A program made the position numbers and the translations under genes. DNA of 43,129 bases from an uncultured Bacteroidaceae bacterium (GTDB lineage: Bacteria; Bacteroidota; Bacteroidia; Bacteroidales; Bacteroidaceae), in contig CAJOLI010000006.1 in NCBI GenBank assembly GCA_905235285.1, positions 1-43,129 of the forward strand, read 5' to 3'. The notes under the pieces are model-generated. The model did no database searches. It was given only the letters and a program-made list of their open reading frames with translations, and was not told where the DNA came from. Below, piece after piece: positions 1 through 43,129 of this stretch. Position 1 is the stretch's first letter. Each line of letters opens with the position of its first letter.

Positions 1-68
1 AAAGGTACGGCAACTTCGCGAAACCGCCAAACGTTTTGGCAACTTTTTTGCGAAAAGACTGAGATTTT

Positions 69-178
69 ATTGGAATATAGCCACGAATCTGGTTGAAAAC
101 GGCCATACACCCGGTTGAATGCGGCTATGCACCCGGTTGAATACGGCTATGCACCTGGTTGAATACGGCTGCAAACTC
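69..178. repeat. 22-bp tandem repeat array, about 5 units
   Basis: The word GGTTGAA recurs at 91, 113, 135 and 157, an exact 22-bp period, and a degenerate unit precedes it from 69. The rest of each unit is also conserved (CGGCTATGCACC in the later units). Similar 22-bp periodicity is seen at 30523-30632 and 42591-42678. Function unknown. Confidence 0.8.
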
Positions 179-191
179 TATTTAATACGAA

Positions 192-218
192 CACGAATTA
201 CACGAATTACACGAATTT
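192..218. repeat. 9-bp tandem repeat, 3 copies
   Basis: CACGAATTA occurs at 192-200 and 201-209, and CACGAATTT at 210-218. It is a short direct repeat in a non-coding gap. Confidence 0.85.
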
Positions 219-271
219 ATTTTCACGAAGTTTATGGGGGAGGAGTAGTTTGTGGAGGATGCGTATAGACT

Positions 272-304
272 TACGCGCGCGTACATATATATATATATAT
301 ATAT
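272..304. other. 33-bp alternating purine-pyrimidine tract
   Basis: Bases 272-304 alternate strictly between pyrimidine and purine: a CG-rich half (273-282, itself palindromic) followed by ten AT dinucleotides (285-304). Such tracts can adopt Z-DNA or cruciform forms under negative supercoiling. Whether that happens here is inference. The AT part is also a possible slippage site. Confidence 0.8.
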
Positions 305-454
305 TATATGTCGCGCCGTTTACTAAATGATATGCCATGCGCGGCGATGAGAGAATATAATGATTGATGTTCATCTATGCACCAATAAAAAATATAGTGG
401 ATTCTGGTGCACGGTTGCAATAAAGACCTGAAACGAAAATGCTACTCACAAATT

Positions 455-1543
455 CTAACTTTGCGTTTTATCAGCGTCTTCATCACCTTCAAGAGCATCC
501 TCAAACACCTCTGGAAACAGCTTCATGTATTCTAAGGGGGCAGAGTTGCCAGACCTGAATGCGCAATAGCGGGTTATGTTGTTGTAAGTAGCCAAGAAAC
601 AGAAATCATTGATAGCATAAATGTCCTTGGGATTCTTGACGATTTGCTTTAGGATGGTGTTCAGGCAGCGGTAACGCATTTGGTTATACTCTAAATTTAG
701 AATCATACCATCGCTGGACGGACTTTCAGCCAGCTGTCTCAGAACACGCCATGTACGCCAGACCTCATGCAGATAGCGTGAGAACTTACCAGATTTCATC
801 AGTGCTTCTAACATTGGGACAGCCGCATGAGGTTCCTCGTGTCTTCTTTGGTGAGCGTATTCCACCGTGTATAGACATTCTCGGTCGAAACTTTCTGTCT
901 GTTCTGCCATCAATTTCAGATAGCGCTCATTCTCTTCCGTCTGCAGCTTTCGTAAGTAATAGATGGAGTCATAGTTAGGGATGAACTGCTCTATATCCAT
1001 ATATTTCTGAACGTCCGTCGCAGTAATCTGTCCATAGTGGTTCAACGAGAATTGGTTCGATAGTTTGTCGCCAAAAGATTGATAGGCATCCCATACTTGA
1101 TTCCATCGTAGAGAGTCCGTTTCATATTTATTGGCAGTATCAACAGGCATGAGCGACACAATTTTTCTTACGTATTGCTCTGCTGCCAAGCGAATATCAG
1201 CGTTTTTAATCGTGCCAGACTTCAATTGCCCAATCTCATAATTTACGACCATACCAAACCTAAACCACAACTCTGCATCACAATATGCAGCCCACAAGAT
1301 AGCATAGCCGTTAGCTACATCCATCATATCGTTTACAACAGGATTGTCGGGCAGCACTGTGTCTGCCTTGAAATAGATGTCATTATCTGACAGCGTCCCA
1401 ATATAGAAGCCATCGTCACCTTCAAGGGCTTCTTCGTCAGCATCTGCCAAGTGTCTATCTTTCTCTATTCCTGGCTTGGGTAGAGATACGACAACAATGC
1501 CTGTCAAGATAATGGCTATCACACCAAATATGAACTTCTTCAT
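455..1543 (-). CDS. Hypothetical membrane-anchored protein
   Basis: I do not recognise this 362-aa protein. Residues 3-21 are hydrophobic after two lysines, so the N-terminus looks like a signal anchor or uncleaved signal peptide, with the remainder probably outside the cytoplasm. The body is aromatic- and charge-rich with no repeat or catalytic motif that I can name. An acidic motif containing ALEGD appears just after the anchor (about residues 40-43) and again close to the C-terminus, with matching DNA at both places. Base composition is visibly more AT-rich than in the housekeeping genes to the right, which suggests recent acquisition. The start is the ATG at 1543, chosen because the hydrophobic segment follows at once. 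No clear promoter was found. Confidence 0.65.
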   Translation of the reverse strand: MKKFIFGVIAIILTGIVVVSLPKPGIEKDRHLADADEEALEGDDGFYIGTLSDNDIYFKADTVLPDNPVVNDMMDVANGYAILWAAYCDAELWFRFGMVVNYEIGQLKSGTIKNADIRLAAEQYVRKIVSLMPVDTANKYETDSLRWNQVWDAYQSFGDKLSNQFSLNHYGQITATDVQKYMDIEQFIPNYDSIYYLRKLQTEENERYLKLMAEQTESFDRECLYTVEYAHQRRHEEPHAAVPMLEALMKSGKFSRYLHEVWRTWRVLRQLAESPSSDGMILNLEYNQMRYRCLNTILKQIVKNPKDIYAINDFCFLATYNNITRYCAFRSGNSAPLEYMKLFPEVFEDALEGDEDADKTQS

Positions 1544-2405
1544 GTTCTATAACCTTTTAATGTAGATGAACTTAGGATAACGTCCTAATGCAAAGAGGGG
1601 AACAGGGAGATGTACAACGTATATCTTTTGTTGCGTAGCATGAAGGGCTAATGCTTCACTTGATACGTGCTGCCACCAAATAGAGAAAGTTCCGTTTGCT
1701 CCAGTTTTCTGTCAAAGTGCATCAGTAGAGTCGACTGTAGCTGCAAAAATACAATAAAATCCACAAAGTAGATACTTTTTCATAAAAAAAACAATGGGAA
1801 AGTCTCATTTTTAACTCTCAAAACATCAAGGAGAAGAAGGAAAACTTGCAAGATTCAGGAATGCCAGGAACTTCCAGCCCGCTAATTTACGGTCGTGATG
1901 TCAAGTATCATCTGTCACATAGCCTGCTATGCTCTCTCTTTAACTTACAAACTGACACAGAAATAAATTCAAAAAAACAGCTCGACATAATGAATAGAAC
2001 GTTTTCGTTAAGCCAAGTGAGCAGAATGATGCTCGCATCAATTCTGCCATGGCGAGAAAAGGTCGGATGAACTCCAACCCACCTTAAAATAAGGCCGAAA
2101 GCAAGTTTTTTAAAAAATATCACGGAAAAAGGGCCAGAAAAGTGACAGGATGAATGATTTTATCAACTTAATTTTTGGTTCCGCTGGATGAGTGGTTCTT
2201 GGTTCATTGAAGAGGCCCGTCGCTATGCGACGGGAACGGTGGCTGGTTACGGTGGCTGGTTCTTCGCAAAGCAAAGCGGCAAAGGCGAGCGCAGGGTTCA
2301 GTATGAATGGTTCTTGGTTCAATCCTTTCGTCCCTGTGGGACTTCTTAAAGTAGGCTTATTTAGTTAAATAACGTTATTTCTTTGTGCTTTTAAAGTACT
2401 ATGTA
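1544..2405. other. Long intergenic region without a supported gene
   Basis: About 860 bp with no frame that looks like a protein. The left part is AT-rich. The right part (about 2190-2330) has the 14-bp word TGGTTCTTGGTTCA twice (near 2192 and near 2309), a 13-bp tandem duplication of ACGGTGGCTGGTT (about 2235-2262) and a perfect short hairpin (2216-2234). It looks like accumulated repeat DNA, perhaps the scar of a lost gene or element. Confidence 0.55.
2216..2234. repeat. Short perfect hairpin
   Basis: CCCGTCGC, a TAT loop, then GCGACGGG form a perfect 8-bp stem. There is no T-run on either side, so it resembles a REP-type hairpin more than a terminator. It lies between two copies of TGGTTCTTGGTTCA. 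Confidence 0.6.
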
Positions 2406-2436
2406 TTGCAAGGTACTAATATTTGGCCTACCTTTG
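2406..2436 (+). promoter_or_regulatory. Bacteroidetes-type promoter for the PspC/PadR unit
   Basis: A TTG at 2406-2408 and TACCTTTG at 2429-2436 are separated by 20 bp, fitting the Bacteroidetes -33/-7 consensus. Transcription would start near 2442, about 80 nt before the small PspC gene. Confidence 0.6.
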
Positions 2437-2524
2437 TTCCCGCTTAAGCAAACGTGCTCATGGAGTAGGGGACGCCTGAGGCTGTGAGGACGTGTATCGT
2501 AAAACATCAAAACCCAAATTGATT

Positions 2525-2713
2525 ATGGCACAAGGAAGACTGACACGTTCACGTTACAACAAATGGGTTGCCGGCATTTGTGGCGGCATGGCCGAGCACT
2601 TTGGTTGGGATGCAGACATACTGCGTCTCGTATGGGTGCTGCTGACCGTCAGCACCATGTTCTGTGGCGGCCTCATCTACTTGGTTCTGTGGCTCATCAT
2701 GCCACAAGAATGA
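2525..2713 (+). CDS. Small PspC domain protein
   Basis: A 62-residue protein that is almost entirely one PspC domain. A short basic N-terminus (RLTRSRYNKW) is followed by the GICGGMAEHFG signature, the helix DADILRLVWVLLTV and a final TM segment ending in LIMPQE. PspC proteins are inner-membrane components linked to envelope-stress (phage-shock-type) responses. I chose the ATG at 2525 over one 33 nt upstream because homologous short PspC proteins start just before this basic stretch and the upstream residues add nothing. It sits 115 bp before a PadR regulator and a larger PspC protein, and probably shares the promoter at 2406-2436. Confidence 0.88.
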   Translation: MAQGRLTRSRYNKWVAGICGGMAEHFGWDADILRLVWVLLTVSTMFCGGLIYLVLWLIMPQE

Positions 2714-2715
2714 GA

Positions 2716-2764
2716 AATGTAAAATATAAAATGTAAAATACAAGATACAAAATATAAGATATAG
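2716..2764. repeat. 7-bp repeat array, 7 units
   Basis: Directly after the PspC stop codon the sequence reads as seven consecutive A-rich heptamers with consensus close to AATATAA. A partly complementary run of four heptamers (ATTTTAT-like) occupies 2795-2822, so the gap can fold into an imperfect hairpin in front of the PadR start at 2829. Confidence 0.75.
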
Positions 2765-2828
2765 ATGAATTAAGGTGGGCATCTGCCTCTTCATATTTTA
2801 TATTTTGTATTCCGTATTCATTGAATCT

Positions 2829-3155
2829 ATGGTTGACGTAACAAATGCCAAGTCCCAGATGCGCAAGGGGATGCTGGAGTACTGCATCCTGTTGCTGCTG
2901 AAGCGGCAACCAGCTTACGCCTCCGACATCATTCAGCAGCTGAAAGAAGCTGAGCTGCTGGTGGTCGAAGGTACGCTGTACCCGCTGCTGACGCGTCTGA
3001 AGAAGGACGGCCTGCTCGCCTATGAATGGCAGGAGAGCACCCAAGGGCCGCCCCGCAAGTACTATGAACTGACCCCGCTCGGACAGCAGTTTCTCGATGA
3101 ACTCGACAAGGCGTGGGGCGAAATTTCTAACACCGTTAATTATTTGAAGAAATGA
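2829..3155 (+). CDS. PadR family transcriptional regulator
   Basis: 108 residues forming a PadR winged-helix domain: the opening helix (QMRKGMLEYCILLLL), the DNA-binding region (AYASDIIQQLKEAE, then VEGTLYPLLTRLKKDG) and the wing motif PPRKYYELTPLG. PadR proteins are usually local repressors that respond to ligands or envelope stress. The ATG at 2829 was preferred to an in-frame ATG at 2775, because the extra 18 residues are a hydrophobic translation of repeat DNA and family members begin close to this Met. Its TGA overlaps the ATG of the large PspC gene (ATGA), indicating translational coupling, so it probably regulates this PspC unit. Confidence 0.92.
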   Translation: MVDVTNAKSQMRKGMLEYCILLLLKRQPAYASDIIQQLKEAELLVVEGTLYPLLTRLKKDGLLAYEWQESTQGPPRKYYELTPLGQQFLDELDKAWGEISNTVNYLKK

Positions 3156-5053
3156 AAAAGAATATTACCATCAACCTTTGTGGGCGCCTCTTTGCCATCG
3201 ACGAGGATGCCTATGAGATGCTTGCCACCTACGAGCAGTCGCTCCGTAACTATTTCCGTACGCGTGAGGGCGGCGAGGAGATAGCCGAGGACCTGGAAGC
3301 GCGCATCGCCGAGCTCTTCGATGAACTGAAAGCACAGGGTGTCGAGGCAATAACTATAGATCACGTGCGCGAGGTCATCCATCGGATTGGGAGGCCGGAA
3401 GAGATGGAAGGAGATGAGGCCCCCTCTTCAGCCCCCGAGGGGGCTACGGATGCTTCGTCTTCTGCCAACAATGGAACAGGAGCCCCCTCGGGGGCCGCAG
3501 AGGGGGCCACCTCTAAGCGCCTCTACCGCAACCTCGATGACAAGAAGCTGATGGGCGTGCTCTCCGGCTTCGCTGCTTGCTTTGGTGGCGACGTGCTGTG
3601 GTGGCGCTTAGGCTATGCCGCTATTGTGCTGCTGTCGTTTACCGGCTCGTCGTACAACTTCCTGTGGTTCCTGCCTCATCAATACCTCTATTTCCGCATC
3701 TATTTCTGGGGCATCGCCCTCCTCATCGCCTACGTCCTCCTTGCCGTGCTGATGCCTGTGGCCGAGACACCCGAGGACCGGTTGCGCATGAAAGGTAAGG
3801 AGGTGAATCCGCAGAATCTGGCGGAGGAGATAAGTCTCACCTCCGACCCCACTCCCAAGGAGAGGGGAGCATATACATCAGAGGATAAAGGGGGTGCTGG
3901 AGACAATTGTAATCACACCCATCCCCGAGGAGGGGGTGGGGGTGAGGTCAAGCATCGCGGCCCCTCTGGTTGCCTTGGTTGCATCGGCGGCTTCTTCGTA
4001 GCCCTGTGGACAGTCATCTCGACCCTCTTCCGTTGGTGCATCTATGCTTTCGGGGGCTTCCTTGCTGCCATGTGCCTCATCGGCATTGTCTGCCTGACGG
4101 CTTTTGCTGTGAATCCTTTTGATTTTCTAAAGGAAGGCGACAGCTTCTTCCGGACAGAGGAATTTGCAGCGCTGGTCCCTTCGTTGACTGTTCCTTTCTA
4201 CATCTTCGTGATAGCTGCAGGAATCGTCCTTGCCATCACGGCCTACGCTCTCATCCACAGCGTCTTGAACGAGTTCAAGCAGATGCCCTCCATGCCCTAT
4301 CGTCAGCGCATCGCCTTGCTCGTGATGTGGATTGCCGGACTGGCTGTGGCAGGCGCTGCTATAGGTTATGGCTTCCCAAAACTCATCAAGGCGTCGGAGG
4401 AGTATAATAGGCAAGAGTGGCAAAAACACGATGCACGTGAGCGTGTCGAGAACACGCACGATGGCATCTATGTCCAGCACCATGAATGGGTATTCCTGCA
4501 AGCCAATGGTTGGAAGGTTATGAATGGCGAGGGCTGTAATGACCGCTTCACTGCTTATGGCGAGCATCTGTCGGGCGACGATGATGTCCGTTACCTTGAT
4601 TGCTACGATGACAACCACCGCCAGCGCTACCGCGTAGAGCGGACTGACACCCTCTACCCCGGAACTTATCGCCTCACGTGTGCAGCCCGTGCCAACAGCA
4701 CCGGAGCTTGCATCTATGCCATCATTGGCAATCAGAAGCCTCAGTTCGTGGAGATTCCTGCCACAGGCAACACGGGAGGTGACATCTGGGTGGAGGCCGA
4801 CAAGTTCGTACATTACCACAAGGACGTTCCAATTCCATCGGACTCTGTCGCTTACGGCAATCAGCAATGCGAATTGGTTGAGGCCAACGACCATAAAGGC
4901 TTCGGCTGGAACCGCATCGCCTTCGAGCCTATCCGCATCACTGCTCCCACCGTCATCCGCTACGGCCTCACCTCCGACAACGCTTTCACCGGCAAGACCT
5001 GGCTCGGACAGTGGTTCTCCGCCACCGACTTCGAGGTCAGCCGTGTGGAGTGA
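3152..5053 (+). CDS. Large multi-TM PspC domain protein
   Basis: 633 residues. Residues 1-90 are the N-terminal domain found in Bacteroidetes PspC proteins (NLCGRLFAIDEDAYEML; EDLEARIAELFDEL). A low-complexity linker follows, then a PspC domain (about 125-205, RLYRNLDDKKLMGVLSG) and further TM segments around 277-316, 340-370 and 390-415. The C-terminal 215 residues are probably extracytoplasmic. The role is inferred to be envelope-stress sensing with the partner PadR, which overlaps it by 4 bp. Two linkers are odd: 3418-3508 and 3836-3946 are palindromic GC-rich repeats translated in frame (Ala/Ser/Gly-rich and Gly/His/Pro-rich stretches). They fall between domains and do not break the frame. 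Confidence 0.88.
   Translation: MKKNITINLCGRLFAIDEDAYEMLATYEQSLRNYFRTREGGEEIAEDLEARIAELFDELKAQGVEAITIDHVREVIHRIGRPEEMEGDEAPSSAPEGATDASSSANNGTGAPSGAAEGATSKRLYRNLDDKKLMGVLSGFAACFGGDVLWWRLGYAAIVLLSFTGSSYNFLWFLPHQYLYFRIYFWGIALLIAYVLLAVLMPVAETPEDRLRMKGKEVNPQNLAEEISLTSDPTPKERGAYTSEDKGGAGDNCNHTHPRGGGGGEVKHRGPSGCLGCIGGFFVALWTVISTLFRWCIYAFGGFLAAMCLIGIVCLTAFAVNPFDFLKEGDSFFRTEEFAALVPSLTVPFYIFVIAAGIVLAITAYALIHSVLNEFKQMPSMPYRQRIALLVMWIAGLAVAGAAIGYGFPKLIKASEEYNRQEWQKHDARERVENTHDGIYVQHHEWVFLQANGWKVMNGEGCNDRFTAYGEHLSGDDDVRYLDCYDDNHRQRYRVERTDTLYPGTYRLTCAARANSTGACIYAIIGNQKPQFVEIPATGNTGGDIWVEADKFVHYHKDVPIPSDSVAYGNQQCELVEANDHKGFGWNRIAFEPIRITAPTVIRYGLTSDNAFTGKTWLGQWFSATDFEVSRVE
3418..3508. repeat. In-frame palindromic element in pspC (1)
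   Basis: 28-bp arms at 3418-3445 and 3481-3508 are inverted copies matching at 26 of 28 positions by my alignment, around a 35-bp centre. Core words are AGCCCCCTCGGGGG and its complement. The element is translated as the linker between the N-terminal and PspC domains. Confidence 0.8.
3836..3946. repeat. In-frame palindromic element in pspC (2)
   Basis: An inverted pair opens with CTCACC at 3836 and closes with GGTGAG at 3946, with C-rich and G-rich arms that pair imperfectly. The span of 111 bp is 37 codons, so the frame is kept. Its translation is a Gly/His/Pro-rich linker in a cytosolic or periplasmic loop. Confidence 0.6.
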
Positions 5054-5092
5054 AAAGTGAAAATAAAGGTTACTTAACCTGCAAGAACTATA

Positions 5093-5170
5093 ATGCAAAA
5101 GAAAACCATCATCACAGCCCTGCTCGTTCTCGCCGCCTCGATGATTTAGTTCGGTTGCTCGAACAGCTGA
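5093..5170 (+). pseudogene. Lipoprotein leader remnant with an amber stop
   Basis: From ATG 5093 the translation is a classic signal peptide (MQKKTIITALLVLAASMI), then TAG at 5147-5149, then FGCSNS and TGA at 5168. The FGCS piece looks like a lipobox, so this appears to be the start of a lipoprotein gene with a nonsense mutation just before the lipidated Cys and with its body missing. It lies between pspC and the phosphatase gene. A small-leader function or a sequencing error cannot be excluded. Confidence 0.6.
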
Positions 5171-5228
5171 AGGGTAGCGAATAGGGACCTTACTTTTAGC
5201 AGACACCAATAATCTTTTTTTTAAACTT

Positions 5229-5678
5229 ATGAGAAGTATATTATTTGTATGTCACGGAAATATTTGCCGTAGTCCGATGGCTGAGTTCGTAATGAAATAT
5301 CTGGTTGCCAAGGCCGGCCGTGAGTCGGAGTTTTATATAGAGTCGGCTGCTACGTCGACAGAGGAGATTGGGAATGGCGTCTATCCTCCGGCCCGTAGGA
5401 AGTTGGCAGAACATGGCATCAGCTGTGGCGGTAAGAGAGCCCGTCAGATGACTCGCTCCGACTACGAGCGCTTTGACCTCATCATTGGTATGGATGAATG
5501 GAACTTACGTAATATGCATCGCATTTGTGGGGGCGATCCTCAGGGTAAGATGCATTTGCTGATGGAGTTTACGTCACGGCCAGGCGAGGTGGCTGATCCG
5601 TGGTATACTGGTGATTTCGAGGCTACGTGGCGTGATGTATTGGAAGGGTGCCAGGGGGTAATGGGGAGTGATGATTGA
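5229..5678 (+). CDS. Low-molecular-weight protein tyrosine phosphatase
   Basis: 149 residues. The catalytic P-loop CHGNICRSP sits at residues 8-16, matching the family CX5RS pattern with the nucleophilic Cys first and Arg near the end of the loop. The general-acid Asp is in VADPWYTGDF near the C-terminus. The length agrees with the family (about 150). Such enzymes dephosphorylate Tyr residues and in bacteria often act on tyrosine kinases controlling exopolysaccharide, but no kinase is visible here, so the substrate is unknown. The last few residues (GVMGSDD) are encoded by the start of a 7-bp repeat array, so the native C-terminus may have been replaced. Confidence 0.93.
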   Translation: MRSILFVCHGNICRSPMAEFVMKYLVAKAGRESEFYIESAATSTEEIGNGVYPPARRKLAEHGISCGGKRARQMTRSDYERFDLIIGMDEWNLRNMHRICGGDPQGKMHLLMEFTSRPGEVADPWYTGDFEATWRDVLEGCQGVMGSDD

Positions 5679-5725
5679 TGAATGACAAATGATAAATGAA
5701 GAGTGACGAATGATAAATGACAAGC
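5670..5725. repeat. 7-bp repeat array, 8 units
   Basis: Eight consecutive heptamers close to GATGAAT/GATAAAT run from 5670, overlapping the last codons and stop of the phosphatase gene. A looser continuation (GTGAAAT-like) goes on to about 5764. Confidence 0.75.
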
Positions 5726-5769
5726 CGTGAAATCATGAACTTGTAAAATCGTGAAATTGTGAGACTAAG

Positions 5770-5976
5770 ATGAAGACTGAGCTTAAAGGGCTGCGGGAAC
5801 GCAGCGAGGAAGTGGAGATGCTGATGGGGCAGACGCCAAACAGGATCTTCCGCTGGTGCATCACCTTGATAGCCATCATGGTGGTTGCGTTGCTGACGAC
5901 TGCCTGGTTTATCCCCAGACCTGAGACGACAGTCATGCATGGAGAGCTCGAAGTACTGGGAGTGGACACCACATAG
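5770..5976 (+). CDS. Truncated HlyD-like membrane protein (remnant)
   Basis: 68 residues: a charged N-terminus (LKGLRERSEEVEMLMGQ), then PNRIFRW and one TM helix (about residues 30-49), then about 20 residues. This arrangement closely resembles the first 60 residues of Bacteroidetes HlyD-family membrane-fusion proteins, which continue with a long periplasmic hairpin that is absent here. I infer a truncated secretion gene, though a genuine single-pass small protein is possible. The stop is followed 37 bp later by a transposon-like end (6013-6032), which may mark the truncating event. No ABC transporter or other export partner is nearby. Confidence 0.5.
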   Translation: MKTELKGLRERSEEVEMLMGQTPNRIFRWCITLIAIMVVALLTTAWFIPRPETTVMHGELEVLGVDTT

Positions 5977-6012
5977 TTCTTCCGCAAACACGTAACCGTT
6001 GACCAATTGAAA

Positions 6013-6032
6013 ATTATTGCTGTCCGCTAAAA
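6013..6032. mobile_element. Orphan transposon-like end
   Basis: ATTATTGCTGTCCGCTAAAA is identical to the left end of the MITE-like element at 42434-42575. No partner end is visible nearby, so this looks like a solo terminus left after deletion. Confidence 0.55.
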
Positions 6033-6077
6033 CTTAAAAATGCATCAAAAGGTTTGGTTAGCCCAATCCATTTGTCT

Positions 6078-6104
6078 GTCCATGTCGTCCACTTGGTCCA
6101 TTTC
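6078..6104. repeat. 9-bp tandem repeat, 3 copies
   Basis: GTCCATGTC, GTCCACTTG and GTCCATTTC follow each other without gaps. Non-coding. Confidence 0.7.
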
Positions 6105-6162
6105 TTGGGCAATGGACCTCTAAATGATTATATCAGAGCTTGTTGCGAGACTTTGTGTATCT

Positions 6163-6200
6163 ACGAATTATACGCGCTCGGTCGAGCGCGTATAATTCGT
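6163..6200. repeat. 38-bp perfect palindrome
   Basis: The 18-nt arm ACGAATTATACGCGCTCG (6163-6180) is repeated as its exact reverse complement at 6183-6200 with a 2-nt spacer. It lies between the converging HlyD-like remnant and the S9 peptidase gene. Neither side has a T-run, so it is not a canonical intrinsic terminator; a protein-binding site or cruciform is possible. Confidence 0.85.
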
Positions 6201-6231
6201 TCTCATGGTAAGAAGGTAGGATGTGGTATCA

Positions 6232-8433
6232 TTACTTCAGCCAGCGGGCGAGCCAGTTGAAGTAGGTGCGCTGCCAGAGGATGCCGTTCTGGGGATGGAG
6301 TACCCAGTGGTTCTCGTCAGGGTAGAGGAGAAGTTCGGCCTCGATGCCTCGCATACGTGCGGCGTTGAAGGCGCTCATGCCCTGAGTGGCGTTGATGCGG
6401 TAGTCTTTCTCGCCATGGATACAGAGGATGGGGGTGTCCCACTTGTCGACGAAGAGGTGGGGTGAGTTGCGATAGGTGTGGTCGGCATTGGCGGTGCGGT
6501 CGCGGTTCCAGTAGGCATCGTCGTATTCCCAGTTGGAGAACCAGTTCTCCTCGGTCTCAGTGTACATGGCTTCGAGGTTGAAGGCTCCGTCGTGGGCGAT
6601 GAAGCACTTGAAGCGCTTGTCGTGGTGACCTGCGAGGTAGTAGACGCTGAAGCCTCCGAATGAGGCGCCGACGGCACCTAGGCGGTCACGGTCGACGTAG
6701 GGCAGCGAGTCGCAAGCGTCGTCGATGGCGGAGAGGTAGTCGCGCATGCACTGGCCAGTCCAGTCGCCTGAGATTTCTTCAAGCCATTCCTGTCCGAACC
6801 CGGGTAGTCCGCGGCGATTGGGGGCGATGATGACGTAGCCCTGAGAGGCCATGATGTAGAAGTTCCAGCGGTAGCTCCAGAACTGCGAGACGGGCGACTG
6901 CGGACCGCCTTCGCAGAAGAGGAGGGTGGGGTACTTCTTGGCGGGGTCGAAATGAGGGGGCTTAATGACCCAGTAGAGGAGGTCCTGACCGTCGGTGGTC
7001 TTGCACCAGCGTGGCTCGGAGGAGCCGGGGGCGAGCTGCGAGAGGATGTGGTCGTTCTCGTGTGTTAAGCGGACTTCCTCGGCGCCAGAATCGTCGAGCA
7101 CTGTCACTATGTAGAGGTCGGCGGGGTGGAAGTAGTCGTGGCGCTCCATGAGGAGGCGGGCGGATTTACAATTTTCAGATTTACCATTTAACAATTGGAG
7201 GGCGCCCCAGTCGGCTTGGTCGTTGGTGAGCTGTGCGACATCGCCTTCGAGGTTTGTGCGGTAGAGGTTGACGGTGGCGTGCCAGACACCTATATAATAT
7301 AATGTGTGGCTGTCGTCTGCCCATACAAAATCATCGACATTGGAGTCGAATGATTCGGTTACATATCGTTTCTCATTGCTTTGTAGGTCAAGTACGCAGA
7401 TTCGCTGGCGGTCGGCCTCATAGCCGTTGCGTTCCATAGAGAGCCATGCGATGTAGCGTCCGTTGGGCGAGAACTTGGGGTTCTGGTCGTAGCCGGGATT
7501 GTTGGCTAAGTTAGCTTCGGCATTGACCTCTTGGTACTTCATGGTCTTGGAGGGCTCAATCTGCGGCTCGATGTAGCCTTCGGGCTTGCAGAGGTTCTTG
7601 GCTTTGCGCGATGCGACGTCGAAGAGGAAGATGTCGGAGTCGGTGCTGATGCTCATGGCTAATCCTGTCTTGGTGCGGCAGGTGTAGGCGATGTGCTTGC
7701 TGTCGGGGCTCCAAGCGAGCTGCTCGATACCGCCGAAAGGTTCCATGGGGCATTCGAAGGGTTGGCCTTCGAGAATGTCGAACTCTTCGCCAGTCTCGAG
7801 GTCGAGGACGAATGGATGCGGGATGCTCTCGACATAGTGATCCCAGTGGCGATACATGAGGTCGGTGATTACGCGGCCGGTGCTCTTTGGCAGGTCGGCG
7901 GGGCGCTCCTTGATGATGTCGTGGAAGGGCAGGGATTTGATGAGGATGACGCGCTTCTGATCAGGCGAGAAGAGGAAACCTTCGACAGCGCCGTCGGTGT
8001 GGGTGAGCTGCTTACGTGCCTTGCCGCTGGCTGACATGGTCCATATCTCGCCCTTGCTGGCGAAGGCGAGTTTGTCGTCGGCGAGCCATACGGGGGAAGA
8101 GCCGAGGCCGAGGAGGGAGGGGGCCAGGGAGACAGAGTCGTTGGGCGCTGTCGTAGAGGCTGGGATTTCCTGGACGTAGAGGAGGGTGTTGCTGCGGTCC
8201 TCCTCGACGCTGTAGTAGGTGACTTGGTAGCAGACGTGCTTGCCGTCGGGCGAGGTGGCGTAGCTGCCGATGCGTCCCATGGCCCAGAGTGCTTCTGGGG
8301 TGAGGGTGTCGGAGGCGAGGGTGATGTCGCTGCGCGTGATGATATTGTCATCGACGTCTACGGTACAGGAGGTGAGGGGGGCGACGGTGGCCAGGATGGC
8401 GGAGGCGGAGAGGATTTTCAATGTTGTTTTCAT
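6232..8433 (-). CDS. S9 family peptidase (prolyl oligopeptidase type), lipoprotein
   Basis: 733 residues. The start is the ATG at 8433, where a lipoprotein signal peptide with lipobox LTSC begins; a longer frame to 8529 has no such feature. An N-terminal beta-propeller with WD40/PD40-like segments precedes the alpha/beta hydrolase domain. The nucleophile is in GASFGG (about residue 591), the Asp in HGEKDYRI (about 675) and the His in DENHWVLHP (about 711). The family cleaves short peptides, often dipeptidyl or acylaminoacyl ends, and this one is probably anchored in the envelope. It is last in the run DUF3078-engB-yidC-S9. An oddity is a stretch at about residues 412-424 (NGKSENCKSA) encoded by A-rich heptamer repeats. 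Confidence 0.93.
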   Translation of the reverse strand: MKTTLKILSASAILATVAPLTSCTVDVDDNIITRSDITLASDTLTPEALWAMGRIGSYATSPDGKHVCYQVTYYSVEEDRSNTLLYVQEIPASTTAPNDSVSLAPSLLGLGSSPVWLADDKLAFASKGEIWTMSASGKARKQLTHTDGAVEGFLFSPDQKRVILIKSLPFHDIIKERPADLPKSTGRVITDLMYRHWDHYVESIPHPFVLDLETGEEFDILEGQPFECPMEPFGGIEQLAWSPDSKHIAYTCRTKTGLAMSISTDSDIFLFDVASRKAKNLCKPEGYIEPQIEPSKTMKYQEVNAEANLANNPGYDQNPKFSPNGRYIAWLSMERNGYEADRQRICVLDLQSNEKRYVTESFDSNVDDFVWADDSHTLYYIGVWHATVNLYRTNLEGDVAQLTNDQADWGALQLLNGKSENCKSARLLMERHDYFHPADLYIVTVLDDSGAEEVRLTHENDHILSQLAPGSSEPRWCKTTDGQDLLYWVIKPPHFDPAKKYPTLLFCEGGPQSPVSQFWSYRWNFYIMASQGYVIIAPNRRGLPGFGQEWLEEISGDWTGQCMRDYLSAIDDACDSLPYVDRDRLGAVGASFGGFSVYYLAGHHDKRFKCFIAHDGAFNLEAMYTETEENWFSNWEYDDAYWNRDRTANADHTYRNSPHLFVDKWDTPILCIHGEKDYRINATQGMSAFNAARMRGIEAELLLYPDENHWVLHPQNGILWQRTYFNWLARWLK
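7162..7196 (-). repeat. In-frame 7-bp repeats in the S9 peptidase gene
   Basis: Read on the coding strand, 35 nt form five heptamers such as AAATGGT and AAATCTG, the word type found in the intergenic arrays of this window. It is strikingly AT-rich inside a GC-rich gene and encodes a loop in the propeller region. Confidence 0.6.
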
Positions 8434-8518
8434 TGTTGGAGGGAGATGAGGAAGGAAGGGAATGACTCGTCGGGTGAAACGCCAAACGCAAATGAGGGGG
8501 ATGAGCCCTGAAGAGGGA

Positions 8519-8615
8519 CCCTGCAGCAAAACTGCAGGGCACTATAGGGGGGCTTTAGGCTTCTTCAGCAAAACTGCAGGGCGCTATCGGGAAGGCTTGT
8601 TGAGGCACTATCAGG
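8519..8615. repeat. 42-bp direct repeats with a perfect hairpin
   Basis: AGCAAAACTGCAGGGC occurs at 8525-8540 and 8567-8582 (period 42 bp), each followed by a CTAT-GGG block, and a third CTATCAGGGG block follows near 8606. The first copy contains the perfect hairpin CCCTGCAG-CAAAA-CTGCAGGG (8519-8539). It fills the gap between yidC and the S9 peptidase gene, where it could pause transcription or stabilise mRNA. Confidence 0.7.
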
Positions 8616-8621
8616 GGAGGC

Positions 8622-10610
8622 TTATTTCTTCTGTTGCTGGCGCTGCTGCTCTTCGGCCATGCGTTGTAGGGCTTCTAATCGTGCGGCCATGCCTGATTGT
8701 TTCTTGGGGTTATGTGCGTTTTGTGCCTTATAGGCTTCCATCTGTGCTAGCAGTTTGTCATCATCTGTGGTTTTGCGTAAGAACCACATGATGAGTATGC
8801 TGGTAAGACCAGATAGGAAGTAATAGTAGTTAAGTCCGGAACTGTAGGTGTTGAACATGAAGAAGAACATGATGGGCATGAAGTACATCATCCAGCGCAT
8901 CATCTTCATGGACTGCTCTTGCTCGGGCGACATAACGGTGTTCTGCTGTTGCTTCATTGAGATCCAGGTGTTGGCAATCTGCATGACGCAGAAGAGGACA
9001 CAGAAGATGCTGAGGTGGTCTCCGATGAGCCATATGTCCTTGCCCCAACGGATGACGTCATCGTAGGCCGAGAGGTCGTCGGCCCAGAGGAAACTCTGTC
9101 CGCGAAGTTCGATGGCGTTGGGTACGAAGTTGAAGAGGGCAATCCAGATAGGCATCTGTATGAGCATTGGCAGGCAACCGCCCATAGGAGATACGCCGTA
9201 TTGGGAGTAGAGCTGCATCATCTCCTGCTGCTTCTTCATGGCGTCTTCCTGTTTGGGGTACTTCGCGTTGAGAGCGTCCATCTTGGGTTTAAGGACTCGC
9301 ATACGTGCACTGGCGAGGTAGCTCTTCTTGGTGGCCGGATATACGATAGCCTTGACGATGATGGTGAGAAGGAGTAGCACGAGTCCCATGTGTAGTCCGA
9401 AACCTTTGAGCCAGTCGAAGATATATATGATGAACCAGCGGTTGATCCAACGAACGATGGGCCATCCGAGATAGACGAGGTCTTCGAGCTCGAGGTCCTT
9501 GTCGGCGTTGAGGCTGAGTTTGTTGTGAGCCTTAAGCGCGTGGAAGTCGTTGGGACCTACATAGAGTTGGAGCTGTGTGGGCTGTGCTCCCGTGGGGTCG
9601 AAGGCCGTCTGCATGGTAGCCTCGTAGTTCTTGAGGTAGCCCCGTCCTTTCTTGTAGACTTGAGATTTGAAGTTAGCATTGTTGAACTGTTGCTGGCTTA
9701 TGAGTACGGCGGAGAAGAACTGGTTCTTGAAAGCTACCCAGTCGAGGGTTTCTTCAATATCCTTCTCCTTGTCGGCTGTCTCGCTGAGGTTCTTGGTCTT
9801 GCCATCGGTGCGGTGGTAGCGTATGCAGGCGTAGCGCTGCTCAAAGTCAAAGCCTTTCTCGAGCTGGCGTGCACGGTCGGTCCACTCGATGTCGAGAGTC
9901 CTCAAGGATGGCGCGAAGAGGTTTGCGATTCCGTTGGCGCGTATAACCATGTCGACCATGTAGGCCTCTGGGCGTAGGGTGTATTCTATGTCGAGGGAGC
10001 CGGTGGCGAGAGGGAGGCGGAGGATGAGGGGGTTGTCCGTGCAAATATGCGCGGTACCCGACCCAGCGGCAGGATATTCTGAGGTGGGGGCTGAGGTTTC
10101 AGAGGAGGCCTCGTGGGAGGTCTTGGTGTCAGCGGTAATGGGGAGTCCGGCCGAGGTGAGGGGCTGGAAGTAGAGGTCAGAGGTGACGATGTTTTCTTGC
10201 TTGGCTGCCAATGCGAGGGCCATGTGGCTGTCTTCCTTGTTCAGCAGGTGTATGTTCTGTTTCTGCTGGTCTTTGTAGTTTTTTAGCTCAACGTCTTCGA
10301 TGACGCCTCCGTGTGTGTTTATGGTTACTCGGACGAGGTTGTTCTCGAGTGTCAGGCGTTGTTCGGAACCCTGTGAAGCTGCGAAGAGCGCAGATGTGGA
10401 GTCGATGGTGGCAGATGCTTTCGCGAGAGAATCGCTGAGTGATATGTTCTGGTTTGCTTTAGCCTTTTCGGCTTCGAGTTGTTGTGCAGCAGCTATGGAG
10501 TCTCGCTCGCGTGCGGCTTTGAGTTGTGCCTCAGAGGGCCGGCTGTACCATGAGAAAAGAATGAGTACGAGAGCCATGAGGATGAATCCTGTTACAGTGT
10601 TTTTATCCAT
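8622..10610 (-). CDS. yidC: Membrane protein insertase YidC
   Basis: 662 residues. The N-terminal TM anchor (residues 5-21, GFILMALVLILFSWYS) is followed by a large periplasmic beta domain to about residue 375, then the conserved Oxa1/YidC core: LHMGLVLLLLTIIVKAIVYP, the cytoplasmic hairpin with SARMRVLKPKMDALNAKYPK, and YGVSPMGGCLPMLIQMPIW. The C-terminus is Gln/Lys-rich. YidC inserts and folds inner-membrane proteins with or without SecYEG. An Ala/Ser/Thr-rich insert of about 25 residues in the periplasmic domain (near 170-195) makes it a little longer than relatives I recall. It lies 61 bp downstream of engB on the same strand. Confidence 0.98.
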   Translation of the reverse strand: MDKNTVTGFILMALVLILFSWYSRPSEAQLKAARERDSIAAAQQLEAEKAKANQNISLSDSLAKASATIDSTSALFAASQGSEQRLTLENNLVRVTINTHGGVIEDVELKNYKDQQKQNIHLLNKEDSHMALALAAKQENIVTSDLYFQPLTSAGLPITADTKTSHEASSETSAPTSEYPAAGSGTAHICTDNPLILRLPLATGSLDIEYTLRPEAYMVDMVIRANGIANLFAPSLRTLDIEWTDRARQLEKGFDFEQRYACIRYHRTDGKTKNLSETADKEKDIEETLDWVAFKNQFFSAVLISQQQFNNANFKSQVYKKGRGYLKNYEATMQTAFDPTGAQPTQLQLYVGPNDFHALKAHNKLSLNADKDLELEDLVYLGWPIVRWINRWFIIYIFDWLKGFGLHMGLVLLLLTIIVKAIVYPATKKSYLASARMRVLKPKMDALNAKYPKQEDAMKKQQEMMQLYSQYGVSPMGGCLPMLIQMPIWIALFNFVPNAIELRGQSFLWADDLSAYDDVIRWGKDIWLIGDHLSIFCVLFCVMQIANTWISMKQQQNTVMSPEQEQSMKMMRWMMYFMPIMFFFMFNTYSSGLNYYYFLSGLTSILIMWFLRKTTDDDKLLAQMEAYKAQNAHNPKKQSGMAARLEALQRMAEEQQRQQQKK

Positions 10611-10671
10611 ATTGTGATTTAGTGATTATACGAATTGATTATGAATTATAAAGTAATCATCGAGGGTAGGA

Positions 10672-11280
10672 TTATGCCTTATAAATTTCTTCGTTTATCT
10701 GCTCGATGTAGCTGAGGAGTTCATCACGTCCCTGGCGTGTCTCTGCCGATGTTATGAAGTAGGGTGGCAGAGGTTCCCAATCCTCAGCCAGTCGTTGGGT
10801 GTATGCTTCAATGTTCTTTGCGAGAGCCATCTTGCCAAGTTTGTCGGCTTTGGTGAAGACGATGCTGAAGGGGATGTCGCTTTCTCCGAGCCACTCTAAG
10901 AACTCGAGGTCTATCTGCTGTGGTTCGTGCCTGCAATCTATGAGAACGAAGAGGTTTGCCAGCTGTTGCCGTTGCAGGATGTATCCTGAAATCATGTTCT
11001 CGAGCTTCTGTCGTTCTGTCCTGCTACGCTTGGCGAATCCGTAGCCTGGCAGATCTACGAGAAACCATTGTCCGGCATTAATCTGGAAGTGATTGATGAG
11101 CAGCGTCTTGCCAGGCGTTGCCGATGTTTTTGCCAGTTTCTTGTTGCCCGTGAGCATATTGATGAGGCTCGACTTGCCCACGTTGGAGCGTCCAATGAAT
11201 GCGTACTCAGGAGCCTTGTGCTCAGGACATTGTTGGATGAAAGCGCTGCTTTTTAAGTATTCGGCTGATTTTATGTCCAT
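10672..11280 (-). CDS. engB: Ribosome biogenesis GTPase EngB (YihA/YsxC)
   Basis: 202 residues with the TRAFAC GTPase motifs in order: G1 GRSNVGKSS (about 29-37), G2 Thr region TSATPGKT, G3 DLPGYGFAK, and G4 FTKADK. The length is typical. EngB is an essential GTPase in large-subunit assembly. The start at 11280 gives the usual short leader [14 protein letters not shown]. The gene lies 5 bp after DUF3078 and upstream of yidC, so all three are probably cotranscribed. Confidence 0.97.
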
Positions 11281-11285
11281 TGTTA

Positions 11286-12650
11286 TCAGAAATCGTAGTT
11301 GAGTCCGAGCGAGAGGTATTCCTGGAACATCCAGTGTGTACGCTTGGCGCTCTCATCAGACAATTTGTCTGTAGCCTTGCCGTTTTCATCCTTGACATAG
11401 TCGAGTCCCCAGTAGCGTGTGTCGTCGAATCGGGGATAGAGGAAGATCTTTGCGCTGAGGTATTTGTTTATGGTGAAGTTCAGGGTATGCTCGTTTTCGA
11501 TGAGTGTTGAGTTGAAGTTAGAGAACCAATAGAGGCGCGACTGCCATGAGATGTCCTTTGTCATCTTGTAGTTGAATGTGAACTGCACGTTGGGACCCCA
11601 GTCGTGCTTGGAATTGTGTCCCTCGTGAATGCCATAGCGTGTGACGCGGCTGTCGACGTGCACGTAGGTGATGACGTATGACAGCGGTGCCAACTTCAGT
11701 GTACCTTCAAAGCGCTTCTTCTTGATGTTGTAGTCCATACCTATAGATGAGCGTACGTAAAGGGGCGAAAGGAAGTCTGATATTACCTTCTTAGAGGCTC
11801 CTTGATATCCACGGTAAGGCTGTGACTGAAGCTGCAACTGTGCGGCGTAGTTCCAGTTTCCGATAGCCTTGATGCCGAGGTTTGAGGTAAAGCGCAGGAG
11901 GTTGTCGGTAGGTCGAAACTTGGGTATGTTGTGCTCGGCAGTCTGGAAGCCCAACCGTGCCTCGAGCTTGTTGTTCAGCTGCACCTTACGTTGGTTGTTG
12001 TAGTTGGCTTCGATGTTGAGTATGCTGAGCATAGTGTAGCTGTTGAGGCCGCCTTTATACCAGTTTTTCGAGACGTAGCTCTGTGTGAACTGCATACCAC
12101 CGTTGCCCTTGTAGGTCCAGAAGTTAGGCTTCTTGACCTCCGGCTCTACGGCTTCGACTTCTACGTCCGGCTTTTCCTCCACGACCTTATGTGCGAGTTT
12201 GACTTCCTCGACGATAGGTGTGGCGATGTCGTTGCGCAGCCCCCCCGATTCGGTCAGTTGCTGCTGCGTGGCCGTGAAATATTGAGGCATCGAAGTGTAG
12301 GCACGTGCCAGCTCATTGTTCGAGGCTTCTACGAGAAGTAGCTGTTCGTCGGTCTTCGAACCGAGCGAAGGCAGGTTAGAAGTGGGTGCCGCTGTCTGTT
12401 GTTGTGCCATTTGCTGTGTCAATGCGGCGTTGTAGAGCGTGCCTTGCCCAATCAGGGGGAAGAGGAACGGCGAGAATGTGACCTTGTGGGCAGACGGGTT
12501 GGTGAATGCATTTACTATGGCAGCGAGCGAATCGGTATAGTTCGCTATGATGGAATCTGCCGACGCTCTCTGCCGGCTGTCATTAATTACAGGTTCGGCT
12601 GCCGCCGTGACAACAGCTGCAAGTGTAATGGTGAAAATAAGTGTTCTCAT
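11286..12650 (-). CDS. DUF3078 outer-membrane beta-barrel-like protein
   Basis: 454 residues. A signal peptide (residues 1-18, [18 protein letters not shown]) is followed by about 150 variable residues with an acidic Val/Glu/Pro-rich segment ([19 protein letters not shown]). From [20 protein letters not shown] to the C-terminus runs an alternating aromatic pattern of the DUF3078 family, ending in [10 protein letters not shown] with a terminal Phe typical of outer-membrane barrels. Function is not established. It is the first gene of the minus-strand run into engB, yidC and the S9 peptidase. Confidence 0.88.
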
Positions 12651-12673
12651 AAAGCTTATTATATATTTGGTGG

Positions 12674-12681
12674 CAAAAATA
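12674..12681 (-). promoter_or_regulatory. Possible -7 box for the DUF3078-engB-yidC run
   Basis: On the minus strand the sequence TATTTTTG matches TAnnTTTG, 24 bp before the DUF3078 ATG. No good -33 TTTG is seen, so this is tentative. Confidence 0.35.
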
Positions 12682-12745
12682 ATGAAAATACGCGTAAGGG
12701 CGTTTGTTTTCGAATGAAAAATGAATGTAAGTGGAATCTTTTCTG

Positions 12746-12753
12746 TATTTTTG
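12746..12753 (+). promoter_or_regulatory. Possible -7 box for the GlcNAc-kinase-like gene
   Basis: TATTTTTG matches TAnnTTTG, but no -33 partner is clear. A perfect 9-bp stem (CTGTTTTTT/AAAAAACAG, 12799-12821) would lie in the leader, 78 bp before the start codon. Confidence 0.3.
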
Positions 12754-12899
12754 AGGGCTAATAATTGTTTTTAGGTGGGTTCTTTTAATTATGTCGAACT
12801 GTTTTTTAGCACAAAAAACAGCCGAGATAAAAACAGGGCTTCACCATGACAATAAAAAACATAATTAATAGAATACACCTTTAATTAATAGAAAGTCAA

Positions 12900-13781
12900 A
12901 TGTTAGGAAAGATGACCTTGGTGGCCGATAGCGGCTCCACTAAAACATCGTGGCTGCTTCGGCGCGCCGGGTACGATGATATACGCGTAGAGACTGTAGG
13001 CATAAACCCCGTTCGCGATTCAGACTCGACGATAGGCACCGTCGTTGGTGGCGTAGCCGCTACACTGGGGAGTTATCTGAGTGTGGAGTCAGACAGCCTG
13101 TCTCATAGTCTGTGGCGCAGCAAGCTGGATATTTTCTTTTATGGCGCAGGCTGCATAGAGCCTTTCAAGTCAGCTGTAGAGGATGCACTGCGTCTGAGTT
13201 TTGCCGGCAGTACCATCGTCGTCGAGAGCGATTTGCTAGGCGCTGCCCGCGCTTTGTGCGGTCATAGCGAGGGCATAGCCTGCATCCTCGGTACGGGGTC
13301 CAATTCATGTCTTTACGATGGGCATGAGATTATAGCCAATATTCCGCCACTGGGCTGGATTTTGGGTGATGAGGGCAGCGGTGCCGTGCTGGGTCGACGT
13401 CTCGTAAGCGATGCGTTGAAAGGCGAGCTTGGTGATGCACTGCGCTCCTCGTTGCTTGAGCGTTTCGCTCTTTCGCCTACAGATATCATCGATAAGGCCT
13501 ACCGTCAGCCTCAGCCCAACCGCTTCCTGGCTTCGTTGGTGCCATTCTTGGTGGAACATCGTGCCGAAGACTGCATTCAAGAGCTCATCATAGACAGTTT
13601 CCGCAGTTTTTTCCGTAGGAACGTAAAAAAATACGGCAGAGACGATTTGCCCGTTAATTTTGTCGGAGGCATAGCGTCGCAATTTTCAGAAGAGCTGCTG
13701 CAATCGGCTGAGACAGAGGGATTAATCGTGGGCAGGATAGAGCGCTCGCCAATCACTCTGATGGCCGCTTTCCACGATTGA
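12900..13781 (+). CDS. BadF/BadG/BcrA/BcrD ATPase family, N-acetylglucosamine-kinase-like
   Basis: 293 residues of the actin-like ATPase superfamily. The phosphate-1 motif is VADSGSTKTSW near the N-terminus, phosphate-2 is ILGTGSNSCLYDG, followed by the characteristic PLGWILGDEGSGAVLGRR, and the adenosine region is NFVGGIASQFSE. Bacteroidetes homologues are annotated as N-acetylglucosamine kinases, which would feed GlcNAc from host or cell-wall glycans into amino-sugar metabolism. The precise substrate cannot be read from sequence. Translation may instead start at the second Met (12912), close to VADSGST. Confidence 0.87.
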   Translation: MLGKMTLVADSGSTKTSWLLRRAGYDDIRVETVGINPVRDSDSTIGTVVGGVAATLGSYLSVESDSLSHSLWRSKLDIFFYGAGCIEPFKSAVEDALRLSFAGSTIVVESDLLGAARALCGHSEGIACILGTGSNSCLYDGHEIIANIPPLGWILGDEGSGAVLGRRLVSDALKGELGDALRSSLLERFALSPTDIIDKAYRQPQPNRFLASLVPFLVEHRAEDCIQELIIDSFRSFFRRNVKKYGRDDLPVNFVGGIASQFSEELLQSAETEGLIVGRIERSPITLMAAFHD

Positions 13782-13811
13782 CAAGGGCTGTTGGAAAAAA
13801 AGAAAAACGAA

Positions 13812-13851
13812 AATATGTTGTAAAACATACAATTTTGTGCTACAACATATT
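13812..13851. promoter_or_regulatory. Operator-like inverted repeat
   Basis: AATATGTTGTA (13812-13822) and TACAACATATT (13841-13851) are perfect inverted copies separated by 18 bp. They end 11 bp upstream of a -7 box at 13863-13870 and cover its -33 region, as an operator would. The stem could alternatively end the upstream kinase transcript, but there is no T-run. Confidence 0.55.
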
Positions 13852-13862
13852 GCATTCGTTAT

Positions 13863-13870
13863 TATCTTTG
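13863..13870 (+). promoter_or_regulatory. -7 box for a small transcript
   Basis: TATCTTTG fits TAnnTTTG exactly. The nearest TTTG (13834-13837) is 25 bp upstream, longer than usual. Transcription would begin near 13876. Confidence 0.5.
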
Positions 13871-13876
13871 TGGCCG

Positions 13877-13968
13877 TTATCCTGAAATAAACAATCTTTT
13901 TACCTTAAACGGACTAATACCTAAAGACTGAAGCAATAGGGTCGCTGTGAAGCGACCCTTTTGTTGTT
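13877..13968 (+). ncRNA. Candidate small RNA with intrinsic terminator
   Basis: From the start predicted by the -7 box at 13863, about 90 nt without an ORF run to a terminator: stem AGGGTCGCT (13938-13946), loop GTGA, stem AGCGACCCT (13951-13959), then TTTGTTGTTT. A promoter-to-terminator unit of this size without coding capacity suggests a small RNA. I cannot assign a family. The alternative is that the hairpin simply terminates the upstream kinase transcript. Confidence 0.5.
13938..13968 (+). terminator. Rho-independent terminator
   Basis: A 9-bp perfect stem with GTGA tetraloop (13938-13959) followed by a T-rich tail TTTGTTGTTT. It would terminate the small transcript and any read-through from the kinase gene. 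Confidence 0.75.
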
Positions 13969-13980
13969 TCAGACCGCGAC

Positions 13981-14134
13981 AGGCCCGTGCGCTCGGCCTC
14001 CTAAAGCCTTTTGGGTGGCCCCCTTAAGTCTTTCGTCAGAATCCCTTATCTCTTTTTGTCCGGATTCATTGGCCTCATCATGGCGCTGTCTGAAGCGTAG
14101 TTTGGAAAAACCCCTTGCCGAGGCTGTTTTTTCT
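13981..14134. repeat. Degenerate 22-bp periodic region, about 7 units
   Basis: Cut every 22 bp from 13981, the units share a GCC/GTC-type core near positions 4-6 and a purine-rich then C-rich end. The units at 14003 and 14025 are the most alike, and they resemble the unit at 30567. Conservation is weak and was judged by eye. Confidence 0.4.
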
Positions 14135-14144
14135 AAGCTTTTTC

Positions 14145-14175
14145 TTTGTAAGATGGTCAGAAAACATTACTTTTG
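14145..14175 (+). promoter_or_regulatory. Promoter of the DUF1846 gene
   Basis: TTTG at 14145-14148 and TACTTTTG at 14168-14175, spaced 19 bp, give a full match to the Bacteroidetes promoter consensus. The start of transcription would be about 42 nt before the ATG at 14224. Confidence 0.75.
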
Positions 14176-14223
14176 TGGCGATTTTTAATTGATGTTAAGT
14201 TCCTTCTAAAAAGTACGTATACA

Positions 14224-15690
14224 ATGAAGATAGGTTTTGACAACGATAAATATCTCCGAATTCAGTCGGAGCATATCAAAGAGCGCATCGCCCAGTTTGG
14301 CGACAAACTCTATATGGAATTCGGTGGAAAGTTGTTCGACGACTATCACGCCAGCCGCGTGTTGCCCGGTTTCCGTCCAGACAGTAAACTGCGCATGCTT
14401 ATGCAGCTGAAGGATGAGGCTGAGATAGTCATAGTCATCTCAGCCGAGGATATTGAGCGCAACAAGGTTCGTGGTGATCTGGGCATCACCTACGACCAGG
14501 ACGTGCTACGCCTGCGCGATGTGTTCACGGAGCGAGGCTTGCTCGTAAGCTCGGTAGTGATTACTCATTTCAATGGTCAAGCCTCGGCGGTAGCCTTTCG
14601 CGAGCAGCTGGAGCGTCTCGGGCGTGTGCGCGTATACTATCATTATTTAATCGAGGGCTACCCTACCAATGTGGAGCTCATCGACTCCGACGAGGGCTTC
14701 GGCAAGAACGATTTTGTAGAAACGACGCGTCCGCTGGTTGTAGTGACGGCTCCCGGACCTGGCAGCGGCAAGATGGCCGTATGTCTGAGCCAGCTCTGGG
14801 GCGAGAATCGTCGTGGCGTCAAGGCTGGCTATGCCAAATTTGAGACTTTCCCAATCTGGTCTATCCCCCTTAAGCATCCAGTCAATGTGGCTTACGAGGC
14901 AGCCACGGCTGACCTCAACGACGTGAACATGATAGACCATTTTCACCTTGAGGCTTACGGCAAGACTACGGTCAACTACAACCGAGATATTGAGATTTTC
15001 CCCGTCCTGAACGCCATTTTCGAGTCGATTTATGGCGAGAGCCCTTACAAGTCACCCACGGATATGGGTGTTAACATGGCGGGCTTCTGCATCTCTGACG
15101 ACGAGGTGTGCTGCGAAGCTTCGCGTCAGGAAATCATCCGTCGCTACTATACCGCTTTGGGGCAGATGCTTGACGGGCGCAAAGGCGACGAGGAAGTTAC
15201 CAAGATAGCGCTGCTGATGAAGCAGTTGAAGCTGACGACTGCCAACCGCCAGACGACGGTGGCGGCCTACGAACGCCGCCTGCAGAGCGGCACGCCCTCG
15301 GCAGCCATAGAGCTGGAGGACGGCACCATAATCACGGCCGACACCAGTGAACTGCTAGGGCCTTGTGCTGCCTTGCTGCTCAATGCCACTAAGTATCTGG
15401 CCGGCATCGACCACTCGCTGAAGCTCATCCCGCAGGACATGATAACGCCCATTCAGCACATGAAGACGTCAATGCTCCACGGCAACAATCCGCGACTGCA
15501 CACCGACGAGGTGCTCGTGGCGTTGGCAGTGCTGTCGCAGCACGACGATAATTGCCGTCGCGCCCTCGATACCCTGCCGCAGCTCGACGGTTGTCAGGTG
15601 CACGCCACAGTGATGCTCAGCGAGGTCGACCGCAAGATCTTCAAGAAACTGGGTTGCGGCCTTACGTGCGACCCAGTGCGTAAGGTGTAA
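14224..15690 (+). CDS. DUF1846 domain-containing protein
   Basis: 488 residues, essentially one DUF1846 domain, starting MKIGFDNDKYLRIQSEHIKE. I chose the ATG at 14224 because the promoter's -7 box overlaps an earlier in-frame ATG (14173), which would precede the transcript. The motif TAPGPGSGKMAVCLSQ (about residues 175-190) has a GxGSGK phosphate-binding look, suggesting nucleotide or phosphate binding; this is inference. The family is widespread in anaerobes and Firmicutes without a firmly known function. The cytoplasm is likely, as no signal peptide is seen. A patatin gene follows 36 bp downstream on the same strand. Confidence 0.92.
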   Translation: MKIGFDNDKYLRIQSEHIKERIAQFGDKLYMEFGGKLFDDYHASRVLPGFRPDSKLRMLMQLKDEAEIVIVISAEDIERNKVRGDLGITYDQDVLRLRDVFTERGLLVSSVVITHFNGQASAVAFREQLERLGRVRVYYHYLIEGYPTNVELIDSDEGFGKNDFVETTRPLVVVTAPGPGSGKMAVCLSQLWGENRRGVKAGYAKFETFPIWSIPLKHPVNVAYEAATADLNDVNMIDHFHLEAYGKTTVNYNRDIEIFPVLNAIFESIYGESPYKSPTDMGVNMAGFCISDDEVCCEASRQEIIRRYYTALGQMLDGRKGDEEVTKIALLMKQLKLTTANRQTTVAAYERRLQSGTPSAAIELEDGTIITADTSELLGPCAALLLNATKYLAGIDHSLKLIPQDMITPIQHMKTSMLHGNNPRLHTDEVLVALAVLSQHDDNCRRALDTLPQLDGCQVHATVMLSEVDRKIFKKLGCGLTCDPVRKV

Positions 15691-15726
15691 GCCTCCGAGA
15701 ACACAAAATACGACCACGACACAAAC

Positions 15727-16578
15727 ATGAAAAAAGGATTAGTGCTTGAAGGCGGTGCGCTGCGAGGGCTGTTCACTGCCGGCGTCATGGACGTACTGAT
15801 GGAGTCCGGCGTCACTTTCGACGGTGTCGTAGGCGTCTCCGCTGGAGCCTGTTTCGGCTGCAACTACAAAAGCGGGCAACAGGGGCGTGTGTTGCGCTAT
15901 AACCTGCGCTACGCTCACGACCCTCGCTACTGCAGCCTCTTCTCGCTGCTGACCACGGGTGGCATCTACGGACCACGCTTCGCCTATCGGACCTTGCCCG
16001 AGCGCCTCGACCGTTTCGATATCGAAGCCTTCGACCGCAGCGCCATGGAGTTTCACCTCGTGGCTACTGACGTCGACACGGGAGAGGCTGTATACCGCCG
16101 TTTCGACCGCTTCAGCGATGAGATGTATGACTGGATCCTGGCCTCCTCGTCGATGCCTCTCGTCTCGCGCGTCGTTGACATCAACGGGCAGCGCCTTCTT
16201 GATGGCGGTATCGCTGACTCCATACCACTAAGCTATTTCCAAAGCCAAGGCTTCGGGAGCAACGTGGTTGTCCTGACACAACCGCTTGGCTATGAGAAGC
16301 ATGCCATGAGCCATCAGCGCTTCATACGCTTCGCTCTGAGGCGTTATCCTGCGCTCGTCGAAGCCTGGTTGCATCGCCACGAGATGTACAACGAAGAACT
16401 TCGATACATAGCTCAACAAGAAGCCGCGGGCAACGCTCTGTTGCTATTCCCCAGCGAGACATTGCCAATAGGCCACATCTCACACAACCGCACACGTATG
16501 CAACAGACCTATGAACTTGGCCGGGATTGCGCAGAAGGCAGACTTCAGGAAATCAGGGAGTTCCTGGATCAGGTGTGA
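15727..16578 (+). CDS. Patatin-like phospholipase family protein
   Basis: 283 residues. The oxyanion-hole glycine motif LEGGALRGLFTAG is at residues 6-18, the nucleophile elbow GVSAG at about 37-41 and the catalytic Asp in LLDGGIADSIPL at about 157-168: the full Ser-Asp dyad set. There is no signal peptide, so it is probably a cytoplasmic lipid acyl hydrolase. Length and C-terminus resemble the YjjU-type subgroup. It lies 36 bp after DUF1846 and is convergent with the endonuclease gene. Confidence 0.94.
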   Translation: MKKGLVLEGGALRGLFTAGVMDVLMESGVTFDGVVGVSAGACFGCNYKSGQQGRVLRYNLRYAHDPRYCSLFSLLTTGGIYGPRFAYRTLPERLDRFDIEAFDRSAMEFHLVATDVDTGEAVYRRFDRFSDEMYDWILASSSMPLVSRVVDINGQRLLDGGIADSIPLSYFQSQGFGSNVVVLTQPLGYEKHAMSHQRFIRFALRRYPALVEAWLHRHEMYNEELRYIAQQEAAGNALLLFPSETLPIGHISHNRTRMQQTYELGRDCAEGRLQEIREFLDQV

Positions 16579-16603
16579 GTCTTTGATTCGAGTCGTTTGT
16601 CGT

Positions 16604-16650
16604 AAAAAAAAGAGAAGGGGCTGCGTCTTGTGCAAGACTCAGTCCCTTCT
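16604..16650 (-). terminator. Intrinsic terminator for the endonuclease gene
   Basis: An imperfect hairpin of about 16 bp (16613-16650; arms AGAAGGGGCTG and CAGTCCCTTCT with an inner GTCTTG/CAAGAC) is followed on the minus strand by eight T (16604-16611). It lies 33 bp past the minus-strand stop codon. Confidence 0.85.
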
Positions 16651-16682
16651 GAAAGGCGAGAGATAGTTGTCAGCTGTTAGTG

Positions 16683-19553
16683 CTAATCCTTTCCGAGGAT
16701 TATGTTCACGAGCGCCGTCACGTCGGCAATGGAGATAGCTCCGTCCTTGTTGACGTCGGCAGCCACGTGGTTGTAGAGCTGCTCCTCGTCGTCTTTGCCA
16801 AGAATGATGTTGACGAGGGCCGTGATATCGGCAATCGTAATCGTGTTGTCGCGGTTTATGTCGCCGAGGATGAAGGCTTGAGGCTCCACGCGTACGAAGA
16901 GACTAACGTCTTGCTGGCCGCTGGAGTAGCAGGAGAAGAGGTTGCCGCCAGTTGCATTATTGTTGTATCTTAGTAGGTTCCTCGTGTTGCTGCCTTGTGC
17001 CTTGATGGTGGCAGTGCTGTCGGTGTTGATAGTGATGCTCCACGTGCCGTTGGCGTTGTTCGTAGCTTGCGTGCGCAGATAGTTGTTGCTGCTGCTTGCC
17101 GCATACAGGTAACCGCTTTGGCCGGAGTCATAGAATGTCCATGATCCAGAAGAGCCGCCCAACGTCAGCTCGCAGGCATCGCCAGTCTCCTTAATGATGT
17201 TGTCCGTGATTTCGACGTCGGCTGCAGCGCGGTTATTGGAGTTTTGCGTCTTGCTGAGGGCCTTGGAGGAAGCCGTGTTTACAATCAAGTAGGTCTTACC
17301 AGCCTGGAGCTGGCTGTCAGATGTCACGAGTTCGTAGTAGGCTTCGCCTGACGGCTGTATCATGTAGACGAATGTGGCCGTGATGGTGACATCGCTTGCA
17401 GGCATGCCGAATTTGTCGTCGTAGACTTCTATGGTCTTGCCCGCCTGGCTGGTGACGGTCCAGTGGTGGAACTGATAGTCGTCATCGGGTGTGGCAGTGA
17501 GTTCGATGATTGTCTCTTCTGTGGCAGTTGTGGCGCTGGCGCTGATGGTGCCGTGAGTGGGCTGCACGAGTGTGATGTCGAACAGTTCCTCCCACAGCGG
17601 GTAGAGTGTGATGTCGGCGAGCACGGTCACTGTAGCGCAGTCGGCATAGAATGTGCCATTACTGTCCTGCCAGCCATCGAACTGATAGCCTTCGAGGGTG
17701 AAGGTGTTGGGAATGAGCGGCGTGGGCACAAATTCCTCTACTTCCTGCGTGTACGTCTGCCCATCGTTGTTCTGGAAGGTGATGGTGTGCATCACGGCAG
17801 GAGCAGCAGGGGTGGAGCGCTTGTAGAGTTGGATGGCTTGCTGACCGCTGTAGGTCGCGGATCTGTAATAGCGGAAGCGGTTCTGATCGGAATCAGCATT
17901 GTAGCGCAGGTGTGTGCTATTGCCTGAACAGATGATGTCTACGTTGCTGCCAGAGAGTGCCAGCGTGTGGAGTAATGGGTTGTCGGATGATGTTAATCCG
18001 TTTTTGTCGCTCGTCTGTCCGATGTACTTGCCGCTCTTTGCCTGAATGGAGTAGCCTCCAGTCATTGTCGCGATGGTGAATGTTGCGGCAAGAGTCTCAT
18101 CTGTGGCAGCTATCGTGTTGTCTGAGATGGAGACGTTGATGGTGTTGCTTGTGGCATCAAGTTCTGTCAGCCCTCCGTTGAACGCCACCTTGCCGCTTTC
18201 ATACACAATCAGGTACTCGCCACTCCAGTCCGCAGGTGCGCTGGTCACCTTGACGAAGTCGCCTGTGCCGCCTGCACTGCCTTCCTCGACGAAGGTTGCG
18301 CTGACGGTGACGTTGTAGGAGGGCATCACGAACGAGTTGTCCGTGACGGACACGACGGTGTTGATGTCGTCGGTCTTGTAGACGTAGAAGTTATAAAGCT
18401 CGTATCCCGTAGTGGGCGTGGCGGTGAGAGTAATTGTTGTGCCCGAGAGAGCCGATGTGGCGCTGGCGCTGATGGTGCCGTTGGTGGTGTTGGCAAGCGC
18501 GATGGCGTATTGAGTGTTGTCGAGTTCGAAGGTTGCGCTGACCGTGACGGGGTAGGCGGGCATGGTGAAGGTGCCGTTGGAAGAGACGGTGACCGCCGTG
18601 GGTGTGTCGTCCGTCTTCCAGGCGCTGTAGCCCGTGACTTTGTAACCCGCCTGGGGCGTGGCCGTGATGGAAACGGTGGCGCCTTCGAGGGCGGAGTAGG
18701 GAGCCGAGACGGTGCCTCCGCTGAGGTTGGTGGCGCTTGTGATGTTGTACGAAGTGCCCTCCTGCCAGTTCTCGTCCCAGATCATCTCGGCATACTCGGG
18801 ATGGTCGATGAAGGGGTTGCGGTTGTGCTGATAGCTTGCGTAGATGACGTTGTTGCGGTCGATTTCCTTCTGGCTGACGGGGTCTTGCTTGTGCCATTGC
18901 AACAGCATCTTCAGTGCCCATTCCTTGATCTCGCATTTGGTGGTCATTCCGCTCGAACTCCAACTGCTGTCCTCGGTGTAGTAGCGTGTGCTCATGTAGA
19001 AGAGGCCGCGCGCGATGTCGCCTTTGTACTCATCGATGGGCTCGAAGACAGTTCCGCTGTAGCCACTGGTCTTGCACGTCCCGAGTTTCGAGCCGTTCTT
19101 GGAGGTGTAGGTGGCGCTGCCTACTTCGCCATAGGGGTAGTTCGAACGGCGGTTGTTGACGTAGCCATCTGTGGGCAGGACATGGAAGAGGTCGCTTTTA
19201 GGCGTGCCACTGACAAACCAGCTCTGAGGCCAAGTGTGCTCGCGGTTCCAGCAGTCGCCTTCTCCTTTGTAGTTTCCGCATACCTTGCCGGAAGTCCAAT
19301 GGTAGTTGGAATAGATGTCCCAGAGCGTGCCATCGGGGTAAGCGTCGGTATAGAAATAAGCGGTTTCGAGCGCGTCATAGCTGATGACGGTATGCCCTTT
19401 AATGATGTTGTGCAGGGCAGCTCTCAGGTCCTGTCCAGTCTTGCCTTCAGCTCCGTCGTAGTAGCCCGATGGAATCTGAGCCCATGTGAGGTTGCTGGCC
19501 ACAACGAGCGTGGCCAGCAACAGAAGTCTTCTCATAAGTGTGCGTGTGTACAT
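16683..19553 (-). CDS. Secreted endonuclease I with InlB-type repeats and dockerin
   Basis: 956 residues. Signal peptide (about 1-26, ending LTWAQ), then an endonuclease I (EndA/NucM) domain to about residue 260 with the metal/catalytic signature NREHTWPQSWF and FHVLPTDGYVNNRRSNYP. Next come two divergent InlB_B-type repeats (GGTVSAPYSALEGATVSITA; GTISASATSALSGTTITLTA), a beta-rich domain, a classical InlB repeat (GYQFDGWQDSNGTFY), another divergent repeat, a second beta-rich domain and a C-terminal dockerin-like pair (GDINRDNTITIADITALVN; ADVNKDGAISIADVTALVN). It probably degrades extracellular DNA or RNA. No cohesin is visible. An alternative start is the Met at 19535. It follows GH92 after 51 bp. 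Confidence 0.92.
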   Translation of the reverse strand: MYTRTLMRRLLLLATLVVASNLTWAQIPSGYYDGAEGKTGQDLRAALHNIIKGHTVISYDALETAYFYTDAYPDGTLWDIYSNYHWTSGKVCGNYKGEGDCWNREHTWPQSWFVSGTPKSDLFHVLPTDGYVNNRRSNYPYGEVGSATYTSKNGSKLGTCKTSGYSGTVFEPIDEYKGDIARGLFYMSTRYYTEDSSWSSSGMTTKCEIKEWALKMLLQWHKQDPVSQKEIDRNNVIYASYQHNRNPFIDHPEYAEMIWDENWQEGTSYNITSATNLSGGTVSAPYSALEGATVSITATPQAGYKVTGYSAWKTDDTPTAVTVSSNGTFTMPAYPVTVSATFELDNTQYAIALANTTNGTISASATSALSGTTITLTATPTTGYELYNFYVYKTDDINTVVSVTDNSFVMPSYNVTVSATFVEEGSAGGTGDFVKVTSAPADWSGEYLIVYESGKVAFNGGLTELDATSNTINVSISDNTIAATDETLAATFTIATMTGGYSIQAKSGKYIGQTSDKNGLTSSDNPLLHTLALSGSNVDIICSGNSTHLRYNADSDQNRFRYYRSATYSGQQAIQLYKRSTPAAPAVMHTITFQNNDGQTYTQEVEEFVPTPLIPNTFTLEGYQFDGWQDSNGTFYADCATVTVLADITLYPLWEELFDITLVQPTHGTISASATTATEETIIELTATPDDDYQFHHWTVTSQAGKTIEVYDDKFGMPASDVTITATFVYMIQPSGEAYYELVTSDSQLQAGKTYLIVNTASSKALSKTQNSNNRAAADVEITDNIIKETGDACELTLGGSSGSWTFYDSGQSGYLYAASSSNNYLRTQATNNANGTWSITINTDSTATIKAQGSNTRNLLRYNNNATGGNLFSCYSSGQQDVSLFVRVEPQAFILGDINRDNTITIADITALVNIILGKDDEEQLYNHVAADVNKDGAISIADVTALVNIILGKD

Positions 19554-19581
19554 TAAATGTGAAGAATATCTCTTCCTGTGA

Positions 19582-19609
19582 GTTTGTAGTTAGTAGTTAG
19601 TTGATTATT
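19582..19609. repeat. 7-bp repeat array, 4 units
   Basis: GTTTGTA, GTTAGTA, GTTAGTT and GATTATT run consecutively, overlapping the stop codon of the GH92 gene (minus strand, 19605-19607). Confidence 0.6.
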
Positions 19610-21806
19610 TGCCCATGTAAACGTCAAGCGTGCCGCCGCGGACGATGTCTGAGTGGTTGAGGATCAGCGCTTGCTTCGGGTTGCCTAAGGGCTTGCCGTT
19701 AAGCACAGCTTTCTTGATGTAGAACGCTTTCTCGCTGAGGCCATGTGTGCGGATGGTGAAGGTCTTGCCATTGCCCACTCTGAGCACGGCTTCCTTGACG
19801 AGCGGCGAGCCCATGACATAGCGTCCGCCGCACGGCTCTACCTGATAGAAACCGAGGGCTGAAAGGATGTACCAGGCCGACATCTGGCCTACGTCCTCGT
19901 TGCCGCAGAGACCTGCAGGCTGGTCGGTGTAGAGTTCGCGCATGACGCGACGGACAATGGCCGCCGTCTTGCGAGGCTGTCCCATGAGGGCGAAGAGGTA
20001 GGCCGTGTGGTGGCTGGGCTCGTTGCCGTGGGCATACTGTCCGATGAGACCTGTGATGTCAGGGTTGGCGTCCTCGTTCAGCTGGCTGTCGGCCACGAAG
20101 AGGCTGTCGAGGCGCTTCACGGCGATGTCACGACCTCCGAGCATCTGCATGAGTCCGTCGACGTCGTGGGGCACGAGCCATAGGTACTGCCAGGGATTGC
20201 CCTCGGTGTAGTCGCTGGTCTGATGGGCAGGGTTGAAGCCGTCGATAGGGTTGAACTCGCCGTTGGAGTTCCTGGAACGCAGGAATCCCACGCGCTTGTC
20301 ATAAAGCGCTGTGTAGCCGTGCGAGCGTTTGTCCAAGTAGTCAACGACGCGGCTCACCTCAGGCCTGTCGCCCTTGGCGGCGAGGATGGCCTTGCCCGCC
20401 TGTGCGGCAGCCCAATCGGCCAGCATGTATTCGAGCGTCATGGAGAGCGAACCGCCGTGGTGGTCGTTGGCGACGTAGCCCAGTTTCTTCATGTCATCGA
20501 GGCCGCGTTCGTCCATGAGGAGACTCGACGAGATGGCTTGCCAGGCGAGGGTGGTGTCGCGGACGTAGCCTTTCAGCAGCAAGTCGGAGAGGACGGGAAC
20601 GGCAGGGCATCCCACCATGCAATTGGTCTCCTGCGACATCAGGTGCCACACGGGCAGCTTGCCTTGCTCGCGGAAGATGCGGAGGTAGGTCTCGGCTATC
20701 GAGGGCATCATCTCGGGCAGGATGATGGTGGAGAGGGGTGCTGCTGCGCGATAGGTGTCCCAGAGCGATAGGGTGGTGAGGTAGTGAGGGTGCTCGTCAA
20801 GAGGCGTCTGTGCTACCGCGGGCCAGGGACGGTCAGTGCGGTAGACGCGGTTGTCGGCGCCGCGCCAGTCGCCATTGGCATCGTCCCACAGCTGTGGAGC
20901 TACCATGAAGTGGTACATGGCAGTGTAGAAGATGCGGCGGTCGCAATCGTTCAGGAAGGTGGCGCTGATGAGTCCGAGGTGCTGGTTCCATTTGTTATGG
21001 GCCATCGTGCGCGTCTGGTCGAAGGATGCTGCTGCGGGGAGCATATTATGTAGCGCATTGGCCTCTGAGACAGGGCTGAGGGCCACGGTCACGATGAGTG
21101 GCTCGTCGGAGGGTTCGAAGCTGAGCCGGTAGTAGTGCTGTGCAGGGTTGGTCATCTCCTTGACGGGGCGAGAGAAGCGCATACCGAAGTAGCAATGCTG
21201 GTCGTCAGCCCAGCCGTGGCTGTTGCGGAAGCCTACACACAGGTTGTCGCCGATCATGCTGAGGTCGGAATGGCGTATGATGTCGCTGACGGCATCTTTC
21301 AGGTTCACCACAAGGTCGTTGACCCGCGCTCCCTTGGGGAAGGTGATGCGATACATGGCATTGCGTGCAGCTGCGGTCACTTCCGTACGTATGTACTGTG
21401 ATGCGTCGTTGGCTTTCTTGTCCGTGCCGAGCAGCACGCTGTAGTAGCCAGGGCACACATCTTCGTTGTCGTGGCAATAGGGCGTGGCCAGCCCTTCGCG
21501 TGAGTAGGTAGCGTCGCCTGTGACGGGCAGGATGGTGACATCGCCGAGGTCTGAGCAGCCGGTACCGCTGAGATGGAGTTGTCCGAAGCCTATAAGCTTG
21601 GAGCCGCTCTCGTGGTAACCCGAGCACCAGTCCCAGCCTTCTTCAAGCTGCGTGGGACCAGCATTGACCATCCCGAAAGGCACGTTGGCACCAATGAACA
21701 CGTGCCCATGGTCGCCTGTGCCGATGCGTGGGTCAACGTACTGAGTGAAGTCCTGAGCTGCTACGGCTATTGGCAGTAAGACAGTAAGTAAAAGTCTGAT
21801 TTTCAT
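19605..21806 (-). CDS. GH92 family glycosidase (putative alpha-mannosidase)
   Basis: 733 residues. Signal peptide MKIRLLLTVLLPIAVAAQ, then YVDPRIGTGDHGHVFIGANV, the diagnostic GH92 start, with PFGMVNAGPTQLEEGWDWCS. The C-terminal catalytic region contains GNEDVGQMSAWYILSALGFY, where GH92 enzymes carry acid/base residues and calcium-binding neighbours. GH92 members are calcium-dependent exo-alpha-mannosidases acting on host N-glycans or yeast mannan; the linkage cannot be told from sequence. The ATG at 21806 lies 2 bp after the stop of the giant GT gene. A TTG six bases earlier would overlap it. Confidence 0.95.
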   Translation of the reverse strand: MKIRLLLTVLLPIAVAAQDFTQYVDPRIGTGDHGHVFIGANVPFGMVNAGPTQLEEGWDWCSGYHESGSKLIGFGQLHLSGTGCSDLGDVTILPVTGDATYSREGLATPYCHDNEDVCPGYYSVLLGTDKKANDASQYIRTEVTAAARNAMYRITFPKGARVNDLVVNLKDAVSDIIRHSDLSMIGDNLCVGFRNSHGWADDQHCYFGMRFSRPVKEMTNPAQHYYRLSFEPSDEPLIVTVALSPVSEANALHNMLPAAASFDQTRTMAHNKWNQHLGLISATFLNDCDRRIFYTAMYHFMVAPQLWDDANGDWRGADNRVYRTDRPWPAVAQTPLDEHPHYLTTLSLWDTYRAAAPLSTIILPEMMPSIAETYLRIFREQGKLPVWHLMSQETNCMVGCPAVPVLSDLLLKGYVRDTTLAWQAISSSLLMDERGLDDMKKLGYVANDHHGGSLSMTLEYMLADWAAAQAGKAILAAKGDRPEVSRVVDYLDKRSHGYTALYDKRVGFLRSRNSNGEFNPIDGFNPAHQTSDYTEGNPWQYLWLVPHDVDGLMQMLGGRDIAVKRLDSLFVADSQLNEDANPDITGLIGQYAHGNEPSHHTAYLFALMGQPRKTAAIVRRVMRELYTDQPAGLCGNEDVGQMSAWYILSALGFYQVEPCGGRYVMGSPLVKEAVLRVGNGKTFTIRTHGLSEKAFYIKKAVLNGKPLGNPKQALILNHSDIVRGGTLDVYMGK

Positions 21807-21808
21807 AT

Positions 21809-24800
21809 TCAATAGATATTTGTTAGGTTAGCGTTCTTGTAGTAATGGCTGAGGATTTGTTCATACGTGTAGCCCTGTTCTCCCATCACGGCAGCGCCAA
21901 TCTGGCAGAGTCCGACGCCATGTCCCCATCCACGACCATGCAGGACAAAACGAGCGGGCAAGCCGTCCTCATCAATTCCTTCGCGCTCGACGTCGAAAGC
22001 TGCACTCTTGAGGTGCGTGGGCGAAAGGGCTCGACGGATCTCCAGTTCCTTGCCGATGGTGAAGGTGCGCTCAGTACCCACAATCTTCAACTTGATGATG
22101 CGGTAGCCAGGGCCACGCTCCACGGGGATGAGGTCTACGATGTCGCCGAGGTCCATCTTCAGGTGTTGGCCGATGAGTTCGCGTGCCTCCTTCTGTGAGA
22201 GGGCTACCGTCCAGCGGTAGAAGTCGAGTGTCTCGCGGTCATAGTCGTTGAGCACTTGATGGATGATGTGTTCGTCGGTGGTGTTGCAGAAGGGGTCGTC
22301 GACGCTCTCGAGGTAGGGACGATGCTCGTTCTCCCAGCAGGTCTCAAACGTCTCAGTCTGGCCACCGCAGCACTTCGAGAAGCGAGCGTCACACACATGG
22401 TCCTCCGACGTGAGCACCTGCCCACGTGTGGCTTCGACAGCAGCGTGAACCTCAGGGCGTGTGGCTCGAGTGATGCCTTGGTAGCGCTGGCAGTGGTCGT
22501 CGGCACAGACATCGAAGATAGTGTGGTCTTCGCGGTCGTGCCAGCGGATGAGCTCGTTGTCGGTCTTTACGAACGAGAAGAAACCTTGGTTACCTTCAGC
22601 CAGTCGTTGCCGCTTCTCAATCTGTGCATAGAGCCAGCTGCGACTGATGACGGCTGATGCTTTCAGAAACTCAAGCGAGCAGGTGGCATTCATTTCGCTG
22701 CTGATGACACTCTCGAGATATCGCTCGACGTCTATGTCGTTGATACATACAATATTTTCCTCGTCGACGACCAGCCTTAGTGTACCCGCGAAGGTCTGCT
22801 GTTCGCTGCGCTGCCAATGGAAGTCTTTACCAATCACGACATCTTCCATCGTGAAGCTTGACTCTTTGCTTGCAGGGCGGAAAGTAAGCTGGCGGTAGAT
22901 ACGCCCATTCCAACGCAAGCCTCCATCGCTGTATTTCACTTCTTGCTCGCCTGAGAGCGTATTTCCCTTGGCAGTGAAAGAGCCGTTGAGCTTGAATCGT
23001 ACGGCTGAGGCTGAGAGGAGGCCTACAGACAGTGTCCCCTCTGCTACGTCTCCTGCTTGAGGTGGTTGCTGCTGCGTGCCGTTGAACGATTCCTGCCCCT
23101 GATGAGTGAGACTGGGGTTGTTGCTGTTGAGCGTCCTGTCTGTCACAGCCTCAATGACAGGTTTCAGTTCCTCCTCTGTCATCGTGACCTCTTTTAATAT
23201 CTCCGCAGCCCGTTCAGGTGTAATCTTGCTGAAATCCTCTTTGCGTGGGGTGATAATAAGTCCGCCCATGTCGAGTGCTCCGGGGCTGACGAGCAGAGAT
23301 TCACTACCATTTTTCCAATAGCAGTCTGGTCTGTGTTTCTTGCGAGGGAAGATCAGCGTCACGATTTCGTCGCTGCGGCTCTCGTCGCCAGCCTGACGCC
23401 AGCATATGACATTGAGGCGGGGCTCGCTTTCACCCTCGGGCACGGGCAGTGCCTTGTAGAGCCGTTGGCATAACAGGCTGTAGGTGTCTTCGGGCATAGA
23501 GCGTATGACAAAAACGGGGCAGACGTAGTTCTTGAGCAGGAATAGGCCGCACCGCTGGCTTACGTTGCCAGCGTCGACCATCTCTTGTGTCTCCCCTCCC
23601 GTGAGGGGATATACTTTCTCGAGTTGGTTTTCGTAGATGCACCAGTCGCGCTCTATTGGTACGATGCCCCGCGAACCAGCTTGCAGGTGGAGATGGTCAG
23701 GGCATGATGCACCACAGAGTGGTCCATTGTAGAATATGATATTCTTTGAGAGTGTCCAGGCCAAGTGGCGCATAGTGCCGAAATGTTCCCAAATGGCTTG
23801 CGGCTTATGGCGTCGTGTCGGAATGGTGAAATGCCTTGGCAGTATAGGGTAGGGGTTGACGAGTACTTGGTAGTGGTGCTCTATCATCAGCGCGTGCTGT
23901 TCCTTGGGTCGGTTTTCGTCGCACAGGAAGCAGGGCCGTGCGGCGATGCTTTCTTTATCTATCTTGGCTCCGGTAGAGACGATGCGTGCCGGATTCCATT
24001 GAACGGTGAGCGTAATATCGGAAGCTGTGCTTGCTACCTTATCGGCAGTTGTCTCCTGTTCGCTCATCGAAAGCACACGTTGCTGCACCTGACTCTTTAG
24101 GTCGCTGTAGTGCTGTCGTGCAAGCTCCCAGCCGCTTAGCTCTTGCTCGAAGAAGTTTTCTACCTCATCCTCTGTGACCTCGCGTCGCCATATGCGGTTC
24201 AGAGCCTGTCGTGCCATGATCTCGGTAGTGCGCAATTGGTCTTTATATAGGTTGTTCTTGTTGACCTTGTCGATGCTCAGAGCCGCGTCGCTGTTGCCTT
24301 CCCATCGGCGGCAGAGATATAGCTCGTCAAAGATGCGTCCGATGCGATAGCGTCGTCCAATCATCAAGCCCAGTGCGTAGTCCTCGCCGTAGCTCGTGTT
24401 GGGAATCTGTATCTTGCGTAGTATGGGCGTATAGAATGCTCGCGGCGCTCCAAGCCCGTTGATGCGCAGGGCGTTGTTGCGGCCGTTCTGAGGAGTCCAC
24501 TCGCGGTGGTCTATGAGGCCTGGCGGGAGCGTCTCGAGCTGGAAGTTAGTCATCCTATACGAGCCAATGACCATTGCCGCCCGCTGTTCGCGAAAGGCGT
24601 TAACGATGCGCTGCAGCGTGTCTGCGCCGCTGTAGAGGTCGTCAGAGTCGAGCTGCACCACGAATCGTCCGCACTGCGGATGATGCACGGCCATATTCCA
24701 ACAGCCGCCGATGCCGAGGTCGTCCCTTGACGGGACTAAATGAATTAATGGACAATGAACCGAGGATGATGAAGCCGGAGTAGTGGCGTTATTTCCCTTT

Positions 24801-25660
24801 TCCCTTTCCCCATTCTCCATTAAGTTGTCTATGACAGCAGATGTCCCGTCATCGCTGTGATTGTCGACCACGATAAGGTTGAAGGGGAATGTCGTCACTT
24901 GTCTTTGTACGCTGCGGATGGCATCCTCTATCGTACGGACGCGGTTGCGTACAGGAATGACTACTGAAGCCTCGACGGGGAAGTCCTCTTCGTCGAACTT
25001 TATCTCATCGAACTCGTCGGGTGCCAGCAGGGCACCTATCGCTTTGAGATGCCGGGTGCAGACGCGCTCCATCTCTATCTGTCGAGCTCGGTTGCGTGGA
25101 TCGACGTAATCGAACTGCTTCTGTCCAGACAGGCGCGTGTCTGTTTCCACTTCTGTATATAGTGTTTCGCTGACGTGCACCGGCAGCTTGCGCCTCGAGA
25201 GGAACAACCGCAAGTCATACAGTCCTGCGTACTGGTATTCACGCAGATGTTCTTGGGCAAAGAACGCCTTAACGTCGGCTGTACGCATGAGCAGTACCGA
25301 CCCGAAATCGAAGTCATCGCGCACTGACCCTACCTGGTAGTCGATGAGCGGCCGTGCTTGCACTTCGCCCGAAGGCAACTGTATGCGGTGGTCGGCATAC
25401 ACCATAGTGGCCTCGGTGTCATCGGCAATTGTCACGAGGCGCGTCAGCGCATGAAAGCCGAGTTGCAAGTCGAAGCTCTTGGTATATAGTAGGATATATT
25501 CGGTCGCAGCCATGTCTGAAACTTCTCTCAGCGTCTTCGTCTGAAAGGGACTGCCTATCAGCGTCACGCTCGCAACATTAGGGTCGGCCTGCAAAGAATC
25601 TAAAGTAAAACGTCCTTCTTCTTTGTTGTCAAAGGGCAAGAAACAGCTTATTTTAGCCAT
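21809..25660 (-). CDS. GT2 glycosyltransferase / DUF4922 / SpoIID fusion protein
   Basis: 1283 residues from the ATG at 25660, preferred over one 33 nt upstream because the [10 protein letters not shown] start fits a GT-like opening strand. Residues 1-230 look like a divergent GT-A domain (MVYADHRI). About 230-480 is GT2 ([39 protein letters not shown]). About 550-830 is DUF4922, with the GALT/HIT-like motif [13 protein letters not shown]. About 950-1283 is SpoIID/LytB ([26 protein letters not shown]). No signal peptide is visible although SpoIID domains elsewhere act on peptidoglycan. In-frame repeat DNA adds about 28 residues at 279-307. The gene is divergent from the GH109-like gene and nearly abuts GH92, so the pair is probably coexpressed. 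Confidence 0.9.
23592..23609 (-). repeat. GC-rich palindrome inside the DUF4922 region
   Basis: TCCCCTC-CCGT-GAGGGGA is a 7-bp perfect stem, encoding part of PLTGGETQE. It resembles the C-run/G-run palindromes seen in folD and pspC. It may be coincidental. Confidence 0.35.
24739..24823 (-). repeat. In-frame inverted heptamer element in the GT2 domain
   Basis: Inverted arms of 13 bp at 24745-24757 and 24811-24823 (12 of 13 matches; TTAATGGACAATG type). The right side is five heptamers (24789-24823) and the left three (24739-24759). On the coding strand they encode [20 protein letters not shown] and a few more residues, between the GT2 DDGTSAVID segment and [10 protein letters not shown], where relatives have only a short loop. 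Confidence 0.65.
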
Positions 25661-25690
25661 TGGGAGAAACTTTTTATTAAAAAACTGCGA

Positions 25691-25698
25691 CAAAGGTA
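25691..25698 (-). promoter_or_regulatory. -7 box for the GT2-DUF4922-SpoIID gene
   Basis: TACCTTTG on the minus strand matches TAnnTTTG, 30 bp before the ATG at 25660. The -33 element is not clear. Confidence 0.5.
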
Positions 25699-25720
25699 AT
25701 CAAATTAAATCTTTTATTAT

Positions 25721-25728
25721 TATCTTTG
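25721..25728 (+). promoter_or_regulatory. -7 box for the GH109-like gene
   Basis: TATCTTTG matches TAnnTTTG, 44 bp before the ATG at 25773. The two divergent boxes are only 22 bp apart, so the polymerases would compete or a regulator could act on both. Confidence 0.55.
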
Positions 25729-25772
25729 CAGCAAAATAAATCAACTTTTTCAAACTAACACACTTTTTTATC

Positions 25773-27356
25773 ATGAAGAAGATTCTATTGTTATTATCTG
25801 TAGCTTGTTGCTCGCTTGCGGCAGGTGCGCAGTCGCTATCAGTGACTGACAAGGATTGGCACTGGGAAAAAGGCTCTATTGTCATCAATACCCCTGCCCG
25901 CCCTACGGGGCAGACTGATGTCCTGCAACTCACTACGCCTAAACTCGAGACAGTCCGCGTAGCCTTCGTAGGACTGGGCATGCGAGGCCCTGGCGCCGTA
26001 GCCCGTTGGACTTACATCCCCGGTGTTCAGATCGTGGCGCTGTGCGACTATGAGGAGGCTCGCGCTGAGGCGTGCCAGAAGTATCTTCGTGAGGCCGGCC
26101 TGCCGCCTGCCGCTATCTACAGCGGCGAGAAAGGCTATGAGGAGGTTTGCAAGCGCCCCGATGTTGATATCGTATATGTAGCCACCGACTGGGATCATCA
26201 TTTCCCCGTAGCTAAATGCGCGCTCGAAAATGGCAAGCACACCGCCATTGAGGTGCCGTCGGCAATGAACCTTGCCCAGTGCTGGGAGCTCATCGAGCTC
26301 AGTGAACGCACGCGTAAGCATTGCATGATACTCGAGAACTGCTGCTACGATTGGTATGAGCTGAACGCCATGAATATGGCGCAGCACGGCGTCTTCGGCG
26401 AGATTCTGCGCGGCGAGGGAGCTTATATCCACAACCTTGACGACTTCTGGGACTACTACTGGAAGAACCCCGATGGCTCCGACCCCGACAAGATTGGATG
26501 GCGTATGAAGTACAATATGGAGAACCGCGGCGACGTCTATGCCACACACGGTCTCGGCCCTGTGGCACTGACGATGAACATTCATCGTGGCGACCGCTTC
26601 ACTACACTTGTCGCTATGGACACTAAGGCCGTCCACGGCCCAGACTACGTTGAGGCAAAGACTGGCAAGCGTCCTGCCAACTATCGCAATGGCGATCATA
26701 CGACAACCCTCATGCGTACAGCTGAGGGCAAAGTCGTAGAGATTCAGCACAACGTCATGAATCCTCAGCCCTACAACCGCCTCTTCAAGCTCATCGGTAC
26801 GAAAGGTTATGCCACCAAATACCCTGAACAGCATTTCGCCCTCGACAAGAGCCAGCTCAGCGCCAGTGGCGTAGCTCCCAAGGTTGACGACCTCTCGAGC
26901 CACGGCTTCCTGCCCCAGGCTGAGCACGATGCTCTCGTGGCTAAGTACACGCACCCCATTATCAAGAAGTACGGTGAGATGGCTCAGAAGGTTGGCGGCC
27001 ATGGCGGCATGGACTTCTTCATGGATGCCCGCCTCGTCTACTGCCTGCAGAACGGGTTGCCTCTGGATATGGATGTCTACGACCTCGCCGAATGGTGCTG
27101 CCTGGCCGAGCTTGGCGCACTCTCGATGGACAACAACTGCGCTAGCGTAGCCTTCCCCGACTTTACGCGTGGAGCTTGGAACAAGGTGCAGGGCTTCCAG
27201 TTTGCATGGGCAGCGCCCGAGGCTGAAGCCGCCGCTGAGGCTGCAGCCATCAAGAGCACCGAGGAACAGAAAGCCCTTTGTGCTAAAAAGAAGCTGTGGG
27301 ACAAGTACGACAAGGACAAAATCAAGAAAACAAAGAAGGTTCATCCAAAAAAGTGA
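25773..27356 (+). CDS. Gfo/Idh/MocA oxidoreductase, GH109-like glycosidase
   Basis: 527 residues. Signal peptide (about 1-19, LLLLSVACCSLAAGAQ), then a Rossmann NAD-binding domain with VAFVGLGMRGPGAVAR and the acidic ADP-ribose-binding strand VALCDYEEARAE. The segments VDIVYVATDWDHHFPVA, EVPSAMNLAQCWELIE and IHNLDDFWDYYWKN match the GH109 group, which uses NAD as a bound cofactor to cleave alpha-N-acetylgalactosamine. The long C-terminal Ala/Lys tail ends KKTKKVHPKK. Export would place it in the periplasm or on the surface, in line with glycan scavenging alongside GH92. The substrate is inferred from the family only. A strong terminator follows at 27418. Confidence 0.9.
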   Translation: MKKILLLLSVACCSLAAGAQSLSVTDKDWHWEKGSIVINTPARPTGQTDVLQLTTPKLETVRVAFVGLGMRGPGAVARWTYIPGVQIVALCDYEEARAEACQKYLREAGLPPAAIYSGEKGYEEVCKRPDVDIVYVATDWDHHFPVAKCALENGKHTAIEVPSAMNLAQCWELIELSERTRKHCMILENCCYDWYELNAMNMAQHGVFGEILRGEGAYIHNLDDFWDYYWKNPDGSDPDKIGWRMKYNMENRGDVYATHGLGPVALTMNIHRGDRFTTLVAMDTKAVHGPDYVEAKTGKRPANYRNGDHTTTLMRTAEGKVVEIQHNVMNPQPYNRLFKLIGTKGYATKYPEQHFALDKSQLSASGVAPKVDDLSSHGFLPQAEHDALVAKYTHPIIKKYGEMAQKVGGHGGMDFFMDARLVYCLQNGLPLDMDVYDLAEWCCLAELGALSMDNNCASVAFPDFTRGAWNKVQGFQFAWAAPEAEAAAEAAAIKSTEEQKALCAKKKLWDKYDKDKIKKTKKVHPKK

Positions 27357-27367
27357 TAAAATACATA

Positions 27368-27410
27368 AAGGTGTAGCTCAGTGATAAGCGCTTGGCATAC
27401 ATCTTGCAAG
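27368..27410 (+). other. tRNA-like relic
   Basis: GGTGTAGCTCAGTGATAAGC and the following CGCTTGGCATAC resemble a tRNA 5' half: conserved TA, then GCTCAG of the D arm and a start of an anticodon stem. No complete cloverleaf, T-arm (GGTTCGA) or 3' acceptor is present; a terminator stem follows. It is at best a pseudo-tRNA fragment. Confidence 0.35.
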
Positions 27411-27417
27411 GTGATAA

Positions 27418-27447
27418 GAGGGCACGGATGTCCGTGCCCTCTTTTTT
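27418..27447 (+). terminator. Strong Rho-independent terminator
   Basis: GAGGGCACGGA (27418-27428), TG, TCCGTGCCCTC (27431-27441), then six T (27442-27447). The 11-bp perfect stem ends transcription after the GH109-like gene, 16 bp before the Bax inhibitor gene start. Confidence 0.93.
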
Positions 27448-27462
27448 AAAAGTAACATCATT

Positions 27463-28203
27463 ATGAAAGACTACATTGAAATTCAAGACCACTACGACCG
27501 CGGCGAAGGAATGAGCACCACTACTTCTCGCAGTATCGGTTTCTCTGGTATTATGACGCGTGTCTATCTGTGGATGACAGCCGCATTGCTGCTGACGGCG
27601 GCCGCAGCCTATCTCACCATCAGTTCGCCTGCCATGCTGCAGCTCATCTACGGCAACCGTGCTGCTATCTGGGTGCTGTGCATCGCTGAGCTGGCATTGG
27701 TGATGGGCGTCTCATGGGGCATCAACCGCTTGTCGCCTGCTACGGCCACCGCACTCTTCTTGCTCTACTCGGTGCTCAACGGCCTGACACTCTCCAGTAT
27801 TTTCTTCGCATACAGCACAGGCACTATCTATCAGGCCTTCGCCGCCTCGGCCCTGACCTTCGGCGCCATGAGCGTATTCGGTTATACCACCAAGCGCAAT
27901 CTTAGCAATCTGGGCGGCATCCTGCTGATGGCTCTGATAGGCCTAATCATAGCATCGGTCATCAACATCTTCTGGGCCAACTCAACCTTCGATGCCATCA
28001 TCACTTACATCGGCGTCTTCATCTTCGTGGGCCTCACCGCCTACGACACCCAACGTATCAAGGCCATGAGCGAGGCTGCAGAGGTCTATGGAGATGCTGC
28101 CGCTCCGCGCCGCGTGGCCGTGCTCGGTGCCCTGTCACTGTATCTCGACTTCATCAACCTCTTCCTCTACATATTACGCCTGTTTGGTCGAGGAAGAGAT
28201 TAA
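27463..28203 (+). CDS. Bax inhibitor-1/YccA family membrane protein
   Basis: 246 residues. After a 35-residue cytoplasmic N-terminus come about seven TM helices: VYLWMTAALLLTAAAAYLTI, AAIWVLCIAELALVMGVSWG, TATALFLLYSVLNGLTLSSI, IYQAFAASALTFGAMSVFGY, GGILLMALIGLIIASVINIF, IITYIGVFIFVGLTAYDTQR and a C-terminal one (LYLDFINLFLYILRLF). The conserved FVGLTAYDTQRIK and LYLDFINLFLYILR are family hallmarks. Members are pH-sensitive calcium leak channels or proteostasis factors (YccA interacts with FtsH in E. coli); the role here is inferred. The start is 16 bp after a strong terminator and no full promoter is visible between them, so it may depend on read-through or on signals within the stem. Confidence 0.95.
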   Translation: MKDYIEIQDHYDRGEGMSTTTSRSIGFSGIMTRVYLWMTAALLLTAAAAYLTISSPAMLQLIYGNRAAIWVLCIAELALVMGVSWGINRLSPATATALFLLYSVLNGLTLSSIFFAYSTGTIYQAFAASALTFGAMSVFGYTTKRNLSNLGGILLMALIGLIIASVINIFWANSTFDAIITYIGVFIFVGLTAYDTQRIKAMSEAAEVYGDAAAPRRVAVLGALSLYLDFINLFLYILRLFGRGRD

Positions 28204-28239
28204 AACATCTGCCATTTTGGCATAATTTTTATTAAATGC

Positions 28240-28270
28240 TTTGTCGTTCACGCGGCTTTGTGTAACTTTG
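28240..28270 (+). promoter_or_regulatory. Promoter of the rlmN-DUF4837 unit
   Basis: TTTG (28240-28243), 19 bp, TAACTTTG (28263-28270): an exact match to the Bacteroidetes consensus. Transcription would start near 28276, about 97 nt before rlmN. Confidence 0.75.
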
Positions 28271-28315
28271 CGGCGCAGTAGGCTCCATCGCAGGCGATGG
28301 TATCTGCTGCGCCGC
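28270..28315. other. Two-tier stem-loop overlapping the rlmN promoter
   Basis: The outer stem GCGGCGCAG (28270-28278) / CTGCGCCGC (28307-28315) encloses an inner stem CCATCGC (28285-28291) / GCGATGG (28294-28300). The outer left arm touches the -7 box, so it might end the Bax inhibitor transcript, fold in read-through RNA, or act as a DNA site. No T-run follows. Confidence 0.55.
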
Positions 28316-28372
28316 AATTAAGTTATTAAATGTACGCGCGTGCGAGATAGACAACGCCACGTAGCATCAGAT

Positions 28373-29419
28373 ATGGCAGACGATGTTCAAATGAGACCAC
28401 GACTTCTTGGTATGACAGTGGAGGAACTCAAGTCCGTAGTTGCGGAGTTGGGTATGCCAGCCTTTGCAGCCAAGCAACTGGCGCAGTGGATTTATCAGAA
28501 AGGCGAAGGCGACATCCGACGTATGAGCAATATCAGCGTGGCAGCACGTCAGCTACTTGCAGAGCACTACGATGTGGGCTTTGAGGCTCCTGTTGCAGTG
28601 CAACACAGCACCGATGGTACCTCAAAATACCTCTTTGCCACACACGATGGGCACACCGTAGAGACCGTCTTCATCCCCGAAGACGAGCGCGGCACTGTCT
28701 GCGTTAGCTGCCAGGTAGGGTGTAAGATGGGTTGTAGGTTCTGCATGACGGGTCGCCAGGGGTTCGAGGGGCAGCTCACCGTGGGCGACATTCTGAACCA
28801 AATTTACTCACTGCCAGAGCGCAATCGCCTTACAAACATCGTCTTCATGGGGCAGGGCGAACCTCTCGACAATCTCGACGCCGTGCTTACGGCAACGCGT
28901 CACCTCATGGCCAACTATGGCTGGGCGTGGAGCCCTCGCCGCATTACCATTTCCACGTGCGGCTTGCGCAAGGGCCTGCAGCGGTTCCTCGACGAGAGTC
29001 CTTGCCACCTGGCTATAAGCCTGCACAACCCCTTCGCAGAGGAGCGCGCCGCCATCATGCCGGCCGAGCGCAGCTACCCCCTCAGCGAGATGCTCGACCT
29101 GCTGCGCCAGTACGACTGGACAGGGCAACGTCGCCTTTCGTTTGAGTACATCGTTTTTGGAGGGCAGAACGACAGCAATCGCTATGCTCGCGAACTCGTA
29201 AGGTTGCTTGATGGCTTGGAGTGTCGGGTTAACCTAATCCGCTGGCATGCGCTGCCCGATGAGACTCGTTTCCACGAGGCTGATGCTACGCGAATGACAG
29301 CATTCCGCGACTACCTGTCGCATCGCAACATCCGTTGCACCATCCGTGCTTCACGCGGGCAAGATATTGACGCGGCGTGTGGATTATTGAATACAAAAGA
29401 AAAACAAGTGCTATCATGA
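28373..29419 (+). CDS. rlmN: 23S rRNA (A2503-C2)/tRNA methyltransferase RlmN
   Basis: 348 residues from the ATG at 28373; an earlier in-frame start at 28340 gives an Arg-rich leader not seen in the family. The radical-SAM cluster motif CKMGCRFCMTG (CX3CX2C, about 115-125) and the preceding CVSCQVG are typical, followed by NIVFMGQGEPLDN, ITISTCGL and LAISLHNPF. The second methyl-carrying Cys is near the C-terminus (NIRCTIRASRGQDIDAACG). RlmN methylates A2503 in 23S rRNA and A37 in some tRNAs. Its TGA overlaps the DUF4837 ATG (ATGA), indicating coupling. Confidence 0.97.
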   Translation: MADDVQMRPRLLGMTVEELKSVVAELGMPAFAAKQLAQWIYQKGEGDIRRMSNISVAARQLLAEHYDVGFEAPVAVQHSTDGTSKYLFATHDGHTVETVFIPEDERGTVCVSCQVGCKMGCRFCMTGRQGFEGQLTVGDILNQIYSLPERNRLTNIVFMGQGEPLDNLDAVLTATRHLMANYGWAWSPRRITISTCGLRKGLQRFLDESPCHLAISLHNPFAEERAAIMPAERSYPLSEMLDLLRQYDWTGQRRLSFEYIVFGGQNDSNRYARELVRLLDGLECRVNLIRWHALPDETRFHEADATRMTAFRDYLSHRNIRCTIRASRGQDIDAACGLLNTKEKQVLS

Positions 29420-30474
29420 AGAAATCTATATTCCTCATACTCACTGCGACACTGCTTTTAGCAGCGTGCAAGAAGGAATTTGTGATGCCGCGAGCCAGCG
29501 GGCGGCCATATGAGGTCATGGTCGTCATGTCCGACCGCGATTGGGAGGCCACTCAGGGGCGTGCCCTCTTTGCGGTGCTCGACACCGACATTCCTGGACT
29601 GCCGCAGCCCGAGCGCTCGTTTCATATTTCACACGTCGAGCCCAACCACTTCGACCACATCCTCAACATCTTCCGCAACATCATCCTCGTTGATATCAAC
29701 AAACAGATTTACACGAAGACGTCGATGAAGTTCACGCGTGACAAATATTCTATAGGTCAGATCGTACTGACGATTCAAAGCCCTTCGCCAGAGGAGTTTG
29801 CCGACTTTTGCTTCGACCACGGGCAGGACATCATAGACTTTCTGACGAAGATGGAGATGAATCGCCTCGTAAAGGAACTCAAGGATAAGTACTCGAAAAA
29901 AACGGCCGAGCTAGCCAAGGAACTCTTCGACTGCGAGCTGCACGTCCCTGACGAGATCAAAAGTTACAAGAAAGGGGATAACTTCTTCTGGACAAGCTCC
30001 AACGGGGCTTCGGGCATGGTCAATATCTGCATGTACAGCTATCCTTACGAAGGCCCCCAAACCTTCACGAAACAATACGTGCTTGCCAAGCGCGACAGCG
30101 TCATGGCCGTGAACATCCCAGGTACACTTCCCTCGATGCACATGGCCACAGACACGCTCTGCACCGCCGTCAAGCCGATTGTCGTTCACAACCAGTATGC
30201 TATGGAGGCACGCGGTCTCTGGTATATGGAGAACGACGGAATGGGCGGGCCGTTCGTCAGTCATTCACGCGTCGACACTACCCGCAATCTCGTAATCGTA
30301 GTCGAGGGCTTCGTCTTTGCACCCGAGAAAATGAAGCGGGGACTCATGCGACGTCTCGAAGGCTCCCTCTATACCCTCAACCTGCCAGATGAGCAGACCT
30401 CACCCATAGTCACCACTATGGAGGAAGTAGCCGTCACGGCCGAGGAACGTAAGGCTGCACGGCAGCGCAAGTGA
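29416..30474 (+). CDS. DUF4837 family lipoprotein
   Basis: 352 residues. The start at 29416 overlaps the rlmN stop and gives a lipoprotein signal MKKSIFLILTATLLLAAC with Cys at 18. The body matches the Bacteroidetes DUF4837 family: RPYEVMVVMSDRDWEATQGR at the front, HILNIFRNIILVDIN in the middle and ARGLWYMENDGMGGPFVSH toward the end. Function unknown; it is an envelope lipoprotein by its signal. Cotranscription with rlmN is likely. A repeat-rich 211-bp gap separates it from pdxA. Confidence 0.93.
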   Translation: MKKSIFLILTATLLLAACKKEFVMPRASGRPYEVMVVMSDRDWEATQGRALFAVLDTDIPGLPQPERSFHISHVEPNHFDHILNIFRNIILVDINKQIYTKTSMKFTRDKYSIGQIVLTIQSPSPEEFADFCFDHGQDIIDFLTKMEMNRLVKELKDKYSKKTAELAKELFDCELHVPDEIKSYKKGDNFFWTSSNGASGMVNICMYSYPYEGPQTFTKQYVLAKRDSVMAVNIPGTLPSMHMATDTLCTAVKPIVVHNQYAMEARGLWYMENDGMGGPFVSHSRVDTTRNLVIVVEGFVFAPEKMKRGLMRRLEGSLYTLNLPDEQTSPIVTTMEEVAVTAEERKAARQRK

Positions 30475-30500
30475 CAAGGCTTGGCCACCCCGAAACGGGC

Positions 30501-30632
30501 TACTTGATGGTCGCCGGCAAAACAAGTCGTTTTACTCCGGAACCATTAAGCCTTATGGCAGGATCAATTAAGCCTATTGGTCGGGACCCTTGGGCTTATC
30601 ATTCATGAGGCTAAAGCCTTTGTAGACCAGGC
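30501..30632. repeat. 22-bp periodic repeat upstream of pdxA
   Basis: ATTAAGCC begins at 30545 and 30567 (22 bp apart), and the flanking 22-bp slices from 30523, 30589 and 30611 share AAG/GCC and C/G-rich ends; 30501 is weaker. It fills the gap between the DUF4837 gene and pdxA. Confidence 0.55.
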
Positions 30633-30685
30633 TTCTTCGATGCGACATCATTATAACGATAAACCATAAACATAAACATAAATTG

Positions 30686-31753
30686 ATGGAAAAACTGAAA
30701 ATAGGAATCACTCATGGCGACCCTAACGGCATAGGCTATGAGATTATCTTCAAGGCATTCGCAGACCCGGCGATGTTCGACCTCTGTACCCCCATCATCT
30801 ACGGGTCGCCAAAAGTGGCCAGCTACCATCGCAAATCCCTTGACCTGCAGACGAACTTCAACACCATAAGTTCGCCCGCAGAAGCCGTCGACGGAACCCT
30901 CAACCTGATTCACTCTACGGCTGACGAGGTTAAGATAGACCTTGGCCAAGCCACCGAAGAGGCTGGTCGTGCTGCTTACGTAGCCCTCGAACGGGCCGTC
31001 AAGGATTGGCGCTCAGGACAGTTTGACGCCTTAGTGACAGCGCCAATCAACAAGCATTCTATCCAGAACGCCTCATTCAGGTTCCCCGGGCATACGGAAT
31101 ATATAGCCAACCGCATCGGGCACGACGGGCAGGAGCCCCTGATGATGCTGATGAACGAGCAGCTGCGCGTGGCTCTGGTGACGACGCATTTGCCTATCTC
31201 CGATGTGGCCCGCCAGGTCACCGAGGAGCGTGTCCTCTCGCGTCTGCGCATCCTCTACGCCTCGCTGTGTCGCGATTTCGGCATCTCTAACCCTCGCATC
31301 GCTGTGCTCGCCTTGAACCCACATGCCAGCGACAACGGACTACTGGGCACAGAGGAGCAGACGGCCATAGCACCCGCCATCGCCAAGGCCGAGGAGGAAG
31401 GCATCACGACCTATGGCCCCTTCGCCGCCGACGGCTTCTTCGGCACGCGGGCCTATGAGCACTACGATGCCGTACTCGCCATGTACCACGACCAAGGCCT
31501 TGCACCCTTCAAGCTGATGGCTATGAACGAAGGCATCAATTTCACCGCCGGCCTCGACATGGTGCGCACCAGTCCCGACCACGGCACGGGTTACGATATT
31601 GCCGGACAGGGCGTTGCCGACGAGAACTCGTTCCGCCAAGCCATCTATGCGGCAATCGACATCACGCGCAATCGCAAAGCGTGGGACGAGGCACATGTCA
31701 ATCCTCTTGAAAAACTCTATGTAGACAAACGTGACCGCAGCGAACGCGGATAA
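30686..31753 (+). CDS. pdxA: 4-hydroxythreonine-4-phosphate dehydrogenase PdxA
   Basis: 355 residues. Motifs in order: ITHGDPNGIGYEI at the N-terminus, PINKHSIQ, PGHTEYIANRIG with the metal-binding His, ALNPHASDNGLLGTEE, and AMYHDQGLAPFKLMA with the second His set, then GTGYDIAGQGVAD. PdxA oxidises 4-phosphohydroxy-L-threonine in pyridoxal-phosphate synthesis; PdxJ, its partner, is not in the window. The start is the ATG at 30686 rather than the adjacent TTG. The sigma54 activator gene follows after 2 bp. Confidence 0.97.
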   Translation: MEKLKIGITHGDPNGIGYEIIFKAFADPAMFDLCTPIIYGSPKVASYHRKSLDLQTNFNTISSPAEAVDGTLNLIHSTADEVKIDLGQATEEAGRAAYVALERAVKDWRSGQFDALVTAPINKHSIQNASFRFPGHTEYIANRIGHDGQEPLMMLMNEQLRVALVTTHLPISDVARQVTEERVLSRLRILYASLCRDFGISNPRIAVLALNPHASDNGLLGTEEQTAIAPAIAKAEEEGITTYGPFAADGFFGTRAYEHYDAVLAMYHDQGLAPFKLMAMNEGINFTAGLDMVRTSPDHGTGYDIAGQGVADENSFRQAIYAAIDITRNRKAWDEAHVNPLEKLYVDKRDRSERG

Positions 31754-31755
31754 TC

Positions 31756-33015
31756 ATGGACGCAAAAGACCTTCAACCTATAAAACAGCGATATGGCATC
31801 GTGGGCAACTGCGAGGCCTTGAACCACGCTATTGACACGGCCCTGCAGGTGGCCAAGACAGACCTCTCGGTGCTCATCACCGGCGAGAGTGGCGTGGGCA
31901 AGGAAATCGTACCTCGGATGATTCACGACAACAGCCTGCGTCGCATGCGTAAGTATTTCGCTATCAACTGCGGAAGCATACCCGAAGGCACCATCGACAG
32001 CGAACTCTTTGGCCATGAGAAAGGCGCTTTCACAGGAGCTATTGGCGAGCATGAGGGATATTTCGGCGCGGCCGACGGCGGTACCCTCTTCCTCGACGAA
32101 GTAGGCGAGCTGCCACTGAGTACTCAGGCTCGTCTGTTACGTGTTCTCGAGAACGGTGAATACATCCGTGTTGGCTCGAGTGAAGTGCGTAAGACCAATG
32201 TCCGCGTCGTAGCAGCCACGAACGTCAATATTCAGATGGCCATCCGCGACGGCAAGTTCCGCGAGGACCTTTTCTACCGCCTCAACACTATTCCCATCAA
32301 AATGCCTCCCTTGCGTGAGCGCGGCGATGATATACTTTTGCTCTTTAAGAAGTTCGCAATGGAGATAGCCGCCAAATACCAGATGCCAGAGCGCATAACG
32401 CTCTCGCCTGAGGCCGAGGAGGTTATGAAACGCTACAAATGGCCTGGCAACGTGCGGCAACTGAAAAACATCACGGAACAGATGTCAATCCTCATGCGCG
32501 ACTCCAGGGTCGTGACCCCCGCAGTGCTTTCCGACTACGAGATTTGGCCCACAATAGAGGAGAACGGAGGACTCGTCCGTGTCAGTCAGACCTCGTCAGG
32601 TGCGCACTCCTATGCCAGCGAACGTGAGATGTTGTTCCAGATGATCAATGCCCTGCACAGGGAGGTCAGCGACCTGAAGCAGCAACTCTCGACGATGTCC
32701 GCGACTCCCGCCAATACGGTTCACGTGGCAGCGGGCGTTCCCGTGACCAATGTCGAGGTTGTGCCTATCCTTACACATCCTAATCCGCAGCCGTCGCACA
32801 TCGCCGATAATCAATCGAGCCGCCACGACGACGCAACGCCCTATGCCGAGGAATACGTCGAGGAATCACTCTCAATCGATGAGCAGGAGAAACGCCTCAT
32901 CATCAAAGCACTGGAGAAGAACCGAGGCCGAAGGAAGAAGGCTGCCGAGGAGCTTCATATCAGTGAACGAACCCTTTACCGTAAGATTAAAGAATATGGG
33001 TTGGAAGAAATGTAA
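31756..33015 (+). CDS. Sigma-54-interacting transcriptional regulator (AAA+, Fis-type HTH)
   Basis: 419 residues. There is no receiver or other sensory domain: the AAA+ domain starts by about residue 15. Walker A GESGVGKE (about 45-52), the sigma54-contact loop GAFTGA (about 92-97), Walker B GGTLFLDEVGEL, the Arg-finger region LFYRLNTIPIKMPPLRER, a variable linker of about 100 residues and a C-terminal Fis-type HTH (RRKKAAEELHISERTLYRKI). It would activate RpoN-dependent promoters by ATP hydrolysis. Without a receiver its control must come from expression level, a partner or ligand binding. It sits between pdxA (2 bp) and lptE (20-bp overlap). Confidence 0.95.
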   Translation: MDAKDLQPIKQRYGIVGNCEALNHAIDTALQVAKTDLSVLITGESGVGKEIVPRMIHDNSLRRMRKYFAINCGSIPEGTIDSELFGHEKGAFTGAIGEHEGYFGAADGGTLFLDEVGELPLSTQARLLRVLENGEYIRVGSSEVRKTNVRVVAATNVNIQMAIRDGKFREDLFYRLNTIPIKMPPLRERGDDILLLFKKFAMEIAAKYQMPERITLSPEAEEVMKRYKWPGNVRQLKNITEQMSILMRDSRVVTPAVLSDYEIWPTIEENGGLVRVSQTSSGAHSYASEREMLFQMINALHREVSDLKQQLSTMSATPANTVHVAAGVPVTNVEVVPILTHPNPQPSHIADNQSSRHDDATPYAEEYVEESLSIDEQEKRLIIKALEKNRGRRKKAAEELHISERTLYRKIKEYGLEEM

Positions 33016-33535
33016 TAAGAAGGTGTCAGAACTCGCTCGCATCATAGCCGCTTGTATGGCATCATTCATCATAGCCTCGTGTGCCATCAGCTATCGCTTC
33101 AACGGTGCCAGCATAGACTACACCAAGACTAAGACCATACAAATAGACCAGTTCCCCATACGTTCGGCTTACGTCTGGGCACCTATGCAGTCGATTTTCA
33201 ACAACCGCCTTACTGACATCTTTGCGCAGCAGACTAAGCTGCAGCAGGTCAAGCGTGGCGGCGACCTCGTCATCTCTGGAGAGATAACGGGCTTCGACCA
33301 GTTCAACAAGGGTGTCGGCAGCGATGGCTACAGCTCGCAGGTGCAGCTTAAGATGACCGTCAACGTCCGTTTCACCAACAACAAGAACCACAAGGAAGAC
33401 TTCGAGCGGCAGTTCTCGGCCACAACCGAATACGATGCTACGCAGCAGCTCGTCAATGTGCAGGAGGAGCTTGTCACTCAGATGACAAAGGATATCACCG
33501 ATCAGATATTCAACGCTACCGTAGCCAACTGGTAG
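32996..33535 (+). CDS. lptE: LptE family lipoprotein
   Basis: 179 residues starting at ATG 32996, inside the last 20 bp of the activator gene in another frame. This start gives a basic N-region and hydrophobic core ending IIASCAIS, a lipobox with Cys about 29. After it, YRFNGASIDYTKTKTIQIDQ and the segment DLVISGEITGFDQ match Bacteroidetes LptE-like proteins. LptE plugs the LptD barrel that places lipopolysaccharide in the outer membrane. An internal Met at 33056 is an alternative start but would remove most of the N-region. Confidence 0.88.
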   Translation: MGWKKCNKKVSELARIIAACMASFIIASCAISYRFNGASIDYTKTKTIQIDQFPIRSAYVWAPMQSIFNNRLTDIFAQQTKLQQVKRGGDLVISGEITGFDQFNKGVGSDGYSSQVQLKMTVNVRFTNNKNHKEDFERQFSATTEYDATQQLVNVQEELVTQMTKDITDQIFNATVANW

Positions 33536-33561
33536 CCGAACCGCAGAGAAAAACCATAGCT

Positions 33562-34383
33562 ATGCAATCATTAACAGCTTACATAAAGAACCCCGGACTA
33601 ATAGATGCCGCAGCTTTATCCGAACTGGAGGAACTCGTGGAGCGCTATCCTGCATTCCAAGCGGCACGACTGCTCCGCCTCCGTGGCCTCTACCAGCTTC
33701 AGGACGAGCGCTTCGGTCAAGAACTGAGCCGTGCGGCCATCTTCATGCCAGACCGCCAGCGCCTTTTTGAGCTTTTTGAGTCCGATGTGCTCCAGGCCGC
33801 AATTGCGGCCGACACAGCAGCGCCTACTTCTGAAGGCGGCAAACATGAGAGCCAACCGACCGATCGAACCCTTGCGCTCATTGACACGTTCCTGGGTGCG
33901 CAGCCGCAGCAACCCAAACCCAGGAAGCCACGTCCTCACGAGGCGACGGTAGACTATACGGCCTATCTGCTGCAACTCGATGATGTCCAGCCTGAAGACA
34001 TAAGTACCCCAGCAACGGCATCATCGACAGAAGCGCGGCAGCCGCAAACTCAAAGTATGGCTGCCACAGCACCAACGGCTGAAACGCAGGACGGTTCTCC
34101 GTTGGCACCTGCCGTCCAGACACCAGTGTCAGACACCGCAGCCTCATCAGTTGACGATATCGACGACGACGAGCAGCAAACCGACACGTCAGACACCTAT
34201 TTTACTGAGACTTTGGCTCGGATTTACATAAAACAAGGCAAATATGCTAAGGCAATTGAAATAATTCGGCGAATAAGTTTGCTTTATCCGCAAAAAAACC
34301 GTTACTTTGCAGACCAAATCCGGTTCCTTGAGAAACTTTTGCTCAACGAGAGCCATAAACCAGCGCCTGAAACGGCAGAATAA
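33562..34383 (+). CDS. TPR-like hypothetical protein
   Basis: 273 residues, unnamed. N-terminal helices (AALSELEELVERYPAFQAAR) look like a short repeat domain. A Ser/Thr/Ala/Gln/Pro-rich and acidic linker covers about 85-210. The C-terminus has one clear tetratricopeptide-like repeat (YFTETLARIYIKQGKYAKAI, then EIIRRISLLYPQKNRYFADQ). No signal peptide, so it is probably cytoplasmic. Bacteroidetes genomes commonly keep a protein of this shape between lptE and secG, suggesting a role near the secretion or envelope machinery, but the function is not known. Confidence 0.88.
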   Translation: MQSLTAYIKNPGLIDAAALSELEELVERYPAFQAARLLRLRGLYQLQDERFGQELSRAAIFMPDRQRLFELFESDVLQAAIAADTAAPTSEGGKHESQPTDRTLALIDTFLGAQPQQPKPRKPRPHEATVDYTAYLLQLDDVQPEDISTPATASSTEARQPQTQSMAATAPTAETQDGSPLAPAVQTPVSDTAASSVDDIDDDEQQTDTSDTYFTETLARIYIKQGKYAKAIEIIRRISLLYPQKNRYFADQIRFLEKLLLNESHKPAPETAE

Positions 34384-34418
34384 ACTGAGTGTTAACAACT
34401 AAAAATATCTAAACAAAA

Positions 34419-34796
34419 ATGTACAATCTATTAGTTATCCTTGTGGTCATCGCATCAATCTTCATGTGTCTCATCGTGCTCATCCAGGAGTCGAAGGGCG
34501 GAGGTCTTGCCAGCGGCTTTGCCAGCGGCAATCAGGTGATGGGCGTGCGTAAGACCACCGACGTCATCGAGAAACTTACATGGAGCTTGGCTGCCGCAAT
34601 GGTAGTCTTCAGCGTTCTCTCTGTCTTCTTCATCCCGCGTGCTACAGGCGACTCATCCGTCATGGAAGGCGCTGCCACCGAGCAGAAGGCCACAGCGCCG
34701 ACGAATCTGCCTGGCATTCCGGCAACCGACGTACAGGAGACACCCGCTGCTGAGGCTCCCGCTACGGAAGCTCCTACGGAAGCACCTGCTAACTAA
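34419..34796 (+). CDS. secG: Preprotein translocase subunit SecG
   Basis: 125 residues. Two TM helices (about 2-24 and 50-72) flank the conserved loop LIQESKGGGLASGF. The tail from about 80 is Ala/Pro/Thr/Glu-rich, as in other Bacteroidetes SecG proteins. SecG is the auxiliary subunit of the SecYEG channel. It closes the lptE/TPR group and lies only 3 bp before a GH115 gene. Confidence 0.97.
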   Translation: MYNLLVILVVIASIFMCLIVLIQESKGGGLASGFASGNQVMGVRKTTDVIEKLTWSLAAAMVVFSVLSVFFIPRATGDSSVMEGAATEQKATAPTNLPGIPATDVQETPAAEAPATEAPTEAPAN

Positions 34797-34799
34797 GCC

Positions 34800-37232
34800 A
34801 TGCGCTTCATGACAGGCTCCACAATTAAACGTTCAGCCTCGACGCTTGTCGGGGCCATGATAGCGCTGACCATGCAGGCCAGCGCTTTCGTTTTAAGATA
34901 CTCGGCACCTGCAGCTGCGTCGGTGAGTGCCGATGAGGAGGCCGTGGTGCTCACCGCTGTCGACCTCCTGCAGTCCGACCTTCAGCGTGTGTTGGGCACA
35001 ACGCTTGAGATTGGTGATCGTGATGCAAAAATCATAATAGGCACCATCGGTGGGGGCAATGCCAAGCGTATCGCCAAGGCTGGTGTCGACCTGTCGTATC
35101 TCGAAGGTCGTAGTCAGGCGTTTGTCATGACCGTGACTGCCGACGGACAACTCGTCATTGCAGGAAGCGACGCCGCAGGTACTGCCTATGGCGTCATCGA
35201 GCTTACGCGCCAGTTGGGGGTCTCGCCCTGGGAATGGTGGGCCGATGTGGAGCCTGAGATACGTCCAGAGTTTATCCTGCCCGAAGGCTATAGCACTCAG
35301 CAGTCGCCTGATGTACTCTTCCGGGGAATCTTTATCAACGATGAGGATTTCGGGCTGCTGCCGTGGGCCGTCTTTACCAATGAGCCCAACAGTATAGGAG
35401 CTATAGGTCCACGAACTACCGAGCGCATCTTCCAGCTTATGTTGCGCCTGCGTGCTAACCTCTATTGGCCGCCTATGCACGAACAGACATTGCCTTTCTT
35501 CTTCACCGAAGGCAATGCCGAACTGGCCAAGCGTTATGGCATCTATATCGGCTCGAGTCATTGTGAACCTATGGCCTGCGATGTTGCCGGCGAATGGCCG
35601 CGACGCGGGCAAGGCGACTACAACTGGGCCACGAACAGCGCTGCCGTCACTGCTTTCTGGGAGCGACGCGTAGCTGAGACGGCAGGTCTGCCAATGGTCT
35701 ATACCCTTGGTATGCGAGGCGTTCACGATGGTGCGATGCAAGGCTACAGCGATGCAGCCGAGAGCCGTCAGGCCCTCGAGCAGGTCATCACTGCCCAGCG
35801 TGCTCTCTTGGGCAAGTACCTCACCAAGTCGTTATATATGGTGCCGCAGGTGTTCATTCCCTATAAGGAGGTTATGGAGCAGTACAACGCCGGACTACAT
35901 GTGCCCGACGATGTTACGTTGATGTGGCCCGACGATAACTTCGGATACATAAGACACTTCCCTAATGAGCGGGAGCGTGCCCGTTCAGGCGGCAATGGTG
36001 TCTACTATCATGTCTCCTACTGGGGACGTCCCCACGACTATCTTTGGCTTGGCACAGCAAGCCCCTTCCTCATGTTCCAGCAACTTTCGGAGGCCGCCTA
36101 CCACGGGGCATCGCGCATGTGGGTGCTTAATGTAGGCGACATCAAGCCGGCGGAGTATCAGATTTCGCTCTTCATGGACATGGCTTGGAACCTCGAGGCG
36201 GTGCGCCAACTGTCGGTGGGCAAGCATATTGAAGAATTCGTGGCAACAAACGTAGGGCGCGATGTGGCCCGCCTCTTGTCGATTTACCTCAAGGAGCATT
36301 ATCATTTGGCCTTTCAATGCAAACCTGAGCACCTGGCCGGCACGCGTGTTGAAGAACCGCAGGGTGGTACGGTCAACTGGTCGGCCGTCCGCGATATGCC
36401 TTGGAGTGAAAAGAAAATACGGCATCGCCTTTCGCGCTACGACCTCATGCAACGCAACATTCGTTGGCTGTCTGACAGCGTGCGCCGCACTCATCCGGCC
36501 CGCTATGATGCTTTCTTCCAACTCGTTGAATATCCCATCATGTGTGCGGCTTTACAGAACGAGAAGTTCATGTGCGCACAGCTCGCCCGACATGGTATCA
36601 GCTACCTTTCGCGCGAGAACGTACAGCAGACTTGGCAACGCTCAGACAATGCCCACAACCGCATACAGCAGCTCACCGTTCAGTACAATGCGCTGCGAGG
36701 TGGCAAGTGGCAAGGCATCATGAGTTCTAATCCACGCCAACTCTCGGTGTTCCAGCCTGTTCCTCACATTGCCGTGCCCGATAAATTGGCCACCGAGGTG
36801 CCTACGATAGCATCTTTCTATGGAGCGTCATACAACGCATCGTCGTTCAACGGCAGCTCGGTGCTCGACCCGGTCTTGGGGCTCGGTGCCAGCATACGTG
36901 CTATGCCAGTGCCCAAGGACTGCAACCTCACCTATTCCTTCCAGTACGCATTCCCTGCTTCGCAGAGGCGTGTCGAAGTGGAGATTCATATGCTACCGAC
37001 TCACCCAATCGAGGAGCGTCAACGCTTTAGTCTCTCGTTGGACGGCTCGTCGCCCATGATGTTTACCTACAATACAGAGGGCCGCAGCGAGCAGTGGAAG
37101 CAGAATGTGCAGCAAAACTTTGCCGTCGTGAAGGCCTCTTTGCCTGTGTCAAAGGCCAGCGGAGAGCATAATCTCGTCTTCGAGGCTCTTGACGAAGGGG
37201 TAGTGGTCGATGAGATTTTTATTAGGAAATAG
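34800..37232 (+). CDS. GH115 family glycosidase (putative alpha-glucuronidase)
   Basis: 810 residues. The signal peptide is about 1-30 (VGAMIALTMQASAF). GH115 features: AGSDAAGTAYGVIELTRQLG, SPWEWWADVEP, FRGIFINDEDFGLLPWA, LRLRANLYWPPMHEQ, YGIYIGSSHCEPM, YTLGMRGVHDGAM and MWPDDNFGYIRHFPN. The C-terminal about 130 residues form a beta-rich domain. The family removes (methyl)glucuronic acid from xylan, also at internal positions. It is co-oriented and 3 bp from secG, inside a housekeeping neighbourhood with no other xylan gene in view. It may be cotranscribed with secG. Confidence 0.93.
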   Translation: MRFMTGSTIKRSASTLVGAMIALTMQASAFVLRYSAPAAASVSADEEAVVLTAVDLLQSDLQRVLGTTLEIGDRDAKIIIGTIGGGNAKRIAKAGVDLSYLEGRSQAFVMTVTADGQLVIAGSDAAGTAYGVIELTRQLGVSPWEWWADVEPEIRPEFILPEGYSTQQSPDVLFRGIFINDEDFGLLPWAVFTNEPNSIGAIGPRTTERIFQLMLRLRANLYWPPMHEQTLPFFFTEGNAELAKRYGIYIGSSHCEPMACDVAGEWPRRGQGDYNWATNSAAVTAFWERRVAETAGLPMVYTLGMRGVHDGAMQGYSDAAESRQALEQVITAQRALLGKYLTKSLYMVPQVFIPYKEVMEQYNAGLHVPDDVTLMWPDDNFGYIRHFPNERERARSGGNGVYYHVSYWGRPHDYLWLGTASPFLMFQQLSEAAYHGASRMWVLNVGDIKPAEYQISLFMDMAWNLEAVRQLSVGKHIEEFVATNVGRDVARLLSIYLKEHYHLAFQCKPEHLAGTRVEEPQGGTVNWSAVRDMPWSEKKIRHRLSRYDLMQRNIRWLSDSVRRTHPARYDAFFQLVEYPIMCAALQNEKFMCAQLARHGISYLSRENVQQTWQRSDNAHNRIQQLTVQYNALRGGKWQGIMSSNPRQLSVFQPVPHIAVPDKLATEVPTIASFYGASYNASSFNGSSVLDPVLGLGASIRAMPVPKDCNLTYSFQYAFPASQRRVEVEIHMLPTHPIEERQRFSLSLDGSSPMMFTYNTEGRSEQWKQNVQQNFAVVKASLPVSKASGEHNLVFEALDEGVVVDEIFIRK

Positions 37233-37278
37233 TTCGTTATTCATAAGTCTCAAACTCTTTTAATTATTACATATAGCC

Positions 37279-38604
37279 GTGTTTGAAAATCTATCAGAAC
37301 GCCTCGAACGGTCCTTCAAGATATTGAAGGGCGAAGGCAAAATAACAGAGATTAACGTAGCCGAGACTCTGAAGGATGTGCGTCGCGCACTTCTCGATGC
37401 CGACGTCAACTATAAGGTCGCCAAGCAGTTCACAGACACCGTCAAGCAGAAAGCTCTTGGCCAGAACGTCCTCACTGCCGTCAAGCCGCAGCAGATGATG
37501 GTGAAGATAGTTCACGATGAGCTTGCCCAGCTCATGGGCGGCGAGACAGCAGAGCTAAGCCTTAATGGTCACCCCGCCGTCATCCTCATGGCCGGCCTCA
37601 ACGGTGCCGGTAAGACCACTTTTGCCGGCAAACTGGCTAATATGCTTAAGACGAAACGCAACCGCAAGCCTCTGTTGGCGGCCTGCGACGTCTATCGTCC
37701 GGCAGCCATCGAGCAGCTACGGGTGTTGGGCGAGCAGATAGAAGTGCCCGTATATATGGAACTGGAGTCGCAGGACCCCGTGCAGATAGCCCTGAACGCA
37801 ATCCACGAGGCCAAGGCTAAGAGCTACGACACCGTCATCGTCGACACCGCCGGCCGTCTGGCCATCGACGAGAAGCTGATGCAGGAGATAGCAGCCATTA
37901 AGGCAGCTGTCGACCCTGATGAGACGCTCTTTGTGGTCGATGCCATGACGGGTCAGGACGCCGTCAACACGGCCAAGGAGTTCAACGACCGCCTCGACTA
38001 CACCGGCGTTGTCCTCACTAAGCTCGACGGCGACACGCGCGGCGGTGCTGCCCTGTCTATTCGCACCGTTGTCGACAAGCCTATAAAGTTTGTAGGCACG
38101 GGCGAGAAGATGGAAGCCATAGACCCCTTCCACCCCGCGCGTATGGCCGACCGTATCCTCGGTATGGGCGACATCGTCAGCCTCGTGGAGCGCGCTCAAG
38201 AGCAATACGACGAGGAGGAAGCCCGCAGGCTGGAGAAGAAAATCCGTAAGAACCAATTCGACTTCAACGACTTCTACTCCCAGATCCAGCAGATCAAGAA
38301 GATGGGTAACATCAAGGATCTTGCCTCGATGATTCCCGGCGTCGGCAAGGCGTTGAAAGACATCGACATCGACGATGACGCCTTCAAGGGTATCGAAGCC
38401 ATCATATTGTCGATGACGCCTAAGGAACGCAGTCATCCTGATCTGCTGAACACCAGCCGCCGCCGACGTATCGCCGCAGGCTCCGGCACCGATATTCAGG
38501 CCGTCAACCGTCTCATCAAGCAGTTCGATCAGACTCGTAAGATGATGAAGATGGTCACCGACCCCAAGATGGCTCAGATGATGGCCAAGATGCCGAGGAG
38601 GTAA
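37279..38604 (+). CDS. ffh: Signal recognition particle protein Ffh
   Basis: 441 residues, starting at GTG 37279 because the family N-terminus FENLSERLERSFKILKGEG begins there. The NG GTPase domain shows G1 GLNGAGKTTFAGKLA (about 106-120), DVYRPAAIEQLRVLG, G3 DTAGRL, G4 TKLDGDTRGGAALSI and FVGTGEK. The M domain (about 300-441) ends KMVTDPKMAQMMAKMPRR and binds SRP RNA and signal sequences. No SRP RNA gene is seen in this window. It delivers nascent membrane proteins to SecYEG and YidC, both also encoded here. Confidence 0.98.
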   Translation: MFENLSERLERSFKILKGEGKITEINVAETLKDVRRALLDADVNYKVAKQFTDTVKQKALGQNVLTAVKPQQMMVKIVHDELAQLMGGETAELSLNGHPAVILMAGLNGAGKTTFAGKLANMLKTKRNRKPLLAACDVYRPAAIEQLRVLGEQIEVPVYMELESQDPVQIALNAIHEAKAKSYDTVIVDTAGRLAIDEKLMQEIAAIKAAVDPDETLFVVDAMTGQDAVNTAKEFNDRLDYTGVVLTKLDGDTRGGAALSIRTVVDKPIKFVGTGEKMEAIDPFHPARMADRILGMGDIVSLVERAQEQYDEEEARRLEKKIRKNQFDFNDFYSQIQQIKKMGNIKDLASMIPGVGKALKDIDIDDDAFKGIEAIILSMTPKERSHPDLLNTSRRRRIAAGSGTDIQAVNRLIKQFDQTRKMMKMVTDPKMAQMMAKMPRR

Positions 38605-38608
38605 ATTA

Positions 38609-38685
38609 ATGGTTCATGGCTCATGGTTGATGGTTCATGGTTAATGGTTCATGGTTCATGTTTCATGTTTCATGGTTAATGGTTA
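38609..38685. repeat. 7-bp repeat array, 11 units
   Basis: Eleven contiguous heptamers of consensus ATGGTTC/ATGGTTA fill the gap after ffh; only a few bases deviate. The last unit overlaps TACCTTTG, a possible folD promoter box. Confidence 0.9.
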
Positions 38686-38691
38686 CCTTTG
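38684..38691 (+). promoter_or_regulatory. Possible -7 box of folD
   Basis: TACCTTTG matches TAnnTTTG, 55 bp before the folD ATG. No -33 TTTG is clear because the heptamer array occupies that place; copy-number change there might alter promoter spacing. Confidence 0.4.
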
Positions 38692-38746
38692 AACATTGAT
38701 TTCATATTTAAACAAACTTTTTATAACTGCATTTCTATAATTTACT

Positions 38747-39688
38747 ATGGAACAGAATACATCCAGTCAGAAGGATACCGCTCCCTCCCTAACAGGGAGG
38801 GCGGTGGGAGAATTCTCTCTCATCGACGGTAAGGCAACAGCTGCTACTATCAAGGCTGAAATCAAGCAGGAAGTCGAGAACATCGTAGCCGCAGGCGGCA
38901 AGCGCCCTCATCTGGCTGCCATCCTTGTGGGTCACGACGGTGGCTCAGAGACCTACGTTAATAATAAGGTACGCGCGTGTGAGGAGTGCGGTTTCCGCAG
39001 CACGCTGCTGCGCTTCGAGGACGACCTCAGCGAGGCCGATCTTCTGGCAGAGGTAGCACGGCTCAATGCAGACGCCGACATAGACGGCTTCATTGTGCAG
39101 CTGCCACTGCCGCGCCACATCGATGAGCAGAAGGTCATAGAGGCCATCGACTATCGCAAAGATGTCGACGGCTTTCACCCCATCAATGTCGGGCGTATGG
39201 CCATAGGCCTGCCAGCTTTCGTCAGTGCTACGCCCAAGGGCATCCTTGAGCTGCTGCGCCGCTACGGCGTCGCTACCTCGGGTAAGAAGTGCGTCATCCT
39301 CGGCCGTTCGAACATTGTGGGCAAACCATTGTCGCAGCTGATGATGCAGAAAGGCGTCGACGCTACCGTCACCGTCTGCCACTCGCGCTCGACGACCCTG
39401 AAGGAAGAATGTCGCGCGGCCGACATCATCATCGCCGCTATCGGTCAGCCCGCTTTCGTCACGGCTGATATGGTGAAGCCCGGAGCCGTAATCATCGATG
39501 TAGGGACGACGCGCGTGAAGGACGCCAGCCGCGCGCGCGGCTGGCGCCTGCAGGGCGATGTCGACTTTCAGGCCGTGGCGCCCATAGCCTCTCAGATTAC
39601 TCCCGTGCCGGGCGGTGTCGGTCCCATGACAATCTGTATGCTCATGCAGAACACCCTCGCCGCTGCACGCCACGAATACTATAATTAA
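38747..39688 (+). CDS. folD: FolD bifunctional dehydrogenase/cyclohydrolase
   Basis: 313 residues. Catalytic Tyr/Lys region [15 protein letters not shown], then [28 protein letters not shown], the NAD(P)-binding [14 protein letters not shown] and [16 protein letters not shown]. FolD interconverts 5,10-methylene- and 10-formyl-tetrahydrofolate. The family normally begins at about LIDGKATAA; here about 24 extra residues ([20 protein letters not shown] and following) precede it. They are encoded by a GC-rich palindromic repeat (38777-38805), and no alternative start codon lies between the repeat and LIDGK. A terminator follows at 39695. Confidence 0.96.
38777..38805. repeat. Palindrome translated in the FolD N-terminus
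   Basis: ACCGCTCCCTCCCT (38777-38790), AAC, then AGGGAGGGCGGT (38794-38805) pair with one 2-nt bulge. The repeat encodes the [10 protein letters not shown] part of the N-terminal extension. Confidence 0.7.
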
Positions 39689-39694
39689 ACGAAC

Positions 39695-39745
39695 AAGCCT
39701 CACTAAGTCCCTGGGCAGGAGCTGTTGTGAGGCTTTATTTTTTTT
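39695..39745 (+). terminator. Intrinsic terminator after folD
   Basis: AAGCCTCAC (39695-39703) pairs perfectly with GTGAGGCTT (39727-39735), and a T-rich run TATTTTTTTT follows. The loop is 23 nt. Confidence 0.82.
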
Positions 39746-39752
39746 ATTAGTG

Positions 39753-42374
39753 ATGAGACGATTCTTTGTTTTCCTTCTTGCCGCTTTCGTGGCAGTTAGC
39801 CCCTCGTGGGCAGTGCTTAAGGAGCGTGACCTGGCCCGCACCCTTGGCGTGTTGCGTGCCGAGCTGCAGGCCGACTATCGCCGGCAGCAGGCTTTCAAGG
39901 CTCGCTACGAGCAGCAGGGCGCTGCCCAGCACGAACAGCTGGTGTGGTATATGAACCAGTGTGAGCAGATTGGCCTTATGCTCTACTCTCAGACGCCTGA
40001 GAATACGTTCGACATGGCTTACGCCTGCCAACAGGCTGTCAATCTCTACCGTCAGCTCGACCGACGCAACGGGCGTTCGCTGCCTTACGACAAGATCATC
40101 GCTTACATGCGCCACGAGATAGAGCGCTACGACTCGCTCATCATGTCGCTCAACAGCATTCCGCCCGTCCTCAATCAGGACTCTCTCTCCGAGAGCGACA
40201 GCCACCTGCTCGGGGCTATCGACTCGCTGGCGGCACGCGTAGACACAGCCATGGCCACACACCCTGGCGACTTGGCACGTCCGCTTACCGGCGATGTTCC
40301 CGAAGATGGCTCCCACGAGCCGCTCTACCTTACCGGTCAACAGCTGAAGGACCGTCTCGAATGTATAAGCTACGCCACCGTTCTGCGCGACAATATGAAG
40401 GCGTTCCTCGAGAGCCTCGAAGCCGAGAGCAGCTACTACAAGAGCGTGCAAGAGAAGGTGCAGGAGCTGGGCACTTTTGCGCAGTCGCGCTACAAGATGT
40501 TGCAGGACAATATCTACGTCAACGGCAGTTCCAACTATTTCAGCATTCTGGCTCGCTTGCCGCACCACTTCCAGCAGGCTAAGCGGTCGGCCTCTACGAA
40601 ATACGCTCCGCTGCAGGGCCACAGCAGCTCCTACTCCGAGTGGCGGGGCGTGCCCGTCCTGTTCATCAGTCTTTTCGTGCTTGTTTACTTAGGCGGAGCG
40701 CTGCTTCTGGCCTTCGTCATAGTCCGTTGGCTGTTGCCGCGCCGCTGGTTCGACTCCCGCAGCAACCGCCGTCAGATGCTCACCCTCGTCGTAGGCTTTG
40801 CCATCTTTGCCATCCTCGTGATGATTGTACGCCATTTCGTAGAGCGCAACTTCATCCAGATGTCTACGGCCCTCATCATTACTATGGCCTGGCTCTTAGA
40901 GATTGTCTCGCTCTCCATCTTCATACGTCTGAAGGGACAGCAGATGCGTCATGCCGTGCTCATCTACACGCCTCTGATGTTGCTCTCGTCGCTGGTGATT
41001 ATGTTGCGAGTGGTGTTGGTGCCCAACAACCTTCTCAACCTCGTCTTCCCGCCAGTGCTGCTGGCCTTCATGCTGTGGCAGCTGTTTATGGTGAGCCGTC
41101 ATCGTCGCGGCCTGCCGCTCTCCGACGTCATCTACTCCCACATTACCACCTTCGTCATGGTCGTGGCAACCGTCGCTGCCTGGGTGGGCTACACGCTTCT
41201 CGCTGTCCAGGTGCTCGTGTGGTGGACGTTCCAGCTGGCTGCCATCATGACCATCACATGCCTCTACGACCTCCTATCCATGTTTGAGAACCGCTACATG
41301 ATAGCCCGCCTCAAGCCAGAGCTGCGCGACCGCATCCTCGCCGGAGACGACGTCGAAGCAGAGACCGCCCCGCTGCTCAAGGCCATGGAGCAGGGCAAGT
41401 TCATCACTACAACGTGGCTCTACGACCTCTTCCGCCTGACGCTCGTGCCTATCCTGGCCGTAGCCTCAGTGCTCGCCTGCATCTACTGGAGCGCCGACAT
41501 CTTCGAGATGACCAGCATCTGCATGAAACTATTCTTCAGGAACTTTATCGACCAGAAGGACCTCGTGCAGATTTCGCTCTCGAAGCTCTGCCTCGTCGCC
41601 GCCCTATGGTTCGTCTTCCGCTACCTGAACTACGCCATCCGCAGCTTCTACGTCTATTTCCGTCGCCACACCGGGCAGGACGAGTCCGTCAACACCACTC
41701 TGGCGCGCAACATCATAGCCATCATCTGCTGGGGCCTTTACATCATCACCGTCTTCGTCATCCTCAAGGTGCCCAAGAGCGGGATATCCATCGTCACCGC
41801 CGGCCTCGCTACAGGTTTGGGTTTCGCTATGCAGGACCTCATCGAGAACTTCTTCTATGGCCTCTCCCTAATGACAGGCCGTCTGCGTGTAGGCGACTTC
41901 ATCGAGTGCGACGGCATCACGGGCAAGGTCGAGAGCATCACCTACCAGTCGACACAGGTTGTCACGCTCGACGGCTACGTAATCTCGTTCCTCAACAAAG
42001 CCCTCTTCAACGGCAATTTCAAGAACATGACGCGCAACCACAGCTATGCCTTCGTCAAGGTGCCCGTCGGCGTGGCCTACGGCACTGATGTCGCTCGCGT
42101 GCGCAGCCTCCTCGTCGAAGCCCTGCAGCCCCTGACACAGGAGCTTAATGCTGCTGGCAAGCACATCGTAGATCCAGTCCGTGCCGTAGATGTCATCTTC
42201 TCAGACTTCGGCGAGAGCAGCGTCGACCTCTATGTCGCCCTGTGGATGCTTGTCGAGGAGCGCACGGTGCTGGTCGGCCGCATCAAGGAGATTATCTACC
42301 AGACCCTCAACACCAACAATATCGAAATCCCGTTCCCGCAGCGCGAGGTGCGCGTCCTAAAGGTGGCGGAGTAG
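39753..42374 (+). CDS. Mechanosensitive ion channel (MscS) family protein
   Basis: 873 residues from ATG 39753 (a GTG three bases earlier is possible). Signal peptide about 1-23 (FFVFLLAAFVAVSPSWA). A periplasmic, helix-rich, coiled-coil-like region runs to about residue 295, followed by multiple TM helices (from PVLFISLFVLVYLGGALLLA onward). The MscS core is near 680-770: GLATGLGFAMQDLIENFFYG (pore helix), GDFIECDGITGKVESITY (beta domain) and VKVPVGVAYGTDVARV. It gates on membrane tension and protects against hypo-osmotic shock. The size and periplasmic domain are like the large MscK/MscM type rather than small MscS. It starts 8 bp after the folD terminator T-run. Confidence 0.94.
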   Translation: MRRFFVFLLAAFVAVSPSWAVLKERDLARTLGVLRAELQADYRRQQAFKARYEQQGAAQHEQLVWYMNQCEQIGLMLYSQTPENTFDMAYACQQAVNLYRQLDRRNGRSLPYDKIIAYMRHEIERYDSLIMSLNSIPPVLNQDSLSESDSHLLGAIDSLAARVDTAMATHPGDLARPLTGDVPEDGSHEPLYLTGQQLKDRLECISYATVLRDNMKAFLESLEAESSYYKSVQEKVQELGTFAQSRYKMLQDNIYVNGSSNYFSILARLPHHFQQAKRSASTKYAPLQGHSSSYSEWRGVPVLFISLFVLVYLGGALLLAFVIVRWLLPRRWFDSRSNRRQMLTLVVGFAIFAILVMIVRHFVERNFIQMSTALIITMAWLLEIVSLSIFIRLKGQQMRHAVLIYTPLMLLSSLVIMLRVVLVPNNLLNLVFPPVLLAFMLWQLFMVSRHRRGLPLSDVIYSHITTFVMVVATVAAWVGYTLLAVQVLVWWTFQLAAIMTITCLYDLLSMFENRYMIARLKPELRDRILAGDDVEAETAPLLKAMEQGKFITTTWLYDLFRLTLVPILAVASVLACIYWSADIFEMTSICMKLFFRNFIDQKDLVQISLSKLCLVAALWFVFRYLNYAIRSFYVYFRRHTGQDESVNTTLARNIIAIICWGLYIITVFVILKVPKSGISIVTAGLATGLGFAMQDLIENFFYGLSLMTGRLRVGDFIECDGITGKVESITYQSTQVVTLDGYVISFLNKALFNGNFKNMTRNHSYAFVKVPVGVAYGTDVARVRSLLVEALQPLTQELNAAGKHIVDPVRAVDVIFSDFGESSVDLYVALWMLVEERTVLVGRIKEIIYQTLNTNNIEIPFPQREVRVLKVAE

Positions 42375-42433
42375 CATATTTCATAGTTCATTCCAAGAAC
42401 TTCCATATAACTACCCACACCTACATAAAGTAG

Positions 42434-42575
42434 ATTATTGCTGTCCGCTAAAAATCATTGGTGCTTTCGGCAATCATTAATTCCTCGGACAGTCGTTGAC
42501 ACTCCTTAGGGGGCTTGTCTGATGCTAAAAGCCGTAAATTTAGGCACAAAAGTACGTTTAGCGGACAGTAATAAT
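42434..42575. mobile_element. MITE-like element with 19-bp terminal inverted repeats
   Basis: ATTATTGCTGTCCGCTAAA (42434-42452) and TTTAGCGGACAGTAATAAT (42557-42575) are inverted copies with one mismatch in 19. The 142-bp span has no ORF, so it is either a miniature element or the collapsed remnant of an insertion sequence. No target duplication is evident. An identical left end lies alone at 6013-6032. Confidence 0.7.
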
Positions 42576-42590
42576 TCGCGAAATCAACCA

Positions 42591-42678
42591 GCCGTATCCT
42601 CAAATGCAACCAGCTGAATTGTCAAACACATACGGCTGAATTGTCAGACACATCCGGTCGTACTCTCAAATACGGCCA
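42591..42678. repeat. 22-bp repeat array, about 4 units
   Basis: GCTGAATTGTCA recurs at 42613 and 42635 (22 bp). Flanking slices from 42591 and 42657 share the TCAAA and CG-rich parts. It begins 15 bp after the MITE-like element and resembles the array at 69-178 (GG-TGAAT and CA-CC blocks in the same phase). Confidence 0.65.
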
Positions 42679-42713
42679 ATCTATTTGAAGTAAAACAACT
42701 TGTTTTACCTGAG

Positions 42714-42752
42714 AACGGCCAAGGGTTTCGCCACGAACCCTTGGCCGTTTTC
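42714..42752 (+). terminator. Perfect 14-bp stem, probable terminator
   Basis: AACGGCCAAGGGTT (42714-42727), an 8-nt loop, then AACCCTTGGCCGTT (42736-42749) and TTCT. The T-run is short, so efficiency is uncertain. It may end read-through from the MscS gene. Confidence 0.6.
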
Positions 42753-42766
42753 TATGGTAGGAAAAA

Positions 42767-42822
42767 GACATGTGCGATAGAAACGAAACAAAATATTTTG
42801 TTTTATTTCTACCGCACATGTC
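42767..42822. repeat. 56-bp near-perfect palindrome
   Basis: The palindrome is centred between 42794 and 42795, with 25 of 28 base pairs matching by my count. Arms begin GACATGTGCG and end CGCACATGTC; the centre is AAACAAAATATTTTGTTT. It is between convergent genes and lacks a flanking T-run, though the AT-rich centre could nucleate a cruciform. Confidence 0.85.
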
Positions 42823-42882
42823 ATTACACGGGAATGCTGATATTGAAAAAACGGATTACATTTTTGTTGAGTGAAAGCAAAT

Positions 42883-43086
42883 TCAGACCTTGAAGTTTAG
42901 CCCTAATAATTCACTTAGGATTGCTTCAATATCCTCACGCTTAGTCACTTCATCGTCATAAGTGACTTGGACGTTTTCTAAAGTGGCATTGATTTCCGCT
43001 AATCGCTCTTCTAGTTTTGTGATGTTCTTGGCGAAGAGTATAGCTTTATCAGTTCGCAACATATTAAGAGGAATACTTTGTTCCAT
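42883..43086 (-). CDS. Small coiled-coil hypothetical protein
   Basis: 67 residues, not recognised. It is mostly charged and helix-prone with heptad-like leucines and isoleucines (ILFAKNITKLEERLAEINAT), no membrane segment and a short hydrophobic C-terminus (ELLGLNFKV). The ATG at 43086 is followed by MEQSIPLNML. It is near the window edge, so its operon cannot be seen. Composition is AT-rich, like the left edge of the window. Confidence 0.5.
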   Translation of the reverse strand: MEQSIPLNMLRTDKAILFAKNITKLEERLAEINATLENVQVTYDDEVTKREDIEAILSELLGLNFKV

Positions 43087-43129
43087 TTCTCTCAGATAAA
43101 GTTGTTAGACAATATAAATGTTACTTTAC

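Follow-up and report, generated by a model that had tools for sequence, protein, structure and literature searches.

A dispersed palindromic repeat read in frame inside conserved genes of Bacteroidales, and its possible kinship with palindrome-flanked DUF559 nuclease genes

The window considered here, that is, the whole stretch of 43,129 nucleotides that was analysed, carries on its forward strand a gene (3152..5053) that was recognized from the list of open reading frames and from Pfam as encoding a PspC-domain protein of 633 residues, and that lies downstream of two further genes, one for a PadR-type regulator and one for a small PspC protein. The Pfam PspC domain occupies residues 122-203 (3515..3760, forward strand), and a further match in the same protein, to LiaI-LiaF-TM_PspC, falls just under the Pfam cut-off. 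Directly before the PspC domain lies a palindromic repeat of 91 bp, here termed element A (3418..3508, forward strand), which is translated in frame as residues 90-119 (APSSAPEGATDASSSANNGTGAPSGAAEGA). The first-pass annotation of this DNA had described an in-frame linker between the N-terminal and PspC domains, whose ends are reverse-complementary over 26 of 28 positions; direct reading of the sequence bore out both points. The arm at 3418-3445, GGCCCCCTCTTCAGCCCCCGAGGGGGCT, pairs to that extent with 3481-3508, and among the inverted repeats listed for the window this pair is the longest. A second in-frame palindromic insert, weaker and assigned to a family B, occupies linker 2 of the same gene (approximately 3836..3947, forward strand); on contig C94 of the same genome a remnant of a DUF559 gene is flanked by two family-B arms, which the left part of this insert matches at 83% and 88%. 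Another family-B half element, PTKVYTPLSLGEGSGVRLLLS, apparently in an open coding frame, was seen at positions 1369-1413 of locus L010 (G000:C143).

Several other inverted repeats were observed in the window, including a perfect 18-bp repeat with a 2-nt loop at 6163-6200 (ACGAATTATACGCGCTCG), a GC-rich 24-bp repeat (83%) adjoining an AT-rich stretch at 28268-28317, and, near the window's end (42434-42575 and 42764-42825), a 19-bp inverted repeat whose halves are separated by 104 nt, followed by a 33-nt palindrome (88%).

The earlier contention that so long an inverted repeat is not to be expected from protein coding agrees with synonymous-codon shuffles of the pspC gene (n=60, with protein and codon usage kept), in which the best 28-bp inverted repeat reached at most 23 matched positions versus the real 26. 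Folding of the RNA, which the same annotation had recommended, gave a z-score of -6.75, and none of 200 shuffles was as stable. Comparison of 21 copies then indicated which pairings are conserved. Each arm of element A holds a hairpin of its own (GCCCCCGAGGGGGC at 3431..3444 on the left and GCCCCCTCGGGGGC at 3482..3495 on the right), the two being separated by a variable spacer (3446..3481) and enclosed by an outer 8-bp stem in which 3418..3425 pairs with 3501..3508, all on the forward strand. Across the 21 copies this outer stem and the two local hairpins hold, with pairing in 94.7% of cells; the pair that closes the left hairpin covaries (GC in 12, UA in 8, CG in 1, broken in none), and under the alternative long-arm pairing these columns are disrupted in 9 and 10 copies. 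On these counts a single 28-bp cruciform is not favoured as the conserved structure over the outer stem with two local hairpins. The compensating changes within the hairpins alter the encoded peptide, for example from S-A-P-E-G-A to S-S-P-E-G-D, which argues that the hairpin is kept by DNA or RNA structure and not by the protein. Element A has the form that characterizes REP/BIME repeats, namely a pair of REP-like hairpins in opposite orientation, and the motif GTAG follows the right hairpin in most A1 copies, but runs into the outer stem. In one queA-like gene (L024, positions 1045-1306, genome G010) the right half of the element was found tandemly repeated several times, in frame.

The element is not confined to the pspC gene. 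Two further full copies, on contigs C13 (86%) and C62 (81%) and both read as intergenic, were found in the window's own genome (2.76 Mb, 153 contigs, 84.6% complete); when 101 genomes of the genus were searched at the DNA level, 16 gave matches, and a covariance model built from 21 copies detected the element in 26 of 139 genus genomes at E<=1e-6, with as many as 30 matches per genome when both strands are counted and at least 19 distinct places in one genome (G119). When the hairpin-pair pattern was searched over GTDB representatives, at least 119 stretches were recovered; the 80 of these that were listed are all titled Prevotella, Prevotellaceae, Bacteroidaceae or Bacteroidales, and among the matches listed many titles point to samples from the rumen or from other ruminant stomachs.

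Nearly all of the copies are presumably translated. Among those scoring at least 45 bits in eight genomes, 53 of 55 lie within long open reading frames, the exceptions being the two intergenic copies of the window's own genome. The typical encoded peptide is APHSAPEGAT…EAPSGAVGGA; the forward orientation yields AP.SAPEGAT..EAPSGA..GA, and the reverse orientation, adopted by about a fifth of copies, yields AP.TAPEGAS..APSGA..GA. Four partly degenerate copies of the 55 (L073, L079, L080 and L095) follow the usual phase over part of their length only, and in two copies (ClpB L106 and L090) a longer open frame exists in another phase, with the Pfam domains lying in the usual one. A Pfam family was found in 49 of the 50 open reading frames scanned (a set comprising neither L022 nor L095, with the window's gene scanned separately); that of L016 lies wholly downstream of the element, and L017 has none. 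The host genes include clpB, purL, prfC, pyrG, valS, ileS, mutS2 and gcvPB. Pfam profiles span the insert in ClpB (AAA_2), PurL (GATase_5), RF3 (GTP_EFTU), ValRS, IleRS and CobT, and the NCBIfam equivalog cut-offs are passed despite the insert by ClpB, PurL, RF3, CTP synthase, ValRS, IleRS, MutS2, GcvPB and CobT.

The preference for a single phase was also evident in sites chosen by their DNA pattern alone. In a sample of 97 hairpin-pair sites, drawn from the first 80 pattern loci and three further genomes (with some genome overlap with the 55-copy sample, and after removal of duplicates and of 10 hairpin pairs near locus ends), the longest open reading frame was in the phase GCC|CCC|GAG at 90, where 61.7 would be expected from stop-free frames alone (P ~2e-12); with one site taken per host cluster the count was 67 of 74 versus an expected 47.5 (P ~3e-8). 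The remaining 39 pattern loci, after removal of two edge sites and two duplicates, gave 33 of 36 sites in the usual phase, for a total of 123 of 133. At the other 10 sites the longest frame is in another phase or no frame is in phase; one of these (L256) is a clpB gene for which Pfam backs the usual phase. The hairpin spacing, a multiple of three in nearly all coding copies, obeyed that rule at 89 of 90 and 31 of 33 in-phase sites, and at three of the seven other sites of the first 97.

Orthologues with short, insert-free loops were found. In PurL of genome G040 the element lies between MVELGL and MLHNTS, an interval that comprises fewer than 20 residues in 23 of 31 parsed entries. In RF3 of genome G016 it lies in reverse orientation, and the proteins of other genomes (for example G040, G106 and G120) align at residues 5-91 and 126-330 with a single residue between. 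The same loops are also filled by other palindromes. In four genomes (L162 and L164-L166) PurL carries at that place, in frame, a different and AT-rich palindromic insert (GC 0.28-0.37; P<0.005 versus shuffles), and five of 30 parsed RF3 loops (L379-L382 and L391) are other palindromic inserts of at least 31 residues. Only three of 30 ClpB loops could be parsed, and all are filled, with inserts other than element A in the two besides that of G041; where G041 has element A, the ClpB loop of two other species (L348 and L350) is occupied by different, GC-rich inserts. In another PurL loop, an additional insert of some 40 residues was noted both in the purL gene of the window's own genome (L183) and in G055 (L184). 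The interval that separates the small PspC gene of the window from the PadR-type gene contains AT-rich inverted repeats (2708-2819; 30 nt at 77% and 26 nt at 85%) that may be akin to the AT-rich PurL inserts.

The two linkers of the pspC gene vary in a similar manner. Linker 1 was parsed in 27 of 31 loci (the other four did not fit the pattern used); five carry element A, and in the others this place is taken by different sequences, of which 10 are significantly palindromic and 12 are not at P<0.01. Two of the five element carriers, the diverged family-A copies L114 and L115, are likewise not significantly palindromic at that threshold. Linker 2, parsed in 24 of 31 loci (seven did not fit the pattern), is significantly palindromic in seven, the window's among them, and comprises only 14-15 residues in seven of the 24 (L128-L134). 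The first-pass annotation had set its reading against one in which all orthologues share a homologous linker and the DNA word occurs nowhere else; what was found is a set of orthologues with no universal homologous linker, and a word that recurs in the same genome and across the genus. Its analogy with the outcome of Rickettsia palindromic elements is likewise upheld by in-frame copies in many unrelated conserved proteins and by the insert-free orthologous loops. As for its description of a mobile or spreading palindrome domesticated as a linker, the dispersal, the in-frame copies in unrelated proteins and the insert-free loops all support it, and the mobility is deduced from distribution. Neither transposition nor precise excision of element A was seen, and inspection by eye of the PurL and RF3 loops, which vary much, revealed no target-site duplication. 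The first-pass annotation had anticipated neither the other palindrome families in these loops nor the connection with DUF559 nuclease genes described below. The closest insert-free loops differ in length, and the boundaries of the element are therefore inexact.

A candidate for the agent of this dispersal emerged when the loci were searched for separated family-A arms. Arms 420 bp apart at locus L034 led to a DUF559 gene (two other pairs are 81 and 109 bp apart). In that locus, from genome G094, the arms enclose a 128-codon open reading frame that matches Pfam DUF559 (PF04480) at 2e-33, with 114.9 bits versus a cut-off of 20.6, and whose best solved relative by sequence is 3hrl_A, an ‘Endonuclease-Like Protein’ (E 5e-16); we take DUF559 to belong to the PD-(D/E)XK, Vsr-like fold class. 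Family-A arms also surround a DUF559 gene in G076 (L439), and exact family-A arms were seen to flank DUF559 in only two genomes (L439 and L446); none was present in the best repeat of 16 further DUF559 genes from carrier genomes, with that of L513 being similar. The solo palindrome and the gene-bearing unit thereby have ends in common (L439 and L446 for family A, and the window's own genome for family B), in the manner of MITEs.

Matches to DUF559 occur in 100 of 139 genus genomes, namely in 25 of 26 element carriers versus 75 of 113 non-carriers (P 0.0014, uncorrected for relatedness or genome completeness). At 45 of 48 DUF559 genes the score of the inverted arms exceeded the 99th percentile set by 923 control windows, one of which scored 320, above every DUF559 locus; at two of the three genes below that percentile an arm lies just outside the tested range. 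In a second set, from carrier genomes, the inverted-arm score exceeded 35 at 14 of 16 DUF559 genes (the 16 of 20 loci that have the motif used). A stricter control, with mismatched flanks, was passed, above the 99th percentile, by only 19 of the 48 loci because the arms of different loci are alike. Outside Bacteroidota, three of eight DUF559 loci (two from Deinococcus and one from Qipengyuania) have inverted palindromes that score above all 231 control windows. DUF559 genes with such flanks, inverted and GC-rich, lie on plasmids of Deinococcus and Qipengyuania (L502, L505 and L507).

DUF559 units were themselves found in frame within host proteins. One lies in the middle of MiaB (L483), in a protein that passes the MiaB equivalog cut-off; two lie at a similar site inside an epimerase (L465 and L498), and L465 has another within a Polysacc_synt_C protein. 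Additional units are fused in frame on the N-terminal side of guanylate kinase (Gmk), an amino-acid kinase (AA_kinase), an aconitase-family protein and a semialdehyde dehydrogenase, and on the C-terminal side of GcpE/IspG and a phosphoglycerate mutase; the amino-acid kinase, aconitase-family protein and semialdehyde dehydrogenase are presumably ArgB-like, LeuC-like and ArgC-like, respectively. Peptides encoded by the palindromic arms are present at the fusion junctions, and no splicing domain was detected among the Pfam hits (E<=0.001) of 10 fusions that were scanned. No host site shared by DUF559 units and solo palindromes was found among the loci compared.

These observations show that element A is dispersed, has conserved hairpins and is read in a single phase, and that the orthologous loops may be free of inserts or filled by other palindromes. 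It is likely that element A inserts into genes, that it is a relative of the palindrome–DUF559 unit whose nuclease aids its spread, and that selection acts in tolerant loops. Under such a scheme a dispersed repeat, with its pair of REP-like hairpins closed by an inverted outer stem, would insert into genes, and copies would survive where the insert adds an in-frame loop rich in Ala, Pro, Ser and Gly; in pspC, the result would be a linker that joins the N-terminal part and the PspC domain. The larger unit would consist of the same kind of inverted arms enclosing a gene for a putative DUF559 endonuclease, which may act on hairpins or on nicked DNA such that the arms are copied to new places, and the solo palindromes would then be small, non-autonomous relatives of that mobile unit. 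We infer that insertion proceeds by such a DUF559-linked process, and that selection after insertion would retain copies in tolerant loops whose phase yields a disordered linker. Among the points against this explanation are the many alternative linkers that are not significantly palindromic, the intergenic position of two of the three copies in the window's own genome, and the sighting of exact family-A arms around DUF559 in two genomes only.

A possible, if unlikely, alternative is that DUF559 is a passenger, a homing-type nuclease that invades existing palindromes which themselves spread by other means, such as template switching during replication or some transposase. Such a role is conceivable because the spacers of solo copies are unlike the flanks of DUF559 genes and display no visible derivation from them; furthermore, solo palindromes far outnumber the DUF559 units seen with exact family-A arms, and DUF559 is present in two thirds of the genomes that lack family A (the 75 of 113 noted above). 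Against it, inverted arms tightly enclose most of the genus DUF559 genes examined, in both sets, and three of the eight genes from outside Bacteroidota are flanked in the same way.

That the repeat is instead a selected protein module, a useful linker peptide spread by recombination between genes and palindromic only as a by-product, is improbable. The single translated phase and constant composition are what such a module would produce, but compensatory changes conserve the DNA hairpins while altering the residues, the same loops are filled by other palindromes that may be GC-rich or AT-rich, and the fifth of copies in reverse orientation are difficult to reconcile with it. Slightly less probable still, and very unlikely in our estimation, is mobilization of a REP/BIME family by a RAYT (Y1 tyrosine) transposase, despite the resemblance of the short GC-rich hairpin pair, in opposite orientation, to REP dimers and the precedent of intragenic REPs (described in part of PMC3733652). 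The Y1_Tnp profile scores at least 60 bits in 6 of 26 carriers versus 20 of 113 non-carriers (P 0.58), and at its curated cut-off in 11 of 26 versus 42 of 113 (P 0.66); the window's own genome has one sub-threshold hit, the covariance model returned a single chance-level match (E 0.77) over 26 Y1_Tnp loci, and five of nine inspected loci have paired hairpins of other sequence. With no association with carriers, and no RAYT flanked by a family-A repeat in those 26 loci, RAYT is not supported as the mover of element A. Five Y1_Tnp genes (L407, L408, L410, L429 and L430) possess hairpins of their own (CCAGCC..GGCTGG and CCCAGGG..CCCTGGG), and apparently make up REP systems of their own within the genus. 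That the palindrome is a regulatory RNA hairpin or terminator of the pspC mRNA, or arose by chance, is scarcely credible, for all the stability of the fold, given that the same DNA recurs in unrelated coding sequences and was not reproduced by 60 synonymous shuffles, and its dispersal rules this out as the sole explanation.

Beyond the likely relation between element A and the nuclease unit, we would give an even chance to the broader proposition that these sequences constitute a new class of mobile element, in which a palindrome-bounded DUF559 gene inserts in frame into host genes without splicing, leaving the host enzymes with a nuclease domain, and sheds short palindromes as translated linkers through dozens of rumen Prevotella proteins, possibly with other forms in Deinococcus and in alphaproteobacteria. 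DUF559 is a candidate mover that is open to biochemical testing, and the inserts mark loops of conserved enzymes that tolerate 30 additional residues or a whole nuclease domain.

The best-known examples of in-frame coding palindromes come from Rickettsia, and intragenic REPs have been reported from some other species. The rumen bacteria supply a larger natural experiment, in which loops of the RF3, PurL and PspC type are repeatedly occupied by different palindromes beside insert-free orthologues. Among the matches listed in the open-access literature (PMC), none connects DUF559 with palindromic repeats or reports in-frame palindromes in Prevotella. Intragenic REP dimers encoding 20-30 residues are described in the relevant part of PMC3733652, according to which most REPs are intergenic; element A shares with REP/BIME repeats its short GC-rich hairpins paired in opposite orientation, but is mostly coding (53 of 55 copies) and has no cognate RAYT among the 26 Y1_Tnp loci. 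Like MITEs it is small and apparently non-autonomous, with inverted ends common to a gene-bearing unit; unlike the case with them, no transposase was found for it, nor a target-site duplication in the PurL and RF3 loops inspected by eye. The DUF559 units resemble homing endonuclease elements (inteins and the yeast HO/WHO type, as portrayed in a portion of PMC7282813) in that a nuclease gene lies in or beside conserved host genes that are not destroyed, but differ in the nuclease itself, in the flanking palindromes and in the lack of a splicing domain in the 10 fusions scanned. The coding palindromes of nematomorph mitochondria, as outlined in a section of PMC6649704, are similar as long inverted repeats within coding genes, but belong to animal mitochondria.

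The nearest known system in outcome is that of the Rickettsia palindromic elements, which are depicted in parts of PMC2229807 and PMC10969869 as palindromes of ~100-150 bp that are read in frame as part of unrelated conserved genes, with a guanylate kinase that bears one being active (PMC2229807, in part). Both are palindromes dispersed in many copies of conserved sequence, and both are read in frame in conserved genes of which some orthologues are free of the insert. The likeness is one of outcome, drawn from descriptions of the Rickettsia elements and not from their sequences, and the differences are several: element A comes from Bacteroidales, is 91 bp in length and forms two local hairpins; its copies are nearly all coding and in one phase; the loops that it occupies are used by other palindromes as well; and related arms enclose a nuclease gene. 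Element A may accordingly be a variant of the in-frame palindrome kind, and the DUF559 unit may represent a new class.
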